A program made the position numbers and the translations under genes. From Leptolyngbya sp. FACHB-321 (lineage in GTDB: Bacteria > Cyanobacteriota > Cyanobacteriia > Leptolyngbyales > Leptolyngbyaceae): a stretch of DNA of 64,000 nucleotides. Shown here one piece after another: positions 1 through 64,000 of the stretch. How positions within the stretch are numbered: the first letter of the stretch is position 1; the number at the start of each line of letters is the position of its first letter. The stretch is from NCBI RefSeq assembly GCF_014695975.1, contig NZ_JACJPI010000074.1, positions 62,001-126,000 on the forward strand. The letters run 5' to 3'. Below the pieces are notes generated by a model. That model ran no database searches and had not been told where the DNA came from. It saw only the letters and a program-made list of their open reading frames with translations.

Positions 1-1
1 C

Positions 2-745
2 TATACGGGTACATTCGATATCATCCGTGATGTCTTTGCTGAGACGATCGAGGCAAAAGCCAGAGGTTATAAGCCGGGTCAGTTTTCCTTTAATGTCAAA
101 GGCGGACGCTGCGAAGCCTGTGGCGGTCAGGGTGTGAATGTCATCGAAATGAACTTCTTGCCTGACGTGTACGTGCAGTGTGAGGTGTGCAAAGGTGCCC
201 GCTACAACCGTGAGACGCTTCAGGTGAAGTTTAAAGGGAAGTCGATCGCTGATGTTCTGGGTATGACCGTCGATGAAGCGCTGGAGTTTTGCAAAAACAT
301 TCCTCAGGCAGCAGCACGGTTGCAAACCCTGGCAGATGTGGGTCTGGGTTACGTCCGGCTTGGACAAACTGCACCGACCCTTTCTGGTGGCGAAGCGCAG
401 CGGGTTAAACTAGCAACCGAACTATCGCGTCGTGCCACAGGCAAAACGCTGTATCTCATTGATGAGCCAACGACCGGACTGTCGTTTTACGATGTCCACA
501 AGTTGCTAGATGTGCTGCAACGACTGGTAGATAAAGGCAATACCGTCCTTGTTATCGAACACAATCTAGACGTAATCCGTTGCTCTGACTGGATTATTGA
601 CCTAGGACCCGAAGGCGGCGATCGGGGCGGCGAAATCATTGCTGTCGGCACTCCCGAAAACGTTGCCGAACACCCGCACTCCTATACAGGGCACTACCTG
701 AAGCAGGTGCTACAGCAATACCCCCCTGTACCTGTAATGGCTTAA
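2..745 (+). CDS. uvrA: UvrABC excinuclease subunit A, C-terminal part (5' end outside window)
   Basis: This is the damage-recognition ATPase of nucleotide excision repair. The frame is open from the first bases of the window, so the gene begins upstream. The visible part has the C-terminal zinc-finger cysteines (CEAC followed about 20 residues later by CEVC), the RYNRETL stretch, the ABC signature [15 protein letters not shown] and the Walker B segment [11 protein letters not shown]. It closes with the usual [11 protein letters not shown] and D-loop region and a short tail. An internal GTG at 134 is in frame but is not the start. About 248 codons are present, roughly the last quarter of a protein of about 950 residues. 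Identification is secure. Confidence 0.97.
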
Positions 746-766
746 AGCCGTTTGCCAAGACCGACA

Positions 767-1027
767 TCAGGCATGACGATTCGCTTCTTCCTGGAGCCAA
801 GTGTCAACTGGCTGTCCATCCTTGCGGCGGAGTTCAATTTCGACAACCGTGACCTGTCCTGATCCCGGTGGAGCAGGTTTTTGGTGAAACAAAATGTCGT
901 AAGCGGTAGGGTCTTCGTTACGCTCCTTCAGCCAGTCCTGCACTTTGAGAGTGGCAAAAAACGCTTGCCCCTGCTCAAACATTCGAGTAACCTCCATCTG
1001 GAGCGTAAACGGATTAATCCGGGGCAT
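767..1027 (-). CDS. Conserved hypothetical protein, 86 aa
   Basis: A small soluble protein that I cannot assign to a named family. It has a charged amphipathic N-terminal half (MEVTRMFEQGQAFF) and a beta-rich second half with a VTVVEIELRR strand. No signal peptide, membrane segment or metal motif is visible. It lies 21 bp after the convergent uvrA stop and about 55 bp downstream of the rhomboid gene on the same strand, so it may be cotranscribed with that gene. The composition and start context look like a real gene. Function is unknown. Confidence 0.6.
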   Translation of the reverse strand: MPRINPFTLQMEVTRMFEQGQAFFATLKVQDWLKERNEDPTAYDILFHQKPAPPGSGQVTVVEIELRRKDGQPVDTWLQEEANRHA

Positions 1028-1082
1028 TGTCCATCCTCATTATGTGGCGCGCTTATTGTAACTCACAGACCACAGACGCATC

Positions 1083-1853
1083 TTAGGAGCTGTATGAGTT
1101 GGCTGGTTTAGAGAGTAAGCCTAACAACGGACCGAGAATGGCACCAAAGACAAAGCCTCCTGCGTGCGCCCAGTAAGCCACACCGCCGCTCTCCATGCCG
1201 ATGTTCATCGGCGCTTCCAAGCTAGCCAAGCCATAGAGAGCTTGCTGTAGAAACCAGAAGCCTAGAAACGCAAAAGCTGGGACACGAAACGTCCAGAAGA
1301 AGAAGCCAAGGGGAATCAGGGTTAAAACTTCTGCTTTGGGAAAGCGCAGAATGTAGGCTCCCATGACACCCGCGATCGCGCCACTAGCACCTAGCGATGG
1401 TACAGATGAGCCAGACGAGACAAACCACTGAGTCAGTGCTGCGAGTGCCCCACACGCTAAATAAAAGATTAAATACTTGACGTGCCCCAACCGATCTTCA
1501 ACATTATTGCCAAAAATCCAGAGAAACAACATATTGCCAGCAACGTGCAAAAAGCCGCCATGCAGAAATTGGGATGTAAATAAGGTGAGCCACTCTGGGA
1601 ACGGTTGGGCTGACAGTTGACCTGAAAAACTGGCGGTTAGCTCTCTAGGAACCACTGCCCACACACGAAAAAACTGCTCAAGCTGTGGGGGTGACAGACT
1701 GAGTTCGTACAAAAACACCAAAATGTTGGCGGCAATTAACGTATAGGTTACAAACGGAGTAATACTCGTTGGATTATTGTCACGCAGAGGAACCACTGAT
1801 TTTTCCTTGTAATGAGGTAGGACAGGAGATTGCGTACTTCGGTCAATGATCAA
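1083..1853 (-). CDS. Rhomboid family intramembrane serine protease
   Basis: A membrane serine protease of the rhomboid family that cleaves transmembrane segments of substrate proteins. The 256-residue protein has about six hydrophobic segments. The catalytic serine is in GASGAIAG (S158) and the catalytic histidine in YWAHAGG (H230). The HGGFLHVAGNM segment supplies the conserved oxyanion-region H103 and N107. Many relatives begin near the VVPLRDNNP sequence found here at residues 20-28, so the true start could be the GTG at about 1796 rather than the ATG at 1853. Substrate is unknown. The catalytic Ser-His dyad is intact, so this is probably an active protease. Confidence 0.92.
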   Translation of the reverse strand: MIIDRSTQSPVLPHYKEKSVVPLRDNNPTSITPFVTYTLIAANILVFLYELSLSPPQLEQFFRVWAVVPRELTASFSGQLSAQPFPEWLTLFTSQFLHGGFLHVAGNMLFLWIFGNNVEDRLGHVKYLIFYLACGALAALTQWFVSSGSSVPSLGASGAIAGVMGAYILRFPKAEVLTLIPLGFFFWTFRVPAFAFLGFWFLQQALYGLASLEAPMNIGMESGGVAYWAHAGGFVFGAILGPLLGLLSKPANSYSS

Positions 1854-2359
1854 GCGCTTTAAGAGCTGGTCTTAAAAGTGTTTTTGATCGGTCTGAATAA
1901 AGTAAAGTAAAACAACATAGCTATCGTTCCAGCGCTCAATGAAGCGTTTGGTAGCATTTTGCAACTCTATTAAACGTGCACTACATCAATACGTTGTAAA
2001 AAATACGTTTGTGAAAATGCTTCAGTGAACAGCATGACATTTTAGAGCTTCTCAAACATCCTCTCAGGATAGATTGCTAAGTTATAAAACATTGACTGCC
2101 TTACCAAAACACAGCGCCTTTACCATCGCCTACAGAAGCGGAAAGAAGCTTAGTTACTACCCTTTTCTAGTGAGAGAGACTTAGAACTGAAGCAGTCGTG
2201 TCAGTACGAAGGATATGTAAGTACAAAAAAGCTCCCTTGATAATTTCAAGAGAGCTTAAAGCCTATGTAGCATTCGTTGATCGAACAATTTTGCTGCTTT
2301 AACAGAGCACAAGTTCGATCATTGCCCAGTGATAATACATAACGCGCATTAGTAGATGC
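1854..2359. other. 506-bp stretch without a gene
   Basis: It lies between the rhomboid gene start and the petJ stop, both on the minus strand. The only clear element is the petJ terminator at 2225-2257. The remainder presumably holds the rhomboid promoter, but no convincing -35/-10 pair, repeat or RNA gene was found. Confidence 0.6.
2225..2257 (-). terminator. Intrinsic terminator of petJ
   Basis: On the minus strand AAGCTCTCTTGA pairs with TCAAGGGAGCTT (12 bp, one G-T wobble) around a 5-nt loop, followed by a run of T. It lies about 100 bp beyond the petJ stop and ends petJ transcription before the rhomboid gene. Confidence 0.8.
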
Positions 2360-2695
2360 CTACCATCCCTGTTGCGATTGCTCCAAGACATAGGTAGCTA
2401 CATCTTCAATCTGCTCTGCGCTTAAACGTCCACCAAAGGCAGGCATAGCATTTTTGCCTTTTGCAACCTGATGCTTAATTGCGTCTAGAGATGCCATCTC
2501 GTACTTCTCCAGAGCCTCTTTTTTTAAAGTCTTGTTAGCAAGAATGACATTATTACCGCCCATGTGGCAGGCAGCGCAATTAGCGTTAAAAAGTTTTTCA
2601 CCGTTCACAAGGTTTGCTGCCTGTGCCGGAGAGCCTGCCATGCTAAAGATAAAAACGATCGTCGCCAGTAGCGCGATCATCGACAGTCTCTTCAA
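2360..2695 (-). CDS. petJ: Cytochrome c6
   Basis: A soluble lumenal c-type cytochrome that carries electrons from cytochrome b6f to photosystem I, an alternative to plastocyanin. The 111-residue precursor has an N-terminal signal peptide ending near AQA (residue 26). The haem-binding motif is CAACH (C40, C43, H44) and the methionine ligand is M84 in NAMPAFGG. Length and motif order match the family. The gene sits downstream of petE on the same strand with a terminator between them, so it should have its own promoter in 2696-2812. In characterised cyanobacteria copper represses petJ and activates petE through a BlaI-type regulator. No such regulator gene is in this window. Confidence 0.96.
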   Translation of the reverse strand: MKRLSMIALLATIVFIFSMAGSPAQAANLVNGEKLFNANCAACHMGGNNVILANKTLKKEALEKYEMASLDAIKHQVAKGKNAMPAFGGRLSAEQIEDVATYVLEQSQQGW

Positions 2696-2812
2696 GCCGT
2701 TTCTCCTCTATCTGGATTTTAATATCCCACTCGTTTAGCTGGGCATTGAGTAACGGGTTCACGTAGACAAGGCGGCTTTAGGCGTCATCTTGCTTGCTGT
2801 GCGATCGCACGA

Positions 2813-2856
2813 CAAAAAAGCTGGAACTACCTACCGCGTTCTGGGTAGATAGTTCC
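2813..2856 (-). terminator. Intrinsic terminator of petE
   Basis: On the minus strand GGAACTATCTACC pairs with GGTAGGTAGTTCC (13 bp, one wobble), followed by AGCTTTTTTG. It directly follows the petE stop and separates petE from petJ transcription. Confidence 0.82.
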
Positions 2857-2871
2857 CGTTGCTTCGCGAAA

Positions 2872-3291
2872 TTAGCCTTCAACCGTTAGTTTGCCAATCA
2901 TGCCAGCACCTCGGTGAGGAGCGCAGAAGTAAGAGTATTCACCAGCCGCAAGATCTTTAGGGATGGTCAACTCATAACCTTTGCCAGGAGCCATTTCAAG
3001 CTGAGGATGGGAAAGAGATTTTGCCAAATCCTTGTCTTTGCCAGGAATTGCTTTGTCGTCGAAGATGACGTTGTGGGGAGGCACTTTGTTAACAACCCAG
3101 TTCACAGTATCACCAGGTTTGACGGTTAGGTTAGCGGGTTGGAAGACTAGCAGACCGTTATCAGCGCCCATTTTAACTGTATAAGTCTCAGCTGCTGCGG
3201 GAGCCACTGACGTAAAAAAGCTACCAACAACAAGCAGGGCAGCCAGCACGGTGAGGCAGAGGCTTTTCGTAACAAAACGGATTGATTTCAT
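2872..3291 (-). CDS. petE: Plastocyanin
   Basis: The blue copper protein that shuttles electrons from cytochrome b6f to photosystem I in the thylakoid lumen. The 139-residue precursor has a signal peptide ending at APAAA (about residue 34). The copper ligands are all present: H73 in PPHNVIF, then C123, H126 and M131 in [11 protein letters not shown]. Length is normal. It lies between psbV2 and petJ and ends at a strong terminator, so it is probably a monocistronic unit. Expression is expected to depend on copper, by family knowledge rather than by a site I can see here. Confidence 0.97.
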
Positions 3292-3460
3292 AGCTCTCTT
3301 AGTGATTTAAGCGCACTTACATCTATGGATCTTAAACCATATCTACGACAGCGCGTCGAAGAATCTAAACAGTGATGGAGAGCAAGCGATGAGACTTTAT
3401 GCCTTTACAATCCTCTGAGTCATTGCACATCCTTAAACCAAGGACGTTAGAGGGTGTAGC

Positions 3461-3958
3461 TTACTCATCCTGGAAAATTGCGCCGCCCCATCCGGGTGCT
3501 GTTTGCGCTGCTCTCAGCACAAAACCTGCCAGGCTTTCTACCTGCGCTTGCGACAACCAGCTTTCAGGCACTTGGCGGCATAAAAATGTTTCTTCAGTGC
3601 CGTCGTAAGTCATTGGTTGTCGGAAGTAAGCAACCAGGCTGCTAACGTTATCGCGTCGTGGTGTTGCGCCCTGTAACGTTGCTAGCGCTAACGACACAGT
3701 GGGATCCGGTAAGGTTGCTCCACCCACATGACAGTTAAGACAATTGCGCTCAAAGAGTTGCTTGCCAGCTGACAGTTCTTCTGCCGCAAACAAGCGAGTG
3801 TTGCCTTGTTCATCCAGTGCCAGTGGGATAGGCTCGGTGACGCGCAGGTAGCGTGTTACATAGGCATCACCGGCAGCATAAGCGGGTAACACACGGGTGA
3901 AGAGTGAACCGATAGCGATAACCAGAACCAGTAGACGAACCCAAAGAGAGCGTTGCAT
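3461..3958 (-). CDS. psbV2: Cytochrome c550-like protein PsbV2
   Basis: A lumenal c-type cytochrome related to PsbV and characteristically encoded beside it. I take the start at 3958 (MQRSLWVRLL) because it gives a clean signal peptide ending at AYA. The frame could extend 18 codons further to 4012. The haem motif is CLNCH (C73, C76, H77 from this start). After the conserved TYDG the axial histidine of PsbV (EVHPS) is absent. A cysteine (C127, in FLCRQVP) lies at nearly the equivalent position, in agreement with the His/Cys haem ligation reported for PsbV2. Function in vivo is not settled. It follows psbV on the same strand. Confidence 0.88.
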   Translation of the reverse strand: MQRSLWVRLLVLVIAIGSLFTRVLPAYAAGDAYVTRYLRVTEPIPLALDEQGNTRLFAAEELSAGKQLFERNCLNCHVGGATLPDPTVSLALATLQGATPRRDNVSSLVAYFRQPMTYDGTEETFLCRQVPESWLSQAQVESLAGFVLRAAQTAPGWGGAIFQDE

Positions 3959-4098
3959 CTGTAAAATTCCGCTTGAATGAACTCTCGCTTGAACAAAAAA
4001 GACTTTAGACATTTAAACTCTAGACACTCGATCGGTCTATTAAGTCTGATGTCTAAAGTCTTACTGTAGAAGAATGTAAGGCAGTGATGCCTAATCGC

Positions 4099-4590
4099 TT
4101 AATAGTAAATCTTGCCGCCGCCCCACTTGTCGCCAACCACTTTAGGCTGAAGCAAAATGTGACCCGCGATCGCAACCAGGTCGTCTTCTGTCAGGTTACG
4201 CATTTCGGGGAAGTTGTCTTTACTCTTAAGGCTAGGATGCACTTCGGCGATCGACTGTGCACCGTCGTAGGTGGTGGGGTCTTTCATGTAATCCACCAAA
4301 GAAGCCACCGTGTTACGGGGTGGTGTTGCTAGTGCCAATGATTCTGGCTCAAGACCAACATTAGGATCTGTCTTGGTCACGCCACCGGCATGGCACTGGG
4401 CACAGGCATACTGAAACAGGCGCTTTCCTTCTTTCACCTGCTTGAGACTCAGCTCAAGCGTTCCACCTTTGTCATCAAGGGGAATTGTACGAATTGCTGC
4501 ATCCAGTTCAGCCGCCGAGACGTTGCCGACAAACATCTGAAAGGCGAAGAATACAGTGGCTACAACAAGCCAGATGTACCTTTTAAGCAT
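4099..4590 (-). CDS. psbV: Photosystem II cytochrome c550
   Basis: An extrinsic lumenal subunit that stabilises the oxygen-evolving complex of photosystem II. The 163-residue precursor has a signal peptide ending at VSA (residue 26). The mature start AELDAAIRTIPL is typical. The haem motif is CAQCH (C63, C66, H67) and the second axial ligand is H118 in AEVHPS. The C-terminus GGGKIYY is the conserved end. It is the first gene of the minus-strand block psbV, psbV2, petE, petJ, with about 140 bp to psbV2, and it may be cotranscribed with psbV2. Confidence 0.97.
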   Translation of the reverse strand: MLKRYIWLVVATVFFAFQMFVGNVSAAELDAAIRTIPLDDKGGTLELSLKQVKEGKRLFQYACAQCHAGGVTKTDPNVGLEPESLALATPPRNTVASLVDYMKDPTTYDGAQSIAEVHPSLKSKDNFPEMRNLTEDDLVAIAGHILLQPKVVGDKWGGGKIYY

Positions 4591-4947
4591 GGTTCTCCTT
4601 ACTGTGGCTCAGATATTGGGGTTATTAAGAGGATTACCAGACTCCATCAACTGCACCTGGATGCCTCAAAGCACACTCTTCAAAGCACACTTAGCAGCAG
4701 TAGCCCAGGTCATAATTTCAGCCGTACCAAAAGCACAAGCCTTAAAGAATGAGAATCATAGCCTTCACATTCACCAAAGCCAGACGGGTCTGGGGTCTAA
4801 AATGAATTCCTTTCTGATTGTACAGGCGAAGTGTACACGCTACAGAGCGGTCAAAGTTCTTCACACGTGCCGCTGTTACCTAGGGCCTGACAGTGATCGC
4901 CCATAGCCGCGATCGCTCCATAGAACAACTGTGACAACACAACGCTC
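4591..4947. other. 357-bp stretch upstream of psbV
   Basis: It must hold the accD 3' end and the psbV promoter region. I see no clear hairpin terminator, operator or RNA gene in it. Confidence 0.5.
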
Positions 4948-5877
4948 TTATGCCTCTGGTGCTGTGATACTAAACGGGCGTGCCTCTGGCAAATGGGTGG
5001 GTAAGTGCGTTGGCGAGGCGGAGGGCTGATGTAAGCGGATAAGTTGAGCCAGCGTTTTCTTGAGCTGAGTCCGAGGCACGATCGCGTCCACAAAGCCATG
5101 TTTCAGCAGATATTCTGCGGTTTGGAAATCATCGGGTAGCTTTTCGCGTAAGGTTTGTTCAACCACTCTGCGTCCGGCAAAGCCGATCGTTGCCTTTGGT
5201 TCTGCCAGAATAATGTCACCCAACATGGCAAAGCTAGCGGTAACGCCGCCTGTCGTAGGGTGTGTAAGGACGGGGAGGTAAAGCAAGCGAGCAGCACGAT
5301 GACGTTCTAAAGCGCCAGAGATTTTTGCCATTTGCATTAGGCTAAGCATCCCTTCCTGCATTCTGGCTCCGCCTGAGGCGCAAACAATAATGACTGCAAG
5401 CCGTTCCCGGGTGGCACGCTCGATCAAACGAGTCAATTTCTCACCGACTACAGAACCCATGCTGCCGCCCATAAAGCGAAAATCCATCACGCCTAGCGCA
5501 ACTGGCAATGTATCAAGCTGACCAACGCCAGTTTGAACAGCATCTAAAAGTTTGAGCTTATCCTGGGTTTCACGGAGCCGATCGCTGTAAGGCTTGCGAT
5601 CGCGAAACTTAAGGGGATCGGTGGCATACAGCCCTTCGTCAATGGCAATCCAGGTGTTGGGATCAATCAGTTGACGAATACGCTCGTCGCTGTAAACCCG
5701 AATGTGGTGATTACACTCTAAGCAAACCATTTGATTAGCACGTAGGTCTTTGGTGTAGGTCAGCACATCGCACGCCTCACACTTTGCCCAAAGCCCATCG
5801 GCAATCTCTCGTTCCTGACGATCTTTGCTGATAGGACCAGCTTTTTGCCGATTAGCGAACCAATCAAATAATGACAT
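4948..5877 (-). CDS. accD: Acetyl-CoA carboxylase carboxyltransferase subunit beta
   Basis: The beta subunit of carboxyltransferase, which transfers CO2 from carboxybiotin to acetyl-CoA in the first step of fatty acid synthesis. The N-terminal zinc ribbon is complete (C33, C36, C52, C55 in KCEACD and VCLECN). The crotonase-fold core is present with [33 protein letters not shown] and [11 protein letters not shown]. Length 309 is normal, with a variable Pro/Ser-rich tail. The partner accA is not in the window, as is usual in cyanobacteria. Confidence 0.97.
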
Positions 5878-6031
5878 AGGTGCGGTAGTTCCTTACTTTT
5901 TGACTACCTGTCCATACCTAAGTCAGCATTCTAAATCTGCGATCGGAACGCGAACAGATAGCCTGATTTTACAAAGCTTTTATTTTAAGACTTGACGGAG
6001 CAACCTTTAGTTGCCGATTGATCATAGCAGG

Positions 6032-6397
6032 TTACTCGCTTGTTTCTGTTTTCTCCTCAACGGGTCTCAGTAAGTTAAGTGCTGTTTGTTCGTCCTCTAT
6101 AAGCACTTGCAGAGCAGCCGGACTTCCCTGCCCCATATAAAGACCGAGACCGAGCGCTACAAGGCGGGTGGGAATGTCATGCGCCATCAGTACCTGCTGC
6201 ATTAGTTCCGCTTCCCAGCGCAGGTTTGTGGTGCTTACCGTCACCCATGTCTCGTTTGTATCAGCATCTTGTGAAGTTCTGGTAAGCGCTTCAAAGAAGC
6301 GGGTTACTTCGGTACGGAGTCTTTTTAATGTCTTCAATGACACAACGTTAATTCTACTGAAAGCTGGGAATGCTAAAAATGACACCAAGAGCGGCAC
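6032..6397 (-). CDS. DUF2007-type small protein
   Basis: The core WVTVSTTNLRWEAELMQQVL followed by HDIPTRLVALGLGLYMG and a hydrophobic strand (LQVLIEDEQTALNLL) resembles the DUF2007 fold, sometimes annotated as a putative signal-transducing protein. The N-terminal 40 residues are less typical. If the ATG at 6397 is used, the start codon lies only 6 bp from the divergent gene at 6404. Internal GTG codons near 6343-6346 are alternative starts that would leave room for promoters. Family assignment is moderately sure and function is unknown. Confidence 0.65.
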   Translation of the reverse strand: MPLLVSFLAFPAFSRINVVSLKTLKRLRTEVTRFFEALTRTSQDADTNETWVTVSTTNLRWEAELMQQVLMAHDIPTRLVALGLGLYMGQGSPAALQVLIEDEQTALNLLRPVEEKTETSE

Positions 6398-6403
6398 GGT
6401 GAT

Positions 6404-7459
6404 ATGGACGGCATCACAATTTCAGGATTGGTAGGTTCCTCTCAACATGACGCGATCGCCGATGATTCGCTAAAAGACGAAGACAATGCAGCGTGGGTAA
6501 TGGAGTTAGAGCCTTGCATCCGTGATGAGTGGATCGAGCGGATTAGCTGGATTCGGCTGATTGATCGACTGGCTGAAAATGAACTGGTAGATTCTGATAG
6601 TGCTGAATTTCGCAAATTTTACGCTGGTTGGAAATGGCTTTTACTTTGGGGGCAGGTTAAATCTGGATGTGCCTATACAGACGTATTGAACTGTATCTAT
6701 ACACGCTGGTTTGGCACTTCTAACCCGTTCGATCGCTTCTCGATTTGGTCATGGAACCGCTACCTAAAAGCGATCGAGCGCTACCACGGTCATAACCTCG
6801 TCATTGATACTCTTGATCAGTATGAGGTCATGCTCAAAGATTTAGGTGGAGCTTTTTTTCAAGTCCTCCCCTTTCTATCACAGAACTATTGGCAACCTGC
6901 CTGCTACTTCGGTGCCTTAGACCAGTTCTTTAACAACCTGCGCGATATGCAGGAGGATGCACAACGCGGCATTTGTTACATTCCCGAAGCCACGCTAGCC
7001 CAGTTTGGTGTCACACGAGAAGAGATCATCCAGCAGACTGCTTGCCAGAACCCAGGTTATGCAAAGATGATGCAGTTTTTGCTTGATCACTATCTCAAAA
7101 GGCTACAGCAGAAAGCGTATCCCCTCCTGATAGCAGAGGATTTGCACTCGTCATGGGCAATCTTGCGGGATTGGTCGGTGCATCGCTACCACCGGATTGA
7201 GCGCATTTTCCGCGACTGTAATTTTGACTACACTCAGTTTCCACAACGGTACTGGTCTGAGGTGCAGCAAGATTTGCCAGTGCTCATTGTTCAGCTTCGT
7301 CAGCAGCAACAGCAGTATGCTCATAGTCCAGTCAAGCGCTGTCCGCATCGAAGCGTCTTAACGGTGCTATCCTCACTAGAGACGATCGGTCGCAACGTGA
7401 TCAAAGTTGCAAGTATGGTACTAAGCCGTCCCGTCTTCTCAGGGCAGCAATCCAGCTAA
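6404..7459 (+). CDS. Divergent squalene/phytoene synthase family protein
   Basis: The family normally condenses two prenyl diphosphates head to head. The second aspartate-rich motif is recognisable at residues 178-194 (NNLRDMQEDAQRGICYIP), with R180, D181, E184, D185, R188 and Y192, followed by LAQFGVT. The first aspartate-rich motif is not intact. The nearest candidate is IDRLAENE (D54-x3-E58). The protein is soluble, 351 residues, with a basic C-terminal extension beyond about residue 300. Because the first metal-binding motif looks degenerate, activity as a prenyl synthase is uncertain. No carotenoid or hopanoid genes are adjacent. It is divergent from the DUF2007 gene. Confidence 0.7.
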   Translation: MDGITISGLVGSSQHDAIADDSLKDEDNAAWVMELEPCIRDEWIERISWIRLIDRLAENELVDSDSAEFRKFYAGWKWLLLWGQVKSGCAYTDVLNCIYTRWFGTSNPFDRFSIWSWNRYLKAIERYHGHNLVIDTLDQYEVMLKDLGGAFFQVLPFLSQNYWQPACYFGALDQFFNNLRDMQEDAQRGICYIPEATLAQFGVTREEIIQQTACQNPGYAKMMQFLLDHYLKRLQQKAYPLLIAEDLHSSWAILRDWSVHRYHRIERIFRDCNFDYTQFPQRYWSEVQQDLPVLIVQLRQQQQQYAHSPVKRCPHRSVLTVLSSLETIGRNVIKVASMVLSRPVFSGQQSS

Positions 7460-7506
7460 TTGCCTGTGCTAGCTACACTAAGGCAGCGCTCAAGGAATTA
7501 AAGGCT

Positions 7507-7953
7507 ATGGGTCTATCGTTAAATCAACTGCTAGGACGTGCAGTGGCGATCGCGGCAACCGCGCACCAAAACCAGTTGGACAAAGCGAACGCACCGTACA
7601 TTTTGCATCCACTGCGGCTATTGCTACGCGGACAAACGCCATTAGAGCAAATTGTAGCCGTGCTGCATGATGTGGTAGAAGATTCGGACTGGACGCTAGA
7701 ACAGCTTGCGGCTGAGGGCTTTCCGTCGGAGGCGATCGCTGCCTTGGACTGTCTCACACGGCGATCGGACGAAAGCTACGACGAATTTATCGATCGCGTG
7801 CTGACGAATCCCCTTGCTATGCGGGTCAAGCGCTACGACCTGGAAGACAATATGACGCTTACCCGTATGACGGTGCTGACTGCAAAAGATACGGAACGGT
7901 TGCAGCGGTATCACGCTGTCTATCAACGCCTGCTGCAAGCGCTAGAGACTTAA
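7507..7953 (+). CDS. HD-domain (p)ppGpp hydrolase-like protein
   Basis: A small, single-domain metal-dependent phosphohydrolase resembling the hydrolase half of RelA/SpoT. The HD signature is present: H20 in ATAHQNQ, YILHPLR, and VLHDVVEDSD carrying the HD pair. A later D/N pair is in YDLEDNMTLTRM. The protein is 148 residues, with no synthetase, TGS or ACT domain, so a small alarmone hydrolase or another nucleotide pyrophosphohydrolase are both possible. It lies 47 bp after the synthase-like gene on the same strand and may be cotranscribed. Substrate is inferred only from the family. Confidence 0.82.
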   Translation: MGLSLNQLLGRAVAIAATAHQNQLDKANAPYILHPLRLLLRGQTPLEQIVAVLHDVVEDSDWTLEQLAAEGFPSEAIAALDCLTRRSDESYDEFIDRVLTNPLAMRVKRYDLEDNMTLTRMTVLTAKDTERLQRYHAVYQRLLQALET

Positions 7954-8022
7954 TCGTTAAGAGACAATAGCGCCTTTCTTCTGCCTCCTACCTTCCGCCT
8001 CCTGCTTTCTAACTTCCACCTT

Positions 8023-9186
8023 CTAAAGCAAACCGATCGCGTGTAATGGACCACGACCCATAAAGATCTCTAGCAGCACGGCAAGAATACCCACCATGGC
8101 AAGGCGACCGTTCCAAACTTCTGCCGAAATGGTCATACCCCATTCCCAGCGCTCTGGCGGATACATCTTCACTTGCTTCTCTGGATGCATGACTTGAGCC
8201 AGCTTCAAATGTGGGGCGTTGAACGCTTCTATCACCAGATCTGCCAGGTCATTGATAAACCCAGGATGTGTATTGAGAGCAGGAACGCGATGGAAGTTTG
8301 CAATGCCTGCTTCTTCTGCCAGTTCCCGATACTCCATATCAATTTCTTGCAGCGTTTCAATATGTTCTGAAACGAAACTAATCGGCACAACTGCGAGATC
8401 TTTGACGCCTTGCTCGGCAAGTGCGGTCAGCGCATCATCGGTGTAAGGCTGAAGCCATTCCACAGGACCCACACGGCTTTGATACGCCAGCACATGGGGG
8501 TTGGGTCGGTTCAAGGTCTTCATAATGAGCGCAACGCACGCTTCGATTTCACGTTGATAAGGGTCGCCAGCTTCTTCGACGTAGCTAACAGGCACTCCAT
8601 GAGCGCTGAAGAAAACGTGAACTTTGTCGGGTTCAGGGAATTGATCTAACTCTTTGGCAATTAGGTCTGCCATTGCTTGAAGGTAACCGGGGCGATCGTA
8701 CCAGGAGGGAATCGCGGTGTAGTCGATTTGCGAGAGGCTGGGATCTTCATTCCAAATTTGCTCTAGCAACCGAAAGCTGGAGCCACTCGTACTAATGGAG
8801 AAATGAGGATAGAGCGGTAGAATCACCAGGCGATCAACCCCATCACGCTTAATACGGGCGATCGCTTCCTCAGTGTAAGGATGCCAATAGCGCATACCGA
8901 CATAGACATTGGCATCATGCCCCTTTTGCCGAAGCTGTATCTGGAGTGCTTCCGCTTGTTCATCTGTGATCCGTCGCAACGGTGAGCCGCCGCCAATTTG
9001 CTGATAGTTTTCCTGAGATTTTTTTGCCCGCGTTGTCGAAATTAACCAGGCAAGCGGACGTTGCAGCCAGGGAAACGGCAACCGAATGATCTCCGGATCG
9101 GAAAACAAGTTGAACAGAAAGGGACGGACATCTTCCAAGTGGTCTGGTCCGCCCAGGTTTAGCAGCAATACCCCAAATCGACCCAT
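8023..9186 (-). CDS. hemH: Ferrochelatase with C-terminal chlorophyll-binding-like domain
   Basis: Inserts Fe2+ into protoporphyrin IX to make haem. The catalytic domain (residues 1 to about 320) carries [11 protein letters not shown], the metal-binding [17 protein letters not shown] segment and [16 protein letters not shown]. The last 60 residues form the cyanobacterial/plastid extension. It is a linker followed by [11 protein letters not shown], the chlorophyll a/b-binding motif seen in Hli proteins, in a hydrophobic segment, which implies thylakoid association. In studied cyanobacteria this tail affects dimerisation and balances haem against chlorophyll synthesis. Total length of 387 is normal for this fused form. 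Confidence 0.97.
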
Positions 9187-9407
9187 AACGGCTACGGCTT
9201 TCCCTTGCTCTCAGGTTTGTAACTGATTTTAACCTTTGTGCGGGACAAGGTAGAGTACAGAATTTACAGATCGAGTCTTTTCTGTCGGAGTTGCAAGCAA
9301 ACTGTTGACAGTAAGAGTGAGGTGGAACGGTCTGGGAAGCGACGATCGTCCCTTTAAAATAGAGAGCATCTACGCCACGTTCACGACTTGCTACTAAAAC
9401 GCCGATT

Positions 9408-10634
9408 ATGACCGATGTTGCTGCGATCGATGACCGCCTGCTTCAGCTTAATCAACGCCTGAAAGCAGCACAGATGGGCTTTCAGATTGAGCGACGAGGA
9501 CAAAAACTGAGTTTACGAGGTCTGCTGCCCCCCCGCCCTGGTAGCTTACGACTTAAACCATCGCAGCAGCGGTTGAGCTTGGGCTTGCCAGCCACGCCTG
9601 CTGGGTTAAAGCAAGCAGAACAAGCGGTGAAGGTGCTCGCTGCACAACTCATTCAAAATACGTTTGACTGGCGCAACTACGACAGCGGCATGGGTTGGGG
9701 GCGACTGGATCAGATGGGTCTGTCACAGCAAATACAAGCCTTCGCACAGGACTTTCTCGCGGAGGCATCACGAGTTCAACAGCCTGCTTCTGCCAAAACG
9801 ACTTGGGAGAAGGCGTATGCTCCGTACTACCGCAAGCTAGAGTCGATCGCGCAGGCAAATCCTCAGTTGAGCTTAGTAGAAGCAATCTACGCAACAGTGC
9901 GTGCTACAGAAGATAATTCTCGCAGTCGTCAGGTTTGCTGCACTGCCTTGAGCGCCCTTGCAACGTTTCTGCACATCGAACTTCCTACTGATCTAAAAGT
10001 TTTCTGGGGCAGCTATGGTGCAAGCCAAACACAAGCCCGTACCTTACCGTCAGATGAACTAATCGCTGCAACCTGGGAGCAAATTCCCAATGTGGGCTGG
10101 CAGTTTGTCTATGCCGTTATGGCAACCTACGGCTTGCGAAACCATGAAGTTTTCTTCTGCGACTACTCAGCGTTACTTCAAGGCAAACCAGAGGCTGTTA
10201 TCCGCGTCCTCAACACTACTAAAACTGGCACTCATGATGTGTGGCCTTTCTACCCCGATTGGGTCGAACACTTTAACCTGCGATCGCTTCAACTCCCAAC
10301 CATTCAAACCGATCTCACCCAGACCACACTCCAGCGCATTGGGCAGCGCGTCACGTCGCAATTCCGGCGCTATGAGTTGCCCTTCTCGCCATACAATCTG
10401 CGCCACGCTTGGGCAGTTCGCACTATCCACTTTGGCTTGCCAGATACCGTTGCCGCTCGCATGATGGGGCACTCCGTTGCAGTGCATACTCGCACCTACC
10501 ATCAATGGCTTACGCATCGCGATCAGCAGCAGGCTGTGGAGACAGCGTTGAATCGGAGCCAGTTTGCTGCGCCGGGAGTAGGGAGTAGGGAGTGGGGAGC
10601 GGGGCGTAGGGAGTGGCAAACGGTAAAAGGCTAA
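9408..10634 (+). CDS. Tyrosine recombinase/integrase-like protein
   Basis: The catalytic domain of a tyrosine recombinase occupies residues about 210-380. Catalytic positions visible are R244 (YGLRNHE), K272 (NTTKTGT), R332 (YNLRHAW), H355 (MMGHS) and Y364 (RTYHQW). The box II histidine is replaced by Y329. An SAM-like core-binding region precedes it. No att site, excisionase or cargo is adjacent and the flanking genes are housekeeping, so this looks like a resident chromosomal recombinase rather than the integrase of a current element. The last 20 residues (GVGSREWGAGRREW and following) are encoded by a G-rich short repeat that has replaced the native C-terminus. Confidence 0.85.
   Translation: MTDVAAIDDRLLQLNQRLKAAQMGFQIERRGQKLSLRGLLPPRPGSLRLKPSQQRLSLGLPATPAGLKQAEQAVKVLAAQLIQNTFDWRNYDSGMGWGRLDQMGLSQQIQAFAQDFLAEASRVQQPASAKTTWEKAYAPYYRKLESIAQANPQLSLVEAIYATVRATEDNSRSRQVCCTALSALATFLHIELPTDLKVFWGSYGASQTQARTLPSDELIAATWEQIPNVGWQFVYAVMATYGLRNHEVFFCDYSALLQGKPEAVIRVLNTTKTGTHDVWPFYPDWVEHFNLRSLQLPTIQTDLTQTTLQRIGQRVTSQFRRYELPFSPYNLRHAWAVRTIHFGLPDTVAARMMGHSVAVHTRTYHQWLTHRDQQQAVETALNRSQFAAPGVGSREWGAGRREWQTVKG
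10574..10616 (+). repeat. GGGAGTAGGGAGT-type short tandem repeat
   Basis: Imperfect copies of a GGGAGT(A/G)GG heptamer-like unit at the 3' end of the recombinase gene, read in frame as its C-terminal tail. The complementary form (CTCCCCACTCCC) recurs inside the egtB-like gene. This type of short repeat is normally intergenic in cyanobacteria. Confidence 0.75.
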
Positions 10635-10726
10635 AATCAGAACCTGTTCAAAATTCAAAGCTTCTCTTCCGCTTCCTCCGCTCCCCATGCTTCCCTAGCT
10701 TCCTTGCTCCTTAACCCTCACCTCCT

Positions 10727-11356
10727 ATGGCAACCATTCTTAGAGATTGGAGTTACCAATATCAGTGGCTCTACGATGGCTTTTCGCGGTTGGCAGCGTT
10801 GAGCGTGGGTGGAGAGCGGCGGTTTCGGCAATTAGCGTTAGAAGGGGTGGCGATCGCCCCTGAAACCAGCGTTCTCGACTTGTGCTGTGGGAGTGGGCAG
10901 GCAACGAAATTTTTAGTAGAGCGATCGTGCCATGTGACTGGACTGGATGCTTCGCCACTATCGCTGCAACGTGCTCAGAAAAATGTGCCTCAGGCGAACT
11001 ATGTCGAAGCCTTTGCAGAGGCGATGCCGTTCCCTGACAACCAGTTTGATGTAGTGCATACTAGCGTGGCACTGCATGAAATGGAGTCACAGCAACTTCA
11101 GCAAATCTTGAAGGAAGTACACCGTGTCCTCCGACCAGATGGTGTTTTCACACTGGTTGATTTTCACAAACCGACCAACCCGCTTTTTGTGCCCGGACTC
11201 TCGCTTTTTCTGCTGCTCTTTGAGACGGAGACCGCATGGACGTTGATCAACTCTGATTTAGTAACGTTATTAGAAACGGCTGGGTTTCAGCTTGTGCGGC
11301 AAACACTTCATGCGGGTGGCAGTCTGCAAGTCATTCAGGTAAAGAAGCGGTCTTAA
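10727..11356 (+). CDS. Class I SAM-dependent methyltransferase
   Basis: A Rossmann-fold methyltransferase of the UbiE/Methyltransf_11 type. Motif I is VLDLCCGSGQ (residues about 49-58), the acidic end of strand 2 is GLDAS, and the post-motif region FDVVHTSVALHEM and RVLRPDGVF are all present. A short hydrophobic stretch (LSLFLLLF) replaces part of the substrate region. The substrate cannot be deduced. It lies 29 bp before the formyl-THF cyclo-ligase gene on the same strand and is probably cotranscribed with it. Confidence 0.85.
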   Translation: MATILRDWSYQYQWLYDGFSRLAALSVGGERRFRQLALEGVAIAPETSVLDLCCGSGQATKFLVERSCHVTGLDASPLSLQRAQKNVPQANYVEAFAEAMPFPDNQFDVVHTSVALHEMESQQLQQILKEVHRVLRPDGVFTLVDFHKPTNPLFVPGLSLFLLLFETETAWTLINSDLVTLLETAGFQLVRQTLHAGGSLQVIQVKKRS

Positions 11357-11385
11357 ACCGATGCGTCAAGTTTGTGTGCCTAACG

Positions 11386-11949
11386 ATGGATAAAAAAGAG
11401 TTGCGAAAAGCGCTTTTAAAGGCTCGGCAGTCGATCGACCCAGACGTTTGGCAGGCGAAAAATAGCCAACTTTGCGACCAGTTGCGATCGTCGTCTCTTT
11501 TCACCACCGCTCAGACTGTGCTTGCGTACTTCAGCATTCGTCAGGAACCTGATCTTAGCGAGCTGTTCAAAACCCAAAAAAGCTGGGGCTTTCCGCGTTG
11601 CGTTGGCAAAACTTTGCACTGGCATCGCTGGGAATCTCAAGCGCCACTGCCCCTTCAAACTGGAGCTTACGGCATTCTAGAACCGCATCCAGACTCGCCT
11701 GTGCTGGAACCAGAGCAGGTGGATTTGCTGTTGGTGCCCGCGATCGCCTGTGACACTCGTGGCTATCGGTTGGGCTACGGCGGCGGCTTTTACGATCGGC
11801 TGCTAGCGACACCAAACTGGGCAGAAAAGCCAACGATCGGCATCGTTTTTGACAGTGCCTACCTGCCTACGCTTCCTGAAGATGGATGGGACCGACCGCT
11901 CACAGCCGTTTGTACGGAACAGGGGCTATTCTTCTCGAAGCAGCGGTAG
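11386..11949 (+). CDS. 5-formyltetrahydrofolate cyclo-ligase
   Basis: Converts 5-formyl-THF to 5,10-methenyl-THF with ATP hydrolysis, returning the storage folate to the one-carbon pool. Family motifs are LRKALLKARQSI at the N-terminus, LVPAIACDTRGYRLGYGGGFYDRLL (here read in two parts, the catalytic core), and IGIVFDSAYL. The start is taken at the ATG at 11386. An in-frame GTG lies four codons upstream. About 187 residues, a normal length. It follows the methyltransferase closely. Confidence 0.93.
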   Translation: MDKKELRKALLKARQSIDPDVWQAKNSQLCDQLRSSSLFTTAQTVLAYFSIRQEPDLSELFKTQKSWGFPRCVGKTLHWHRWESQAPLPLQTGAYGILEPHPDSPVLEPEQVDLLLVPAIACDTRGYRLGYGGGFYDRLLATPNWAEKPTIGIVFDSAYLPTLPEDGWDRPLTAVCTEQGLFFSKQR

Positions 11950-12004
11950 TAACCGATTTCAACGGGCGATCGAATCCATCTTCCAAGCGATTCTTGCTTC
12001 AGGC

Positions 12005-12034
12005 TTGACAGTAGCTGTTAGAAGTAGAGATACT
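12005..12034 (+). promoter_or_regulatory. Candidate promoter of rplU-rpmA
   Basis: A perfect TTGACA at 12005-12010 is followed after 18 bp by GATACT (4 of 6 matches to the -10 consensus) at 12029-12034. It would give a leader of about 165 nt ahead of rplU. Assigned by consensus only. Confidence 0.45.
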
Positions 12035-12208
12035 GGTTAACTGACTGTCTATTCCTGCTCGGAACAGGTCAGGCAAAGCAAAAGCCCTTGAATGAGTGAT
12101 GAGTTCATTTTAAGTGTCGAGTTTGAGGCGTTAGGCTCATGCAAAACTCAGTGCTTAAAGCTCAAAACCCTCATCGGCTACCTGTACGGCAACTTCCAGG
12201 ACTATCTC

Positions 12209-12619
12209 ATGACTTCTTACGCAATTATCGAAGCGGGTGGCATACAGTTACGCGTAGAGCCAGGTCGGTTTTACGACATTAACCGTCTTGCGGCTGAACC
12301 CGACTCTCAAATTACAATCGACAAAGTGCTGTTTGTACAAAACGATGGCGACATCAGTGTTGGGCAACCCCACGTAGAAGGCGCAACGGTTGAAGCAACT
12401 GTGATGCAGCATCTGCGCGATCGCAAGATCATCGTCTACAAAATGCAGCCTAAAAAGAAAACCCGCAAAAAGCAAGGGCATCGTCAAGAACTAACCCGCT
12501 TGATGATTGATAGCATTAGTATTGGTGGTTCTAGCCTCAAGGCGGCAACCAAAGCCGCACCAGCAGCGAAAGCAGCGGCACCTGAACCTGCGACCGTGTC
12601 CGACACCGACGACGCATAG
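12209..12619 (+). CDS. rplU: 50S ribosomal protein L21
   Basis: A structural protein of the large ribosomal subunit. The start is the ATG at 12209 ([11 protein letters not shown]), preceded by AGGA at a suitable distance. The open frame extends 39 codons further upstream but that part has no L21 similarity. The core has [34 protein letters not shown] and [12 protein letters not shown], then an Ala/Pro-rich tail ([14 protein letters not shown]) of the kind common in cyanobacterial L21. It is followed by rpmA, the usual partner. Confidence 0.96.
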
Positions 12620-12730
12620 CTACACTCGATTAAGCAGGAGGTTTGGCTGCAATGCTAGACATGACTGCTGCGATCGATTAAGTGATGTGCATTAGATTTC
12701 TGTTAGATAACGACTCAGATTGGGGGAACA

Positions 12731-13024
12731 ATGGCTCATAAAAAAGGTACAGGCAGTACACGTAACGGTCGCGACTCTAATGCTCAACGTCTAGGCGTGA
12801 AGCGTTTTGGTGGACAGACTGTTAAAGCAGGTAATATTTTGATCCGGCAGCGTGGTACTAAAATTCACCCCGGCAGCAATGTCGGTCGTGGTAGTGACGA
12901 CACACTGTTTGCGCTGATCAACGGTATTGTTACTTTTGAACGCTACGGTAAAAGCAAAAAGAAAATTAGCGTCTATCCGATCGCTGAAACCGCGACTACG
13001 GAACCTGTGGCAGTCACCGCTTAG
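12731..13024 (+). CDS. rpmA: 50S ribosomal protein L27
   Basis: The large-subunit protein whose N-terminus reaches the peptidyl transferase centre. [20 protein letters not shown] is the canonical N-terminus without the extra leader found in Firmicutes, and [18 protein letters not shown] is the conserved core. 97 residues with a short acidic tail. It lies 111 bp after rplU, probably in one transcript that stops at the hairpin at 13045-13098. Confidence 0.97.
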
Positions 13025-13044
13025 TCAACCATTCAGACTCCTTT

Positions 13045-13098
13045 AAAACTCTCAGCACGAAGCCTTTTGCAAATTGGTCTTACGCTGAGAGTTTTTTT
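13045..13098. terminator. Bidirectional terminator after rpmA
   Basis: AAAACTCTCAGC (13045-13056) pairs perfectly with GCTGAGAGTTTT (13084-13095) across a 27-nt loop, with T-runs on both strands. It lies between convergent rpmA and the GT39 gene and can serve both. Confidence 0.85.
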
Positions 13099-13110
13099 AT
13101 GCGTATGCGT

Positions 13111-14673
13111 TTAAGAAACCTTGCCGCCGCGAAATCTATAGCCTTTGACGAGGTAATAGTTTTTGATCCAGATGCCAAAGCGCACGATCGCGATCGTAGT
13201 TTGTTCTGAGGTGCGATCGAACTGGGCAAGCAATTCTGGTTGTAACGGATGCCAATCATCCGACAAAAGCAGCGCATTACGACCCTTGAAGGGGGCATCA
13301 CTGGTATACCAAAAGTCAAATTGATCAACGCGATCGGAAATCGCCATTACCACTTTATCGTTAAGCTGATACGCCAATGCTGATGCCGAACGATAGTCTG
13401 TCGTAGCTAAAAAACGATTGCGACCGACTGCTTCAGTTTCTGTTTTAATCGCCGCTTCAACCTGTTGCCAACCGAACAACATCCGTGAATCTGGATCACT
13501 CTCTTTGTCGAATAAAGCTGATAGCGGCAGAACGCTGTAGTGAAGCACCAACAGTGTTGCGAATAATAAGCCATAACATTGGGCGGCAACAAAAAGACGC
13601 TTTGGCAAGGCATGAGAGGCTGAAGACGTAGAGGTTGAAGCTTGCAAATTGTTAGTTAAGCCTCTGCCTTTGCTGACCGCTGACTGCTGACCGCTAACCG
13701 CTCCAAAAACAGCAGGCAGCAAGGGAAACAGCAATAAATAAGCCGTAATATTCCAGTAGTAAAGTGCAGCAGACAGTAGCGAAATGATTGTAAGCGCTAC
13801 GGTAGAGAGAATGAACACCCAAAATGCAACTGTTGGATAAATTGAGCGGATTTTGCTCTGTTGCATTGAACCTTTTAAGCCACGAAAGAAACCCAAACAA
13901 ATGATGGGTGAGACGAGCAGAACTGAGAACAATAAAAAGTTGAAAAAAGGCGAGAATCTAAGGCTAAAGTTGTTCGCTCCAACGCTACGATCGACATAGT
14001 AACGAAACGACTGAAAGTCATTAAAAAGATTCCATAAAAAAATAGGAATTAAGGCTGTAAGTGTGATTGCGCCTGCCAAATAGAGGCGGCGATCGCGCCA
14101 TAAAGGACGCAAGCGTTTGTCTACAGTCAGCGTTGCCACAAAGCCTAACATGACAAAAACAGCATTGTACTTAGACAAAAGAGCTAGCGCGATCGTGCCT
14201 GCCGCACCGTATAAACGCCAGCTTTCGCCCGTACCATTTTCGATATAGCTATCTAAAAAGCGGATAAAGAGATACGTCGATGCTAACGAGAGCGTAATCA
14301 ACAAATGGTCATGCCATGCCAGCGCTAGAAACAAGAAATACAGCGGTGAGGACAGCACCAATAGCACTACCAACCAAAAAGATTGCTGGCTTTTCTCACT
14401 GTAGAGATAGCGAATGATTTGATAATATGTGTAGAAAAGAATTGCATTACTTAACAGATTGGGAAGCCGTAGTACGAACGTAGAACGTCCCAGTACTGCT
14501 GTAAATAACCCTTGCACCCAAGCTTCTAGTGGTGGATGATCGTAGTAAGATAGCGCGGGATACTGCCCCCATAACCAGTAATATGCCTCATCAGGATTGG
14601 GAAAAGTGGCGAACCAAAAGACTAAGCGCAGCAGAATAAAAGCAAGGAGAAACGGCAAGAACGATCGCGGCAT
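13111..14673 (-). CDS. GT39-family membrane glycosyltransferase (ArnT/PMT-like)
   Basis: A multi-pass membrane glycosyltransferase that uses a polyprenyl-phosphate sugar donor and acts on the outer face of the membrane. The catalytic acidic pair is in NPDEAYYW (D28, E29) in the first periplasmic loop, followed by YYDHPPLEAW. About ten hydrophobic segments follow, then a soluble C-terminal domain. Between the last membrane segments, residues about 325-345 (SGQQSAVS onward) are encoded by an intergenic-type repeat in frame. Acceptor is unknown. Length of 520 is typical even with this insert. It stands alone, convergent with rpmA. Confidence 0.88.
   Translation of the reverse strand: MPRSFLPFLLAFILLRLVFWFATFPNPDEAYYWLWGQYPALSYYDHPPLEAWVQGLFTAVLGRSTFVLRLPNLLSNAILFYTYYQIIRYLYSEKSQQSFWLVVLLVLSSPLYFLFLALAWHDHLLITLSLASTYLFIRFLDSYIENGTGESWRLYGAAGTIALALLSKYNAVFVMLGFVATLTVDKRLRPLWRDRRLYLAGAITLTALIPIFLWNLFNDFQSFRYYVDRSVGANNFSLRFSPFFNFLLFSVLLVSPIICLGFFRGLKGSMQQSKIRSIYPTVAFWVFILSTVALTIISLLSAALYYWNITAYLLLFPLLPAVFGAVSGQQSAVSKGRGLTNNLQASTSTSSASHALPKRLFVAAQCYGLLFATLLVLHYSVLPLSALFDKESDPDSRMLFGWQQVEAAIKTETEAVGRNRFLATTDYRSASALAYQLNDKVVMAISDRVDQFDFWYTSDAPFKGRNALLLSDDWHPLQPELLAQFDRTSEQTTIAIVRFGIWIKNYYLVKGYRFRGGKVS
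13671..13702 (-). repeat. GCTGACCGCTGACTG-type short repeat inside a gene
   Basis: Units of GCTGACCGCT and GACTGCTGACCGCT, a short repeat otherwise seen in intergenic DNA here (37691-37714, with a related copy at 44751-44790). It is read in frame within the GT39 gene. Confidence 0.7.
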
Positions 14674-14758
14674 GGATAATTCGTCTCAAGCATCTGCACG
14701 CATTATGCCTGTTTAACTGATTCAGGATGGCAAATGGCTGCGATCATTATCCCTCCTC

Positions 14759-14791
14759 AAAAAAACGCCTGCGTGGTTTACGCAAGCGTTT
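14759..14791 (-). terminator. Terminator of the fmdA-fmdB-amiE operon
   Basis: On the minus strand AAACGCTTGCGT and ACGCAGGCGTTT pair (12 bp with one wobble) around a 5-nt loop and run into a T tract. It lies about 35 bp past the amiE stop. Confidence 0.82.
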
Positions 14792-14826
14792 CGTTCAGAG
14801 CAGCAATGATGTCTAATGAAATCAGT

Positions 14827-15909
14827 TTAGTTGTTAAGGAGAACCGTTTCTTTCTCCTTCATCACCAGTGGCGTTTCAATCAGTTTTTCGGTCGGCAACC
14901 CCTCGATCGGGCATTCCTTCACGCCCACCGTCGGACGAGTGATCGACTCGGAGATTTCCTTTGCCTTCGCTGGATCATTGATCCAGGTGTGGTAGAACTC
15001 AAATGGGCATTCCTTGACGCCTTCAGCGCCTTCACCCGAATTGATTTTGCCGGTGTAGCCACGATGCAAGAGCTTGAACAGATGGTTTTGCGATTGAGCG
15101 TTTTTGCGGAAGTCGCGGATCGCAAATTTAGATAGAGCGGCATACTGCACACCCATGTCTTCTTCGCCACATTCGCCCAAGGTTCGACCATCAAAGCTGA
15201 CGATCGCCGAGTGCCCAAAGTAGCTGTAAACACCGTCGAAGCCAGCAGCATTAGCAACGGCAACGTAGACGTTATTCATCCACGCCATTGCCTTAGAAAC
15301 CATCACCTGCTGTTCTTTCGCGGGATACATATAGCCCTGGCAGCGCACAATCAGTTCAGCACCACGCATCGCGCAGTCACGCCAGATTTCAGGATAGTTG
15401 CCATCGTCACAGATGATCAGGCTGATTTTCAAGCCTTTGGGACCTTCGGTAACGTAAGTGCAATCGCCAGGATACCAGCCCTCAATGGGTGTCCAGGGCA
15501 TGATTTTGCGATACTTCTGAACGATTTCGCCCTGATCATTCATCAAAATCAGGGTGTTGTAGGGCACCTTGTTGGGATGGTCTTCGTGACGCTCGCCCGT
15601 CAGTGAAAAAACGCCCCAGGTTTTGTTGCGGATACACGCTTCGGCGAAAATTTCGGTTTCTGGCCCAGGGATGGAGACGGCAGTTTCCATCATTTCGCCA
15701 GCATCATACATAATGCCGTGGGTTGAGTATTCTGGGAAAACTACCAGATCCATGCCAGGAAGACCAAGCTTCATGCCGTCAATCATAGAGGCAATATTTT
15801 TGCAGTTTGCAAGCACCTCTTCCTTAGTATGCAGGCGCGGCATTTTGTAGTTGACTACCGCCACCCCTACAGCGTCGTCACTAGACGAAATATCACCGTG
15901 ATAAGACAT
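14827..15909 (-). CDS. amiE: Aliphatic amidase
   Basis: Hydrolyses short aliphatic amides to the carboxylic acid and ammonia in the cytoplasm. It is a nitrilase-superfamily enzyme with the Glu-Lys-Cys triad visible: E60 in VVFPEYS, K135 in KYRKIMPW and C167 in [11 protein letters not shown]. The N-terminus [20 protein letters not shown] and the [13 protein letters not shown] segment are diagnostic of AmiE. Formamidase AmiF is the close alternative. Full length at 360 residues. It is the last gene of the minus-strand set fmdA, fmdB, amiE, which makes a nitrogen-scavenging role likely. Confidence 0.94.
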
Positions 15910-16067
15910 TCAAGCCTCCTAATAATCTTTGCTCGGCACAAATTCTTTGCTTCAGGACAGATCAAAGTACTGGCAATAGGGGCTAGTTTATAGACTTCGA
16001 TCGTCCCACCCTGTAACGACGGTTACAATTTTTTCCTATAGTGCAACTGTAGGAGCAACGACTAAAG

Positions 16068-16334
16068 CTAATGCCCAATCATCCAGGGTCGTCCACCATT
16101 GTGCGCTTGTGCTTTCGGTCGCTCTGGCTCGCGATCGTTCGATCGTTGGACTAACTCTGGCTCTGAACGTGCCGTTTTTAAGCGCAACGAACCCGATAAC
16201 AGTGCTGGCGCTGAAAAAAGCCGTCTGGTGGCACCTTCGCAGGTAGGGCAGCTAGCCGGATCGTTACATTCTGCGATCGATCGCCATTGATCAAACACGC
16301 CACAGTTATCACATTTGAACTCGTAGAGAGGCAT
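16068..16334 (-). CDS. fmdB: FmdB-family zinc-ribbon protein
   Basis: A short protein with an N-terminal zinc ribbon: MPLYEFKCDNCG then SCPTCEG, giving four cysteines. The rest is a basic, disordered tail. FmdB was first described as a putative regulator of formamidase in methylotrophs, and the gene commonly lies next to fmdA, as here. 88 residues. It is separated from fmdA by a 304-bp repeat-filled gap and from amiE by 158 bp. Confidence 0.88.
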   Translation of the reverse strand: MPLYEFKCDNCGVFDQWRSIAECNDPASCPTCEGATRRLFSAPALLSGSLRLKTARSEPELVQRSNDREPERPKAQAHNGGRPWMIGH

Positions 16335-16638
16335 TTTAGTTAGTAGTTATTGGTTGTTAGTTATTAGTTGTTAGCTGTTAGTAAACAGGGTTTTCGTAGG
16401 ATGGGTTAGCAATAGCGTCACCCATGCTGCTCAAGGAGTTGATGCGTTACGGCTACCGTCTTTAGCGAAGCCATGCCGCAGGCTTTACACATCCTACGTT
16501 TAATTAGGGAGACCTACTTAGTTGTTAGTTGTTAGCTGTTAGTGCATCAAAAGATTGAGACTGAAGATAGGTTTTCAAACACCATCCGGTTTTCAATTCA
16601 AACTCTAAAAAACAACAACCAACAACTAACAACTTTTT
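16335..16638. repeat. Repeat-filled gap between fmdA and fmdB
   Basis: Clusters of TTAGTTGTTAG-type units occur at about 16337-16380 and 16510-16545. The complementary AACAACCAACAACTAAC type lies at about 16612-16640, so the outer arms could base-pair in RNA. Between the first two clusters is the miniature element at 16395-16498. Nothing here codes for protein. Confidence 0.7.
16395..16498. mobile_element. Miniature inverted-repeat element (MITE-like), 104 bp
   Basis: Perfect 9-bp terminal inverted repeats CGTAGGATG (16395-16403) and CATCCTACG (16490-16498) bound a non-coding segment. It contains AGCGAAGCCATGCCGCAGGC, a sequence I recognise as typical of dispersed cyanobacterial repeats. There is no transposase. 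The boundary beyond the 9-bp repeats and any target duplication are unclear. Confidence 0.55.
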
Positions 16639-17844
16639 TTACACAGGCAGAATGGGCTTGTCGAAGATCGCAGTTGGAATTGCCACCGTACAGCAGGCAT
16701 TGGGAATGTCTACAATGCCGCTCACTCTGCCTTCCACGGGAGCGCAACTGAGCAAGAGATATGCCTGCTCACCCGTATAGCCAAATTTCTTCAGGTACTC
16801 GATCGCGTTCAAGCACGCCCGTCGATAGGCAATGTGTACATCCATGTAGTGCTGTTTACCTGTGAACTCATCGACCGAGATGCCTTCAAATACTAGGTAT
16901 TCGGAGAAGCGAGGCTCTACCGGACCGGGTTTAAAGATGGGGTTGACCATGCCGTACTTCTCAACCCCACCTTTGATGATGTCTACATGGATGTCGATGA
17001 AGCCAGACATTTCGATCGCGCCGCAGAACGAAATTTCACCATCACCTTGCGAGAAGTGGATGTCGCCCATTGATAACTTTGCGCCTTCCACATACACCGG
17101 GAAGTAAATGCGGGTGCCCTTTGAGAGGTTTTTGATGTCGCAGTTGCCACCATGCTCACGCGGGGGTACAGTTCGTGCGCCTTCAGCCGCCACGCGATCG
17201 AACTCAGACTTTGGCAACTGACCAAGAATGGCGTTCTTAGGATTTGGCAGCGCTGCCAACACTGGTTTGTCGCCAGAAAGACCCGCGCCATAGGTTCGCA
17301 AATCGGGAGCCGTATCTACCAATTCTTTTTCGCGCTTGTTCCATGTTGCTAACAGTTCGTGAGACGGCGCACAGCCAATTAAGCCAGGGTGAATGATGCC
17401 CGCAAACTTCACGCCTGGAATGTGTCTGGAGGTGGTGTAGATGCCTTGAAAATCCCAAATCGCTTTCGCTGGGTCAGGATAATGATCGGTCAAAAAACCG
17501 CCACCGTTCTTCTTGTCAAAAATGCCTGTAAAGCCCCATTCATCGCCTTGAAGCGCACCAATATCAACTAAATCAACGACCAAAATATCGCCAGGTTCAG
17601 CACCGTTGACATGGATGGGTCCGCTCAAAACGTGAACGACGGTTAGATCTACATCGCGAATGTCATCCGGGCTGTCATCATTTTTGATCTGACCATCTGT
17701 CCAATCCTTGCACTCGATCCGAAAGACATCGCCAGGATTGACAGAGACAACGGCTGGAATATCTGGATGCCAGCGATTGTGACCAGGTAGCTCTTGCTGA
17801 TCCATCGGCTTGGTCAAATCGACTTGGAATAATGTTTTTGGCAT
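16639..17844 (-). CDS. fmdA: Formamidase (acetamidase/formamidase family)
   Basis: Hydrolyses formamide to formate and ammonia. The sequence shows the FmdA/AmdA fold throughout: the N-terminal HNRWHPDIPAVVSVNPGD, VHVLSGPIHVNGAEPGD, the GFTGIF segment, HPGLIGCAPSHELL and GGNCDIKNLSKG. The C-terminal half has GDIHFSQGDGE, a usual metal-site region. 401 residues, full length. It is the first gene of fmdA-fmdB-amiE. The upstream region was searched by eye for the NtcA pattern GTA-N8-TAC without success. Urea/amide ABC transporter genes, often nearby in other cyanobacteria, are absent from the window. Confidence 0.95.
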   Translation of the reverse strand: MPKTLFQVDLTKPMDQQELPGHNRWHPDIPAVVSVNPGDVFRIECKDWTDGQIKNDDSPDDIRDVDLTVVHVLSGPIHVNGAEPGDILVVDLVDIGALQGDEWGFTGIFDKKNGGGFLTDHYPDPAKAIWDFQGIYTTSRHIPGVKFAGIIHPGLIGCAPSHELLATWNKREKELVDTAPDLRTYGAGLSGDKPVLAALPNPKNAILGQLPKSEFDRVAAEGARTVPPREHGGNCDIKNLSKGTRIYFPVYVEGAKLSMGDIHFSQGDGEISFCGAIEMSGFIDIHVDIIKGGVEKYGMVNPIFKPGPVEPRFSEYLVFEGISVDEFTGKQHYMDVHIAYRRACLNAIEYLKKFGYTGEQAYLLLSCAPVEGRVSGIVDIPNACCTVAIPTAIFDKPILPV

Positions 17845-18350
17845 AGAACGCTCCTGCTCACCGAGTTGCTTTAACGAAAATTTTTACAGCAACCAACCCA
17901 AAGAAAGGCTTTGCGATCGCTCCTTTCAACTACTGCTTTGAACCGTTATGATGTCCAACGCAATAGCTAAAAAAGCCTACAAAGCTCTTGGGTTGAAAGC
18001 TGCAATAACGTGCTCCAACCGCTTCTGAATCAGTATTCAAAGGTTCAGACAACGTCTAGACTCTAGTGTCAAGCCTGCGTGCAATCTGTAGCTTTTGTCA
18101 CATTTGTTGCGATCGTAATCATTCAAGGTGTGCCTGCTTTATTCATACCAATCAGCTTTGCAGCGGCATTGTTAAGCAAAAGGGTTATAGCTTATAGTTG
18201 TGACCTTTTAGTGGCGATCGTCCTACCCAAAGCTCTCATTAAATACGCAAGCAGAGGCGGGAAACAGCAGAAAAAACCTAGCGATGTGGTGTTGTATCCA
18301 GTGTCCTGATTGCTTAGACTGTTTAACATTAAAACATACGTTACGGATGC
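17845..18350. other. 506-bp divergent spacer
   Basis: Contains the promoters of fmdA (minus) and the leucine-rich-repeat gene (plus). An open frame at 18079-18309 starting with GTG is strongly hydrophobic but lacks family features. No convincing operator was recognised. Confidence 0.5.
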
Positions 18351-19409
18351 ATGATGATGCGATGTAAAGCCCTTACTGATTGCTCTTCATCTAACAACAA
18401 ACTATTTATTAAAGAAAAGCCCTGGTTGTTAAGGCTGAAAGGATTAACGCTGCTGACAATCACCTGTTGTACTATTGTTTGCAGTCACATCTCAACTGCC
18501 TCTGCACAAGCGATCTCACAAAACGGCACTACCAGACAGTTCAAAAATTTTGCTGATTGGTGCCTCAAAAAGTCTACGTTGCCTGCATCAACTAGGCAGA
18601 CGATCGATGTACTGCTGAAGCGATCGCGTACACTCGATTGCTATCAGTCAAGCGAAATTCTTTCTGGTCTAACAACCCTTGACCTCAGTGATAGCAAGAT
18701 TGTTGATCTCAGCCCTTTACAGGTATTAACGGCATTAAACGAGCTTTATTTAGGCAACAATCAAATTGTCGATCTAAAGCCTTTAAGCTCCCTGATTAAT
18801 CTGACTCGGCTTTATCTGAGTTATAACCGTATTGCTGATCTAACTCCGCTCAAACCTTTACGTAAATTGAATGCTCTTTATCTAGGTAACAATCGTATAG
18901 TAAACATTAATTCACTACAGTTTTTAGAGGATTTAGATGGTCTTGATTTGGTTTCTAATCAAATTATTGATCTTAATCCTCTAAAACCGCTCTCAAAGTT
19001 AAATAGTTTAGATTTAAGCTTCAATCAAATTGCTGATATTAGCCCCCTACGATCGCTAACGGGTCTTACAGAGCTTTCACTTTCTGCCCAAAAGATTTCT
19101 GACCTTTCGCCACTCACATCATTAGTTGATTTAACCACGCTTGACCTTAGCGGCAATCAAATCGATGATGTTAGTGCTTTAAGAGCACTGACAAATCTCA
19201 CCAATCTAGCTCTAGGTGGCAATCAAATCGCTGATGTTAGCGCGCTCGGTGCGCTGTCTAACCTTACAACACTGTATTTAGGTGGTAATCGCGTTACTAA
19301 TCTCACTCCTCTTAAAGCACTCACTAACCTTAATGTGTTGTATTTGCAGAATAACCCCCTACCCAACCAAACTTGCCCTATTCAACCAGAGTCTATTTGT
19401 CGCTTTTAG
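18351..19409 (+). CDS. Secreted leucine-rich-repeat protein (SDS22/internalin-like)
   Basis: An exported protein probably used for protein binding. An N-terminal hydrophobic segment (LTLLTITCCTIVCS) acts as a signal peptide, with a possible cleavage site at ASAQA. After a short cap come about ten 22-residue SDS22-type repeats with the pattern LxxLxLxxNxIxDLxPLxxL, from about residue 105 to 340. The end CPIQPESICRF has two cysteines, a conserved cap in cyanobacterial LRR proteins. Consecutive units are uneven and not identical at DNA level. Ligand and role are unknown. It sits alone between the amide and urease genes. Confidence 0.9.
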   Translation: MMMRCKALTDCSSSNNKLFIKEKPWLLRLKGLTLLTITCCTIVCSHISTASAQAISQNGTTRQFKNFADWCLKKSTLPASTRQTIDVLLKRSRTLDCYQSSEILSGLTTLDLSDSKIVDLSPLQVLTALNELYLGNNQIVDLKPLSSLINLTRLYLSYNRIADLTPLKPLRKLNALYLGNNRIVNINSLQFLEDLDGLDLVSNQIIDLNPLKPLSKLNSLDLSFNQIADISPLRSLTGLTELSLSAQKISDLSPLTSLVDLTTLDLSGNQIDDVSALRALTNLTNLALGGNQIADVSALGALSNLTTLYLGGNRVTNLTPLKALTNLNVLYLQNNPLPNQTCPIQPESICRF

Positions 19410-19487
19410 AACAAGCATTGTTTATTTGATTTATTTGTCGCAACACAGTTTTTCTGATTCTGCTCCTCAACTTCTTAAGCCTTTTTT

Positions 19488-20318
19488 ATGACGATCAACC
19501 CAGGCTGGCGTGGCAGTTTAAAGCTCGTCTATGGCAGTGTTAACCACACGACTCACGTTGCTTTCGCTCAGGCACAGGCACCCCTTAAAGTGCAACGATC
19601 GCTCTATCCAGAAGGTCAGTCCGTTTGCCATAGCATTATTTTGCATACGGCAGGCGGCATTGTGGGCGGCGATCGCCTTGCGCTTGATATTCAACTGCAA
19701 CCGCAGGCAAACGCGCTCATTACCACGGCTTCGGCGGGCAAAATCTATCGCACTAGTGGGCTAGAAGCGAACCAAACAACCCATGTCAATGTAGCGACTG
19801 GAGCCTGCCTGGAATGGCTGCCCCAGGAAATGATCGTCTTTGACCAGGCGAGGTATCGGCAGGCAATGCGGATTGAACTCGCTCCTGGTGCGACCTGGCT
19901 GGGTTGGGAGATGACCCGCTTTGGACGCAGCGCCAGAAACGAGCAGTTTTTGCAGGGCGATTGGCGCTCGCAGACCGAAATCTGGCAGGAGGGTCGTCCC
20001 TTATGGATCGATCGTCAATGGCTTCCTGGCAGTGAAGTCTCGTTTTATGGTAATCATGGCTTGGCAGGTTGCCCGGTGGTTGGTAGTTTTGCCTTTGTGG
20101 GGCAGCCAGTGGATACAAAGTTGGTGGAGCAGGCGCGATTGCTCTGGGCAGGAGCGGGGGAAGGCGGTGTGACTCGCTTGCAGTCGGGTTTACTATGCCG
20201 TTACCGAGGACACTCAACGGCTGACGTTCGCCAGTGGTTTGTTGAAGTTTGGCGGCTAATCCGCTTATCATTCTTGGGTCGCTCTGGTTGCGTACCAAGA
20301 GTTTGGGGCGTGCTGTAA
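19488..20318 (+). CDS. ureD: Urease accessory protein UreD
   Basis: A chaperone that, with UreF and UreG, delivers nickel to the urease active site. HTAGGIVGGDRLALDI, LEWLPQEMIVFD and the C-terminal LCRYRGHSTADVRQWF are family hallmarks. 276 residues, normal. It is followed 27 bp later by ureA, the usual ureDAB(C) order. ureC, ureE, ureF and ureG are not in the window. Confidence 0.96.
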   Translation: MTINPGWRGSLKLVYGSVNHTTHVAFAQAQAPLKVQRSLYPEGQSVCHSIILHTAGGIVGGDRLALDIQLQPQANALITTASAGKIYRTSGLEANQTTHVNVATGACLEWLPQEMIVFDQARYRQAMRIELAPGATWLGWEMTRFGRSARNEQFLQGDWRSQTEIWQEGRPLWIDRQWLPGSEVSFYGNHGLAGCPVVGSFAFVGQPVDTKLVEQARLLWAGAGEGGVTRLQSGLLCRYRGHSTADVRQWFVEVWRLIRLSFLGRSGCVPRVWGVL

Positions 20319-20345
20319 AGAAGAATCAATGGTGAGGATTGAACG

Positions 20346-20648
20346 ATGCAACTAACGCCACAAGAAAAAGATAAATTATTGCTTTTTACGGCTGCCTTAC
20401 TAGCAGAACGACGGAAAGATCGTGGAGTAAAGCTCAACTATCCTGAAGCGATCGCCTATATTTCAGCCGCTATTTTAGAAGGCGCACGCGATGGACGCAC
20501 GGTCTCCGAATTGATGAGTTATGGCACCACGTTACTAACGCGCAGTGATGTGATGGAAGGCATACCCGAAATGATTCACGAAGTACAAGTTGAAGCAACT
20601 TTTCCAGATGGTACAAAACTAGTTACCGTTCATGATCCCATTCGTTGA
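20346..20648 (+). CDS. ureA: Urease subunit gamma
   Basis: The small structural subunit of the nickel enzyme urease. [44 protein letters not shown] (read in parts) and [28 protein letters not shown] are invariant regions. 100 residues, standard. It lies between ureD and ureB in one operon. Confidence 0.98.
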
Positions 20649-20680
20649 TCGCTCGCTAAAAATTGGCTTACGGAGTAACT

Positions 20681-21040
20681 ATGATTCCAGGTGAATTGTT
20701 CGTTGAAGATGGTGAGATTGAGTTAAATGTCGGTCGTGAAACCGTGACACTAAGTGTGGCAAATACAGGCGATCGCCCTATCCAAGTTGGCTCTCACTTC
20801 CACTTTTACGAGGTTAATCAAGCGCTGAGGTTCGATCGCGATCAAGCGCGTGGAATGCGTTTGGATATTCCCGCCGGTACAGCGGTTCGTTTTGAACCAG
20901 GTGATGAAAAAGAAGTAACGCTGGTGACGCTTGCAGGCAGCCGCGAAGTGTATGGTTTCAACAACAAAGTTGATGGGTTCTTAGATGGTAGAAACGCTCA
21001 GGAAAAGACGAAAAAAGAAAAAGGCAAGAAGAAAAAATAA
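20681..21040 (+). CDS. ureB: Urease subunit beta with lysine-rich tail
   Basis: The second small urease subunit. The start is the ATG at 20681 ([16 protein letters not shown]), preceded by GGAG. An in-frame TTG six codons upstream is less likely. The core has [29 protein letters not shown] and [10 protein letters not shown]. The last 12 residues are almost all Lys, Glu and Gly ([12 protein letters not shown]), longer and more basic than most UreB. ureC normally follows directly but does not do so here. Confidence 0.95.
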
Positions 21041-21061
21041 TAACCGCGTGAGACGATTTTG

Positions 21062-21646
21062 ATGACTCTGAGAAAGGTGGTAATTGGCAAATTTAGTATC
21101 GCTTTGATGAAGGCGATCGCGATTGGTCTACCCGTAATTATTCATTTGCCTGCTCTTGAAAAGAGTGTTGCAGAGCAGCCAAAATCACCGCCTTCTAAGC
21201 TTGCTCAATTGGCTTACTTTCAAGGAAACTGGGTTTGTCAAGTTCAGGATGTTGGCACAGCTGATTCTGAGTTAGCAGGAAAAATGGCTTGGAACGTCAC
21301 CGCTCAGGCTGCCAAACGATCCTACAGAGTTCAAGGAACATATATTAGGAATCGAGAGCGTAACAAAAAGATTCTCATTCAAGGTTCAATGGCATACGAT
21401 GTAGCATCTGATCGCTTTGTGCAAACAGTATTAGCGAATGATGGTAGTAAGCTAATCTTTAATTCTGTAGGATGGCAAAAAGAAGAATTCGTTTGGCAAG
21501 GAGCTCAAACAACACAGGAAGAGGATTACATTCTACGTCGAACGATTACAAGAAAGAGCGAACGGACATTTAAAGTTGCTTATGCTGCGTTAAATCCAAT
21601 AAATTCTCAATGGTATTCAGTCACAAATCTTGTTTGCACTAAATAG
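21062..21646 (+). CDS. Exported hypothetical protein (possible DUF1579-like fold)
   Basis: The start is taken at the ATG at 21062. An N-terminal hydrophobic stretch (FSIALMKAIAIGLPVIIHL) looks like a signal or anchor. The soluble part begins with a LAQLAYFQGNWVC segment and continues as alternating beta strands (GSMAYDVASDRFVQTV, GSKLIFNS), which resembles the calycin-like DUF1579 barrel. I do not assert family membership. It occupies the position where ureC would be expected, 21 bp after ureB, and shares its strand. Function unknown. Confidence 0.6.
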   Translation: MTLRKVVIGKFSIALMKAIAIGLPVIIHLPALEKSVAEQPKSPPSKLAQLAYFQGNWVCQVQDVGTADSELAGKMAWNVTAQAAKRSYRVQGTYIRNRERNKKILIQGSMAYDVASDRFVQTVLANDGSKLIFNSVGWQKEEFVWQGAQTTQEEDYILRRTITRKSERTFKVAYAALNPINSQWYSVTNLVCTK

Positions 21647-21754
21647 CAATATATTCTTCTGCCACTGCCTGCTCTTGGACCAATGACTGCGATTGCTACC
21701 ACCCAATTATTTCTTTACTAATTTAACTAACTATCATATACAGGAGCAAAGACC

Positions 21755-22123
21755 ATGACAAACGCGAAAAATGTGCTTGGCGAAAAACTTGAGCTTTGCT
21801 GCACCGACCCAGTGACAGGTTTCTTTCGTAATGGCGTATGCGAAACCGGTCCTCAAGATCTCGGAACTCATGTCGTTTGCGCCCAGGTTACCGAAGAGTT
21901 TCTCGCCTTTACAAAAGCCAGGGGCAATAATTTGAGTACCCCTGTCCCGTCATACAATTTTCCTGGCTTGAAGCCTGGCAACAAATGGTGTTTGTGCGTT
22001 TCGCGCTGGAAAGAAGCGCTGGATGCGGGTGTTGCGCCCCCGATCATCCTTGAAGCGACGCATGAAGCTGCACTGAACGTCGTACCACTGGAAGTGCTGC
22101 AAGAACACGCTTTGAATCTTTAA
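21755..22123 (+). CDS. DUF2237 family protein
   Basis: A small soluble protein with the DUF2237 signature: KNVLGEKLELCCTDPVTGFFRNGVC, then GTHVVCAQVTEEFLAFTKARGN (in parts), PGLKPGNKWCLCVSRW and a tail of HEAALNVVPLEVL. Cysteines C20, C21, C33, C46, C82 and C84 are mostly conserved family positions, but the biochemical role is unknown. 122 residues, standard. GGAGC precedes the ATG at a good distance. Confidence 0.9.
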   Translation: MTNAKNVLGEKLELCCTDPVTGFFRNGVCETGPQDLGTHVVCAQVTEEFLAFTKARGNNLSTPVPSYNFPGLKPGNKWCLCVSRWKEALDAGVAPPIILEATHEAALNVVPLEVLQEHALNL

Positions 22124-22132
22124 CTAAGTCTG

Positions 22133-22155
22133 CTTGCAGGGCATTGCCCTGCAAG
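22133..22155. terminator. Hairpin between convergent DUF2237 and glycosyltransferase genes
   Basis: CTTGCAGGGC and GCCCTGCAAG form a perfect 10-bp stem with an ATT loop. The T tract is weak (ACTTCTCT), so termination is plausible rather than certain. Confidence 0.55.
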
Positions 22156-22178
22156 ACTTCTCTAAGAAATTCGCACCT

Positions 22179-23669
22179 TTAATCAGCAACGCTCAATAAT
22201 TCAGCGTCTGTTATCCGCTCTTTGGTTAACCCGATCGCAAACGCGGCTTCCTTCAAAATAGGTGGTTTTTCGCTTCTTTCAGGTTGAGTCGTGGTCGCCG
22301 CACCAAAGAACAAGGTGCTGGAAATGGATTGAGCTAACAAGCGCCGATAGAGATCGCTCAAATGCACCGCTGCACCTGACCAGCTAAAGTTTTTCTGGAC
22401 TCGAATGGGTGCCTGCTGTCTCAACTTTTTCGCCCACAGTTCATCAGTTAGCACACGCTCGATCGCCTGAGCAAACGCCTCTGTATCTTGTGGTGGCACG
22501 AGCAAACCTGTTTCATTGGGTACGACTGTGAATTTCAGACCGCCTACATCAGAAGCGACAACAGGTGTACCGCACGCCATGGCTTCGATCGCCACCAGTC
22601 CAAACGGTTCGTAGTGACTTGGGATAACGCAAACATCAGCGGCTGTGTAATAGAGCGGCAGTTGTGTATGTCCAATTTGTCCAGCAAAAACGGTTTGTTC
22701 TGCTAGCCCCATCGACTGCACCAGTTGATCAATCCGCTCTCGTTCCAACCCATCAGCGCCGTTTGGATCACTGCCACCCACAATCACCAAGCGCAGGTTC
22801 GTAGGCTTTACTGCCCTGTCGCCTGTTTCCTTATTGACGATGCCCTCATTCAACTGGGCACAGGCACGCACCAGCGTTTCAACTCCTTTGCGGGCATCAA
22901 AGCGCCCCACATAAAGAACGATCGCGTCATCTGCAGCAAAACCCAGCGTGGCTCTGGCTTCTGCCCTGGGTATGGTGTGGAAGTTGTCGATATCAGTGCC
23001 GCAAGGGATTACTTCAATGTAGCCCTGCTCTGAAACCATCTTGCGTAGTGCGTCCTGCTCTTGAGGACTGGTTGCCACAATGCAGTCTGCCTGTTCAAGA
23101 ATCTGACGCTCGATCGCCAGACGAGTATCAGCAATGGCTGGGCGATCGGGCACGGTTTGATATTTCACCACACCCAGCGAGTGATAAGTATGGATGAGTT
23201 GAATGTTGCTGTGTTGCTTAAGCTGCAACCCGACCCATGCAGACATCCAATAATTTGTGTGTACCAGCGGATAGTGGCTGCCTTCCTTACTTTGAAAGGC
23301 TCGGAACGCCTCAACAAACTCTGGCATATAGGGGAACAGCGCATCGCGGGGAATAAACTGCTCCGGACCTGCCACCAACCGAATCGTACGGCAGTGGGGA
23401 GAGTGTTGCACGATCGCCGCGTCCTGGGGATTAACCTTGCGGGTAAACATATCCACCTGCCAGCCTAGTTTAGCTAGCGCTTCGCCGACCTGCCGCACGT
23501 ATACATTCTGTCCACCCGCCGCGTCTTTACCGAGCTCTGCGGCTGGGTCACCATGCTCCGAGATCAGCGCGATCGCTTGCCGTGTCGGTACAGTCTTGCG
23601 AGGCGCAACATAAGGTTGGCTTGCCGCTGTAGGCAAAGAGATACCGGGTTTTGAGCTGTAGCTGACCAT
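22179..23669 (-). CDS. GT4-family glycosyltransferase (sucrose-phosphate-synthase/MshA-like)
   Basis: A GT-B fold retaining glycosyltransferase. The N-terminal acceptor domain begins IALISEHGDPAAELGKDAAGGQ (in parts), with the GGQNVYVRQ loop found in sucrose-phosphate synthase and MshA relatives. The C-terminal donor domain has YVGRFDARKGVETL, the EPFGLVAIEAMACGTPVVAS motif with the E-x7-E pair, and GLLVPP. The last 60 residues are a nonconserved tail. 496 residues. The acceptor cannot be deduced. It has a strong ribosome-binding site (GAGGAGA). An intrinsic terminator lies only about 21 bp upstream of its start. Confidence 0.88.
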   Translation of the reverse strand: MVSYSSKPGISLPTAASQPYVAPRKTVPTRQAIALISEHGDPAAELGKDAAGGQNVYVRQVGEALAKLGWQVDMFTRKVNPQDAAIVQHSPHCRTIRLVAGPEQFIPRDALFPYMPEFVEAFRAFQSKEGSHYPLVHTNYWMSAWVGLQLKQHSNIQLIHTYHSLGVVKYQTVPDRPAIADTRLAIERQILEQADCIVATSPQEQDALRKMVSEQGYIEVIPCGTDIDNFHTIPRAEARATLGFAADDAIVLYVGRFDARKGVETLVRACAQLNEGIVNKETGDRAVKPTNLRLVIVGGSDPNGADGLERERIDQLVQSMGLAEQTVFAGQIGHTQLPLYYTAADVCVIPSHYEPFGLVAIEAMACGTPVVASDVGGLKFTVVPNETGLLVPPQDTEAFAQAIERVLTDELWAKKLRQQAPIRVQKNFSWSGAAVHLSDLYRRLLAQSISSTLFFGAATTTQPERSEKPPILKEAAFAIGLTKERITDAELLSVAD

Positions 23670-23690
23670 AACTTCTCCTCATAACCTCAT

Positions 23691-23718
23691 AAAAAAGGTG
23701 GAGACTCGTGCCTCCACC
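23691..23718 (-). terminator. Intrinsic terminator between two glycosyltransferase genes
   Basis: On the minus strand GGTGGAG pairs with CTCCACC (7 bp) around an 8-nt loop and is followed by TTTTTT. It lies just after the stop of the upstream GT4 gene and about 21 bp before the start codon of the downstream GT4 gene. Confidence 0.82.
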
Positions 23719-23724
23719 CAATGA

Positions 23725-24810
23725 CTAACTACGCTTGCTGGCAGCACTTACTGCATGGCGAGACTGCCCATTTTGGGCAAACCGTTCATTAGCAAGTTGC
23801 CGATAAACCGCTTCGTACCCATCGACCATACGCTTGACGCTGAAGTTGCTAACAACGTGTTCACGACAGACACGGCGATCGATCAGTGGGACTTGATCGA
23901 GTGCAGCCACACATTCATCAACGCTGTGACACAGGAAGCCAGTCTTACCATGCACGATCAGTTCTGCTGCCGAACCAAGGTTCATGGCAATGACGGGGGT
24001 GCCTGCTGCCATTGACTCCACCATCACTAAGCCAAAGGGTTCGCGCCAGGTAATGGGGAACAAGGTCGCAAACGCATTGCCAAGCAGCACGTTCTTCTGC
24101 TGGTGGTTTGCCTCGCCAAGATACTCAATTTGCTTACCGTCAATGTGCGGCTTTAAGGCAGTTTCGTAATACTCCACATCCACTGGATCAATTTTGCCTG
24201 CCAGCTTCAAGTGCCAGCCGGTGCGCTGAGCAATCTCGATCGCTAAGTGAGTACCTTTTTCTGGTGACAGCCGTCCCAAAAAGACTAGATAAGGTGGGTC
24301 GCTGGGCTGCGGATAAAAGTTGTAGCTATCGGTATCAATGCCGTTGTAGACAGTTGCTACGCAGTTAAGCCCTAGTCTTGGCTCACGTTGGGACTCCGAA
24401 ATGCTGACAAACGGCTGTTGTTTCGCATGGGTAAACATCCGCTCGTTATCTGGGGTGAAAATACCGTGCAGCGTATGTACAGTGGGCGTTTTCACCAACT
24501 TGGCGTAGGACAACGCCGAACAGCCCATGTGGGAGTGAATGATATCAAATTCGTTAGCGCGATCGTAAACTGTGCTCAGTTGCAGCATTTCGTAAATGCC
24601 ATACTCTCTCACGCTGTCATCCAAACGAAGGGCACGAGGATGTACTGCCTCTAACCTAGCAAGGGTCTGAGAATCACCAGAGGCAAACAGAGTTACTTCA
24701 TGACCACGCCGCACTAACTCATCTGTTAAGAGTGCCGCAACCAGTTCGGTGCCGCCGTAAGTAGGAGGCGGTACGCGCTCCCAAAGAGGTGCAATTTGAG
24801 CAATCCGCAT
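23725..24810 (-). CDS. GT4-family glycosyltransferase
   Basis: A second GT-B enzyme. The N-terminus MRIAQIAPLWERVPPPTYGG is characteristic of a widespread subgroup acting on small sugars or cell-surface glycans. The donor domain has FLGRLSPEKGTHLAIEIA, WREPFGLVMVESMAAGTPVI with the E-x7-E pair, and GKTGFLC. 361 residues, full length. It is upstream of the other GT4 gene on the minus strand. Similar paired enzymes are common in cyanobacteria, but the product is unknown. Confidence 0.9.
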   Translation of the reverse strand: MRIAQIAPLWERVPPPTYGGTELVAALLTDELVRRGHEVTLFASGDSQTLARLEAVHPRALRLDDSVREYGIYEMLQLSTVYDRANEFDIIHSHMGCSALSYAKLVKTPTVHTLHGIFTPDNERMFTHAKQQPFVSISESQREPRLGLNCVATVYNGIDTDSYNFYPQPSDPPYLVFLGRLSPEKGTHLAIEIAQRTGWHLKLAGKIDPVDVEYYETALKPHIDGKQIEYLGEANHQQKNVLLGNAFATLFPITWREPFGLVMVESMAAGTPVIAMNLGSAAELIVHGKTGFLCHSVDECVAALDQVPLIDRRVCREHVVSNFSVKRMVDGYEAVYRQLANERFAQNGQSRHAVSAASKRS

Positions 24811-25409
24811 ATGGAAAATCTCCTGAAAAGTGATTCTAAATGAGTGCTATGTCGCTCTCAGTCAGCGTTGTGAGCAAAGACGTTAAGGCACGCTAGATTC
24901 AGATGCAAAAGAGAACACATTGCTAAAGCTTTAGTCAAAAATCTAATGGAAACTTTACATTCTGTCTAGATGGACATCCGGGTTAAATAGGGTGGAGATT
25001 GCCGAACCTGCACCTACCATCGGATATGCATCGTTGTGTAGCATCCATGTTCGCAATAACACACGTGACTGCACTTTACCTGTCTTTCTAGCGGATGCAA
25101 TCCCCCTTGAGGCTAGATGTCAAAACACAGCCCCTAGCTACTTGACTGCTTTGGACTAAGTTGATATGTTCCGCCACAGTTCGATCGTGCGCTCTAGTCT
25201 TTCTTAACAAAAAAATTGCTTTTCACAATGACCACTATGATGGGTCTACGCAACGTTGCGTTTTCCCTCTGTTGATGCTCGATGAAGGTTTTTTGGAGCC
25301 TGCCCTAAATGGTTAGAACGCTGCTTCTAGGAGTTGAGTCGATACTGGCAGGCAACGGTTGCTATCACAATGACTGCTTTCATACTCGAGTAACTAAAGG
25401 CAATTGCGC
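24811..25409. other. About 600-bp stretch without a gene
   Basis: Divergent spacer between the GT4 gene and the cysteine-rich small protein. The only feature noted is a perfect 14-bp palindrome, ACGCAACGTTGCGT, at 25248-25261, a possible protein-binding site about 150 bp before the plus-strand start. No tRNA or hairpin RNA was recognised. Confidence 0.5.
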
Positions 25410-25709
25410 ATGATCAAACTTTCGGAAAAGCTCCTTGCAGCCGTTGACTGGCACACCCTCGCGCTAAACCTTAGTCCCAAATGCGGAGACTGCTACGCCA
25501 CCCACAAAGGCTCCTTAAAAGTGAGTGCCTTTGAGATTAAATGCTATAAAGCCTCTGATGGTTTGGCAGCACTGGATGTAGAAGATATCGAGCGGTTTTT
25601 TCGGGGTTGTCCCAACTGTGATGCACCAAGCGATTGCCGCCATTGCAATCAAGTCGCAAACGCTGCTGAGGGTCAAAGAACCGCCATTAAGCTTGAATCA
25701 GAAGTCTAA
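25410..25709 (+). CDS. Small cysteine-rich hypothetical protein, about 99 aa
   Basis: I do not recognise the family. The start is the ATG at 25410. An in-frame TTG lies two codons before. Three Cys-x2-Cys pairs are visible (CGDC, CPNC, CRHC) plus further cysteines, suggesting one or two structural zinc sites. The N-terminal region is amphipathic and the middle acidic. There is no signal peptide. It is separated from the epimerase gene by about 140 bp on the same strand. Confidence 0.6.
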   Translation: MIKLSEKLLAAVDWHTLALNLSPKCGDCYATHKGSLKVSAFEIKCYKASDGLAALDVEDIERFFRGCPNCDAPSDCRHCNQVANAAEGQRTAIKLESEV

Positions 25710-25851
25710 GCTTAAAAAGGATGGAGCTTCAGTCCTGGACACAGTTTTTAGGCTGAGGGGAGAGATACGACCGACTGCCAAAACGGCTTAAACGCTTTAG
25801 TCATGGTATAGCTTTAGCCAAGGTTGATTGTGTGAAGTGAATTGAGACAGC

Positions 25852-26814
25852 ATGACTATTAATGTGGTGACGGGTGCAGCAGGCTTTGTGGGGTCTCATC
25901 TGGTCGATGCTTTGCTTGATCGGGGTGATCGTGTCATTGGGATTGATCACTTTAACGACTACTACGATCCCCTGCTGAAGCGTAAAAACATTGCTCACTT
26001 AGCCCAGCACCCGTCCTTTCAACTGATTGAAGCTGAGATGCAGCAGTTGGACTGGTCTACACTCTTGTCCGATGTGGATGTGGTCTATCATCAAGCCGCC
26101 CAAGCCGGAGTCCGCGACAGTTGGGGCAGCGGCTTTCGCAGCTATACGGAACGAAATATTAATGCGACTCAGGTACTACTAGAAGCAGCAAAAAACGCAA
26201 ACTTAAAACGCCTCGTTTTTGCCTCGTCGTCATCTGTGTACGGTGATGCGGAAACATTGCCGACTCACGAGCTGATTTGCCCTCAACCCGTCTCACCCTA
26301 CGGGATTACAAAGCTCGCAGCCGAACGTCTGTGCTTGCTCTACCATCGCAATTTTAGTGTACCCACCGTAGGCTTGCGCTACTTTACGGTCTATGGTCCA
26401 CGACAGCGCCCTGATATGGCATTCCATAAGTTTTTTAAGGCGTTTTTGACCAGGCAGCCGATCGCAGTCTACGGCGACGGGCAGCAAACGCGCGATTTTA
26501 CCTTTGTGAGTGATGCGGTAGCGGCAAACCTGGCGGCGGCGACGGCGACAGGGGCGATCGGTGAAGTCTTTAACATTGGTGGCGGCAGCCGTGTAGCGCT
26601 GACAGAAATCTTGGCGACGATTGAGACAATTGTCGGTGAACCACTCCAACGAGAAATAATGGCACCTGCTACAGGCGACGCCCGACATACGGCTGCGGAT
26701 GTCTCGAAAGCCCGCAGAATCTTGGGTTATGACCCGCAGGTGGCGCTTCCAGAAGGGTTAGCGAAAGAATGGGCGTGGATGAAATCTCTATATGTTAAGC
26801 AAAACGGAAACTAA
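25852..26814 (+). CDS. NAD-dependent nucleotide-sugar epimerase/dehydratase
   Basis: An extended short-chain dehydrogenase/reductase. The NAD-binding motif is TGAAGFVGSH (residues 7-16) and the catalytic residues are in FASSSSVYG and YGITK (Tyr-x3-Lys). LRYFTVYGPRQRPDMA is typical of UDP-glucuronate or UDP-glucose 4-epimerases, and GDGQQTRDFTFVSD completes the fold. 320 residues, full length. UDP-glucuronate 4-epimerase is the best guess, but UDP-glucose 4-epimerase cannot be excluded. It probably supplies surface polysaccharide synthesis together with the nearby GT4 enzymes. Confidence 0.88.
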   Translation: MTINVVTGAAGFVGSHLVDALLDRGDRVIGIDHFNDYYDPLLKRKNIAHLAQHPSFQLIEAEMQQLDWSTLLSDVDVVYHQAAQAGVRDSWGSGFRSYTERNINATQVLLEAAKNANLKRLVFASSSSVYGDAETLPTHELICPQPVSPYGITKLAAERLCLLYHRNFSVPTVGLRYFTVYGPRQRPDMAFHKFFKAFLTRQPIAVYGDGQQTRDFTFVSDAVAANLAAATATGAIGEVFNIGGGSRVALTEILATIETIVGEPLQREIMAPATGDARHTAADVSKARRILGYDPQVALPEGLAKEWAWMKSLYVKQNGN

Positions 26815-27074
26815 AGAGCTTCCCAATAAGTAGGGATTAAAGGAATTCTGACCTGAGCCAAACTTTAACAACGTTTGACCAAGCGTGTTGAGTCCGACCG
26901 ATGTCATGAGGAGCAAGGCAAGGAGAAGCTGAGCAACCATCAATTATCTAATGACGACAAACACGTAAGACACCAGAATAAGGCAAAGTAGCAGTGTTCC
27001 GCGACGTTACGCTACGCCGTCAGCTCAATTTCGTTACAATCCTTAGGAGTCCTGGTCAGAAAGTGTTCTCCTAA

Positions 27075-27863
27075 ATGTGTCGATTGCTGGGTTACTTAGG
27101 CTTACCGGTTACGCTCGATCGCCTGCTCTATAAGCCGGAGCATTCTCTTATTTCTCAGAGCTATCAACCCCGCGAAATGACTTCTGGCTTGCTGAATGCA
27201 GATGGTTTTGGCACTGGTTGGTATCATCCGCAACGAGAGTCAGATCCATTCACCTACAAAAATACGGTGCCGATTTGGAGTGATAGCAATCTACCGAGCC
27301 TCAGTCGATATATTGAGTCGGGCTGCGTGCTTGCCGCTGTGCGTAGTGCGACTGCTGGACAGTCAGTTGATTTAAGCAATTGTCAGCCGTTTCAGCAGCG
27401 TCTCATCTTAGGCATTCATAATGGCTTCATCGAGAACTTTCGGCAGACCCTCTATCGACCGATTCGCGAGCGCCTTAGTGATGCTACCTATCAGTCGATC
27501 GATGGTAATACCGATTCAGAGCACATTTTCGCTTTGTTGATTAATGTGCTGGAAGCGAATCCGACTATGGCGTTGGCAGACGCTTTTCACAAAACCTTGA
27601 CCATATTATCCGACCTGGGACAGCAGTATCAAACCGAATTTTCTGCCAATTTAGTGATTAGTGACGGACGCCAACTGGTAGCATCGCGTTTTGCAAATCA
27701 TTCCCCGACACCATCGCTCTACTGGTTACGCGACGACCCACTTTTTCCTGATGCTGTGCTGATTGCCTCTGAACCGCTTTTTGCTGGCAACTGGACTGCT
27801 TTCCCAGAACGTAGCATTCTTACTGTGACTCATGACCTCGATATCCAAAGCCGATCAATCTGA
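27075..27863 (+). CDS. egtC: EgtC-like class II glutamine amidotransferase
   Basis: An N-terminal-nucleophile amidohydrolase. In ergothioneine synthesis EgtC removes the glutamate from the gamma-glutamyl sulfoxide intermediate. The catalytic Cys2 follows the initiator (MCRLLGYLG). The substrate-binding region ADGFGTGWYHP, AAVRSAT and LGIHNGFIENF, and the NTDSEHIFALL segment are all family hallmarks. 262 residues, normal. It overlaps the egtB-like start by 32 bp, which indicates translational coupling and supports the EgtC assignment over a generic amidotransferase. egtA and egtD were not found in the window. Confidence 0.85.
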   Translation: MCRLLGYLGLPVTLDRLLYKPEHSLISQSYQPREMTSGLLNADGFGTGWYHPQRESDPFTYKNTVPIWSDSNLPSLSRYIESGCVLAAVRSATAGQSVDLSNCQPFQQRLILGIHNGFIENFRQTLYRPIRERLSDATYQSIDGNTDSEHIFALLINVLEANPTMALADAFHKTLTILSDLGQQYQTEFSANLVISDGRQLVASRFANHSPTPSLYWLRDDPLFPDAVLIASEPLFAGNWTAFPERSILTVTHDLDIQSRSI

Positions 27864-29322
27864 TGTTGTCACCAATAATGTTTTAGCTGATCCTGTTTTA
27901 GCCGCTGACGATCGCGCTAAGGAGCGATCGCACGCCTCCAACTCACTACAAAACCGCCGACAGCAAATAAAGCAGCAGATGGAAGCCTGTCGTCTTGCTA
28001 CGTTGGCGCTGTTTCAAACTGTCGACTACAATACTTTTTGCCAGCAAGCACACCCAGACTTTAGCCCGATCGGCTGGCACCTGGGGCATATCGCTTATAC
28101 AGAAGCCCTTTGGCTACTGGAGCACCTTGCTGGGCTGCCGCCCCAATACCCGCAGTACCGTCGGCTCTTTGCTGCGGATACCTTACCGAAAGCAGAGCGC
28201 GTTTATCTGCCCGACCTTGCCGAAGTGCAGACGTATCTAAGTGCCGTTCGCAAGGCTACTTTTGCCTATTTAGAAACAGCACCACTGGATGAGCAAGAAC
28301 GGCTCTGGCGTTGGTTGCTGCAACATGAAAGCCAGCATGGAGAGACGATCGCGATTGTGCTGGCGCTTATAAAAAGGCAGAAGGCAGAAGGCAAAAGACA
28401 AAAGGTAGAAGAGAGCGGTCAGCCCTCAGCTCTTCGCCCTCAGCTCTTAGCCATTAGCCGTCAAGGCACAACTCAAAACTCAGAACTTAAAACTGTTCCC
28501 TCTACGTCCCTACCTCTTTCGCTCCCCACTCCCCACTCCCGCTCGGCTGAGCGCTCACGTCGAAGCCCACTCCCCACTCCCCAAATCCATATCCCCGCAG
28601 GCTCCTTTGAGTGTGGCAATGAATCCCTTGAGGCGCTAGATAATGAACGTCCGGTGCATCGGGTGTATGTGGAAACTTATTGGATCGATCGCGCTCCTGT
28701 CACCTGTAAGCAGTACCAGGCATTTATGTCAGCCGGTGGTTATCAAGAGCCGCGCTGGTGGTCGGACGAAGGCTGGGCGTGGCTACAGTCGGCTCAGGTC
28801 ATACAGCCGCTTTACTGGTCTGATGCTCCTGATCGTGCTAACCATCCGGTCTGCGGTGTGAGCTGGTATGAAGCCGATGCCTATGCTCGCTTTGTGGGCA
28901 AGCGTCTGCCCACCGAAGCGGAATGGGAAAAAGCAGCAAGCTGGAACCCGATCGTCAAGCAACGACAAACCTACCCCTGGGGTGAAGCCGTACCTAGTGA
29001 GCACGACTGCAACTGCAATCATGCGGTTGGACAAACTACACCTGTCGGTGCGTATCCTGCTGGCACGAGTCCCTTCGGCTGCGAGGATCTGCTAGGCAAT
29101 GTGTGGGAGTGGACAAACTCCTGGTTCGATCGCTACACAGGTTTTGAAGCCTATCCTTATCGCGGCTACTCTGAGGCATATTTTGATGGGCAACATCGAA
29201 TATTGAAAGGCGGCAGTTGGGCAACGCAACCGTCATCCCTGCGCTGTGCGTTTCGTAACTGGTACCATCCTCACGTCCGCGAGATTTTCGCTGGCTTTCG
29301 TTGTGTGTCTGATGTGGGATAG
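27832..29322 (+). CDS. egtB: EgtB-like sulfoxide synthase (DinB + FGE-sulfatase domains) with in-frame repeat insertion
   Basis: A non-haem iron enzyme that couples cysteine or gamma-glutamylcysteine to trimethylhistidine in ergothioneine synthesis. The N-terminal DinB domain (residues about 40-180) has candidate iron ligands in GWHLGHIAY (H83, H86) and HESQHGE (H165, H169). The C-terminal FGE-sulfatase/C-lectin-like domain runs from about residue 251 (IHIPAGSFECG) to the end (GGSWATQ, FAGFRC). Between them, residues about 181-250 are low-complexity and encoded by intergenic-type repeats. The start could alternatively be the ATG at 27979 (MEACRLATLALF). It probably works with the overlapping EgtC. 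Confidence 0.83.
   Translation: MTSISKADQSDVVTNNVLADPVLAADDRAKERSHASNSLQNRRQQIKQQMEACRLATLALFQTVDYNTFCQQAHPDFSPIGWHLGHIAYTEALWLLEHLAGLPPQYPQYRRLFAADTLPKAERVYLPDLAEVQTYLSAVRKATFAYLETAPLDEQERLWRWLLQHESQHGETIAIVLALIKRQKAEGKRQKVEESGQPSALRPQLLAISRQGTTQNSELKTVPSTSLPLSLPTPHSRSAERSRRSPLPTPQIHIPAGSFECGNESLEALDNERPVHRVYVETYWIDRAPVTCKQYQAFMSAGGYQEPRWWSDEGWAWLQSAQVIQPLYWSDAPDRANHPVCGVSWYEADAYARFVGKRLPTEAEWEKAASWNPIVKQRQTYPWGEAVPSEHDCNCNHAVGQTTPVGAYPAGTSPFGCEDLLGNVWEWTNSWFDRYTGFEAYPYRGYSEAYFDGQHRILKGGSWATQPSSLRCAFRNWYHPHVREIFAGFRCVSDVG
28372..28581 (+). repeat. Composite short-repeat insertion within the egtB-like gene
   Basis: Consists of GGCAGAAGGCAGAAGGC units, a CCTCAGCTCTTCGCCCTCAG stretch, AACTCAAAACTCAGAAC units and CTCCCCACTCCCCACTCCC units flanking a GGCTGAGCGCTCACGTCGAA segment. 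Each is a type normally found between cyanobacterial genes. The total is about 210 bp, a multiple of three, and it leaves the frame open. Confidence 0.8.
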
Positions 29323-29413
29323 CGAAAAGCTCGCTTCTGCCTGAAAAAAGCGGTTTGAAGCTAAAAACCTTGCAACTTTGATCTTTTAGCCTTCAGCTTT
29401 TAGCCTTCATCCT

Positions 29414-30124
29414 CTAGCCTTTGCCCCCAATTTGCTCGATCTCTTGGATCACTCGCTTTTTGCTAGCAAGGAGATGGTCTTGAAGGGCTGCGACAGCAGC
29501 AGTTGGGTTGCGATCGCTCACTGCTTGATAGAGGGAGCGATGTTCGCTACGAATTTCTAGCACGTGCGGATTGTGCTGCATCGTCCGCAGCCGCAGCAGC
29601 ATCATTTTGTCAAACACCTGATCGAGCAAGGAAACCAGCCAGGGATTGTCGGCACTTTCGGCTAAAAGCCGATGAAATTGATAATCCATGTGCAGCAGTT
29701 GATAATTGGTCAACTGATGAGTCGGTTGCTCTATGGCTTTCTCTGCCTGCTGAATCGCCAGGTCAAGTTGCTCAAGCTGAGCGGGTGTGGCATGGCGACA
29801 TGCCTCTGCAACTGAAACTTGCTCTAGCGCCATGCGGCAATCGTAAAGATGTGCGGCATCCGTCACTGAGAGCATAGCAACCCGTAGCGCCCCATGCGGA
29901 TCGGTCGTAACGAGGTTCTCTCGCTGTAGCTGACGAATTGCTTCACGAATAGGAGTACGGCTCACTTCTAGGCTGGCTGCCAATTGAGTTTCGACCAAGC
30001 GATCGCCTGCCGACAGTTCTCCTGACAAAATTGCTGTACGCAGCGTTTGATACGTTTGTTCGTGAAGTGATTGAGCGCGTTGGAGCGGACGAGTAGAAAG
30101 AGGCAAAACGGGTGGGAACGCCAA
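29414..30124 (-). CDS. GntR-family transcriptional regulator, FCD type
   Basis: A DNA-binding regulator whose effector is probably a small organic acid or purine-related molecule. The N-terminal winged helix (residues about 20-90) includes LAASLEVSRTPIREAIRQL, the recognition helix region. The C-terminal all-helical FCD domain carries metal-site histidines in HMDYQFHRLL and the RSEHRSLYQAV segment. 236 residues, full length. It is divergent from the porin gene, with two candidate operators in the shared spacer, so it probably regulates itself and the porin. It is convergent with egtB. Confidence 0.92.
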   Translation of the reverse strand: MAFPPVLPLSTRPLQRAQSLHEQTYQTLRTAILSGELSAGDRLVETQLAASLEVSRTPIREAIRQLQRENLVTTDPHGALRVAMLSVTDAAHLYDCRMALEQVSVAEACRHATPAQLEQLDLAIQQAEKAIEQPTHQLTNYQLLHMDYQFHRLLAESADNPWLVSLLDQVFDKMMLLRLRTMQHNPHVLEIRSEHRSLYQAVSDRNPTAAVAALQDHLLASKKRVIQEIEQIGGKG

Positions 30125-30237
30125 AGTGAATACTCCTAGAGTGTCGGAGAACTATGCAAGATAAGCAAGCGCCTTGGCTGCGATCGACATCTAAGCTTTG
30201 TAGCGTAACGTACACCAAACAACGGCTCATCTCACTA

Positions 30238-30254
30238 TGGTATACGGTGTATAG
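30238..30254. promoter_or_regulatory. Candidate GntR operator 1
   Basis: TGGTATACGGTGTATAG matches the inverted-repeat site before the permease gene (32455-32471) at 11 of 17 positions. It lies between the divergent gntR and porin genes, with its centre 21 bp from operator 2, two turns of the helix. Confidence 0.5.
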
Positions 30255-30258
30255 CAAT

Positions 30259-30275
30259 CTGCGTACTGCATACAG
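30259..30275. promoter_or_regulatory. Candidate GntR operator 2
   Basis: CTGCGTACTGCATACAG matches the site at 32455-32471 at 12 of 17 positions, with the ATACA half-site intact. Together with operator 1 it forms a same-face pair in the gntR-porin spacer. Confidence 0.45.
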
Positions 30276-30509
30276 GCTATAGCGTTTCAGTTTTTTGTTT
30301 CAGGTTCTTGCTTCAAGTAAGGCTGCAAGTCATAGCTTGTGCAGGCAGTCTAAAGCGCAGTCTCAATCTTTCAAACTAGCTTCGTCGTGTCTATGCTCTG
30401 CCCATGTTCTTAACATAGGGCGATGTTTGCTGCACTCTGAAAGATGCCATTGGCTAGGGGTACAGCGAACGGTCACGAGCGACCAGTTTGCTTACTTGTG
30501 TGAGGAGTC

Positions 30510-32387
30510 ATGTATAAAGCAGCGATCGTGCAAAGTTTCTTCTTAACAGCACCCTTTCTAACATGGAGCGTGGTTGCCCAACCGTTACTGGCTGTAGCAA
30601 CTGAGATTCAACCATCGGTTCCAACACTAACCACTGCTAGACAGCCAGCGATCTCTACGTCAGACAGGATCGTAACGGAGCCTGTACAGGTGGTGGCAGC
30701 GCCCTCAGTGGCAGAGCAGGTTAGCCCTGCCACTGAGCTAACCACGTTAGAACAGATTGATGTAGAGGCTCAGTCTGACGAAACTGATGTTGATCAAACG
30801 ACATCGGTTTCACAGTTAAGCGATGTCCAGCCGACCGATTGGGCGTTTCAATCGCTGCAATCCTTGGTAGAACGCTATGGCTGTATTGCTGGTTATCCCG
30901 ATCAAACCTATCGCGGTCAGCGTGCCCTTACCCGCTATGAATTCGCGGCTGGTTTAAATGCCTGTCTCGATCGTGTGAATGAGTTGATTGCCGCTGGTAC
31001 GGCCACCCTGGTCAAGCAAGAGGATCTCACTGCTCTGCAAAAACTGCAAGAAGAGTTTGCAGCAGAATTAGCGACCGTGCGAGGACGAGTGACGGCACTG
31101 GAAGCCCGCACTACCACCCTCGCAGCGCAGCAATTCTCAACCACAACAAAGCTCAATGGGCTGGTGTGGTTTAACATGACGGGGGCGTTCGTGGATGGTT
31201 CTGTGACGGCTGAACGTCGTTTTTCAGAGAATGCTTTTGCCGCGCCGCGCCGCAATCCGATTACATTGGCACCGTCTACATTTGAACGGCAACAGCCAGA
31301 AGTGACGGCGAGTTACTACACCTTTCTCACGCTCACGACCTCGTTTACGGGCAAAGATTCTCTCATCACCCAGTTAGCAGCAGGAAATGGCAACTCGCCT
31401 GCCAATCAACTTGTTTCGGCAGGCTTTTTCAACTCGTGGGGCACACCCTTTCTCGATCAAACGGGTACTTTAAGCCAAGGCTCGGTCGTCATCCGCGAAC
31501 TGTCCTACGCCTTTCCCATCGGTCAGAGCGTGCGGCTTGTTGTTGGTCCCCGCATTAACTTTTATCGCTACTTTGACTCGAATCGCTTTACGTTCTTTCT
31601 TACCGGAGCGACCAGCTACAACTCAAACGGCAGTACGCTTTCTAATGCAGTCGATCGTGGGTCTGGTGCTGTTGCTATCTGGACGATTAACCCACAGTTG
31701 CGCTTTACAGCTGGGTATCTGGCTGAAAACACAGAATTTGTCAATTCGTCTGGTGGCTTTAACACCTCTAGCAACCCAGCCGATGGGTTGTTTAACAGCT
31801 CCAATACCATCACGGGTGAACTCACCTTTTCACCAAGCAAGCGTTTTAACATACGGCTGCTCTACACTCGTTCCAAGCTCAAGGCTTACAACGGCTTTAT
31901 TGGTGGCACGGTGGGAGAACCACTGCCCTATGGCTATGCCGATGATGGCTTTGGTGGGCAGCTAAACGATGCGGATGCCGATGCCGTGGTACTGAATTTT
32001 GACTGGCTTATTACCCAGGGCTTTGGTATTTTTGGGCGCTACTCGTACGGCAGCACGCAGATCGATCCGGTCAATGCGGCGCGATCGGGTGGCAGTGTCG
32101 ATGTGCAGTCGATCCAATTTGGCGTGGGTTTACCTGATTTAGGTAAAAAAGGAGCGTTGGGTGTCCTTTCTTTTTTGGTGCCCCACGACTATTTAAGTGG
32201 GCGGCGCTTTTTACTGTCGGGTGCTGGTGATGGCGTTACACAGTATGAGTTGGAAGCCTCCTACTATTACCCGTTGACGAACAATATTGCGATCGTGCCT
32301 GCCTTTTATGCCATCTGGAACCCAAATAATTTCAGTAGCAATCCTACCGTCTTTGTCGGTAATGTTCGCGCTCAGTTCAGTTTTTAG
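30510..32387 (+). CDS. SLH-domain OprB-type outer membrane porin
   Basis: A cyanobacterial outer membrane channel. The order is a signal peptide (to about residue 30), a Thr/Val-rich spacer, and one SLH domain (residues about 105-150, with DWAFQSLQSLVERYGCIAGYPD and LTRYEFAAGLNACLDRV, read in parts). A coiled coil (VKQEDLTALQKLQEEFAAEL and onwards) follows, then an OprB-like beta barrel ending with the aromatic terminal residue of the family (VRAQFSF). The SLH domain binds peptidoglycan-linked polymer. 625 residues, typical. The neighbouring gntR and permease and the shared operator pattern suggest it admits the substrate of the permease. Transport of iron or other solutes is known for relatives, so this is inference. 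Confidence 0.9.
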   Translation: MYKAAIVQSFFLTAPFLTWSVVAQPLLAVATEIQPSVPTLTTARQPAISTSDRIVTEPVQVVAAPSVAEQVSPATELTTLEQIDVEAQSDETDVDQTTSVSQLSDVQPTDWAFQSLQSLVERYGCIAGYPDQTYRGQRALTRYEFAAGLNACLDRVNELIAAGTATLVKQEDLTALQKLQEEFAAELATVRGRVTALEARTTTLAAQQFSTTTKLNGLVWFNMTGAFVDGSVTAERRFSENAFAAPRRNPITLAPSTFERQQPEVTASYYTFLTLTTSFTGKDSLITQLAAGNGNSPANQLVSAGFFNSWGTPFLDQTGTLSQGSVVIRELSYAFPIGQSVRLVVGPRINFYRYFDSNRFTFFLTGATSYNSNGSTLSNAVDRGSGAVAIWTINPQLRFTAGYLAENTEFVNSSGGFNTSSNPADGLFNSSNTITGELTFSPSKRFNIRLLYTRSKLKAYNGFIGGTVGEPLPYGYADDGFGGQLNDADADAVVLNFDWLITQGFGIFGRYSYGSTQIDPVNAARSGGSVDVQSIQFGVGLPDLGKKGALGVLSFLVPHDYLSGRRFLLSGAGDGVTQYELEASYYYPLTNNIAIVPAFYAIWNPNNFSSNPTVFVGNVRAQFSF

Positions 32388-32454
32388 CAATCAGCGTTTT
32401 TAGCAATCAGCAGTTTGTAGCACCCTACACACCCATTGGTTGCCAGAGTCATTA

Positions 32455-32471
32455 TTGTATACCGCATACAA
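32455..32471. promoter_or_regulatory. Candidate GntR operator 3, before the permease gene
   Basis: TTGTATACCGCATACAA has perfect 6-bp inverted half-sites (TTGTAT and ATACAA) around a 5-bp centre, the layout expected for FCD-type GntR operators. It lies about 92 bp before the permease start. Confidence 0.55.
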
Positions 32472-32563
32472 AAACTTGTGTGCAACATAGGATCCTTAGC
32501 GATCCAGGCGCTCGGCATTTGGCTTTAAGCAACGTTTTGCAAGCTTAGGAGGCGATCGTAAAG

Positions 32564-34021
32564 ATGGCACAGCGAGAAGAGACCCGCACCTTGCAGGAGC
32601 TTGAATTACCTGAGGCTCAAGGTTTTCCAGAGCTATCGGCAACAGGCTCAGAACTGATCTATGGACTGTACGACAAACCGCCCGTGGTTGAGTCATTCTT
32701 TGTCGCTGTGCAGCACGTTTTAGCAGCGTTTGTTGGTATTGTGACGCCACCGCTCATTATCTGTACCAGTCTTGGGCTGGATGCTGCTAACACAAGTTTC
32801 ATTATCAGTATGTCGCTGCTTGCCTCTGGCATCTGCACTTTTATTCAATGCAAAACTTTTGGTCCTGTAGGGTCGGGTTTACTCAGCTTGCAGGGCACTA
32901 GCTTTGCTTTCCTGGGTGCCATCCTGGGCGTAGCGGGCACTGCGATTCAGGCTGGAAGGACGCCCGAGCAGGCACTATCGCTGATTTTCGGCGTTTGCTT
33001 TTTTGGTGCTTTCGCAAATGTAATGTTGAGTCGCTTTTTGCATCTGCTTAGTAAAATCGTGACGCCGATCGTGTCAGGAACGCTGGTGATGTTAATTGGA
33101 CTTAGTCTCCTCAAAACCGGCATTACCAGTATGGGAGGCGGTACAGCAGCATTAAAGGCGAATACATTTGCCAATGCTCAGAATATGGCACTGGGCTTTG
33201 GGGTCTTTTTGATCGTGATTGTTTTGACGCTGGCTAAGAATCAATATATTCGGATGGGCGCGATCGCCATTGGCTTGTTCGCTGGCTATGTCGTCTCTGC
33301 TTTTATGGGCATGGTTGATTTCAGTCTTTTTAGCAAACTTCCACTTGTTAGTTTGCCGATTCCGTTTCGCTACGGCATGAGTTTTGAGTTCAGCGCCCTG
33401 ATTCCCTTTCTCATTCTCTATCCCCTTACTGCGATTGAATCTGTGGGTGACATGACTGCTACTTCTATGGTTTCTAAAGAACCGATCGCTGGTCCTGTTT
33501 ACGTCCGCCGGATTAAAGCTGGAGTGCTGGCGGATGGTCTGAACTCTTCGTTAGCGGCATTGCTTAATACCTTTCCCATCACCACATTTAGCCAAAATAC
33601 AGGTGTCATCCAAATGACGGGTGTGGGCAGCCGCTATGTTGGCTTGTTTGTTGCTGGCATTCTGGCGCTGTTAGGCTTGTTGCCCATTGTTAGCGGCGCG
33701 TTTCAATCTATTCCTCAACCTGTTCTAGGCGGTGCGACCACGGTTATGTTCGGTTCGATCGCGGTTGCTGGAGTCAAGATTGTTGCCTCTGAAAAATTAG
33801 ATCGCCGTGCAACGATCATCATTGCTGTTTCATTAGCGCTGGGCTTAGGTGTGGTCTTCGTACCAGAGCTCTTTAATAACCAGCCTGCCATTATCAAAAA
33901 TATGTTTGCCTCTGCAACTTCGACGGGTGGTTTAACTGCCATTTTGCTCAGTTGGTTGTTACCCCAACCTTCACAGGCTGATGTGGCAGTACCAGAAAGT
34001 GTAGAGGTTACAGATGGCTAG
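32564..34021 (+). CDS. NCS2 nucleobase permease, probably xanthine/urate type
   Basis: An inner-membrane proton-coupled purine transporter of the nucleobase-ascorbate family. About 12-14 hydrophobic segments are present. The signature region FPITTFSQNTGVIQMTGVGSRYVG (in parts, residues about 335-358) carries the QN-x-G-x4-T-G motif that is closer to xanthine and urate permeases (XanQ, PbuX, UacT) than to uracil permeases. TAIESVGDMTATSMVSKEPI is the conserved helix 8 acidic region. 485 residues, full length. It is preceded by operator 3 and by the porin gene. No purine-degradation enzymes are adjacent. Confidence 0.9.
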   Translation: MAQREETRTLQELELPEAQGFPELSATGSELIYGLYDKPPVVESFFVAVQHVLAAFVGIVTPPLIICTSLGLDAANTSFIISMSLLASGICTFIQCKTFGPVGSGLLSLQGTSFAFLGAILGVAGTAIQAGRTPEQALSLIFGVCFFGAFANVMLSRFLHLLSKIVTPIVSGTLVMLIGLSLLKTGITSMGGGTAALKANTFANAQNMALGFGVFLIVIVLTLAKNQYIRMGAIAIGLFAGYVVSAFMGMVDFSLFSKLPLVSLPIPFRYGMSFEFSALIPFLILYPLTAIESVGDMTATSMVSKEPIAGPVYVRRIKAGVLADGLNSSLAALLNTFPITTFSQNTGVIQMTGVGSRYVGLFVAGILALLGLLPIVSGAFQSIPQPVLGGATTVMFGSIAVAGVKIVASEKLDRRATIIIAVSLALGLGVVFVPELFNNQPAIIKNMFASATSTGGLTAILLSWLLPQPSQADVAVPESVEVTDG

Positions 34022-34213
34022 AAGGTGTTGTAGACACTTAGCTATCAACATGGGACGCTATGCTTAAGGTTGTTACCCGTAGCTTTAGCGCCTTTGTGCT
34101 GTCGTTTGACCGCAGGTTGGCAAACCCTTGCGTTTCGATCATGCACGCTAGCAAGCTTTGTTTCCGTCGCCGCAGTTTTAACTGCCAGACATTCAGGCAA
34201 CCTCTAAACGTCT

Positions 34214-34750
34214 ATGCCTCACGACTTCTCCTTTCTGCCACTGGCACATCTGGCTGCTCCACAGCCGACTAGTACTGAATTTTCACCCCTTTTGAAGGTG
34301 GTTATTTCGTTCACTCACCCTGTTCTGATGCTGGGTGCCCTCATCGCTACCTTTTACGCCCTCTACTTAGGTCTTTTGGCTAGGCAGACACGCAGTGCTG
34401 ATGCCGAAATCCGCAAGCAAATGATGAAGCAGAAATACAGTCAGCGGCACTTTCAGCTTGGTGCGCTTTTGCTAGCCGTCTGGGTCATTGGCACGGTGGC
34501 AGGTATGGGTGCAACCTATCTCTTATACGGCAAGCTGTTTCTTAGCCCACATCTGCTGATTGGGTTAAGTACAATTTGTTTTGCAGCCTTGTCAGCAACC
34601 CTTGTGCCACTAATGCAGCAGGGCAAAGAGTGGGCAAGATTGGTGCACATAACGTTCACAACATTGGTACTGGGCTGTTTTCTAGCGCAGACAGTGACCG
34701 GATTGCAAATTGTGCAAAAAATGATTGGCGAGATGCTAAAGACTGCCTAA
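34214..34750 (+). CDS. DUF4079 membrane protein
   Basis: A four-helix integral membrane protein found almost only in cyanobacteria and plants. Helices are at residues about 30-52, 80-105, 110-130 and 140-165, separated by a basic loop (ARQTRSADAEIRKQMMKQK). A FTHPVLMLGALI segment and a VHITFTTL segment each carry a histidine that could be a haem ligand, as proposed for cytochrome b561-like folds. That is inference. 178 residues. Function unknown. Confidence 0.82.
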   Translation: MPHDFSFLPLAHLAAPQPTSTEFSPLLKVVISFTHPVLMLGALIATFYALYLGLLARQTRSADAEIRKQMMKQKYSQRHFQLGALLLAVWVIGTVAGMGATYLLYGKLFLSPHLLIGLSTICFAALSATLVPLMQQGKEWARLVHITFTTLVLGCFLAQTVTGLQIVQKMIGEMLKTA

Positions 34751-34776
34751 CGTGTTGCACTTAAGCGCTTAGACGT

Positions 34777-34924
34777 ATGGCTGAATTAAGACGAGAGCTG
34801 CTCAAGCTTGTTGTCCTGCTGTGCATCAGGTCAGTTGTGTTTCCCAACCCAAATTGTGCGGCAGCTTGTGACCGACGGCAATGCCCCCTGGGATCGCTTC
34901 TCTCAGGCTTACAGCAAGTGGTAA
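34777..34924 (+). pseudogene. Possible small ORF broken by a frameshift
   Basis: From the ATG at 34777 one frame reads MAELRRELLKLVVLLCIRS. About 60 bp later a different frame reads CFPTQIVRQLVTDG and APWDRFSQAYSKW, then a TAA at 34922. Removing one base near 34830 joins them into a plausible 48-residue protein. I do not recognise a family, so this is tentative and may be chance. Confidence 0.25.
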
Positions 34925-35109
34925 GTTCTTGCACCGCTGAGTGGGGGCGCAAAAGCATACACAGGGGAACCTTGCAACTCCTACCGCAACTACATTTTCC
35001 CTGCTGACGGTAGCATCGCTTCAGACTAAAAAAATTCTTTTGCTACACAATTTTACAGGCGAAGGTGGGCACATTAACAACAGATTTTCTATCTTGTTGT
35101 TAATGTTGT

Positions 35110-36882
35110 ATGACAATCCAACAACCCGCTTTAACGGCTCTTGCGAAACAGGGAGACTTAAACGCGATCGCTGCTCTGATGAATCGAGCCTTGCAGCCGC
35201 AGGGGATTGGGGTCAAAATTGCTCACCAAAAGGGACATCTGCGCGTGCTGTTAGAAGGGCAAACGGTTCCCGGTGAAACCGTCCTTGTGCCATACATCCG
35301 CAAAGGAATTTTGACATTGCAGATCCCAGGCTTACACACATTGAGTGTCTTGGGGCAATTGCAGGGAGCTGATACACCTGCTTGGAGTAAAACGTTTGCG
35401 CTTACCGCACCACCCACCACATTAAAGCCAACGCCTGATACAGAGGTTGCACCAGCGCAATACAACAGTCAGCAACCAGTAGACTATGCAGAATCTAAAG
35501 TAGAAGCCAAGCTAGAAGATCACTCAATCGTGAAGCCAGAGCTTGATGCAAGCGTTGATTTAGAAATGGCTTCAGTCGCTAACCCAACGGCGATCGCTAC
35601 CCACATTAATCAAGCACTGGGAACAGAAACGCTGACCTTCGAGGCAACGCTGGACGATCGCACCCTCAAACTCATTGCCAAAACCAACCAAATTTTAGAA
35701 GGTGATACCTTTGCTAAGGCGGTGCAAAATCTACTGCTACCGCTCAGCTTAGCGGGCATTGATACCGTTTATTTGTATAAGCAAAAAACAAACGGCAAGA
35801 ACCCCTACAAAATCAAAGAATTTACGCTTCATCAAGAGTCTGCAACAACAGAAGTTGCAGAAACCGAGACTAAGTCCCAGCCAGCAACACAGCCTTCTGC
35901 GGCTTACTCTCAGCTCAACCCTTCTCAGCCCATCCTTTCTCGCTCTACCGATTCGCAGACAAAGCTAAAGCCCCAAGCCTCCAGTCAAGCCTCACAACGG
36001 TCTAAATTTGTGATGCTTGGGCTAGTAGCGTTGTTTGTTGTGGTGCTCATTGGGGGTATTAAGCTTCTAGCCAAACCGCCTGCCGCTACAGAAATCTGTC
36101 AGGATGCAACGGGGGCACCGGGTTACTGCCAGCTTGCGGTGCAAATGGTCGGCGAACAAACCCTGCATGACCTGAAAACTGCTGCTACGCCCTTTACCCC
36201 TGAAATGGAAGCGAAAGGGTTGAGCTTTTGTGAAAACACCTCGGACTTACAAATACAAGAGACACAGCGGACCCCGAGTCAGCGAAGCACTCGCTACAGT
36301 GCCTCTATTAGACCAGAGCTAGTCTTCCCAGGTGTCATGCTTGTGGAGACGCAGCTAAAAGCGTCTCCACAAGCGAATACGCCACTGTTTCGGACAGCCT
36401 GCCTATTCACAGGCAATGAAAATCAGGTAGAACTGATCACAAAAGTTGTCTTACCAAACGGCTGGCCACAAGAGCCGTATCAAGGGAAGCAAGAATGGGA
36501 GCCAATGCAGCGATCGCTGAAGGTCTACCAGATCCTCATCATGTTAGGCAGCGGCACACTGTTTACAGCGATCGGGTTGTTTGCCTCTGCCGCCTTCAAT
36601 TTGGGTTTCCAGATTTACACAATACGGGGACTGTTCCGAACAGCATCCATTCTAGGGACTCTCGATACGCTGTTGATTGTGATGACAGGCGCAAAGCTAA
36701 ATCTTTTTGGTGGGATACCTTTGACCTGTCTAGCGCTGGGGTTAACTCAAATATGGGTCAAAGATCTTCGAGTTGACTGGACCTCTGGTTATCGCACGGT
36801 AGCTTTCGGAGTCTCTTTGATGATCTTGATTCGGTTCATCCTGAATTGGCTGTTGCTAGGTTTCATTTTCTCAGTGCTTTAG
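35110..36882 (+). CDS. Membrane protein with duplicated N-terminal domain, unknown function
   Basis: I do not recognise a named family. Residues about 15-60 (LNAIAALMNRALQPQGIGVK, HLRVLLEG) and about 162-245 (PTAIATHINQALGTETLTFE, RTLKLIAKT) are related in pattern and look like two copies of one alpha-beta domain joined by a Pro/Thr/Glu-rich linker. A Gln/Ser-rich spacer follows, then one membrane helix (residues about 303-323). A roughly 150-residue outer domain with three or more cysteines comes next, then about four more helices. 590 residues. It stands alone between DUF4079 and ubiX. Codon use resembles its neighbours. Confidence 0.72.
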   Translation: MTIQQPALTALAKQGDLNAIAALMNRALQPQGIGVKIAHQKGHLRVLLEGQTVPGETVLVPYIRKGILTLQIPGLHTLSVLGQLQGADTPAWSKTFALTAPPTTLKPTPDTEVAPAQYNSQQPVDYAESKVEAKLEDHSIVKPELDASVDLEMASVANPTAIATHINQALGTETLTFEATLDDRTLKLIAKTNQILEGDTFAKAVQNLLLPLSLAGIDTVYLYKQKTNGKNPYKIKEFTLHQESATTEVAETETKSQPATQPSAAYSQLNPSQPILSRSTDSQTKLKPQASSQASQRSKFVMLGLVALFVVVLIGGIKLLAKPPAATEICQDATGAPGYCQLAVQMVGEQTLHDLKTAATPFTPEMEAKGLSFCENTSDLQIQETQRTPSQRSTRYSASIRPELVFPGVMLVETQLKASPQANTPLFRTACLFTGNENQVELITKVVLPNGWPQEPYQGKQEWEPMQRSLKVYQILIMLGSGTLFTAIGLFASAAFNLGFQIYTIRGLFRTASILGTLDTLLIVMTGAKLNLFGGIPLTCLALGLTQIWVKDLRVDWTSGYRTVAFGVSLMILIRFILNWLLLGFIFSVL

Positions 36883-36977
36883 CCTTTTGAGATGTGCAGC
36901 TTCTTCAGTTTTAGTTATCAACCTGGTAACAACTACTTGATAACGGCTAGCGGCTATCTGCATTTTCTTCTCTAGCT

Positions 36978-37604
36978 CTAGTGTCCTTCCCAGCGAGTCA
37001 GCGGCACGCAGTCAATATCCAGCTGATCCAAGGCACGGGCAATAACGAAATCAACTAAATCTTCGATCGTCTGCGGCTTGTGATACCAGGCAGGAATGGC
37101 AGGTACAATGCGTGCTCCAGCTTCTGCCAGAGTCGTCAAATTGCGGAGATGGATCAAGCTGAAGGGAGTTTCACGCGGTACGATGACGAGCTTGCGACCT
37201 TCCTTAAGCTGGACATCGGCGGCGCGTTCGAGTAGGTCAGAGCTAAGTCCGCCTGCCAGTTTAGCAACGGTACTCATGCTGCACGGCAGGATGAGCATAC
37301 CCAGCGTCCGAAAGGAACCGCTAGCGATCGTCGCTCCCACATCGCTCCAGGGATGGCAGGTGAGTTTGCCCGCGTGATCGACCCCTGCCTGCTGCCGCCA
37401 AAACTGTTCTTGCTGCATCGGTTCTGGTGGCATCCGTGTCTCTTGTTCTGCTTGCCAGACCATGTAGACTGCTTTAGACGCAACTAGCTCGATCGTATAG
37501 TCCGCTTCTAGAAGAAACTTCAAAGCACGGACGGCATAAATTAGTCCAGAGGCACCAGTGATGCCCAGGATGAGGGGACGAGCGGAGAGCGTTGAGAAAG
37601 ACAA
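36978..37604 (-). CDS. ubiX: Flavin prenyltransferase UbiX
   Basis: Makes prenylated FMN, the cofactor of UbiD-type decarboxylases. LILGITGASGLIYAVRALKFL is the FMN-binding N-terminus. GSFRTLGMLILPCSMSTVAKLAGG and VIVPRETPFSLIHLRNLT are the standard core, and RIVPAIPAWYHKPQTIEDLVDF the C-terminal segment (both in parts). 208 residues, full length. UbiD is not in the window. In cyanobacteria the pair serves plastoquinone synthesis. Confidence 0.94.
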   Translation of the reverse strand: MSFSTLSARPLILGITGASGLIYAVRALKFLLEADYTIELVASKAVYMVWQAEQETRMPPEPMQQEQFWRQQAGVDHAGKLTCHPWSDVGATIASGSFRTLGMLILPCSMSTVAKLAGGLSSDLLERAADVQLKEGRKLVIVPRETPFSLIHLRNLTTLAEAGARIVPAIPAWYHKPQTIEDLVDFVIARALDQLDIDCVPLTRWEGH

Positions 37605-37654
37605 GGGTTTAGAAGTTTTAGGGAAAGGTGAGGCGGCGAGGAAGCAGAGGAGGC

Positions 37655-37714
37655 AGTTTCAAGTTTCAAGTTTCAAGTTTTGCATTGACGGCTGACCGCT
37701 GATAACTGACCGCT
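37655..37714. repeat. Short tandem repeats between ubiX and the exoribonuclease gene
   Basis: Three to four copies of TTTCAAG at 37655-37679, then GCTGACCGCTGATAACTGACCGCT at 37691-37714 (given here as one motif of two related units). The second type also occurs inside the GT39 gene and upstream of pdxJ. Confidence 0.7.
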
Positions 37715-37761
37715 CTTTTCCACTGACCGTTTGCCTTCTGCCCCTCCTCTCTCCCTTTCCA

Positions 37762-40158
37762 TTACTCATCATCAAACTCTGGTTCTGCGTCTAATACCTG
37801 TACTGGTTCTGCAACAATTTCGTCATCCGTTGCCTCGCTGCCACCGCCGACTGCAATGAGGTCGATTTGCTGGCGGTAGTAGTCTACGCTCTTCACCTGA
37901 ACTTCTATGCGATCGCCCAGACGATACTGCTTACGGTTTTTGCGCCCGACTAGCGTTTGTTGGCGCGATCGATACTCGTACCAGTCGTCTTTAAGCGAGC
38001 TGACATGTACTAAGCCTTCGACGAGCAACTCTTCGATCTCAACAAACAGCCCGTAGGACTGCACACCCGTAATCAACCCGTGAAAAATTTCGCCGGTGCG
38101 TTCTCGCATCAGTTCAGCTTTCTTCAGTCCTTCCAGGTCTTGCTCGGCTTCTTGAGCGACTTTTTCGCGTTCGCTCAGGTGGATAACTTGAGCCGCAAAG
38201 TAGGTTTCTAACTCTTGCTGAATTTCGGGTGGCAGCACGTTCCAGCTAATGTTGCCGTGCGATGAACTGTGCCGCAAATTGACAGTTTCTTTAGAGCGAC
38301 TGGATTTGCGATCGCGCCCTTCATCAAACAGCGCATGGAGAGACCGTTGCACCAATAGATCGGGATAACGGCGCACTGGCGATGTGAAATGAGTGTAGCC
38401 ATGCTCTAGCGCCAGCCCAAAGTGCGGTCGGGGGGTTGTGCTGTAAAACGCAGGCTTCAGCGTTTCGAGCAGCAGATAGGTCATGACTCGCTCGGCATCA
38501 GATTCGGCAAACTTCTGGGTAAAGTGCTGATAATCCTCTGGGCGTACGAGATCTTCTTGTTCCAGGTGCAGCTCAATACCCATGCTGATGGATAGCTTGA
38601 TGAGTTCTTGCACATCGTCTGGGTCAGGAGTGGGATGCACCCGGTAGAGACTTGGCACACTCAACGCTTGTAGATGACTGGCAACAAGCTGGTTTGCCAG
38701 CAGCATGAATTCGGCGATCGTGGCGTAGGTTGGCACTGAAGGAGAGACGACCATCGCGCCCAGCACACCTTCGTCGTCATAGTGAAACTTCGGCATGAAG
38801 ACGAGCTTGCTGGTATCTTGAGCCTCGCTGCTGCTGGTCAGGCTGCTCGAACTGGGCTTTTCGGGCAGGTTCAGTTCAAACGCGCCTCGCTTGTGGCGTT
38901 GCTCTTTTAGCGCATGGCTCAGTGCCGAGAGTTGGTCTAATAACGCAAACACTGGCTCAAGCGGCTGAATGTCTAGATTCGACGGCTGATCGCTGGCGGT
39001 CGATCGCTCTAGAATTGCTTGTGCCTGCTGATAGCTCAATTGATGGTCAACGTTGATCACCGTTGGCTGAATTTCGTACTCAATGACATTTCCTTCGTTG
39101 TCCAATGTCACCAGGACGGACACAGCGAGCCGATCTTCGCCCGCCTGAAACGCGCAGAGAGAATGGGCGATCGCATCTGGCAGCATGGGAATAACCAGAT
39201 CGCCTAAATAGACAGAAGTGCCGCGTTTGCGAGCTTCGCGATCGATCGGCGAGTCAGGTTCAACATAGTGTGAGACATCCGCAATGTGGACACCCAAGCG
39301 CCAGTGCCCTGTGTCGGTTTGTTCCAGCGTCAGCGCATCATCCAGGCTATCGGTATTTGCCTGACTGCTATCGGCTTTGATCGTCACTGTGGTCAGTCCG
39401 CGCAAATCAACCCGTCCTTTCAGGTCTGTTTTGCTCAGTTTGGTGGGAATTTCTGCTGCTGCTGCTTCTACTGCATCGGTAAAGGTGCGGGAGAGATAAT
39501 GCTTGCAGCACACAATATCAATGTCGGCAGCATCGGTATCAGTTCCAAGAATCTTCGCGACGGTGCCGAGCGGCGGTTGTTGTCCAAGCGGGTAACGCAG
39601 CAGCTTGACGTGCGCCAGGTGGTCGATCGCCTCACCCAGATTGGCACCGTTTTGCGCTTCATCGTCCTGCTGTAGATGCACTTCAAACAACAGGCGATCG
39701 TCTAATGGTACGGCTCGAAACCCATCTTCGGCTTGCTTCACTCGTGCCAGCACAGACGGATTAGACCGCTCTACGATCAGACGCACTTCACCTTCGGGGC
39801 TGCGGCGGCGACTACCTTCTTTTGTGACCCGCACCAGCACGCGATCGCCATTCCAGGCATTACTAAGCTGGCTTTCGCGGATGTAGATATCTTCTGCACC
39901 TTCGATATCTTGGATGGCAAAGCAAAAGCCTTTACTGGAGCAACGCAGCTTTCCTTCCACAACGCCTTCTTCTGTCACCCGCTTGTACCGCCCCCGATCT
40001 TTGGTCAGAATGCCGATTTTTTCGAGCGCATCTAGCGCAATCTGGAGTCTTTGCAGGTCATCATCGTCTCGGCAATCCAGCTTTTTTTCTAAAACTTTGG
40101 GAGCGACCAGCTTGTCATCGGTGAAGTTTGACAGCAGTGCAGCGATCGAAAATTCCAT
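37762..40158 (-). CDS. RNase II/RNase R family exoribonuclease
   Basis: A 3'-to-5' hydrolytic exoribonuclease. The start is taken at 40158 (MEFSIAALLSNFTDDKLV). The frame continues 28 codons upstream without similarity. Domains in order are a helical N-terminal region, a cold-shock domain (residues about 65-140, GFCFAIQDIEGAEDIYI), the RNB catalytic domain with DDALTLEQTDTGHWRLGVHIADVSHYV (in parts) carrying the metal-binding aspartates, RKRGTSVYL, and YTHFTSPVRRYPDLLVQ. A C-terminal S1 domain (HGLITGVQSYGLFVEIEE) follows, then an acidic tail. 798 residues. It is closer to RNase R than RNase II in size. Cyanobacteria usually have one such enzyme. Confidence 0.93.
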   Translation of the reverse strand: MEFSIAALLSNFTDDKLVAPKVLEKKLDCRDDDDLQRLQIALDALEKIGILTKDRGRYKRVTEEGVVEGKLRCSSKGFCFAIQDIEGAEDIYIRESQLSNAWNGDRVLVRVTKEGSRRRSPEGEVRLIVERSNPSVLARVKQAEDGFRAVPLDDRLLFEVHLQQDDEAQNGANLGEAIDHLAHVKLLRYPLGQQPPLGTVAKILGTDTDAADIDIVCCKHYLSRTFTDAVEAAAAEIPTKLSKTDLKGRVDLRGLTTVTIKADSSQANTDSLDDALTLEQTDTGHWRLGVHIADVSHYVEPDSPIDREARKRGTSVYLGDLVIPMLPDAIAHSLCAFQAGEDRLAVSVLVTLDNEGNVIEYEIQPTVINVDHQLSYQQAQAILERSTASDQPSNLDIQPLEPVFALLDQLSALSHALKEQRHKRGAFELNLPEKPSSSSLTSSSEAQDTSKLVFMPKFHYDDEGVLGAMVVSPSVPTYATIAEFMLLANQLVASHLQALSVPSLYRVHPTPDPDDVQELIKLSISMGIELHLEQEDLVRPEDYQHFTQKFAESDAERVMTYLLLETLKPAFYSTTPRPHFGLALEHGYTHFTSPVRRYPDLLVQRSLHALFDEGRDRKSSRSKETVNLRHSSSHGNISWNVLPPEIQQELETYFAAQVIHLSEREKVAQEAEQDLEGLKKAELMRERTGEIFHGLITGVQSYGLFVEIEELLVEGLVHVSSLKDDWYEYRSRQQTLVGRKNRKQYRLGDRIEVQVKSVDYYRQQIDLIAVGGGSEATDDEIVAEPVQVLDAEPEFDDE

Positions 40159-40856
40159 GAAGCGATAGATCCTTGTACTTAATTCTGTATCAGATTCGTA
40201 ACAGAACCGTAAGATGAGGCTTTTCTTGATGAACGCCATCAACCAGCGCTAACCAGCAGTTCCTCAAACACCAGTTCTTCAGACGGTTTAGTCAGATGCG
40301 CTTGTTGCCTCGCCTGCTGCCTTCCGTTGCGCTCCTTCAACTCGGTTGAGCCGCCAGACTGGAGCCATGACTCAGAACACGCTGAACCGTTAAAGTTACT
40401 ACCGCTGCCTTTAGCGCTAGCTCAAACCAACGTTGGCTTAAAACGTTAACTTAAACTGAGGGTAGCTTTGATGAAACGGGACAGTAGCAGTTGCGGCTTT
40501 GCGTAAAGGGCACTGTTTGGAATAGCAGACAGCCAGGAAGCAGAGTCAGAGAGGTCATCACCTTGCAACTCGGCACTATTGCATTGTGTAAGCGTTGTCC
40601 TTGCAACCGCTGTCAACACGAATGAGCGCTTAACAGTGGCTAGAACGGGTACGTTATGGGTCAGCGTCCATGCCAGAAAGCTGATTCTGTCACTGGTCGA
40701 TCGCCAATAACTTGCTGCTTACAGGCTAGTGCCCAAATCCTAGCGGTTTCCTTACTCTATTAAAACTCTATTTAGCGCTTTCGCACCAATGGTACTGAAC
40801 AAAATGGTGTTAAGCCTGCGATCTTTCGAGCGAAGACAAGGCAGAAAAGCGATCGT
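40159..40856. other. About 700-bp stretch without a gene
   Basis: Spacer upstream of the exoribonuclease gene and downstream of the GNAT gene. No open frame of note, no clear hairpin and no tRNA-like sequence was seen. Composition resembles other intergenic DNA of the window. Confidence 0.5.
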
Positions 40857-41435
40857 TTAGTCTGGTTGCCAATGGGTATTAAGCAGGCTAGTCAAAATGT
40901 GGTCTTCCCATTTGCCATTAATTAACAGATAGTCTCTTGCATAGCCCTCGACTACAAAGCCTATTTTTTTTAGTAAGTTGCCGCTCCGCTGATTGCGAGG
41001 CATATAGTTAGCAACAATGCGATGAAAATTTAGCTCATCAAAAATGTACTTAGCGCAGAGACTAACGGCTTCTGACATATAGCCGTTTCCTTGCTTATCT
41101 TCTGCCAGACTATAGCCTAAGAGACAGGCATGAAGTGGCGCACGAAAGAACTGAGTAAAGTTAACAATGCCAATGATTGTGTCTGGATTTGCTTGCTCAA
41201 AGACAAAGAGCCTGAGCGATTGGTTGTAGTTGAATTCAATGAGATTTCGCTCTACCTGTCCCCGCCAAAAGTCTTCCTTAAAAAAATCGTCGGGTCGAGT
41301 TGGCTCAAAGGGAGTTAGAAAAGCACGATTGGTGCGATAGTAACGCACGATTTCACGGACATCGCGCCTGGTTCCTAAGCGAACTAACAGTCGGTGCGTT
41401 GAGAGTTGCGGTGGCGCTAGAGGATGCTCTTTCAT
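40857..41435 (-). CDS. GNAT-family N-acetyltransferase (RimJ/RimL type)
   Basis: Transfers acetyl from acetyl-CoA, probably to a protein N-terminus or a small amine. The fold is complete: RLLVRLGTRRDVREIVRYY, IIGIVNFTQFFRAPLHACLLGYSLAEDKQGNGYMSEAV (in parts) with the Q-x2-G-x-G/A pyrophosphate loop, and FHRIVANYMPRNQRSGNLLKKIGF. 192 residues, full length. It overlaps selO by one base (TAATG), so the two are translationally coupled. Substrate unknown. Confidence 0.9.
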   Translation of the reverse strand: MKEHPLAPPQLSTHRLLVRLGTRRDVREIVRYYRTNRAFLTPFEPTRPDDFFKEDFWRGQVERNLIEFNYNQSLRLFVFEQANPDTIIGIVNFTQFFRAPLHACLLGYSLAEDKQGNGYMSEAVSLCAKYIFDELNFHRIVANYMPRNQRSGNLLKKIGFVVEGYARDYLLINGKWEDHILTSLLNTHWQPD

Positions 41436-42853
41436 TAGGCTCGAAGGCGCTGTAACAGGCTATTAAAAGGTTGCCAATCATCGTTCTCAGCGATCGCATC
41501 CCAGACAGTTTCAATCTCTGGTCGCAAGGGTGTTGCAGTTGGATTGTGGTCACGAAGACGAGTAGCGATCGCGCCCATTTCCGCTTCTGGTAAGCTTAAC
41601 AACAGATTGAAGTAGCAGCGCTTCCAGTGATCCCAGAGGGTGGCAAAGTCACCGGGCGAAACGCTGACTTGAGGGAAAATGTGACTGATATCCTCGCGCC
41701 AATGGCTCGAAAACTGCTGCGCCAGTTCGGCAAAGAAGCTGTGATAGCCTACTTGCGTTTCCTTTAAAAGCTGTAGCGTCAAGTTAAGCAACTCATCCAG
41801 TTCAGGACTTTCTACCGCTTCAAAGCCCAATTTTTGCAGCATCCGTTGCCGATAGGCTTGTTCATAATGCTGGTTAAACGTCTCTAGCCCTGCATCTAGA
41901 TCAGTAGAAGCAATCACTCGTTCTAACGGACGTTGCAGCATCTCTAAATTCCAGCGGCAAATGGCAGGTTGCCTGCCGTAGCTGTAGCGCCCACCATAAT
42001 CAAAATAGGCAGCCGTAAAACTAGGGTCGAGTGTAGGGATAAACGCAAAGGGACCGTAGTCAAAACTTTCGCCCGTAATTGCCATGTTGTCTGTGTTGAG
42101 CACGGCATGGCAAAAGCCGGTAGACATCCACTGCGCCGTTAATGTTGCCACGCGCTGCACCAGTTCGGCATAAAACAGCGCATATCGATCGCTCTGCTCC
42201 CATAGATGCGGATAGTAAACCTCAATGACATGATCCAGCAGAATGGCGATCAGGTCTTTGCGATCGAGGCGATGGAGCCGCTCAAAGGTGCCAAACCGAA
42301 TGTGCGATTGTTGAAACCGTACCATGACGGACGATCGGGTTGGTGAAGGTTCATCCCCACGCCACAGTGATTCCCCCGTCTCGATTAAACTCCAACAGCG
42401 AGAGGTTGTCACTCCAGCCCGATGCAGCGCCTCTGCTGCCAACACTTCACGGACGCCACCTTTGAGCGTTAACCTGCCATCGCCCCCCCTGGAGTAAGGC
42501 GTTGTACCCGATCCTTTCGTGCCCAAGTCGTACAGCTTGCCATCTGTGCCCCGCACCTGCCCATAGAGAAAGCCGCGACCATCGCCCAGAAAGGCGTTGT
42601 ATTCGCCAAACTGATAGCCGTGATAGCGCAACGCCAACAGCGGACGCGCTCCTTGAAATTTGCCAAACGCTTCCACAAAATCAGCATCGCTAACTGCTTG
42701 TGGATCTAAGCCCAACGTTGGCAGTAGATCATCATTGCGAAACCGCAAAATGTGTGCCGGAAACTCAGCCGCAGCAACCTGATCGTAATAGTCGTCGCCC
42801 AGCCTTTCGATGGATGGTTCGTAATCGAGGAGTAAGAGAGGATTGGCAGACAT
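41435..42853 (-). CDS. selO: SelO/YdiU-family protein adenylyltransferase
   Basis: A pseudokinase-fold enzyme that transfers AMP to proteins, linked to redox homeostasis. The hallmark [11 protein letters not shown] with [31 protein letters not shown] (in parts) is the glycine-rich nucleotide-binding region. [26 protein letters not shown] carries the catalytic NTDN and the metal-binding DYGPF. 472 residues, slightly shorter than E. coli SelO, and the C-terminus does not show the selenocysteine/cysteine end. It is followed by the GNAT gene in the same transcript. Confidence 0.93.
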
Positions 42854-42936
42854 TGCAACAGTTGAGGAAGGGCAGAGCGGAAGGCATCACAACCTTCTTG
42901 AACTATGCATGAAGACCAGACAATGATCAATCTTGA

Positions 42937-44730
42937 CTAAGACTGATTGTGCAGCTGCCAGGTTTTAGCCTGCGAAAGCTCTAAAACCGATTGGTGGTAC
43001 TGAGTGAGCGTCGATCGATGTCCCACACTCAGAAACGTAGTGCCGATCGCTCGTAAATGTTGATATAGCCGCGCCTCGTTGTCCGCATCTAAGGCACTGG
43101 TGGCTTCATCGAGAATGGCATAATTTGGTTTTTGCAGCAGCAACCGGGCAAAGGTCAACCGCTGCTGTTCGCCCAGAGACAGCACATCTGCCCAGTCTCG
43201 TTCGACCTCGAAGCCGCCAAAGCGTTTAGCTAAATCAGCCAGGTTTACTTGCTCCAGGATTTGCGTCAAGTGCTGGTCGTCTGCTTCAAGGTGGGTATTG
43301 GGATAGAGGATCTGATCACGTAAGCTGCCTAACACCATGTAAGGACGTTGCGGCAGAAAGAGAATTTGGTCAGCGTCAGGGCGGACGATCGTGCCCTTTC
43401 CAGCGATCCACAGCCCTGCGATCGCTCTCAGCAGTGAACTTTTGCCGCACCCACTGGCTCCCATCACCAGCAAGCCTTGTCCAGTGGGCACTTCAATTGA
43501 CAAGTCTTCGACCAGCGTCCGCTGATAGCTTGGGGTTTGCAGCGTAAGATGCTCTAGCGCCAGACGATCGGCGGTGATGGTTTGAATCGTTGTTAGAGTC
43601 ATAGCGGCTGTTTCGGTTGCCTCAATTGGCTGGGTCTGCTCCGGCTCGACTGGCTCCAGTTCGGCTGCTTCCGGTTCCGCTGCTTCCAGTTCGGCGGCTT
43701 CCAGTTTGGCTGGCGCTAATTCAACCTGTTCTAAAAACTCAGCAAACGTATACAGGCGGTTAATCCCAGCCCCAAAGGTTGTCAACGCCTGGAAGCGAGC
43801 CACTACCAAGTTCAGCGAGAAAAAGACTCGGATGAACGCGCCCTGTGCTTCGCTAACTTTGCCGACTTCAAGTTCTCCTGCAAAAATCGCGGGCGCTACT
43901 ACCAACGCAGGCAGAATGAAGGGAATGAACTCGTAGGCATTGGTCAACACATTCAGGTTTAGCTCCCAGAGCAGGAGCCGTTTGACGTTATCAAAGACTT
44001 CGAGAAACCGATACTTGACCTGGGTTGCTTCCTGCTCTTCACCGCGATAGAACGCGATCGCCTCCGCGTTTTCTCGAATCCGCACTAGACTAAACCGAAA
44101 ATCTGCTTCTTTCTTGAGTTGCTCAAAATTCAGCCGCACCAGCGGTTTGCCAAAGACAACCGTTGTTACCAGTGTGCCGACGATCGCATAGAGCAACAGA
44201 AATAACACGAGAGAACGAGAAATCCCCCAGAGTACGCCGCTAAAGGCAATGACCGACAGCACCGATTCCACCAACACGAGCAAAAACGTGAGCGATTCCT
44301 GAGTGAAGCTGCGAACATCTTCGGCAATGCGCTGATCGGGATTGTCAATGTCTACATCGGATGTGCTGAGGTTGTAGTAGGCACGACCGCCAAAATAGTT
44401 GTCTACAAAGCGATTGGTGAGCCAGCGTCGCCATTGCAGACTGAGGCGATCGCGCAGATAGCGGTAACCTGCCAGCAGTGGCGCATAGATGACCAGCACG
44501 CCAATGAAAATCACAACCGTTTCCCAAAAGCGCGGCTCATCTTTGGCAGAAAGGGCTGAGATTAGCACACCTCGCTTGTTGTTGAGCACTACACTTAGCC
44601 CGGTATACGCCAGCAAAAATAGCACGACTCCCAGCAGTAGTCCCCTGGCTTGCCATTTTTCCTCACTAAACCAGTAGGTTTTGGCGATCGCCCAAAACTG
44701 TCGGAAGACTTGCAAATTCAATCGATCCAT
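42937..44730 (-). CDS. ABC transporter, fused membrane and ATPase domains (SbmA/BacA, peroxisomal ABCD-like)
   Basis: A half-transporter with an N-terminal ABC_membrane_2 type membrane domain (residues about 30-330, with WRRWLTNRFVDNYFGGRAYYN and the NPDQRIAEDVRSF loop) and a C-terminal ATPase. The ATPase has Walker A GASGCGKSSL, signature SLGEQQRLTFARLLL, Walker B YAILDEATSALD and H-loop VGHRS. Between them, residues about 337-378 are a Glu/Ala/Pro-rich spacer built of near-repeats (LEAAELEAAEPEAAELE). 597 residues. Relatives transport vitamin B12, peptides or very-long-chain acyl-CoA. The substrate here is unknown. Confidence 0.9.
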   Translation of the reverse strand: MDRLNLQVFRQFWAIAKTYWFSEEKWQARGLLLGVVLFLLAYTGLSVVLNNKRGVLISALSAKDEPRFWETVVIFIGVLVIYAPLLAGYRYLRDRLSLQWRRWLTNRFVDNYFGGRAYYNLSTSDVDIDNPDQRIAEDVRSFTQESLTFLLVLVESVLSVIAFSGVLWGISRSLVLFLLLYAIVGTLVTTVVFGKPLVRLNFEQLKKEADFRFSLVRIRENAEAIAFYRGEEQEATQVKYRFLEVFDNVKRLLLWELNLNVLTNAYEFIPFILPALVVAPAIFAGELEVGKVSEAQGAFIRVFFSLNLVVARFQALTTFGAGINRLYTFAEFLEQVELAPAKLEAAELEAAEPEAAELEPVEPEQTQPIEATETAAMTLTTIQTITADRLALEHLTLQTPSYQRTLVEDLSIEVPTGQGLLVMGASGCGKSSLLRAIAGLWIAGKGTIVRPDADQILFLPQRPYMVLGSLRDQILYPNTHLEADDQHLTQILEQVNLADLAKRFGGFEVERDWADVLSLGEQQRLTFARLLLQKPNYAILDEATSALDADNEARLYQHLRAIGTTFLSVGHRSTLTQYHQSVLELSQAKTWQLHNQS

Positions 44731-44750
44731 CCGTTTATGTTCCTTGAAAT

Positions 44751-44790
44751 AGCGATCAGCATTCAGCTATCAGCGGTCAGTGTTCAGTGG
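44751..44790. repeat. Short repeat between the ABC transporter and pdxJ
   Basis: Imperfect units of the CAGCNNTCAG type (AGCGATCAGCATTCAGC and CAGCGGTCAGTGTTCAGTGG). It is related to the repeat units inside the GT39 gene. Confidence 0.6.
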
Positions 44791-44987
44791 TTGGAGTTAA
44801 CGCAAAACTCTCTAGCAACGTGGCGCAAGGCGTTACTCAAAACTCCTTCACTCCCCACCTATCCTACTAATGCTGACAAACTGATGCTGACGAAGCAGCG
44901 CGATCGCACCCAATTCTCCAATCCTTGTCTAACGCGCAAGTCCTAACGGTAAAATAAGGGCTTGCAACAGCTTTGGGAGCTATCAGC

Positions 44988-45707
44988 TTGCCGACACTTG
45001 GCGTTAATATCGATCACACCGCAACAGTACGGCAGGCACGGCGCACAGTAGAACCTGATCCCGTGGCAGCCGCTGTTTTAGCGGAATTAGCGGGTGCCGA
45101 TGGCATTACCGTACACCTGCGCGAAGACCGCCGACACATTCAGGATCGCGATGTGCGCTTGCTGCGGGAAACGGTGCGAACTCACTTAAACCTGGAGATG
45201 GCAGCGACGGATGAAATGGTGGCGATCGCCCTCGACATCAAGCCTGATTACGTGACCCTCGTACCCGAAAAGCGCGAAGAAATCACCACTGAAGGCGGAC
45301 TAGATGTGGCAGGGCAGGCAGATCGCATGGCGCAGATTGTCACCACACTCCAAAACGCTGACATTCCGGTGAGCCTCTTTATTGATGCTGACCCCAGGCA
45401 GATTGAGGCTTCCGCAGTCATGCACGCTCAGTTTATCGAACTGCACACGGGGCAATATGCCGAAGCCAAAGCCGAAGCCCATCGAGCGAAGGAGCTAACA
45501 ATCCTGAAAGACGGCTGCGAGCAGGCGATCGCCGCTGGCTTGCGCGTCAATGCTGGACACGGACTCACATACTGGAATGTGTATCCGATCGCCTGTCTGC
45601 CAGGAATGGAAGAACTCAATATCGGTCACACGATTATCAGCCGTGCCATCCTGGTTGGTTTAGAACGAGCCGTGCGTGAAATGAAACAAGCGATGCGAGG
45701 AGAGTGA
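44988..45707 (+). CDS. pdxJ: Pyridoxine 5'-phosphate synthase
   Basis: Condenses 1-deoxyxylulose 5-phosphate with 3-amino-2-oxopropyl phosphate in vitamin B6 synthesis. The start is probably the TTG at 44988 ([18 protein letters not shown]), preceded by GGGAGC at 7-8 bases. The frame is open to another TTG at 44973. No ATG or GTG is available. Conserved elements are [21 protein letters not shown] (in parts), [35 protein letters not shown] and GHGLTYWNV. About 239 residues. PdxA is not in the window. Confidence 0.95.
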
Positions 45708-45893
45708 GGCGTAGAGCGTTTTGAGTTACGAATTTTGAGTTTTGCGTTAAAACATTCAAGCGCAAGATTCAATAAGACGTACTGTTCTCTGCCTTCAATC
45801 ACCACCAAAAACTTAACACTAGAACTAGGCTTTAAAACTAAGCGTTCTAACTCTCACTTCTATTCATTTCTGTCAACACTCAACACTACTCCC

Positions 45894-46229
45894 ATGACCA
45901 TGCAAACCTACTACTACGTGCTTGCCAGCCAACGGTTTCTTACTGAAGAAGAGCCGATCGATGAAGTGCTGAAAGAACGCACCCGGCATTACCACGAGCA
46001 AGAAAAAGAAATCGACTTTTGGCTTGTTAACCAACCTGCGTTCTTGGAAGCACCGGAACTGGCAGAGACTAAAGCTAAGTGCCCACAGCCTGCGAGTGCT
46101 ATTATTTCAACCAATCCTCAGTTCATTACCTGGTTGAAACTACGGCTGGAATTTGTGGTGACGGGTGCGTTTCAGGCTCCTTCTTACACCATTCCGCAGC
46201 CCTTAGCCTCCTTAGCATCCATTTCTTAA
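45894..46229 (+). CDS. ycf54: Ycf54 protein, Mg-protoporphyrin ester cyclase assembly factor
   Basis: Needed for activity and stability of the oxidative cyclase that forms the fifth ring of chlorophyll. The start is the ATG at 45894, or the one two codons on. The 53 codons of open frame upstream have no similarity. The conserved body QTYYYVLASQRFLTEEEPI, LKERTRHYHEQEKEIDFWLV, QPAFLEAPELAE and ITWLKLRLEFVVTGAFQAPS match Ycf54 (Synechocystis Sll1780). About 111 residues. The cyclase itself (acsF/chlE) is not in the window. Confidence 0.92.
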   Translation: MTMQTYYYVLASQRFLTEEEPIDEVLKERTRHYHEQEKEIDFWLVNQPAFLEAPELAETKAKCPQPASAIISTNPQFITWLKLRLEFVVTGAFQAPSYTIPQPLASLASIS

Positions 46230-46307
46230 GCCTTTGGCGTGAAGGTTGCTTGTTGGCTTTCCAGCGATAGGAGGGCATCGCCAACTTAAACCCTCTCAAG
46301 AAAGTCC

Positions 46308-47084
46308 ATGTTTCAGATTGCCCGACGATTCCAATTTTTGTTGCGTCCAGTGCTGTTCTCTGGAGCAAGTTTGGTGGCGGCAGCGATCGCCTCTGCCCAA
46401 ATTCCACCGGCACCGCCTACATTAAATACTCCTGCACCAGCAAATACTCCTGCACCAGCAGGCTATGCTGACTGCCAACCGCCTAGCCCCAGTGAATATT
46501 TGCTATTGGTGGTGAGCAAGACACCCGAAAGCCAGGAGCAAGTGCGTCGTACCTTACCCTCAAGCGCTACGGTGACGGTCTGCAACTACCTCAATGACGT
46601 GGTAACGCGAGTGGGTGGGTTTCCCACGGCTGAAGCAGCCGATGCCTGGGCAAAGTATGTGAGAGAGTCGATCGGGCTATCTGCTTTCGTGGCGCGTCCA
46701 TCAGAAGTAGCGGCGCAACCGTCACCAGCTCCCACGCCGACGGCTCCGGCTCGAACAGCAGGCGTCGCGAGATCGTCCTCGCCTCAAGGCACAGGGACGT
46801 TTAACCCTCAGGCTTTAGGCGGCGGCTATGCTGTTTTGGTCGATTACTTTAGCCGCCCAGAACTGGCAACCCAGGTGCAGCAGTTGGTTGGCAAAGAGAT
46901 TGGTCTGGCAGCCTATCGCCAGCGACCGTACTTGTTAGCGGTGCATACTAGTGACCAAAGCCTTGCTAATTCAACCTTGCAAGCGTTGACCGATCGTGGC
47001 TTTTGGGCAATGGTGGTCGATAGCCGCCGCGTCATGTTGCTGCGTCAAGCGATCGCCACACCACAATCAACCGTGAAAAAGTAA
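46308..47084 (+). CDS. Exported SPOR-like repeat protein, unknown function
   Basis: The signal peptide (FLLRPVLFSGASLVAAAIASA) ends near residue 30, followed by a Pro/Ala linker. Two similar alpha/beta segments follow: YLLLVVSKTPESQEQVRRTL with FPTAEAADAWAKYVRE, and YAVLVDYFSRPELATQVQQL with LANSTLQALTDRGFWAMVVD. They resemble SPOR-type peptidoglycan-binding repeats and are joined by a Pro/Thr linker. 258 residues. An 18-bp unit is duplicated in tandem at 46425-46460 (encoding NTPAPA twice). A role at the cell wall is inference. Confidence 0.6.
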   Translation: MFQIARRFQFLLRPVLFSGASLVAAAIASAQIPPAPPTLNTPAPANTPAPAGYADCQPPSPSEYLLLVVSKTPESQEQVRRTLPSSATVTVCNYLNDVVTRVGGFPTAEAADAWAKYVRESIGLSAFVARPSEVAAQPSPAPTPTAPARTAGVARSSSPQGTGTFNPQALGGGYAVLVDYFSRPELATQVQQLVGKEIGLAAYRQRPYLLAVHTSDQSLANSTLQALTDRGFWAMVVDSRRVMLLRQAIATPQSTVKK

Positions 47085-47189
47085 CCTGCGCTTTTTCTTA
47101 GCCTAAAAGCCAGCGTTTGAAGCTTTGCTACTGCTGTGGAGCTGAACGCTGATTGCTGATTACTCATGCTGAACGGCTCTTTAGCTTGG

Positions 47190-47501
47190 CTACGCTTTAG
47201 TCTGAGCCTGTGCCGCACAAAGTCGTTCGATCGCCTGGTCAGCCGTAATCAGCCGCTTTAAGACTACTTGTCCGATCGCTTGTGTTGTGGCATCAAGCTG
47301 AGCCGGATCGGTTGGTTTAACCTCAACCATCAAAACCGCGTCTTCGACCCGATAAAGCCACAGCTTCTCCTCCTTCTCCCAAACGCAGAGGTTAATCTGG
47401 CTAATGTCTGGTTTGCGCCTCCAGGCGCTTTCGTTCCATAGCCCTCCTAATTCCCAGACTCTACCAACTGTCCAGCCATCCGACAAAAAAAAGTACTTCA
47501 C
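47190..47501 (-). CDS. Conserved hypothetical protein, 103 aa
   Basis: A small soluble protein with an N-terminal WTVGRVWELGGLWN motif and CVWEKEEKLWLYRVEDAVLMVEV beta strands (in parts). It ends in a helical segment LKRLITADQAIERLCA. No known domain comes to mind. It is flanked by short repeats and faces away from apt. It has the look of a real, narrowly distributed cyanobacterial gene. Confidence 0.55.
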   Translation of the reverse strand: MKYFFLSDGWTVGRVWELGGLWNESAWRRKPDISQINLCVWEKEEKLWLYRVEDAVLMVEVKPTDPAQLDATTQAIGQVVLKRLITADQAIERLCAAQAQTKA

Positions 47502-47782
47502 AACGGTATTCCGAATTGCTGCAACGTCTCATCTATCAAACTACGAACAACCTTGCTAAACTCAGCCGCCTTTATGGAAGTAACACACGTCACACTCAGC
47601 GCAACCAACCATAAACTACAGTACTGCGAGTAAGATGGCACGATCGCTCGCACAAGTTTCCTAACTGGTTTTCTGATAGCAATGGTTCGCGATCGTCTAT
47701 GCCCTACTGTCTGCGATCGCTTACACTCAATATCACTTATTCAGCATCCACGTTCTTCCAGTAAATTCGTTTCAGCAAATTC

Positions 47783-48298
47783 ATGGACATTCAGGCTCTT
47801 ATTCGCGACATTCCAGATTTTCCTAAGCCAGGGATTATCTTTAAAGACATCACCACTCTTCTGCGTGATGCGGATGGGTTGCGTTACACCATTGATGCGC
47901 TGGCAGAAAAATGTGCTGACTTTGCGCCAGACTTCATCATTGGGATGGAATCGCGTGGCTTTATTTTTGGCGCTCCGCTAGCGTACAAGCTAGGAGCAGG
48001 CTTTATTCCCGTTCGTAAACCGGGCAAACTTCCGGCAGCAGTGCATTCCATTGAGTACGAGCTAGAGTACGGCATGGATCGCCTGGAAGTGCATCAGGAT
48101 GCGCTTCATCCTCCCGATTGCAAAATTTTGATTGTGGATGACCTGATTGCAACAGGTGGCACGGCAGCGGCTACTGCTCAACTGGTGCAGCAGTCTGGCT
48201 GTCAGTTAGTTGGCTTTGCCTTTGTCATTGAGCTTAAGGATCTGAACGGACGCAAACGGCTACCGGAGGTACCGATCATCACGCTGGTTGAGTATTAG
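47783..48298 (+). CDS. apt: Adenine phosphoribosyltransferase
   Basis: Salvages adenine to AMP using [28 protein letters not shown] (in parts) is the typical N-terminus. [19 protein letters not shown] and the PRPP-binding motif [13 protein letters not shown] complete the signature. 171 residues, full length. It stands alone ahead of an oligopeptide-type permease gene. Confidence 0.96.
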
Positions 48299-48388
48299 GA
48301 TAGTTCTAAGTTGTTGGCAGTGAACCCTTGGTCATGAAGCTTGAAGCCAACAACGACGGCTGAACAATCTTTAGCGAAACACAAACTG

Positions 48389-49438
48389 ATGACTATATCC
48401 GATCGGAGCAGGCGAGAAGCAGGCGTTGATGCGCTGATGACGTTTTTTACCAGCGATACGTTTGTTTACATCGTCAAACGCCTGTTACAAGCACTTTTGA
48501 CCCTGTTTCTGGCATCAGCGTTGAGCTTTGTGATCATCCAGCTTGCCCCTGGAGACTTTTTGGACACCTATCGCCAGAATCCTAAAATTTCGCCAGAGTT
48601 TTTAGAGCAAAAGCGGCAGCAATTCCGCTTAGATCGACCGTGGATTGAGCAGTACTTCTTCTGGCTCTGGAGCATTGTCAGATATGGCGATGCGGGTCCC
48701 AGTATGCTGTACAACCGCTCGGCATCCGCAATTATTTTAGAGCGGGTGCCAGCTACGCTGCTGTTAGCCTTCTCTTCGCTGCTGGTCACTTGGGCGATCG
48801 CCATTCCATTGGGTATTGTCGGTGCGGTCAATCAAAACCGCTGGAGCGATCGGTTCTTGCAGGTCATTAGCTATGCTGGACAAGGCTTTCCCAGTTTTAT
48901 TACAGCGTTACTGCTGCTGATTTTGGCGCAAAACACGTCGCCCCTTTTCCCCGTTGGCGATATGACCAGCATCGACCATAACGAATTGACCCCACTGGGT
49001 AAAATCATTGATATTGGCTGGCACATGATCTTGCCGACGATCGCTCTTAGCATCACTAGCTTTGCTGGACTTCAGCGCATCACCCGTGGCGAACTGCTTG
49101 ATGTGCTGCGGCAAGACTATATTCAAACCGCTCGTGCCAAAGGACTGCCAGAAAACAAGGTGATCTATATTCACGCGCTGCGTAACGCAATCAATCCGCT
49201 GATTACGCTGCTTGGGTTTGAATTTGCCAGCTTGCTGAGTGGCGCGTTTGTTGCTGAGTTCTTTTTTAACTGGCCTGGTTTGGGTCGTTTGATTCTGCAA
49301 GCAGTGCAAGCACAGGATCTTTACCTAGTGATGGCAAGCCTGATGATGGGTGCGGTCATGCTCATCATTGGCAATTTACTGGCAGATTTACTCCTTAAAG
49401 CGGTTGATCCTCGCATTAAGCTAGAGGAAGCTAACTAG
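48389..49438 (+). CDS. DppB/OppB-type ABC transporter permease
   Basis: An inner-membrane permease of a peptide/nickel ABC importer. VYIVKRLLQALLTLFLASALSFVIIQLAPGD (in parts) is the DppB N-terminal helix. Later helices and the EAA loop (RITRGELLDVLRQDYIQTARAKGLP, in parts) and the conserved FNWPGLGRLILQAVQAQD follow. The start is taken at the ATG at 48389. The frame extends 16 codons upstream to a TTG at 48341. About 349 residues. No binding protein, second permease or ATPase gene is adjacent, so it must pair with products encoded elsewhere. Confidence 0.88.
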   Translation: MTISDRSRREAGVDALMTFFTSDTFVYIVKRLLQALLTLFLASALSFVIIQLAPGDFLDTYRQNPKISPEFLEQKRQQFRLDRPWIEQYFFWLWSIVRYGDAGPSMLYNRSASAIILERVPATLLLAFSSLLVTWAIAIPLGIVGAVNQNRWSDRFLQVISYAGQGFPSFITALLLLILAQNTSPLFPVGDMTSIDHNELTPLGKIIDIGWHMILPTIALSITSFAGLQRITRGELLDVLRQDYIQTARAKGLPENKVIYIHALRNAINPLITLLGFEFASLLSGAFVAEFFFNWPGLGRLILQAVQAQDLYLVMASLMMGAVMLIIGNLLADLLLKAVDPRIKLEEAN

Positions 49439-49647
49439 ATCTAAAGCTTACGGGTGATTGTTCTTTAGTACTACCGTTGAGGCTAAAGAAACCAACTTTT
49501 GGCTATTCAAAGGGCAACGATCGCGATACCTCGAAGCAGCGATCGTACTGCTTATTCTCTACAGATAAGATACGTGAAAAGATTGCTTGAAAATGAGTTT
49601 TTCATTCACAGTTTTTCACTTACAACTAAAAAATTACTAATAGCGTC

Positions 49648-49959
49648 ATGTTTTCGGAAGCTTATTACCTGATTCGATCGAGAGCCGACGGTAGCTATTT
49701 AGTCGCGCATCCTCATGCTGGTAAAGACGCAAACGCAGCCCAGTCTAGTCCAAGTTTTTTACTTTTGTTTCGTGAACACTTTGATGCCTTGAGTTACCTG
49801 AATACTCATGCTTCAGAAATTGCTGATCGTTTCTCTGTAGAATCCATTCCTGGCACCCAGATTGATCCCTTACTCAAACGTTGGAGCTTTACGGGGATTG
49901 GGGTTGTCCAAGATCCGCTGATTCCGCGAGTTGAATTTCTGACCAAAGGCTCGATTTGA
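49648..49959 (+). CDS. Conserved hypothetical protein, 103 aa
   Basis: A compact soluble protein beginning MFSEAYYLIRSRADGSYLVAH, with a middle LLLFREHFDALSYLNTHA and a tail SIPGTQIDPLLKRWSFTGIGVV. The pattern of beta strands and helices is orderly and codon use resembles its neighbours. I do not recognise the family. An AT-rich spacer precedes it, with no clear operon partner. Confidence 0.6.
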   Translation: MFSEAYYLIRSRADGSYLVAHPHAGKDANAAQSSPSFLLLFREHFDALSYLNTHASEIADRFSVESIPGTQIDPLLKRWSFTGIGVVQDPLIPRVEFLTKGSI

Positions 49960-50286
49960 GGCTTCTTGCCTGCATCATGCCCTCAGCAACGCTAGATAGG
50001 TTGGATGGGCGATCGTGTTTCCTCACGTCTAAAACCTTGTTCTGGAGCGGTGACACCGAAACCATCCGCCGCTTACATCTGTTTTAAGCGTCATGGCAAA
50101 ATCACTTTAAAAAGCGCGATACAACTATTAGATCGCTTGTTGCAGCGTTTTAGTGGCGTTTTTACTTCCTTCGGTTTGATAAACTCAAGTAGCTCGCTTA
50201 GACAGCCACAAACAGTGGTTCACAAGCTTATAGCGTGCGACAGTCTAGGCACCTTTATTCCTAAGTCTTTCTTTAGAACGTACTCT
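49960..50286. other. 327-bp stretch upstream of the rhodanese gene
   Basis: The rhodanese frame is open back to 50005, but this part lacks a signal peptide or homology, so it is treated as untranslated. No clear promoter or hairpin. Confidence 0.45.
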
Positions 50287-50817
50287 ATGAAACTTGCCAT
50301 TGCTCTCTTTTTCTGTGTGGCTTTGTCAGGCGGTGCTGTGGCGGCACCACCACCGCTTGCGGCAAACCCTGCGATCGATATGGATGGGTATCTCCGTGTT
50401 TCGTTTGAGGCGGCAAAGCATCGCAAGACGCGCAGGCTTTCGGAAGCCGATTTCATTCGTATGAGCCGTGAACCGGGCACGATCGTTCTAGATGCCCGTA
50501 GCCGTGAAAAGTACGAGCTTTTGCACATTAAAGGCGCTGTCAATCTGAGTTTTCCAGACATTACAGTGGAGAGTCTGAAGCGCACTCTGCCTGATAAAAC
50601 GACTCGCATTCTCATCTATTGCAACAATAATTTCGTCAACGCTGAGGAGCCGTTTCCCTCCAAAATGCCATCAGCATCGCTCAATCTCTCAACTTACATT
50701 GCGCTCTATAACTACGGCTACCGTAATGTGTATGAACTTGAGCCTCAAATCGACCCGCAGCAGTCGAAGCTTGCCTTCGAGTCAATCCCCTCTAAACCAT
50801 TAAGCCGAAAGCTTTAA
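50287..50817 (+). CDS. Exported rhodanese-domain protein
   Basis: The start is the ATG at 50287 (MKLAIALFFCVALSGG), which gives a signal peptide ending near residue 20 (AVA). The rhodanese domain includes FIRMSREPGTIVLDARSREKYELLHIKGAVNLSF (in parts) and the active-site loop ILIYCNNNFVN with the catalytic cysteine. 176 residues. The loop differs from the classic CRxGx[RT], so sulfur-transfer activity is not certain. It would act in the periplasm. Confidence 0.85.
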   Translation: MKLAIALFFCVALSGGAVAAPPPLAANPAIDMDGYLRVSFEAAKHRKTRRLSEADFIRMSREPGTIVLDARSREKYELLHIKGAVNLSFPDITVESLKRTLPDKTTRILIYCNNNFVNAEEPFPSKMPSASLNLSTYIALYNYGYRNVYELEPQIDPQQSKLAFESIPSKPLSRKL

Positions 50818-51017
50818 AGCGATTTGAATTGCACAGTATTGGGGGAACCTCCACACGAACCCCCTCCAATCACTGCGATCGATTCTTACGAACTTTCTGC
50901 TTGGTTTCGATCAGTTCAGTTAGATGCTGTAGGGATTAGAGTTCTATGCCTTCTGTATAAATGCGATCGACTAGAACATAAAAGGCTTCATCCTGCGTAC
51001 GATGGTTAAAAAATACG

Positions 51018-51886
51018 GGTAGTGTCCTTTAGTAAAGAGTAGAGAGAATTAGGACTAGCTATCATGGTTGAGTCTTTTATCATGCATCTCCTGCTTCCGA
51101 GTCTTCCACCATGAAGCCTTATCTCCTTTGCCCGACCTATAGCTCAGACGGCATCATGAAAAATGGCACGACTCGTCGTGGCAAGCAGAATTACAAGTGC
51201 CGTGATTGTGGTCGTCAATTTGTCGAAGACCTGCAATGGAAGCCAATTGACCCAGACCGCAAGACGATGATTGACTACCTGTTGTTGGAGAAGATTCCCT
51301 TGGCAGGGATTGCTCGTGTAGTGAATTGATCGGAGGGCAGGCTACAACGCTATGTCCACCGTTGCTATGCCCAGGTGCGGCAACGGGTACAAGCTCAACC
51401 GAAAGCCAAGGAGCACTTAGCGGTGCAGATGGATGAATGATGGTCGTTTGTTGATGACAAGGGCAACAAGCAGTGGGTGTGGCTAGCACTGGATGTAGAA
51501 ACGCGTGAGATTGTGAATGCTACATTGGCGACTGTTCAGCAGAGGGGGCAATGAGGTTGTGGCAATCGACGCCTGCTGTCTATCAACGATGCACCATTGT
51601 GTACAGCGATTACTGGGAAGCTGACGCCAAGGTTTTACCAAGTAAACGTCATCGTGCGGTAGGTAAAGAGAGCGGCTTAACCAGCTACATTGAACGCTTC
51701 AACAACATGCTGAGGCAACGAGTGTCACGCTTAATGAGGAAGCCGTTATCATTCTCTAAAAAGTTGGAGAATCACATGGGAGCGACTTTGTATTTCATCC
51801 ATCACTACAACAACCTGATAGGTACGGAGATGCTGAATGGTTAGTGAAGGCTGCTTATTCCCTATCCTTTACTAAATAGGACTACC
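51018..51886 (+). mobile_element. Degenerate IS1-family insertion sequence, 869 bp
   Basis: The terminal inverted repeats are GGTAGTGTCCTTTAGTAAAG (51018-51037) and, on the other strand, GGTAGTCCTATTTAGTAAAG (51867-51886), differing at a few positions. Inside is an IS1-type transposase gene with two stops and one frameshift. No target-site duplication is visible in the flanks. It is immobile unless a transposase acts in trans. Confidence 0.9.
51111..51844 (+). pseudogene. IS1-family transposase, disrupted
   Basis: Reads from the ATG at 51111 through the zinc-finger part (KNGTTRRGKQNYKCRDCGRQF) to a TGA in place of Trp (after IARVVN, at about 51327). It continues in the same frame to a second TGA before WSFVDDKGNKQWVWLALDVETREIV. 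About 51516 a one-base deletion shifts to the frame of CYIGDCSAEGAMRLWQSTPAVY, then YSDYWEA, GKESGLTSYIERFNNMLRQR and SFSKKLENHMG to the stop. The DDE region is recognisable but the gene cannot make a full protein. Confidence 0.92.
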
Positions 51887-51990
51887 GTTAATTTTTCTAC
51901 CAACAGCCTCTAACTCTATCACTTTTTGCAATAAGTCCCCCTTTTGGTCTCCGCTGCTATATAGAGGCGTTATAGCGTGAGTATACTCTT

Positions 51991-52230
51991 CTAGTTGTGC
52001 AAGTGCTCCAGAACTGCCTCTAGACGCTGCTGTCGTTGTCGCTGCTCTAACCACTGACGACAAACCTGCTGAGTCAGTTGCGACTCTTCCTCGGTCAAAA
52101 CCCGACCGCTTCCTTGTGCTACCAGGAGCTTCGAGACAGCAACCGCTTGCGAGTACTTAATGTTGTGTTTCACAAGCTGTAAACAAAGGATGCTTTCTTG
52201 TTCATCAACAGGGAGAGAAAAACTTTTCAT
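51991..52230 (-). CDS. Small hypothetical protein, 79 aa
   Basis: The start is at 52230 (MKSFSLPVDEQESILCLQLV). The sequence is helical, with a Gln/Arg-rich C-terminus (QWLEQRQRQQRLEAVLEHL) and no recognised domain. An upstream in-frame start at 52245 is also possible. It lies about 100 bp beyond the dead IS1 element on the opposite strand. Moderate probability of being a real gene. Confidence 0.45.
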   Translation of the reverse strand: MKSFSLPVDEQESILCLQLVKHNIKYSQAVAVSKLLVAQGSGRVLTEEESQLTQQVCRQWLEQRQRQQRLEAVLEHLHN

Positions 52231-52245
52231 TTGCGTCAGGTGCAT

Positions 52246-52485
52246 CAGAAGCTAGCGGCTGCAGCGGCTTGCCCAAGGCAGAGCTTCACCAGGTCGACAG
52301 CATCATTGTTAACAAATGTAGGGAATGTAACATCTACCCAAGTAAATAATCCTAGGAAAAGGTTCTCATTAGTCAAGCACTACTTCATTAGCAGCAGCGC
52401 TTGCACACTGGACCACCTTTGGATGAAATGTCTCTAATGTGCCGTTAGGCAAGGCTTGTGCTAATTGTATGTTCGCTGCGAGCCG
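52246..52485. other. Spacer between divergent small genes
   Basis: About 240 bp with no clear element. It presumably contains promoters for the 79-aa gene (minus) and the membrane-protein ORF (plus). Confidence 0.4.
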
Positions 52486-52793
52486 ATGAATAACTCAGCT
52501 TTGTTTATGACTCAGTCGCGCATAGGAGCTGTTGATGAGGTTGTGCCAAGACCTCAGCTTCAAAGCGAGTCTTTACTAAGACTGCACAACAATCGTCCGG
52601 ATTTTTCGACTGTTCTGAGAATTGGTTAAGCGAGACGCTCTCTGGTCAGTTAAGGCAAGAGCGACATAGGGCGATCGCTGCTGTGGCAATAGTTGCTTCG
52701 CTCATGTTGAGCATTGGTTCTGGCTCGACACCGAAAGCTACAGCACCGATTACCCTAACCCTTGCCAACGCCAGTCGGAGACCAAACCCTTGA
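52486..52793 (+). pseudogene. Small membrane protein ORF split by a -1 frameshift at a T run
   Basis: From the ATG at 52486 the frame reads MNNSALFMTQSRIGAV onward to HNNRPDF, then meets a TAA at 52627. The frame one base earlier is open across the same place and continues as CSENWLSETLSGQLRQERH, then a membrane-like AIAAVAIVASLMLSIG, ending at 52793, 10 bp before the next start codon. The two halves meet at a run of five T (52602-52606). One more T would restore a single protein of about 102 residues. Assembly error, recent mutation and translational slippage are all possible. Confidence 0.4.
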
Positions 52794-52803
52794 GGAGAGA
52801 AAC

Positions 52804-53640
52804 ATGCGCAAGTTGATGTCTGCTGGGCTGGCTGGGTCGGTCGCTTTGACCGTTGGTAGTTGCTCCTCTCATGCTGATAAGGATGCCGTGATCACGCTGC
52901 CGCCAGAACCCGCGAGTACAACAGAAGCGCCTGCTACAGCAGAGCCTTTTGCTGCTAGGACAGCGCCGTTGGTACCGCAAGTGGCAGCTCCTGAGTACAT
53001 GCCAGGACTGCTCCAGTCAACCAACAGTGTTGAGCAGACAAGACAAGTGCGGCGCAGCATTCAACGTCAAAGCAGAACTGATCCGTTCGCCAGCCTACCA
53101 CCAAAGTTACAACAACCGCGTCCTGTGGCTGCTCGCCCCGATGTCCCCCTTCTAAGGCAATTACCAACGCGAGCCAGGCGTATGCCGCGCTTGATCCAAC
53201 GGCGACCGACGCTTGCTAACAAACCGAAATTCTCCCCTTACATAGGATTTCCAACGCCACCGACGGTCACTGTGCCCCCACTGACTCAGCCCCGCACCCG
53301 CCTGGCGGCTTTAAAGCCGAAGCGCACTACGCCATTGCCGCCCAAGCAAAGCACACCGTTGCTCAGCGCACTGCCGCCGTTACCAGTGGCAAGCCTAGCA
53401 AACGCGGTAGAAGTCAGTGGTGTGGTCGTGGTTGGCAGCGTGGCTCATGCGATCGTTAAAGCACCCAATGAAGCCAGCAGTCGCCATCTTCAAGTGGGGC
53501 AACGTTTTTCCAATGGGCAGGTGTTGATCAAGCGCATTGAGGTCAAGACTGGCTTTGATCCCATCATTATTCTTGAAGAAAATGGTATTGAAGTGGCTAA
53601 AGCAATTGGTGAAGCCATACAGACCCCCAACCCTGCCTAG
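52804..53640 (+). CDS. PilP/GspC-like lipoprotein, probable
   Basis: The start is at 52804, with GGAGAG 5 bp upstream. A signal segment MRKLMSAGLAGSVALTVGSC ends in a possible lipobox (VGSC). A long Pro/Thr/Arg-rich linker follows, then from about residue 210 a compact domain with VSGVVVVGSVAHAIVKAPNE, HLQVGQRFSNGQVLIKRIEV and PIIILEENGIEVAKAIGE (in parts). The last part resembles the PilP/GspC homology region that docks to secretins, as seen in other cyanobacterial proteins. 278 residues. Function in pilus assembly is inference. Confidence 0.6.
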   Translation: MRKLMSAGLAGSVALTVGSCSSHADKDAVITLPPEPASTTEAPATAEPFAARTAPLVPQVAAPEYMPGLLQSTNSVEQTRQVRRSIQRQSRTDPFASLPPKLQQPRPVAARPDVPLLRQLPTRARRMPRLIQRRPTLANKPKFSPYIGFPTPPTVTVPPLTQPRTRLAALKPKRTTPLPPKQSTPLLSALPPLPVASLANAVEVSGVVVVGSVAHAIVKAPNEASSRHLQVGQRFSNGQVLIKRIEVKTGFDPIIILEENGIEVAKAIGEAIQTPNPA

Positions 53641-53848
53641 TTGTAGCGACTCCAGAGAGAGACCCCGAATTGGCAATGCCAGAGTGAGCGGTCGTTAACT
53701 TGAGCTTGAGTGGAGTGGTTTGCCTCTTCTTTGCACGCGAAAGCCCGGTGCCAGCGACCGGGCGCTGTAAAGTACAAGTAGGGTGCCTCTAGGACTAGGC
53801 TAGCAGTCTTAGTGGTACCCAAGGCAGCTTTAGACGCTGAGCACTGGT

Positions 53849-54004
53849 ATGGCAAAAACGATTTTCAAAACTGTCTTTTGGCTGACCGCTCTCAGCCTGA
53901 TTACGCTGGGTGTGTTGAGCTACAGAGATGGCGGCAGCCCTACCCGTAACAAGCAAACAAGGTTGGACCACATGTTGTGTCGACTGAACCCCAGTCAGTG
54001 TTAA
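53849..54004 (+). CDS. Possible 51-aa membrane or secreted peptide
   Basis: An open frame with MAKTIFKTVFWLTALSLITL at its start, which is a good hydrophobic signal/anchor, and two cysteines near the end (MLCRLNPSQC). It is on the same strand as the PilP-like gene and about 210 bp after it. The ribosome-binding site is poor. It is too short for certainty. Confidence 0.35.
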   Translation: MAKTIFKTVFWLTALSLITLGVLSYRDGGSPTRNKQTRLDHMLCRLNPSQC

Positions 54005-54407
54005 ACATGCAACTAAGCTTATGTCGCTGAGGCAATAAGCTTTGGCAGATTTTAACCAACATCACTGGCAAACCCTGTGCCAAGTGTTGGCGCTTCCCAG
54101 CAGCACGAAGACTATGCCCGTCCTGGTGATAGCGCCCCGGTGATGTGGTACAACTACTCATTGAACCCCGATACGCCTTTTCTTCTCCTTAACTCATACA
54201 CCATAAATAACCATAGCTCTTTCAGTTCTTCCCTCAGGCTGGTGGCTATAGCCCTATGAAATCTGCCTGTAAAGTTCCGGTCGTTAAACCAGTGACAAAC
54301 TTAAAGATTGCTTCTGAAGCTTACATTGCTCAGCTAAGCCTTCTGTCGCTGAGTTTGGAGTGATGAACAACCAACTTGTACCTAATCTTGAAAGGAGCTT
54401 TGCCACG
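54005..54407. other. 403-bp stretch without a convincing gene
   Basis: Open frames here (for example 54077-54259) have no family features. It contains the upstream region of the alpha/beta hydrolase gene. Nothing else was recognised. Confidence 0.4.
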
Positions 54408-55175
54408 ATGACACAACCCATTCTTGCCCACGAAATTATCGGAGAGGGACCAGAAAAAGTCATTGTGATGGGCGGTTGGTTAGGTGACCATACAGTGTTT
54501 CAACCGATTTATCACTGGCTCGATCGCGCGACGTTCACGTATTGTTTTGCCGATCCACGCGGTTACGGTGATTCTAAAAGCATGGTAGGAAACTACACAA
54601 ATGCAGAAGTGGCAGGAGATGTAATGACACTGGCAGCTATGCTAGGTTGGGAAGCATTTCACTATATCGGGCATTCGATGATGGGCAAAGTCGCCCAATA
54701 CTTGAGTGCTCATTACAGCACCCACCTTAAGTCTGTGATAGGAGTGACCCCAGTACCTGCAAGCGCTGTCCCCTTTGATGAAGAGACCCAAAAGTTGTTT
54801 GCTACTGCCTGGGAAGTACCAGCCAATCGCGGCACCATTTGTATGATTACGACTGGCAATCGCTATACGAAAGTCTGGGAGCGGTACATGGTCAATGAGT
54901 CATTGAGAACTACTCATCCTGATGCTTATCGTAAATACTTTAAGATGTGGTCGGCAGAAGACTTTGCGGCTGAAGTCAATGGTTGCGAAGTCCCCTTCCT
55001 GGCTATTACAGGTGAACACGATGCCGCAATAACGACTGCTCTCGTCGAAAGCACAATCCTACAGTGGTTTAAGAAGGCTGAGTTGCACGTCATGAGCAAT
55101 GCAGGGCACTATCCGATGCAAGAGGTGCCAATTCAGCTTGTAACTGTATGCGAAGCATTCATGAATCGATTTTAG
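54408..55175 (+). CDS. Alpha/beta-fold hydrolase
   Basis: A serine hydrolase of unknown substrate. The start is taken at the ATG at 54408, preceded by AAAGGAG. An in-frame ATG at 54363 is an alternative. The strand-turn motif is VIVMGGWLGDHTVFQP, the nucleophile elbow GHSMMGKV (the serine), and the catalytic aspartate and histidine are likely in ITGEHDAAI and SNAGHYPMQE. A short helical cap lies between. About 255 residues. It stands alone in an accessory region. Confidence 0.85.
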   Translation: MTQPILAHEIIGEGPEKVIVMGGWLGDHTVFQPIYHWLDRATFTYCFADPRGYGDSKSMVGNYTNAEVAGDVMTLAAMLGWEAFHYIGHSMMGKVAQYLSAHYSTHLKSVIGVTPVPASAVPFDEETQKLFATAWEVPANRGTICMITTGNRYTKVWERYMVNESLRTTHPDAYRKYFKMWSAEDFAAEVNGCEVPFLAITGEHDAAITTALVESTILQWFKKAELHVMSNAGHYPMQEVPIQLVTVCEAFMNRF

Positions 55176-55195
55176 AGGCTGTCTGAAAAGTTGGC

Positions 55196-55324
55196 GTGAA
55201 ACGGGATCCCGATAGCAAAGAGTTTTCATCGCGAAAGCTCAAATATATGAGGGCATTCGCTGAAGCTTATCCCAACAAGCAAATTGTGCAGCAGGTTGCT
55301 GCACAAATTCCCTGGTTCCATAAC
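55196..55324 (+). pseudogene. DUF1016 (YhcG-type, PDDEXK nuclease) N-terminal fragment
   Basis: About 40 residues resembling the N-terminal DUF1016 domain, including FSSRKLKYMRAFAEAYPNKQ and IVQQVAAQIPWFHN. The nuclease domain is missing and similarity ends abruptly near 55324, where a different fragment begins. It is a remnant of a nuclease gene often found near restriction-modification systems. Confidence 0.65.
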
Positions 55325-55335
55325 TGCGTTCTAGT

Positions 55336-55443
55336 CGCTACACCACCATTCCCAATCATCCAGGCGATATGTCAGAAGGAACGCTAAGAGCCATCCTGAA
55401 ACAAGCAAACATCTCACCTAATGATTTTCTGGACAGTGAGTGA
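55336..55443 (+). pseudogene. HicA toxin C-terminal fragment
   Basis: In a frame other than the DUF1016 remnant, about 35 residues read YTTIPNHPGDMSEGTLRAIL then KQANISPNDFL and stop at 55441. This is the conserved C-terminal end of HicA mRNA interferases. The N-terminal part with the catalytic histidine and any hicB antitoxin are absent. Confidence 0.6.
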
Positions 55444-55464
55444 GACTAAGAACGCGCTGTCCGT

Positions 55465-56997
55465 TTATTCAGCTTCCTGCCATCCTTCTAACGCAGCCAG
55501 CAAAACATTTACCAATGGATTATCGATCAATTCTTTTAAGGTTTCTATACCTCCCGCTTTAAGCGCACCAACTACTCGCGCTTTTAGTGTTGGATTTTTC
55601 TCAATTGCTTCTACCGCTTTTGTCACCAGCGCCATTTTTTCGGTTTGCGTAGTGGTTGGATAGGATTGAGAGAGTTGTTCAAGCAACTGCTGAATTTCTG
55701 CGGCGGCTTCTGCTAAGGTTTGACGCTGTTTTGGTGCATAGTTGTGCAGAATTGCCTGCTGCCGAGCATTGTCTTGCAGCTTATTGGCGTAGTTGGTGAT
55801 GTTTGCGCCACGTAGATCGGTATTGAAGGTTTCTGACATCAGCCTACTCTCCGCTGTTGCTATTGCTTGAACATTGATAGGTCGATTAATCGCCCATTCA
55901 GCCAATCTCATTATGTTTGTGTTCTCCCGACGGTAGCTTTCAATTTCAATATCTTTTGCTTTTAGTTCATACCGATACTTTTCACCCAGTACTTTCAGCG
56001 CCAACTCATACTCGTGCTTCAAACGGATCTCAACCGTTGCTTTGTCTGCATCAGGTGGCACGTTGACCCGTACCACAAAAGCACCATCATTTTTGTTTTC
56101 AATTGCATGAATTGATAGCTCTGCTCCTTCTGCTTCAACTCGCAGTTTTTCTAACGAGATGAGTAAAGCTGCCCAATCAACACCATTACGGAAGATGAGA
56201 TCAACAGTGCTAAGCGCTTTTTGAAGGAGTTTTGTAAACTCGCCTTGAGCAAATTTTTGGTTGGGATTACTAGGACGGCGCTCAAAAAAGTTGCCTTTTA
56301 TCTCTTCATCTTCTTCGTACCAATCAACCCTCAAATAAATATAATCACATTCAGCCTTCTCTAACTTTGTTTCACTGTTGATATTCCAATCCTGCAAACA
56401 CGCTTCAGTAAATATTGCTTCAGTAAAATCAGTTGCCAGTGCTTCAGTTGCTATTAATATAGCTCCTGTAAGATCAGCACGACTTAGATTTGAGTAACTA
56501 AGACTTGCTCCGCTCAAGTCAGCTCCAACCAGAATCGACATAAAAAGATTAGCCTCGCTGAGACGGGCTTGGTCGAGTTGAGTTGATGCTAGGTTAGCCA
56601 TGAAAAGTTGAGAACTCTGTAGGCTTGCTCTGCTGAGATCAGCCTCAAAAAAGTTTGCTTCACGAAGGTCAGCTAAAATGAGGTTTGCCTTGTAGAGATA
56701 AGCCTGGCTGAAATTGGTCAAGATACAAATTGAGTGGCTTAAATCGGCTTTAATAAGGTCAGCTTCAGTGAGGTCAGCATAACTCAGATCTGAATGGCTC
56801 AAGTTAGCTTCACGGAGCTTAGCCCCACTGAGGTCAGCCGCGATAAGGCTAGCCCCGCTGAGGTCAACCCCGCTAAGGTCAGCCGCGATAAGGCTAGCCC
56901 CGCTGAGGTTTACTTTTACTGCTAAATTATTTCTGCGCCATTCATTCCAGACTTCTACTCCCTGCTTGAGCCGATTGACCTGTTTCTGATTTGCCAC
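55465..56997 (-). CDS. Pentapeptide-repeat protein with C-terminal helical domain
   Basis: Residues about 25-215 are pentapeptide repeats of the A(D/N)LxX type (for example LSGASLIAADLSGVDLSGAS) forming a right-handed beta helix. A soluble region with a Glu/Arg-rich helical stretch (residues about 340-380) follows. The C-terminal domain (about residue 400 to the end) carries NYANKLQDNARQQAILHNYA, AAAEIQQLLEQLSQSYPTTT and AGGIETLKELIDNPLVNVLL, a module I recall at the C-termini of other cyanobacterial proteins, including signal-related ones. 510 residues. Function unknown. Two nearly identical 45-bp DNA copies encode part of the repeat. Confidence 0.82.
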   Translation of the reverse strand: MANQKQVNRLKQGVEVWNEWRRNNLAVKVNLSGASLIAADLSGVDLSGASLIAADLSGAKLREANLSHSDLSYADLTEADLIKADLSHSICILTNFSQAYLYKANLILADLREANFFEADLSRASLQSSQLFMANLASTQLDQARLSEANLFMSILVGADLSGASLSYSNLSRADLTGAILIATEALATDFTEAIFTEACLQDWNINSETKLEKAECDYIYLRVDWYEEDEEIKGNFFERRPSNPNQKFAQGEFTKLLQKALSTVDLIFRNGVDWAALLISLEKLRVEAEGAELSIHAIENKNDGAFVVRVNVPPDADKATVEIRLKHEYELALKVLGEKYRYELKAKDIEIESYRRENTNIMRLAEWAINRPINVQAIATAESRLMSETFNTDLRGANITNYANKLQDNARQQAILHNYAPKQRQTLAEAAAEIQQLLEQLSQSYPTTTQTEKMALVTKAVEAIEKNPTLKARVVGALKAGGIETLKELIDNPLVNVLLAALEGWQEAE

Positions 56998-57094
56998 AAC
57001 GACTCCGTTGCTTTTGTTGACGCGGCTGTTACAGCTCTAATTTCTACTATTCAGCTTTAAATCTGCAAATATCAAGCTTAAATCCTGGAGTAAT

Positions 57095-57117
57095 AAAAAA
57101 GGTGGTCATTGACCACC
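57095..57117 (-). terminator. Intrinsic terminator of chlH
   Basis: On the minus strand GGTGGTCAATGACCACC forms an almost perfect hairpin followed by TTTTTT. It is about 30 bp past the chlH stop. Confidence 0.88.
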
Positions 57118-57141
57118 CTTTGTACTGAATCTATTAACGGA

Positions 57142-60100
57142 CTATTCGATGCCTTCGATGCGGTCTTCGACTTCTTGATAGAGTTCGCGGAGGCGATCGA
57201 GGTTTTCCTCAGTGGTTTCCCAATAGCCGCGACCGTTGGCTTCAAGCAGCGTCGTCACCATCTTGCGGTAGGAGCTGGGGTTGAGGTCGAGCAAGCGTTT
57301 CGACATTTCCTCATCTTTGAAGAACGTCTCATTTGCGTCTTCATAGACCCAGTTATCTACTGCGCCTGCCGTTGCCGACCAGCCCATCGTGTTTACCAAC
57401 CGCTTTGATAGTTCCCGCACGCCTTCGTAGCCGTGGCTCAGCATCCCTTCGTACCATTTGGGGTTAAGCAATTTGGTACGGGCATCCAGACGAACGGTTT
57501 CCGAAAGGGTACGAACTTGGGCGTTGGCGGTTGTAGTATCCGCGATGAAGGAAGTAGGCGCTTTGCCATCATTCCGTAGGCGCGACACAACCTTAGTGGG
57601 GTCAGAGTCGTAGTAGTGAGAGACATCCGTCAGCGAGATTTCTGACGAGTCCAGGTTCTGGAAGGTGACATCCGCCGTCTTGAGGGCAGACTCGAAGATC
57701 TGGCGGTTCTGATCCATCGTGCCAGGGTTATCTGACGAGAAGGCGAAGGATTTCCGCGCCAGGTACATATCCTGAAGCTCGGCTTCGCTTTCCCAGGTGC
57801 TGTTTTCCACCGCCAGGTTGATGTTGGAGGAATAGGAACCAGAGGCGTTGGAGAAAACGCGAGTGGCAGCCTGACGCAGGTTAATGCCCATTTCTTCGGA
57901 CTGCTTGAGGGCGTGCTTGCGGACGAAGTTCATTTCCAGTGGCTCATCGGCTTCGGCTGCCATTTTCACGGCGCGATCGAGCAGTGCCATCTGGTTAATA
58001 AACAAATCGCGGAACACACCGGAGCAGTTCACCACTACATCAATGCGAGGACGACCGAGTTCTTCAAGCGGGATCAGTTCCAGCTTGTTCATTCGTCCCA
58101 GCGAGTCGGGCAACGGAGCCACACCGAGCATCCAGTAGATTTGCGCCAGCGATTCACCATAAGTCTTGATGTTGTCGGTGCCCCAGAGAACCGCCGCGAT
58201 CGTTTCTGGATACTCTCCATCATTCTCCGCGCACTGACGGGCAAGCAGGCGATCAACTACCACTTTGGCAGACTTCACGGCTGCGGAGGTCGGAATTGCC
58301 TGTGGATCGAGGGCGTGGATGTTTTTGCCAGTCGGCAGCACATCAGGGTTGCGAATCGGGTCGCCGCCAGGACCAGGGATGACGTATTCGCCTTCCAATG
58401 CCGTGAGCAGGGCACCGAGTTCGTTATCCGCCACGATCTGCTTCAGGCAGAATTCTAGATAGTTGAACAGTGGTTTGATTTGCTCAACGTCCACCTTGGG
58501 ATAGCCTGCCTGGTGCAAGGCTTCTACCCAGGGTTCTTTCTTGCCCATGTTGAAGAAGTTGAGCCTAGAAACTCTGGAAACGCGACCATCGGCATCGACC
58601 TGAGCCTGCACCAGTGATGCAACAGACGATCGGGTTGCCAGGGTAATGTCTTGCAGTAACTGCACGTCTTCTAGCACACCGCGATCGCTGCCCTGATAGA
58701 TTGCTTCCATTGTGCGCCCCAGACTGTTCGCAATAATGCTGGGCAGGCTGAGAATGTTGTCTTCAGGACGATCGAGGCTAGCAATGTTGACTAGAGTGGC
58801 GATCGCTTCTTCTGCCGTTGGGGGTTTGCCGATGACGTGTAGACCACAGGGCAACAGACGCGACTCGATCTCCATCAGCTTGATGTAGACCTTGCCGACC
58901 ACCGTATCGCGGGCTTCTGGCTCCAGTTCCTTCGCGCTTTCAGGAAACTCAATATCCTTGTCCAGGTTGCAGATCCGCGCTTTGTCCATAATCGAATCAA
59001 CGATCTGGGCACCGCGTCCCGTGTCTTTCAAGGTCTGGTAGGACGCAACCAGTTCACCCAGTTCCTTCAAACCCTTATACAGTCCGGCGTTTTCAGCGGG
59101 TGGTGTGAGGTAGCTGATCGTTTCCGCGTAGGAGCGACGTTTGGCGATCGTCGCCTCCGAGGGATTGTTCGCTGCGTAGTAATAGAGGTTTGGAATAGTG
59201 CCAATCAGACTATCGGGGAAACAGGTATCGGACATCCCAATCTGCTTGCCGGGCATGAATTCTAGCGATCCATGAGTGCCGAAATGCAAGACGGCATCCG
59301 CTTTCCAGATTTGCTCCAGGTAGGTGTAGTAGGCGGCGAACCCATGATGGGGGCTGGCAGACCGTGAGAACAACAGCCGCATGGGATCCCCTTCATAGCC
59401 AAAGGTCGGCTGCACGCCAATGAAGACGTTGCCAAACTCTTTGCCAAAGACCAGCAGATTCTGCCCATCGGTGTTGAGGTGTCCGGGCGGTGGTCCCCAG
59501 GATGCGTGAAGACGCTCGGAGTACGGGGTCAGCGCTTCATATTCTGGCACCGACATCCGGTAGGCAACGTTTAGTTCAGGGCTGTTGTACTGAGCGCGGG
59601 CATCATGCAGCACTTCTAACATCAGCGCTTCTGCCGTTTCGGGCAAGTCTTTCACGTCGTAGCCGTTGTGCTGCAAGGCTTCCATCACTTTGTAAATGGA
59701 ACCAAACACGTCCAGATACGCTGCTGTGCCAACGTTGCCTTTATCGGGTGGAAAGCTGAAAACGGTGATCGCCACTTTCTTGGTCAGCTTGGGCTTGCGG
59801 CGCAGGTTTGCCCACTTCATAGCACGCTGAGTAATCGCTTCTACCCGATCTTGCAGGGCGATCGCGCGTCCCGTCATGCCATCCCGACCCGAAAGAATGA
59901 TGGGTTCGATCGCGCCATCCAGTTCGGGCAACGCAATTTGGAGCGCTACCTGAATCGGGTGCAGACCCAGATCGCTGTCCTCCCATTCTTCGGTGGTTTG
60001 AAACACCAGGGGCAGCGCCACCATATAGGGACGGTTAAGGCGCTTGAGGGCTTCGATCGCCTTTGGATGATCCTGCTTGGCGGGTCCACCCACCAGGGCA

Positions 60101-61128
60101 AACCCAGTCAGCGAGATCACGACATCCACAATGGCGTTCTGATTTTTAGAAAGGGGATCGTAGAAGAACGCTTCAACGGGCTTGGAAAAGTCCAGGCCGC
60201 CTGCAAACACCGAAATCACCCGTGCACCCATGCTTTCGAGTTCCTGCACCATCGCTACATAGTGGGCATCGTCGCCCGTTACTAAGTGCGTCCGTTGCAG
60301 CACCAAACCCACGCAAGGGGCAAGGGGATCTTTCAGTTCGTCCGAAATATCAGTGCGCGAGTTAAACCAGTTGAGGTACTCCTTCACGTCCTCAAACATG
60401 GTGGGCGCGAGGGGATGCCAGATGCCCAAGTCAGGATAGGTGACGGGATCACGATACTGCAAGGCACCGCTGTCTGTGTCGAGTTCTTTGTATACGTAGC
60501 GATCGGCAAGCATCAGCAGGAAGTTCTCTAGATTTTCCTGCGAACCACCGAGCCAGTATTGAAAGCTCAACATGAAATTACGGGCATCCTGCGCTTTGTC
60601 CATTGGCAGGTATTTCAGCACTTTGGGCAGCGTGTTCAGCAGCTTTAGCATCCCATCCTGAAAGCCAGACCCGGATTTCTCCTTACGCTTTTTCATAAAC
60701 TGGGCGATCGCGCTCTTGGATTGCCCTAGCTGCGCCATCGAAAAACTGCCCATCTTGTTTAGGCGCATCACCTGCGGCATGGAGGGGAAGACAACTGCCA
60801 CATCCAGGCGATCGCGGTGTGGCTCTACCGCTGCCACTACTTTGTCTGCCAGATCTTCTAGAAAAATCAGCGATGCAATGAAAATGTTTGCCCGCGCCAC
60901 GTCACGCTGAAAGGCTTCGTAGTTATCCGAATCGCGGAGTTCCTCGATCAAATAGCCGCTAATTTCGACAGCCAGATTGGGATGGTTCTGGTTAATGGCG
61001 CGAACCGCTGCCGAAAGCGAACTCTGATACTGAGGCTCTAGCACGACATAGACCACTCTAAGCAGAGCGCGTCCCCGTAGATCATCGGGTGTGACGTGTC
61101 TGATGGTGGGCTTGACGTGTGTGAACAT
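57142..61128 (-). CDS. chlH: Magnesium chelatase subunit H
   Basis: The large porphyrin-binding subunit of Mg-chelatase, which with ChlI and ChlD inserts Mg2+ into protoporphyrin IX at the start of chlorophyll synthesis. 1328 residues, full length and typical of ChlH. The N-terminal DUF3479 domain ([20 protein letters not shown]) precedes the CobN/Mg-chelatase body, with [35 protein letters not shown] and [22 protein letters not shown] (in parts). It stands alone with its own terminator. Its partners are not in the window. Confidence 0.97.
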
Positions 61129-61546
61129 GCAGTTAAGCTCCTTAGTCTGGTAATGCGCGAGGTATGCGGGGCAGTCACGAGCAGGCAGTCAAATTGGCAC
61201 CACACCATCTTTCAGGAGTATGGGTTGCGGATGACTAAATACTGACCGTTACAATAATCGCATACACACCGTTGTACCAGAAAACCAGTCCACATAAGCG
61301 TTCTAGGAAATATCCGACACAATTTGATAAGGATGTCTTAAGTATTTTGTTACATCGAACCCATTCTTTCTGAGCAGTTACTCCGCTAATTTGTTGCAAA
61401 AATTCATCAACTCCCTGACCTTTGGGCATCAGACTTTTCTACCAACTCTTTCGGTTGGATAAGGTGTGACGTGCAAGGGCGATAGCACTGATCGCCCAGC
61501 GCGTTAAAGCAGGTAGCGCTTAAAGTTCCCGCCTGATGCCGCTTCA
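61129..61546. other. 418-bp stretch without a convincing gene
   Basis: Contains the chlH promoter region. An open frame at 61235-61429 on the minus strand has no family features. No hairpin or repeat of note. Confidence 0.45.
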
Positions 61547-61948
61547 CTAACGGACTGGTAAGAACGGAAAAAAGGTTTTGATAAATCTGCGGAGACGCAG
61601 CAAATTAAGGTTCTTTTCAAGTGGTCGCCCCACTTGCGGTCGAGAGGGTCCGGGCGTTTGCAACTCTGCCTGAAGCTGAGCATACTCACTTGCCGTAATC
61701 GGTTTGCCATCAAGCGGCGATCGCGCTCCAGTAATGACTTCCAACCGCAGCACTTCTTCAGGTTTATCCTCTGGATTAGGTAATGCCAGTACTGGTTCGA
61801 TCGCGACCAAGCCCAGCCCCATCAGAAGCAGGAGCACCGTGAGTTGATTGACTTGACGGCGATCGGTCGCCAATACCACACTCAACGACTGTGTTAGAGA
61901 CTCTTGAAGATTAGGTTGTGTCTGTTTCATACTATTGCTCGGTTTCAT
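61547..61948 (-). CDS. Conserved hypothetical membrane-anchored protein
   Basis: I take the start at 61948 (MKPSNSMKQTQPNLQES) or the second Met at 61930. The frame is open 57 codons further upstream but that part is atypical. A helix at residues about 33-53 (LTVLLLLMGLGLVAIEPVLA) is followed by a short domain PEEVLRLEVITGARSPLDGKPITASEYAQLQAEL and a basic C-terminus. The PLDGKPITASEYAQL motif recurs in cyanobacterial proteins of unknown function. Confidence 0.6.
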   Translation of the reverse strand: MKPSNSMKQTQPNLQESLTQSLSVVLATDRRQVNQLTVLLLLMGLGLVAIEPVLALPNPEDKPEEVLRLEVITGARSPLDGKPITASEYAQLQAELQTPGPSRPQVGRPLEKNLNLLRLRRFIKTFFPFLPVR

Positions 61949-62328
61949 CGCCTTGCTGAGACAAAACACGTCTTTTGGCGGGTGACTTAAATCTAACGAA
62001 CTAATAGAGCGTACGTTTGAATACAGCTTCAGTGCCTTCAAACTTCTAACATAGCTATACAGTGTTGCTTTATACAGTGTTAAGTAACAAAACAGCGTTA
62101 ATTGACAAAACAGGGGCATCTTTACTGTAGTGCTTAGGCTCTACGGTCTTACAGATTTTTAAACAGCGGTTTCCGGTCGAGTGGAGTGCTGTTGCGATTA
62201 GGTAAAGGCAGGGAACAGATGGCAGGAGCCTTGCTGCTTTCTCTTTCTCTCCAATGCTTTGTCTCATCTTTAAGCGACTCGAAAAAAATGTGATGCCCTT
62301 TTGGACGAGTAACTCGCCCTAATTATTC
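61949..62328. other. 380-bp divergent spacer
   Basis: Upstream region for the hypothetical gene (minus) and the histidine kinase (plus). It contains direct repeats of a TATACAGTGTT type near 62055-62080 that could be operator-like, but this is weak. Confidence 0.4.
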
Positions 62329-64000
62329 ATGCTGTCTGCCTTTTTTACCCTGCCTCGTGTGTTTCCTAAATTTCGTTTGGCTAAAGTATCACCAAGTAAT
62401 TGGTTGGAGTATCCCGAAAAACAAAATGCCCAACTACGGCGGATTGTTGACCGTGTTCGCAATTCTCTAGAGTTGCGGGTTGTGCTGCAAACGGCAACCG
62501 ATGAACTGGCAACCTTACTCAAGTTGGATCGCTGTAGTTTCTTGTGGTATTTTCACGACACTAAGCGGGTTCAGCTTGTCTGTGAGAGTGGTAATGTCGA
62601 TCGCCTGCACCGAAAAGCTTTCGCACCAGGCTACTATCCGCTGGCTATGTTTGGCTTCACAGCGACCGCAATCGCCCGTGGCGAACTCAGCATCACTAGT
62701 GGGTTGAGTAGTGGCACTTCGCTGGTGCGATCGCTCAGGCACTGGATACTACCCTGGCGCAAACGTGATGAACAACCGCCTCCGCTAGTATTGGGCGCGA
62801 TCGCTAATTTGTTGGTGCCCGTCAACTCGCAGGGCGGCTCGAATGGGTTTATCGCTTGCCTGTCTGACAAGCCCCGCCACTGGTCACCCGGAGAAGTGGA
62901 GTTTATTCAGTCGATCGCTCAGCAACTTGAGATTGCAATCCGGCAGGCGCAGCTTTATGAACAAACCCAAAAGCAGGCGCAGCGAGAGCGTTTGGTAAAC
63001 CAGATCACTGCCCAGACGCGCCAAAGCTTTGAACTAGGAACGATTCTCAGTGGCGCGATCGCTCAACTGCTAGAGGCGCTCAAGGTCGATCGCTGCCTGG
63101 TGCATCTGGTTGAAGATCCTGGCGATTACGAGAGCGAACCCGTTGTTGAAGCGGTGATGGATGAAACCAACGATCGTGCTGCCTTTCGGCTCCAGCATCT
63201 GTATGAAGTCTGCCGTCCACCCTTTACAGGCACCATTGATGCGTTTGACACTAATGGTCCGATTACCCGCTGGGTGATTCAAAATCGCCGTCGCGTTGTC
63301 ATTGCTGATGTGACTCAGGACGATCGCATTGGTCCCCACAACGAGGAGTATCAGCAGGCGGAAATTAAATCATCGCTGGTGGTGCCCGTGCAGAACAAGG
63401 AAAAACTGCACGCTATTCTCTATCTCAATCAGTGTTCTCACACGCGCTATTGGTCAAAGAACGACCAAAAACTGACACAAGCAGTGGCAGATCAGTTAGC
63501 AATTTCGATTCAGCAGGCGCATCTTTATGCTCAGACAAAGCAGCAGGCAGCAGAAAGTGCAGCACAGGCACACCATCTTGCAGAAACGCTGAACGAGCTA
63601 CGTTTAACCCAAGCACAGCTTATTCAGAGCGAAAAAATGTCTAGCCTAGGGCGCTTGGTGGCAGGAGTGGCTCACGAAATCAATAATCCGATCAACTTCA
63701 TCTACGGCAACGTGCCCTATGTCGAAACCTATATTCACGATCTGCTCCAGTTACTGAAGGAGTATGAGGCTCGCACACCAGAGCCAGATGAAGCTTTACA
63801 GGCAATGATTGCTGAAGTTGAACTCGATTTTTTGCGGGGCGATTTGCCTCGCATCCTCGACTCCATGCGATCGGGTGCCGAGCGCATTCGTCAAATCGTG
63901 CTCTCACTCCGCAACTTCTCGCGGTTGGATGAGGCACAGCGCAAACGGGTCAATCTCCACGAAGGCATTGAAAGTACGCTACTCGTACTCAAAACCCACT
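62329..64000 (+). CDS. GAF-GAF sensor histidine kinase (3' end outside window)
   Basis: A soluble sensor kinase running off the window. The frame starts at the ATG at 62329 and has no stop to 64000. Two GAF domains lie at residues about 40-215 (VLQTATDELATLLKLDRCSF) and about 235-400 (GTILSGAIAQLLEALKVDRC), with the usual SIAQQLEIAIRQAQLYEQTQ and AVADQLAISIQQAHLYAQTK helices after each. A coiled coil leads to the HisKA region, with H449 in SLGRLVAGVAHEINNPINF, the phospho-acceptor. 557 codons are visible. No conserved chromophore cysteine was identified with confidence, so phytochrome-like photosensing is not claimed. Confidence 0.9.
   Translation, partial: MLSAFFTLPRVFPKFRLAKVSPSNWLEYPEKQNAQLRRIVDRVRNSLELRVVLQTATDELATLLKLDRCSFLWYFHDTKRVQLVCESGNVDRLHRKAFAPGYYPLAMFGFTATAIARGELSITSGLSSGTSLVRSLRHWILPWRKRDEQPPPLVLGAIANLLVPVNSQGGSNGFIACLSDKPRHWSPGEVEFIQSIAQQLEIAIRQAQLYEQTQKQAQRERLVNQITAQTRQSFELGTILSGAIAQLLEALKVDRCLVHLVEDPGDYESEPVVEAVMDETNDRAAFRLQHLYEVCRPPFTGTIDAFDTNGPITRWVIQNRRRVVIADVTQDDRIGPHNEEYQQAEIKSSLVVPVQNKEKLHAILYLNQCSHTRYWSKNDQKLTQAVADQLAISIQQAHLYAQTKQQAAESAAQAHHLAETLNELRLTQAQLIQSEKMSSLGRLVAGVAHEINNPINFIYGNVPYVETYIHDLLQLLKEYEARTPEPDEALQAMIAEVELDFLRGDLPRILDSMRSGAERIRQIVLSLRNFSRLDEAQRKRVNLHEGIESTLLVLKTH

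Follow-up and report, generated by a model that had tools for sequence, protein, structure and literature searches.

A conserved, divergent relative of squalene and phytoene synthases with an altered first acidic motif in Leptolyngbya sp. FACHB-321

Background

In the squalene synthase of T. cruzi, S1 is served by an Asp cluster with Mg2+, and the diphosphate in S2, the second-substrate site, is held by Ser42, Arg43, Ser44 and Arg68 (PMC4006925). NzsG and CqsB4 are enzymes of the squalene/phytoene synthase (SQS/PSY) fold that prenylate a carbazole, a non-diphosphate acceptor (PMC7466098), and DmtC1, of the same fold type, transfers farnesyl onto diketopiperazines in a buffer containing Mg2+ (PMC6173783). 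B. subtilis YisP is described as a phosphatase that converts FPP to farnesol (PMC10148934). NDU1 is predicted to belong to the PF00494 family, with NDUFAF6 as its human counterpart, and both are reported to be without DxxxD motifs (PMC8007014).

The gene described here lies in a window of 64,000 nucleotides from Leptolyngbya sp. FACHB-321 (contig NZ_JACJPI010000074.1, positions 62,001 to 126,000 of the forward strand), to which all coordinates without a locus label refer. It had been read from the sequence as an SQS/PSY-like gene with a degenerate first aspartate motif. In open PubMed Central text, no title on its family was found among the matches listed.

Results

The open reading frame was found as given in the original prediction, at 6404..7459 of the forward strand (stop included), with an ATG start and a product of 351 aa, and the two motif stretches that had been singled out were recovered as residues 53-60 (IDRLAENE) and 180-189 (RDMQEDAQRG). 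The sole Pfam match of the protein was PF00494 (SQS_PSY), at 42.9 bits (gathering cut-off 26 bits) over residues 161-242, which covers the second acidic motif and not the first. Against the six closest relatives dN/dS was 0.071-0.097, at dS values (1.15-1.70) near saturation; two remoter pairs were saturated and no ratio was taken from them. The gene is a real open reading frame under purifying selection. The C-terminal tail (residues 304-351; 7313..7456, +) was variable and of low confidence in the structure prediction, with one predicted helix at 319-340. Long C-terminal extensions with no Pfam match were seen in two members of the family from uncultured cyanobacteria (L058, 5971-7692; L061, 5503-7410).

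Structure prediction with AlphaFold, using 38 sequences, gave a model with a pLDDT of 85.3 and a pTM of 0.82, and 239 residues scored 90 or higher. Foldseek returned 16 PDB matches at E ≤0.001, all of them squalene/phytoene-synthase-type chains, including the CrtM-like 8isa (E 3.7e-5), S. aureus CrtM, HpnC and carbazole prenyltransferases such as CqsB4. Structural alignment with VIA-align placed 8isa (Z 21.9, rmsd 3.1, 257 residues aligned) and 5iys (Z 21.9, rmsd 3.6, 260 aligned) ahead of HpnC 4hd1 (Z 19.6, rmsd 2.9, 242 aligned), LvqB4 (Z 19.3, rmsd 4.1, 286 aligned), CqsB4 (Z 19.2, rmsd 4.0, 283 aligned), human squalene synthase (Z 17.0-17.6) and YisP (Z 17.1, rmsd 3.3, 227 aligned); among the best 50 rows, terpene synthases and the prenyltransferase DabA reached Z ≤13.8. 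On the predicted structure, the protein thus has the squalene/phytoene-synthase fold.

A protein search of 292 genomes taken from the phylum of the source gave matches in 35, of which 12 were strong (>220 bits, source genome counted) and 23 fell below 40 bits; the 18 weak-match genomes that were fetched as loci (L016-L033) carried proteins that were CrtB-type by sequence. Six short peptide patterns, searched against named genome contigs, led to 32 loci (25 cyanobacterial, five from Sorangium and two from Aenigmatarchaeota). With a profile of the family, the Sorangium phylum yielded a strong match in one of 188 genomes, the starting genome itself, plus 31 further genomes at ≤43 bits, and the archaeal phylum yielded two of 156, both already known from the peptide patterns, plus one further genome at ≤43 bits. 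No family match was found in the plasmids searched, and none of 45 pattern matches in viral contigs was a relative. Among the genomes searched the family is rare, patchy and spread over two domains. The 45 strong open reading frames were reduced to 38 distinct family proteins, the source protein included, and these were compared with 59 other PF00494 proteins from the searched genomes (CrtB, HpnC, HpnD, squalene-synthase-like and other phytoene-synthase-like proteins), whose group labels were assigned in this analysis by motifs.

Invariant columns of the family include D21, K24, D25, D27, N28, W31, R51, D54, R55, E58, Q174, N177, R180, D181, E184, D185, R261, Y262, R264, Y283 and W284. Outside the acidic motifs, the alignment of the 38 members with the 59 other proteins marked W117-N-R-Y120 (6752..6763, +), with its Trp and Tyr invariant, and the C-terminal F279-x3-Y283-W284-x2-V287 (7238..7264, +) as family-specific. 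R261 and R264 of R261-Y262-H-R264 (7184..7195, +) were present in 38/38; among the 59 others Arg stood at 264 in six, and Arg at 261 was not among the commonest residues. Judged from its sequences, the family appears as a conserved, so far uncharacterised relative of squalene- and carotenoid-building enzymes.

The second acidic motif, D173-Q-F-F-N177-N-L-R180-D181-M-Q-E184-D185-A-Q-R-G189-I-C-Y192-I-P194 (6920..6985, +), lies in the Pfam-matched stretch and was intact as predicted, Q174, N177, R180, D181, E184 and D185 each being present in 38/38; with its Asn and Arg it has the form found in head-to-head prenyl synthases. Variants of this motif were noted elsewhere in the data. The squalene-synthase-like protein of the source genome (L002, 1468-2283) and those of L074-L076 all carry Asn for its first Asp (4/4; for example NILRNQAED). 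SQS/PSY-like proteins of Aenigmatarchaeota (L064, 10458-11396, identical to the L072 protein; and L073) carry the odd forms LLRDFRFD or LLRDFRYD and are encoded in a small isoprenoid-type gene group.

The first acidic motif is R51-L-I-D54-R-L-A-E58 (6554..6577, +). In a profile alignment (hhalign) of the family with the 59 CrtB/HpnC/HpnD/SQS-type proteins (98.6%, E 1.1e-15, residues 32-276), R51-x-x-D54-x3-E58 fell on C-R-x-x-D-E-L-V-D, and D54 and E58 are taken as the motif 1 counterpart because the alignment sets them on C-R-x-x-D-x3-D; against the four squalene-synthase-like proteins alone the alignment was weaker (72.9%, E 3.1e-5). Position 54 was D in 38/38 family members vs D in 58/59 and N in 1/59 of the others. 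Position 58 was E in 38/38 vs D in 59/59, so that the family has DxxxE in place of D-x3-D, and position 55 was R in 38/38 vs D or E in 55/59. The departure from the usual motif is real, fixed and family-specific. It consists of a D-to-E substitution together with R55, with the acidic pair retained, and since E58 is fixed and the carboxylate is kept, use of the motif rather than its decay is indicated. The original prediction was thus right that this motif departs from the rule; "degenerate" describes it less well than a conservatively changed DxxxE.

A further change, absent from that prediction, was found at the position equivalent to the Ser-Arg-Ser of S2. The segment D20-W31 (DDSLKDEDNAAW; 6461..6496, +) is acidic, its register being uncertain by one residue between alignment methods, and D21, K24, D25, D27, N28 and W31 were present in 38/38, which makes K-D-x-D-N invariant. 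Residues 27-30 in the MAFFT alignment were DNAA in 37/38 and DNGF in 1/38, in place of a Ser-Arg-Ser-Phe-type segment; hhalign placed the segment one residue off MAFFT, and either way D27 or N28 replaces the basic residue. Among the 59 others, K/R stood at 28 in 39, S/T at 29 in 46 and F at 30 in 55. The matching four residues were A/S-K-T-F or S-A-T-F in CrtB rows (22/22), S-R-T-F in squalene-synthase-like rows (6/6) and Y-E-N-F in HpnC rows (7/8, with the acidic E in 8/8), and the HpnD/PSY-type rows (n=21) were mixed, with Ser for K/R at 28 in 10 and Asn at 29 in 5. HpnC uses a single diphosphate substrate. Net charge over residues 20-31 was -4 in 35/38 and -3 in 3/38 family members; for the same segment it was positive in CrtB (20/22), HpnD/PSY-type (20/21) and archaeal PSY-like rows (2/2), negative in 7/8 HpnC rows and 0 or -1 in 6/6 squalene-synthase-like rows. 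Charge alone is indecisive, because the squalene-synthase-like rows are at 0 or -1 yet keep S-R-T-F. The rebuilt S2 segment is the main sign against the usual joining of two prenyl diphosphates, and it is a hint only, because the segment varies in other members of PF00494 as well. The premise that family members need both acidic motifs for the two prenyl diphosphates does not agree with T. cruzi squalene synthase, where, as described in PMC4006925, the Asp cluster serves S1 and Ser and Arg residues hold the S2 diphosphate.

The protein fell far below the cut-offs of the NCBIfam models for phytoene synthase (CrtB; 31.2, 28.8 and 18.9 bits against 550, 480 and 500), HpnD (31.0 of 278.6 bits) and HpnC (28.3 of 250.45 bits), and squalene synthase TIGR01559 was not among the five NCBIfam matches listed for it, HMMER filters dropping most weak ones. 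A quick tree was built from 73 rows out of 97 (the 24 dropped were mostly near-duplicates); in it the family lay on its own side of one branch (SH-aLRT 100, stem 4.19 changes per column), and in a tree of 48 rows it again formed a clade (SH-aLRT 99). The phylogeny proposed with the original prediction thus set the family apart from CrtB, HpnC, HpnD and the squalene synthases in both trees, each of which carried a program warning of long branches meeting. As to the sister group, a grouping with squalene synthases had a support of 52, while the test of a grouping with HpnC did not reject it (p-AU 0.518).

Three PF00494 genes were found in the source genome, namely CrtB (L001; 271.1 bits), a squalene-synthase-like gene encoding 271 aa (L002; 78.5 bits) and the gene described here (43.2 bits). 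The best NCBIfam match of L002 was TIGR01559 at 81.3 bits, below its cut-off of 286.75, and its size is like that of Synechocystis sll0513 (277 aa; PMC3953072). Fifteen cyanobacterial genomes (the source, three by locus and eleven from the phylum search) were checked for PF00494 proteins and hopene cyclase. CrtB was present in 15/15, the best match to L001 exceeding 470 bits in each of the other 14. An L002-type squalene synthase was called in 9/15 (five by scores of 352-409 bits to L002, four by grouping with it in the tree), and the same nine had hopene cyclase; the remaining six had neither, yet kept the gene. Because all 15 genomes have CrtB, and squalene synthase and hopene cyclase are either encoded by other genes or both absent, the gene is not needed for a phytoene or squalene product, and it replaces neither CrtB nor squalene synthase. 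The simple answer that it is the squalene synthase of its host was rejected, as L002 is present and 6/11 of the further genomes have no L002-type protein or hopene cyclase. Each of three Sorangium genomes carried one other PF00494 protein, phytoene-synthase-like. A hopanoid link in Sorangium was considered and dropped, the cyclase-like matches being weak (≤44.1 bits) in two genomes and lacking in the third. For HpnE, a match over the cut-off was found in 0/9 genomes, and sub-threshold matches occurred in 14/14 controls as well.

At 22 of 26 cyanobacterial loci (the 25 plus the source) the gene was divergent to accD, sometimes with one small open reading frame between them, an arrangement that looks like old vertical inheritance and is silent on function. 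By clustering, with Pfam applied to the source genes only, cytochrome-type neighbours were present at 20 and plastocyanin at 17 of the same loci. In the window, genes for a small c-type cytochrome, plastocyanin and two cytochrome c-550 domain proteins (2360-4590, -) adjoin accD, and their relatives flank the gene in most cyanobacterial relatives. Just 3' of the gene, 7507-7953 (+) encodes a small RelA/SpoT-like protein (36.4 of 499.2 bits, no Pfam match) with relatives at seven other loci, and beyond it lies an open reading frame at 8023-9186 (-), which we take to be ferrochelatase-like and whose C-terminal part looks similar to a chlorophyll-binding motif. A histidine-kinase cluster near several loci was rejected as a neighbour, the clustering having joined unlike kinases and regulators. 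In Aenigmatarchaeota L064 the gene comes after a xylose-isomerase-like gene, and within 5 kb are genes for a prenyl diphosphate synthase (best model 246.1 of 468 bits), a type 2 IPP isomerase (407.5 bits, cut-off 281.3), an HpnD-like protein (68.9 of 278.6 bits) and a weakly matching lipid phosphatase. Gene order in L065 was as in L064 by clustering, and the two are one inherited arrangement, not two independent ones.

Discussion

The likeliest of the readings considered, though still a tentative one, is that the protein is a metal-dependent class I prenyl-transferring enzyme that acts on one prenyl diphosphate and either water or another non-diphosphate acceptor, or that cyclises its substrate. 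Mg2+ and the diphosphate of a single prenyl donor (FPP, GGPP or similar) would be bound in S1 by D54, E58, D181 and D185, the donor would ionise, and the second pocket would take a nucleophile that carries no diphosphate, such as water, an amine, or an aromatic or polyol compound, or the donor would cyclise; head-to-head joining with a second prenyl diphosphate would not take place. The predicted fold, metal-ligand positions kept in 38/38, the acidic and Asn-bearing S2 segment, the acidic S2 residue of HpnC, a separate CrtB in 15/15 genomes, six of which keep the gene with neither squalene synthase nor hopene cyclase, the precedents of NzsG/CqsB4 and DmtC1 and the isoprenoid-type neighbours in archaea argue for this reading. 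Against it stand the variation of the S2 segment in other proteins, its register, which differs by one residue between methods, the uncharged or slightly acidic segment of squalene-synthase-like rows, an archaeal gene context that counts as a single arrangement, and cyanobacterial neighbours with no isoprenoid link. The product is probably other than squalene or phytoene, to judge from sequence. That the family is an altered-chemistry branch, one half of an earlier suggestion, is plausible given its separate clade, scores far below the family cut-offs, rebuilt S2 segment and the presence of CrtB and, where there is a hopene cyclase, of another squalene synthase. It is conceivable, if rather doubtful, that cyanobacteria, Sorangium and an archaeal lineage share a new enzyme class of this fold, in which an acidic S2, perhaps with metal ions of its own, would direct a prenyl cation to a new type of acceptor and so to a new terpenoid or prenylated metabolite.

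A true head-to-head synthase is an unlikely but serious competitor. Its DxxxE would bind Mg2+, its S2 diphosphate would be held otherwise (for example by K24, R51, R261 or R264, or by extra Mg2+ on the acidic segment), and an unusual C30-C40 or mixed product would result. The protein retains the predicted fold and the acidic residues of both motifs, along with Q174, N177 and R180; the invariant basic K24, R261 and R264 could stand in for lost contacts, and R51, present in 38/38 and 59/59, probably corresponds by inferred match to Arg68 as described for T. cruzi (PMC4006925). The S2 segment is variable elsewhere too, HpnD/PSY-type rows included, and because those rows vary at 28-29, S-[KR]-S-F is not a requirement for head-to-head coupling; as some of the other proteins have no K/R in this segment, confidence in the single-diphosphate reading was lowered a little and that in a head-to-head enzyme raised a little. 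However, K/R at 28 and S/T at 29 are absent in 38/38 and Phe at 30 in 37/38, and the genomes already carry CrtB, those that have hopene cyclase also encoding a squalene synthase of their own. If the protein were instead a phosphatase of prenyl diphosphates or a simple hydrolase, with a single substrate and water, it would have no need of an S2 diphosphate site, and YisP, described as such an enzyme (PMC10148934), matches structurally at Z 17.1; YisP ranks under CrtM, HpnC and CqsB4, however, and we regard this explanation as improbable. Least probable is the other half of the earlier suggestion, a non-catalytic protein, which would act in assembly or as a scaffold, a role that NDUFAF6/NDU1 may have. 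At least one branch of the PF00494 fold is reported to have neither DxxxD motif (PMC8007014), but here D54, E58, N177, R180, D181, E184 and D185 are invariant (38/38) across bacteria and archaea, dN/dS is 0.07-0.10, and the family is in this unlike NDUFAF6/NDU1.

The family represents a deep branch, with no function assigned so far and a precise active-site change, of the superfamily whose enzymes serve in making sterols, hopanoids and carotenoids. If non-diphosphate prenylation proved true, the small set of NzsG, CqsB4 and DmtC1 would be extended to cyanobacteria and archaea; a true head-to-head synthase would add another mode of binding the acceptor diphosphate. A "squalene/phytoene synthase" label drawn from the Pfam match alone would mislead models of the pathways in these cyanobacteria.

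Among described systems, NDUFAF6 and NDU1 differ from the family in that it keeps the acidic pairs DxxxE and DxxED in 38/38. YisP shares the fold and differs in its described role as an FPP phosphatase. The carbazole prenyltransferases CqsB4 and LvqB4 (7vwt, 7vws) are alike in fold (Z 19.2-19.3), whereas in sequence they, NzsG and DmtC1 give only local matches to the protein. The hydroxysqualene synthase HpnC (4hd1) shares the fold and an acidic residue with, mostly, Asn in the S2 segment, but keeps DxxxD in 7/8 (N in one) and Phe in 7/8 and has Q for R180 in 8/8. The cyanobacterial squalene synthase (sll0513 type; L002) and CrtB (L001) belong to the same superfamily and reside in the same genome, but form separate clades. 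CrtM and CrtM-like proteins (8isa, 8is6, 3ae0) resemble the family in fold (Z 20.6-21.9) and in the N, R, D and ED of the second motif; the family differs from them in its DxxxE, in having no S-K-S-F and in its invariant C-terminal RYxR and YW, at a structural-alignment identity of 11-14%.

Follow-up and report, generated by a model that had tools for sequence, protein, structure and literature searches.

The linker that joins the two domains of the EgtB-like protein of Leptolyngbya sp. FACHB-321 is encoded by 7-bp tandem repeats that recur elsewhere in the genome of this organism. We consider it likely that these dispersed heptamers were seeded in a permissive loop and have since been turned over under selection on reading frame and stop codons. 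The window analyzed here is a stretch of 64,000 nucleotides (contig NZ_JACJPI010000074.1, positions 62,001 to 126,000), and the features around the linker are collected in Table 1. The sequence-only reading of this window described about 210 bp of several different short repeats in frame within an egtB-like gene, positioned exactly at the junction of the DinB and FGE domains and leaving the frame and the iron-ligand motifs intact. All of this stands: every repeat that it named is present, the insert corresponds exactly to codons 181–250, Pfam ends DinB_2 at residue 173 and begins FGE at 251, the open reading frame (27832–29322, +) runs over its full length without interruption, and the metal-binding residues of the HESQHGE and GWHLGH motifs (H83, H86, H165, H169, and E171) are invariant across 32 homologues.

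Table 1 Features of the egtB region; positions count from the first nucleotide of the window
Feature	Position	Strand	Basis
egtC	27075–27863	+	Overlaps egtB start; TIGR03442 equivalog, 339 bits (cut-off 218.65)
egtB-like gene, 496 aa	27832–29322	+	Open frame; DinB_2 and FGE domains; TIGR03440 is best equivalog
DinB_2 domain, residues 49–173	27976–28350	+	Pfam
Repeat-derived linker, residues 181–250	28372–28581	+	Period-7 score; residues 201–245 with pLDDT under 50
Module A, AAGGCAG heptamers	28374–28411	+	TRF period 7; same-type arrays elsewhere in the genome
AGCCCTC/AGCTCTT heptamers	28419–28452	+	TRF period 14; period-7 tract
Module B, AACTCAA heptamers	28470–28494	+	Sequence
Module C, CTCCCCA heptamers, left part	28522–28540	+	Period-7 tract
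26-bp dispersed element GCTCGGCTGAGCGCTCACGTCGAAGC, nested in module C	28541–28566	+	Further genome copies
Module C, right part	28566–28583	+	Period-7 tract
FGE-sulfatase domain, residues 251–492	28582–29307	+	Pfam

The protein carries the DinB_2 and FGE domains with the H-x3-H-x-E motif expected of EgtB, an ergothioneine enzyme (Pfam), and the linked egtC scores above the TIGR03442 cut-off. The EgtB equivalog TIGR03440 gives 343 bits, below its cut-off of 360 bits; the same model gives 365 bits for a short-linker congener (L157), 339 for a long-linker one (G002), and 356 and 346 for short-linker outgroups, and is marginal for the cyanobacterial members. For these two reasons—the score below the cut-off and the marginal model—we call the protein EgtB-like, a putative sulfoxide synthase. 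By sequence as well as by fold, the nearest solved structure is EgtB of Mycolicibacterium thermoresistibile (PDB 4x8b), with the same order of domains, matching metal-binding motifs, and a similar fold (TM 0.71/0.82). However, only ~22 residues lie between the aligned domains of 4x8b, whereas there are ~72 in the protein of FACHB-321. The AlphaFold model keeps both domains, continues the last DinB helix into module A, and assigns a pLDDT below 50 to residues 201–245; the linker is thus a predicted disordered segment, which would be translated along with the domains on either side of it. Downstream of the egtB stop codon, the intergenic DNA at 29383–29421 bears TTTTAGCC/TTCAGC repeats.

As a transcript, the linker has no match in an Rfam search and folds no better than shuffles (z −0.51), and an RNA element or structured transcript was rejected on these grounds. 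They also bear on the idea that the insert is removed or skipped, by intron-like splicing or translational bypass, to give a protein without it. Such inserts do lie in conserved proteins that normally do without them, but they are in frame and stop-free, which makes removal unneeded, and together with the shuffle-like fold and the lack of an Rfam match this renders the idea highly improbable.

The period-7 score of the linker DNA is 24.0 against ~4 in shuffles, none of the 500 shuffles scoring as high, and TRF reports arrays of period 7/14/21 at 28372–28412 and 28421–28452. This DNA matches ~40 other places in the host genome. Taken alone, the module B pattern AACTCAAAACTCA is only weakly informative, since its reversed-letter control is almost as frequent (50 occurrences versus 40). 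On a larger scale, 1.19 Mb of the host genome—about one sixth of it, with ~870 genes predicted by a purpose-built dicodon model—contain 158 period-7 tracts, compared with 8 tracts of period 8 and 4 of period 10. As tandem 7-bp units dispersed over the genome, these are cyanobacterial heptamer repeats (STRRs). They are enriched between genes, as 97 of the 158 tracts are wholly or mostly intergenic while noncoding DNA makes up only about a fifth of the sample, yet they are not confined there: 61 tracts lie in predicted genes, and so do all five full composites of modules A, B, and C in the sampled DNA. Hence, the sequence-only view of these repeats as normally intergenic describes the larger share of the tracts and misses the genic ones, including the five full A-B-C composites of the sample.

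The 26-bp element nested in module C has further copies in the host genome, most of them flanked by CTCCCCA-type heptamers. Its exact 22-bp core is shared by every one of the seven genus genomes and by three further genomes (10 of 30 relatives); the reversed control of this core has zero occurrences in the same genome set. With a count of 27 bp, the element brings the heptamers back into register and contributes nine codons. Paired changes in the predicted stem are seen in some variants; the predicted hairpin itself has a z of only −0.45 and folds no better than shuffles. The SDR of Nostoc punctiforme, reportedly described by Elhai et al. in 2008, is said to be a dispersed repeat of 21–27 nt with a predicted hairpin, often nested in heptamer arrays. 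By this description, the 26/27-bp element, with its mostly constant heptamer context, would be alike in size, dispersal, and nesting. Unlike the SDR, it sits inside a coding frame.

The egtB linker is not a singular event in one gene. In-frame heptamer tracts that keep a distance of 20 codons or more from both gene ends are found in ~20 of the ~870 predicted genes of the 1.19 Mb. The host proteins that bear them—their names partly read from sequences and domains—include RecN, PurH, a HerA-like ATPase, AnmK, MenE, HemW, an oxoprolinase, RecJ, a GH116 glycosidase, SbcC, an N-acetyltransferase, and a LysA-like decarboxylase. In congeners, composites lie inside MutS2, MutL, MiaA, RadA, XthA, RecN, a LarB-like protein, SbcC, an ABC ATPase, and others; these were found by similarity to egtB linkers and do not constitute a random sample, and their names are a reading of the sequences, with XthA confirmed. 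Since the tracts often form loops inside domains, a domain junction is not essential for their accommodation.

Among the composite carriers are the DNA repair proteins MutS2, MutL, RadA, RecN, and SbcC (L252, L278, L275, L281, L280, L282, and L264), and beside these repair proteins of the congeners, RecJ and the HerA-like ATPase carry tracts in the host genome. The hydantoinase/oxoprolinase gene of the host (L131:9476–13501; G000 C72:209476–213501) holds seven heptamer tracts in three composites, and a congener (L276) bears composites at two of the same sites. Within the window, a PMT_2 family glycosyltransferase gene (13111–14673, −) contains AGCGGTC-type repeats in frame at 13672–13702, coding for GAVSGQQSAVS; an integrase-like protein (gene 9408–10634, +) has a C-terminal tail (PGVGSREWGAGRREWQTVKG) made of GGGAGTA heptamers (10574–10616); and tandem repeats of 15/45 bp at 56821–56909 (AGCCCCGCTAAGGTC) possibly code for a pentapeptide-repeat stretch.

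Three of the shared sites can be followed from species to species. The KLRWL-to-GDFN stretch of XthA is 34, 44, 45, 45, 51, 54, and 76 residues long in the seven congeners, compared with 31 and 29 in two outgroups; in the AlphaFold model, the insert is below a pLDDT of 50 from 143 to 190. The corresponding stretch of RadA has 49–97 residues in congeners compared with 19 in an outgroup, and the heptamers differ. The PurH loop is made of GGCAGGA-type heptamers in the host and of AGCGGTC-type heptamers in G002, and shows no obvious arrays in most of the other readable genomes. Judged from these sequences, the loops look like one permissive site each that is filled and refilled, rather than like a fresh insertion each time.

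Frame and orientation of the genic repeats are far from random. Modules in genes stand 40:5 in favor of the coding sense, compared with 29:23 between co-directional genes (Fisher p = 3e-4). Genic composites follow both the coding sense and the frame without exception, in 12 of 12 cases in the host genome and in 25 of 25 in congeners (37/37), while those between co-directional genes are split 7:7. Inspection of 13 composites that lacked a spanning frame placed one of them (L266) in frame in SbcC and the rest outside genes or at gene ends; no clear gene broken by a tract was found among these 13.

Since 7 is coprime to 3, the seven-residue peptide repeat encoded by an array of heptamers is the same in any frame—GRRQKAE for GGCAGAA, NSKLKTQ for AACTCAA, and LPTPHSP for CTCCCCA. 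Read in the sense that genes retain, the arrays are free of stops and their peptides hydrophilic, whereas reversed AACTCAA arrays contain TGA and reversed GGCAGAA arrays give the hydrophobic FCLLPSA. Because of this difference, most of the pattern is explained by random seeding and subsequent selection on frame, sense, and solubility. Neutral seeding alone does not explain the constant A-B-C order, which may stem from en bloc copying or a structural preference. A further-reaching view takes the A-B-C composite to be a directional repeat family whose spread favors coding loops of conserved proteins, several acting in DNA repair, and traces its retention to the period of 7, by which every frame gives the same soluble peptide. 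Such a family would supply disordered linkers across the proteome, which might have a function in common; we hold this to be unlikely. As for the surroundings of the inserts, helix propensity is weakly raised upstream (p = 0.003) and strand propensity downstream is not (p = 0.34), and a rule of insertion between helix and strand is not claimed, only its helix side being supported.

The fixed module order and the coding orientation might also be expected of a mobile element that is active and enters coding loops as a whole, and composites of 160–200 bp indeed recur at 75–80% within a genome and harbor a dispersed 26-bp element. Yet terminal repeats and a transposase were not found, the XthA loop lengths are graded instead of falling into empty or full sites, and the heptamer types vary between species at one and the same site. 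An element of this kind is therefore a rather improbable source of the composites.

The expectation that EgtB homologues of close relatives would lack the linker finds no support in the genus itself. All congeners—Stenomitos frigidus ULC18 (G001), Tildeniella nuda (G002), Oscillatoriales Centralia_MAG_596 (G003), Leptolyngbya sp. ES-bin-22 (G004), Lyngbya sp. HA4199-MV5 (G005), and Stenomitos rutilans (G006)—have a linker at the DinB/FGE junction, mostly of other heptamers. Different heptamers occupy this site in G001, G002, G004, G005, and G006, as a rule with a purine-rich block first, an AACTCAA-like one next, and a pyrimidine-rich one last; the linker of G003 has 34 aa and no significant period-7 signal. 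Since independent assemblies of the genus agree in having a linker at this site, mostly with heptamers and with the frame kept, an assembly artefact—suspected as repeats are hard to assemble—has next to no probability. In a tree of the two domains, nearly all heptamer-bearing linkers belong to a single part of the Leptolyngbyaceae; that of Calothrix sp. NIES-4105 is an isolated and weaker case. Other cyanobacterial EgtB linkers mostly lack heptamers and have 18–40 aa; rather than sharing the same linker at the protein level, distant cyanobacteria have short and unrelated ones.

The linkers match the repeats of their own genome. Dozens of sites in G002 and G005 bear the G002-type composite, 118 bp of the G001 linker are found again in that genome at 91%, and for the G019 linker there are many matching sites within G019; comparison genomes with little or no heptamer signal in the linker give few matches or none (0 in G008, 0 in G009, 1 in G011, and 5 in G017). 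A conserved functional linker, needed at the protein level for EgtB activity or interaction, would agree with the recurring trend from charged to polar to proline-rich composition. However, length and sequence differ in each species, the same peptides appear in unrelated proteins, and other cyanobacterial EgtBs mostly manage with the 18–40 aa mentioned above, which leaves very little credence for such an adaptation.

Across the linkers, the frame is retained at many different lengths: among 14 heptamer-bearing orthologues with both domains assembled, 13 have DinB and FGE in a common frame. Over 11 linkers, stop codons number 0 in the coding frame, compared with 17 and 14 in the other forward frames and 28, 23, and 27 in the reverse frames. 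The sole exception, egtB of G010, is out of frame, and since purH of G010 is frameshifted as well, sequence errors are the likely cause. In G004, contig C518 (L031/L181, end at 40086) stops shortly after eleven tandem AACTCAA units in egtB, with the DinB and FGE frames not meeting at the contig end; the FGE half of this gene was searched for and not found, and variation of the unit number in the population is one possible cause of the assembly break. A fission of EgtB into two genes was rejected, as L180 egtB has an N gap and G010 probably sequence errors; growth in frame-preserving steps of 21 bp was likewise rejected, as the lag-21 identity in genes is not above that at lags 7 and 14.

As 7 is not a multiple of three, each slip by a single unit breaks the frame, and the repeats might hence act as a phase-variation switch that turns EgtB off in part of the population, in line with the out-of-frame G010 gene and the G004 contig break. 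On the contrary, 13 of 14 linkers are in frame, the purH frameshift of G010 suggests sequence errors, the perfect arrays here are short, and the tracts also lie in purH, radA, and mutS2, where off-switching would be harmful. We regard such a switch as very unlikely.

The reading that we favor instead, of seeding and turnover in a permissive loop, would proceed as follows. Heptamer DNA, inserted or copied from dispersed arrays, would have entered the loop in an ancestor of the leptolyngbyacean clade. The linker would then have changed separately in each lineage, growing, shrinking, or exchanging its heptamers for those of another type—by slippage or by recombination with arrays elsewhere, which is the means of copying that we infer—with selection purging changes that break the frame or bring in stop codons. 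The product might be a disordered and presumably nearly neutral linker, and many other proteins would undergo the same process. Repeat DNA as a protein linker, as the sequence-only reading put it, is thus borne out insofar as dispersed repeats form the linker at the junction; the insert, however, is not unique, and not new either.

A comparable situation is met with the Rickettsia palindromic elements (RPEs; Ogata 2000 and 2002, as summarized in PMC10969869), which are dispersed, lie in frame in many unrelated genes, and are presumably tolerated in the products; they are palindromic, ~150 bp long, and code for a conserved peptide. The heptamer tracts share the dispersal and the in-frame position in many unrelated protein-coding genes. 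In contrast, their unit is a nonpalindromic tandem 7-mer whose type and number change between species, and the RNA fold is no better than shuffles. By analogy, they would work like RPEs, while being another type of repeat. With cyanobacterial STRRs they have in common the period of 7, the dispersal, and the mostly intergenic location. In Nostoc PCC 7120, G-rich GGGGA(C/T)T heptamers are 68% intergenic (PMC4692102), and their G-rich strand is under-represented on the coding strand of open reading frames; the orientation of CTCCCCA in host genes is likewise. In work on TAACTGA repeats, MacGregor remarked that repeats may be tolerated between subunits of modular proteins (PMC4679880). PMC4692102 and PMC4679880 treat heptamers as DNA or regulatory repeats, with, in the passages considered, no ordered composites as protein loops and no turnover at a single site across species. 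A partial literature search did not find papers on in-frame heptamer insertions or on heptamer composites as protein loops in cyanobacteria.

To our knowledge, in-frame colonization of bacterial proteins by dispersed repeats is known chiefly from Rickettsia. Here, a free-living cyanobacterial genus bears heptamers as loops of ~20 proteins in one sixth of a genome, repair and biosynthesis enzymes included, which extrapolates to roughly 120 loop-bearing proteins in the full genome. Heptamer inserts may lower family scores, such that genes could be missed or miscalled. The findings suggest a rule by which a repeat unit of a length coprime to 3 codes for one peptide in all frames. With seven species carrying the same sites in different states, the step from repeat to protein segment becomes open to direct study.
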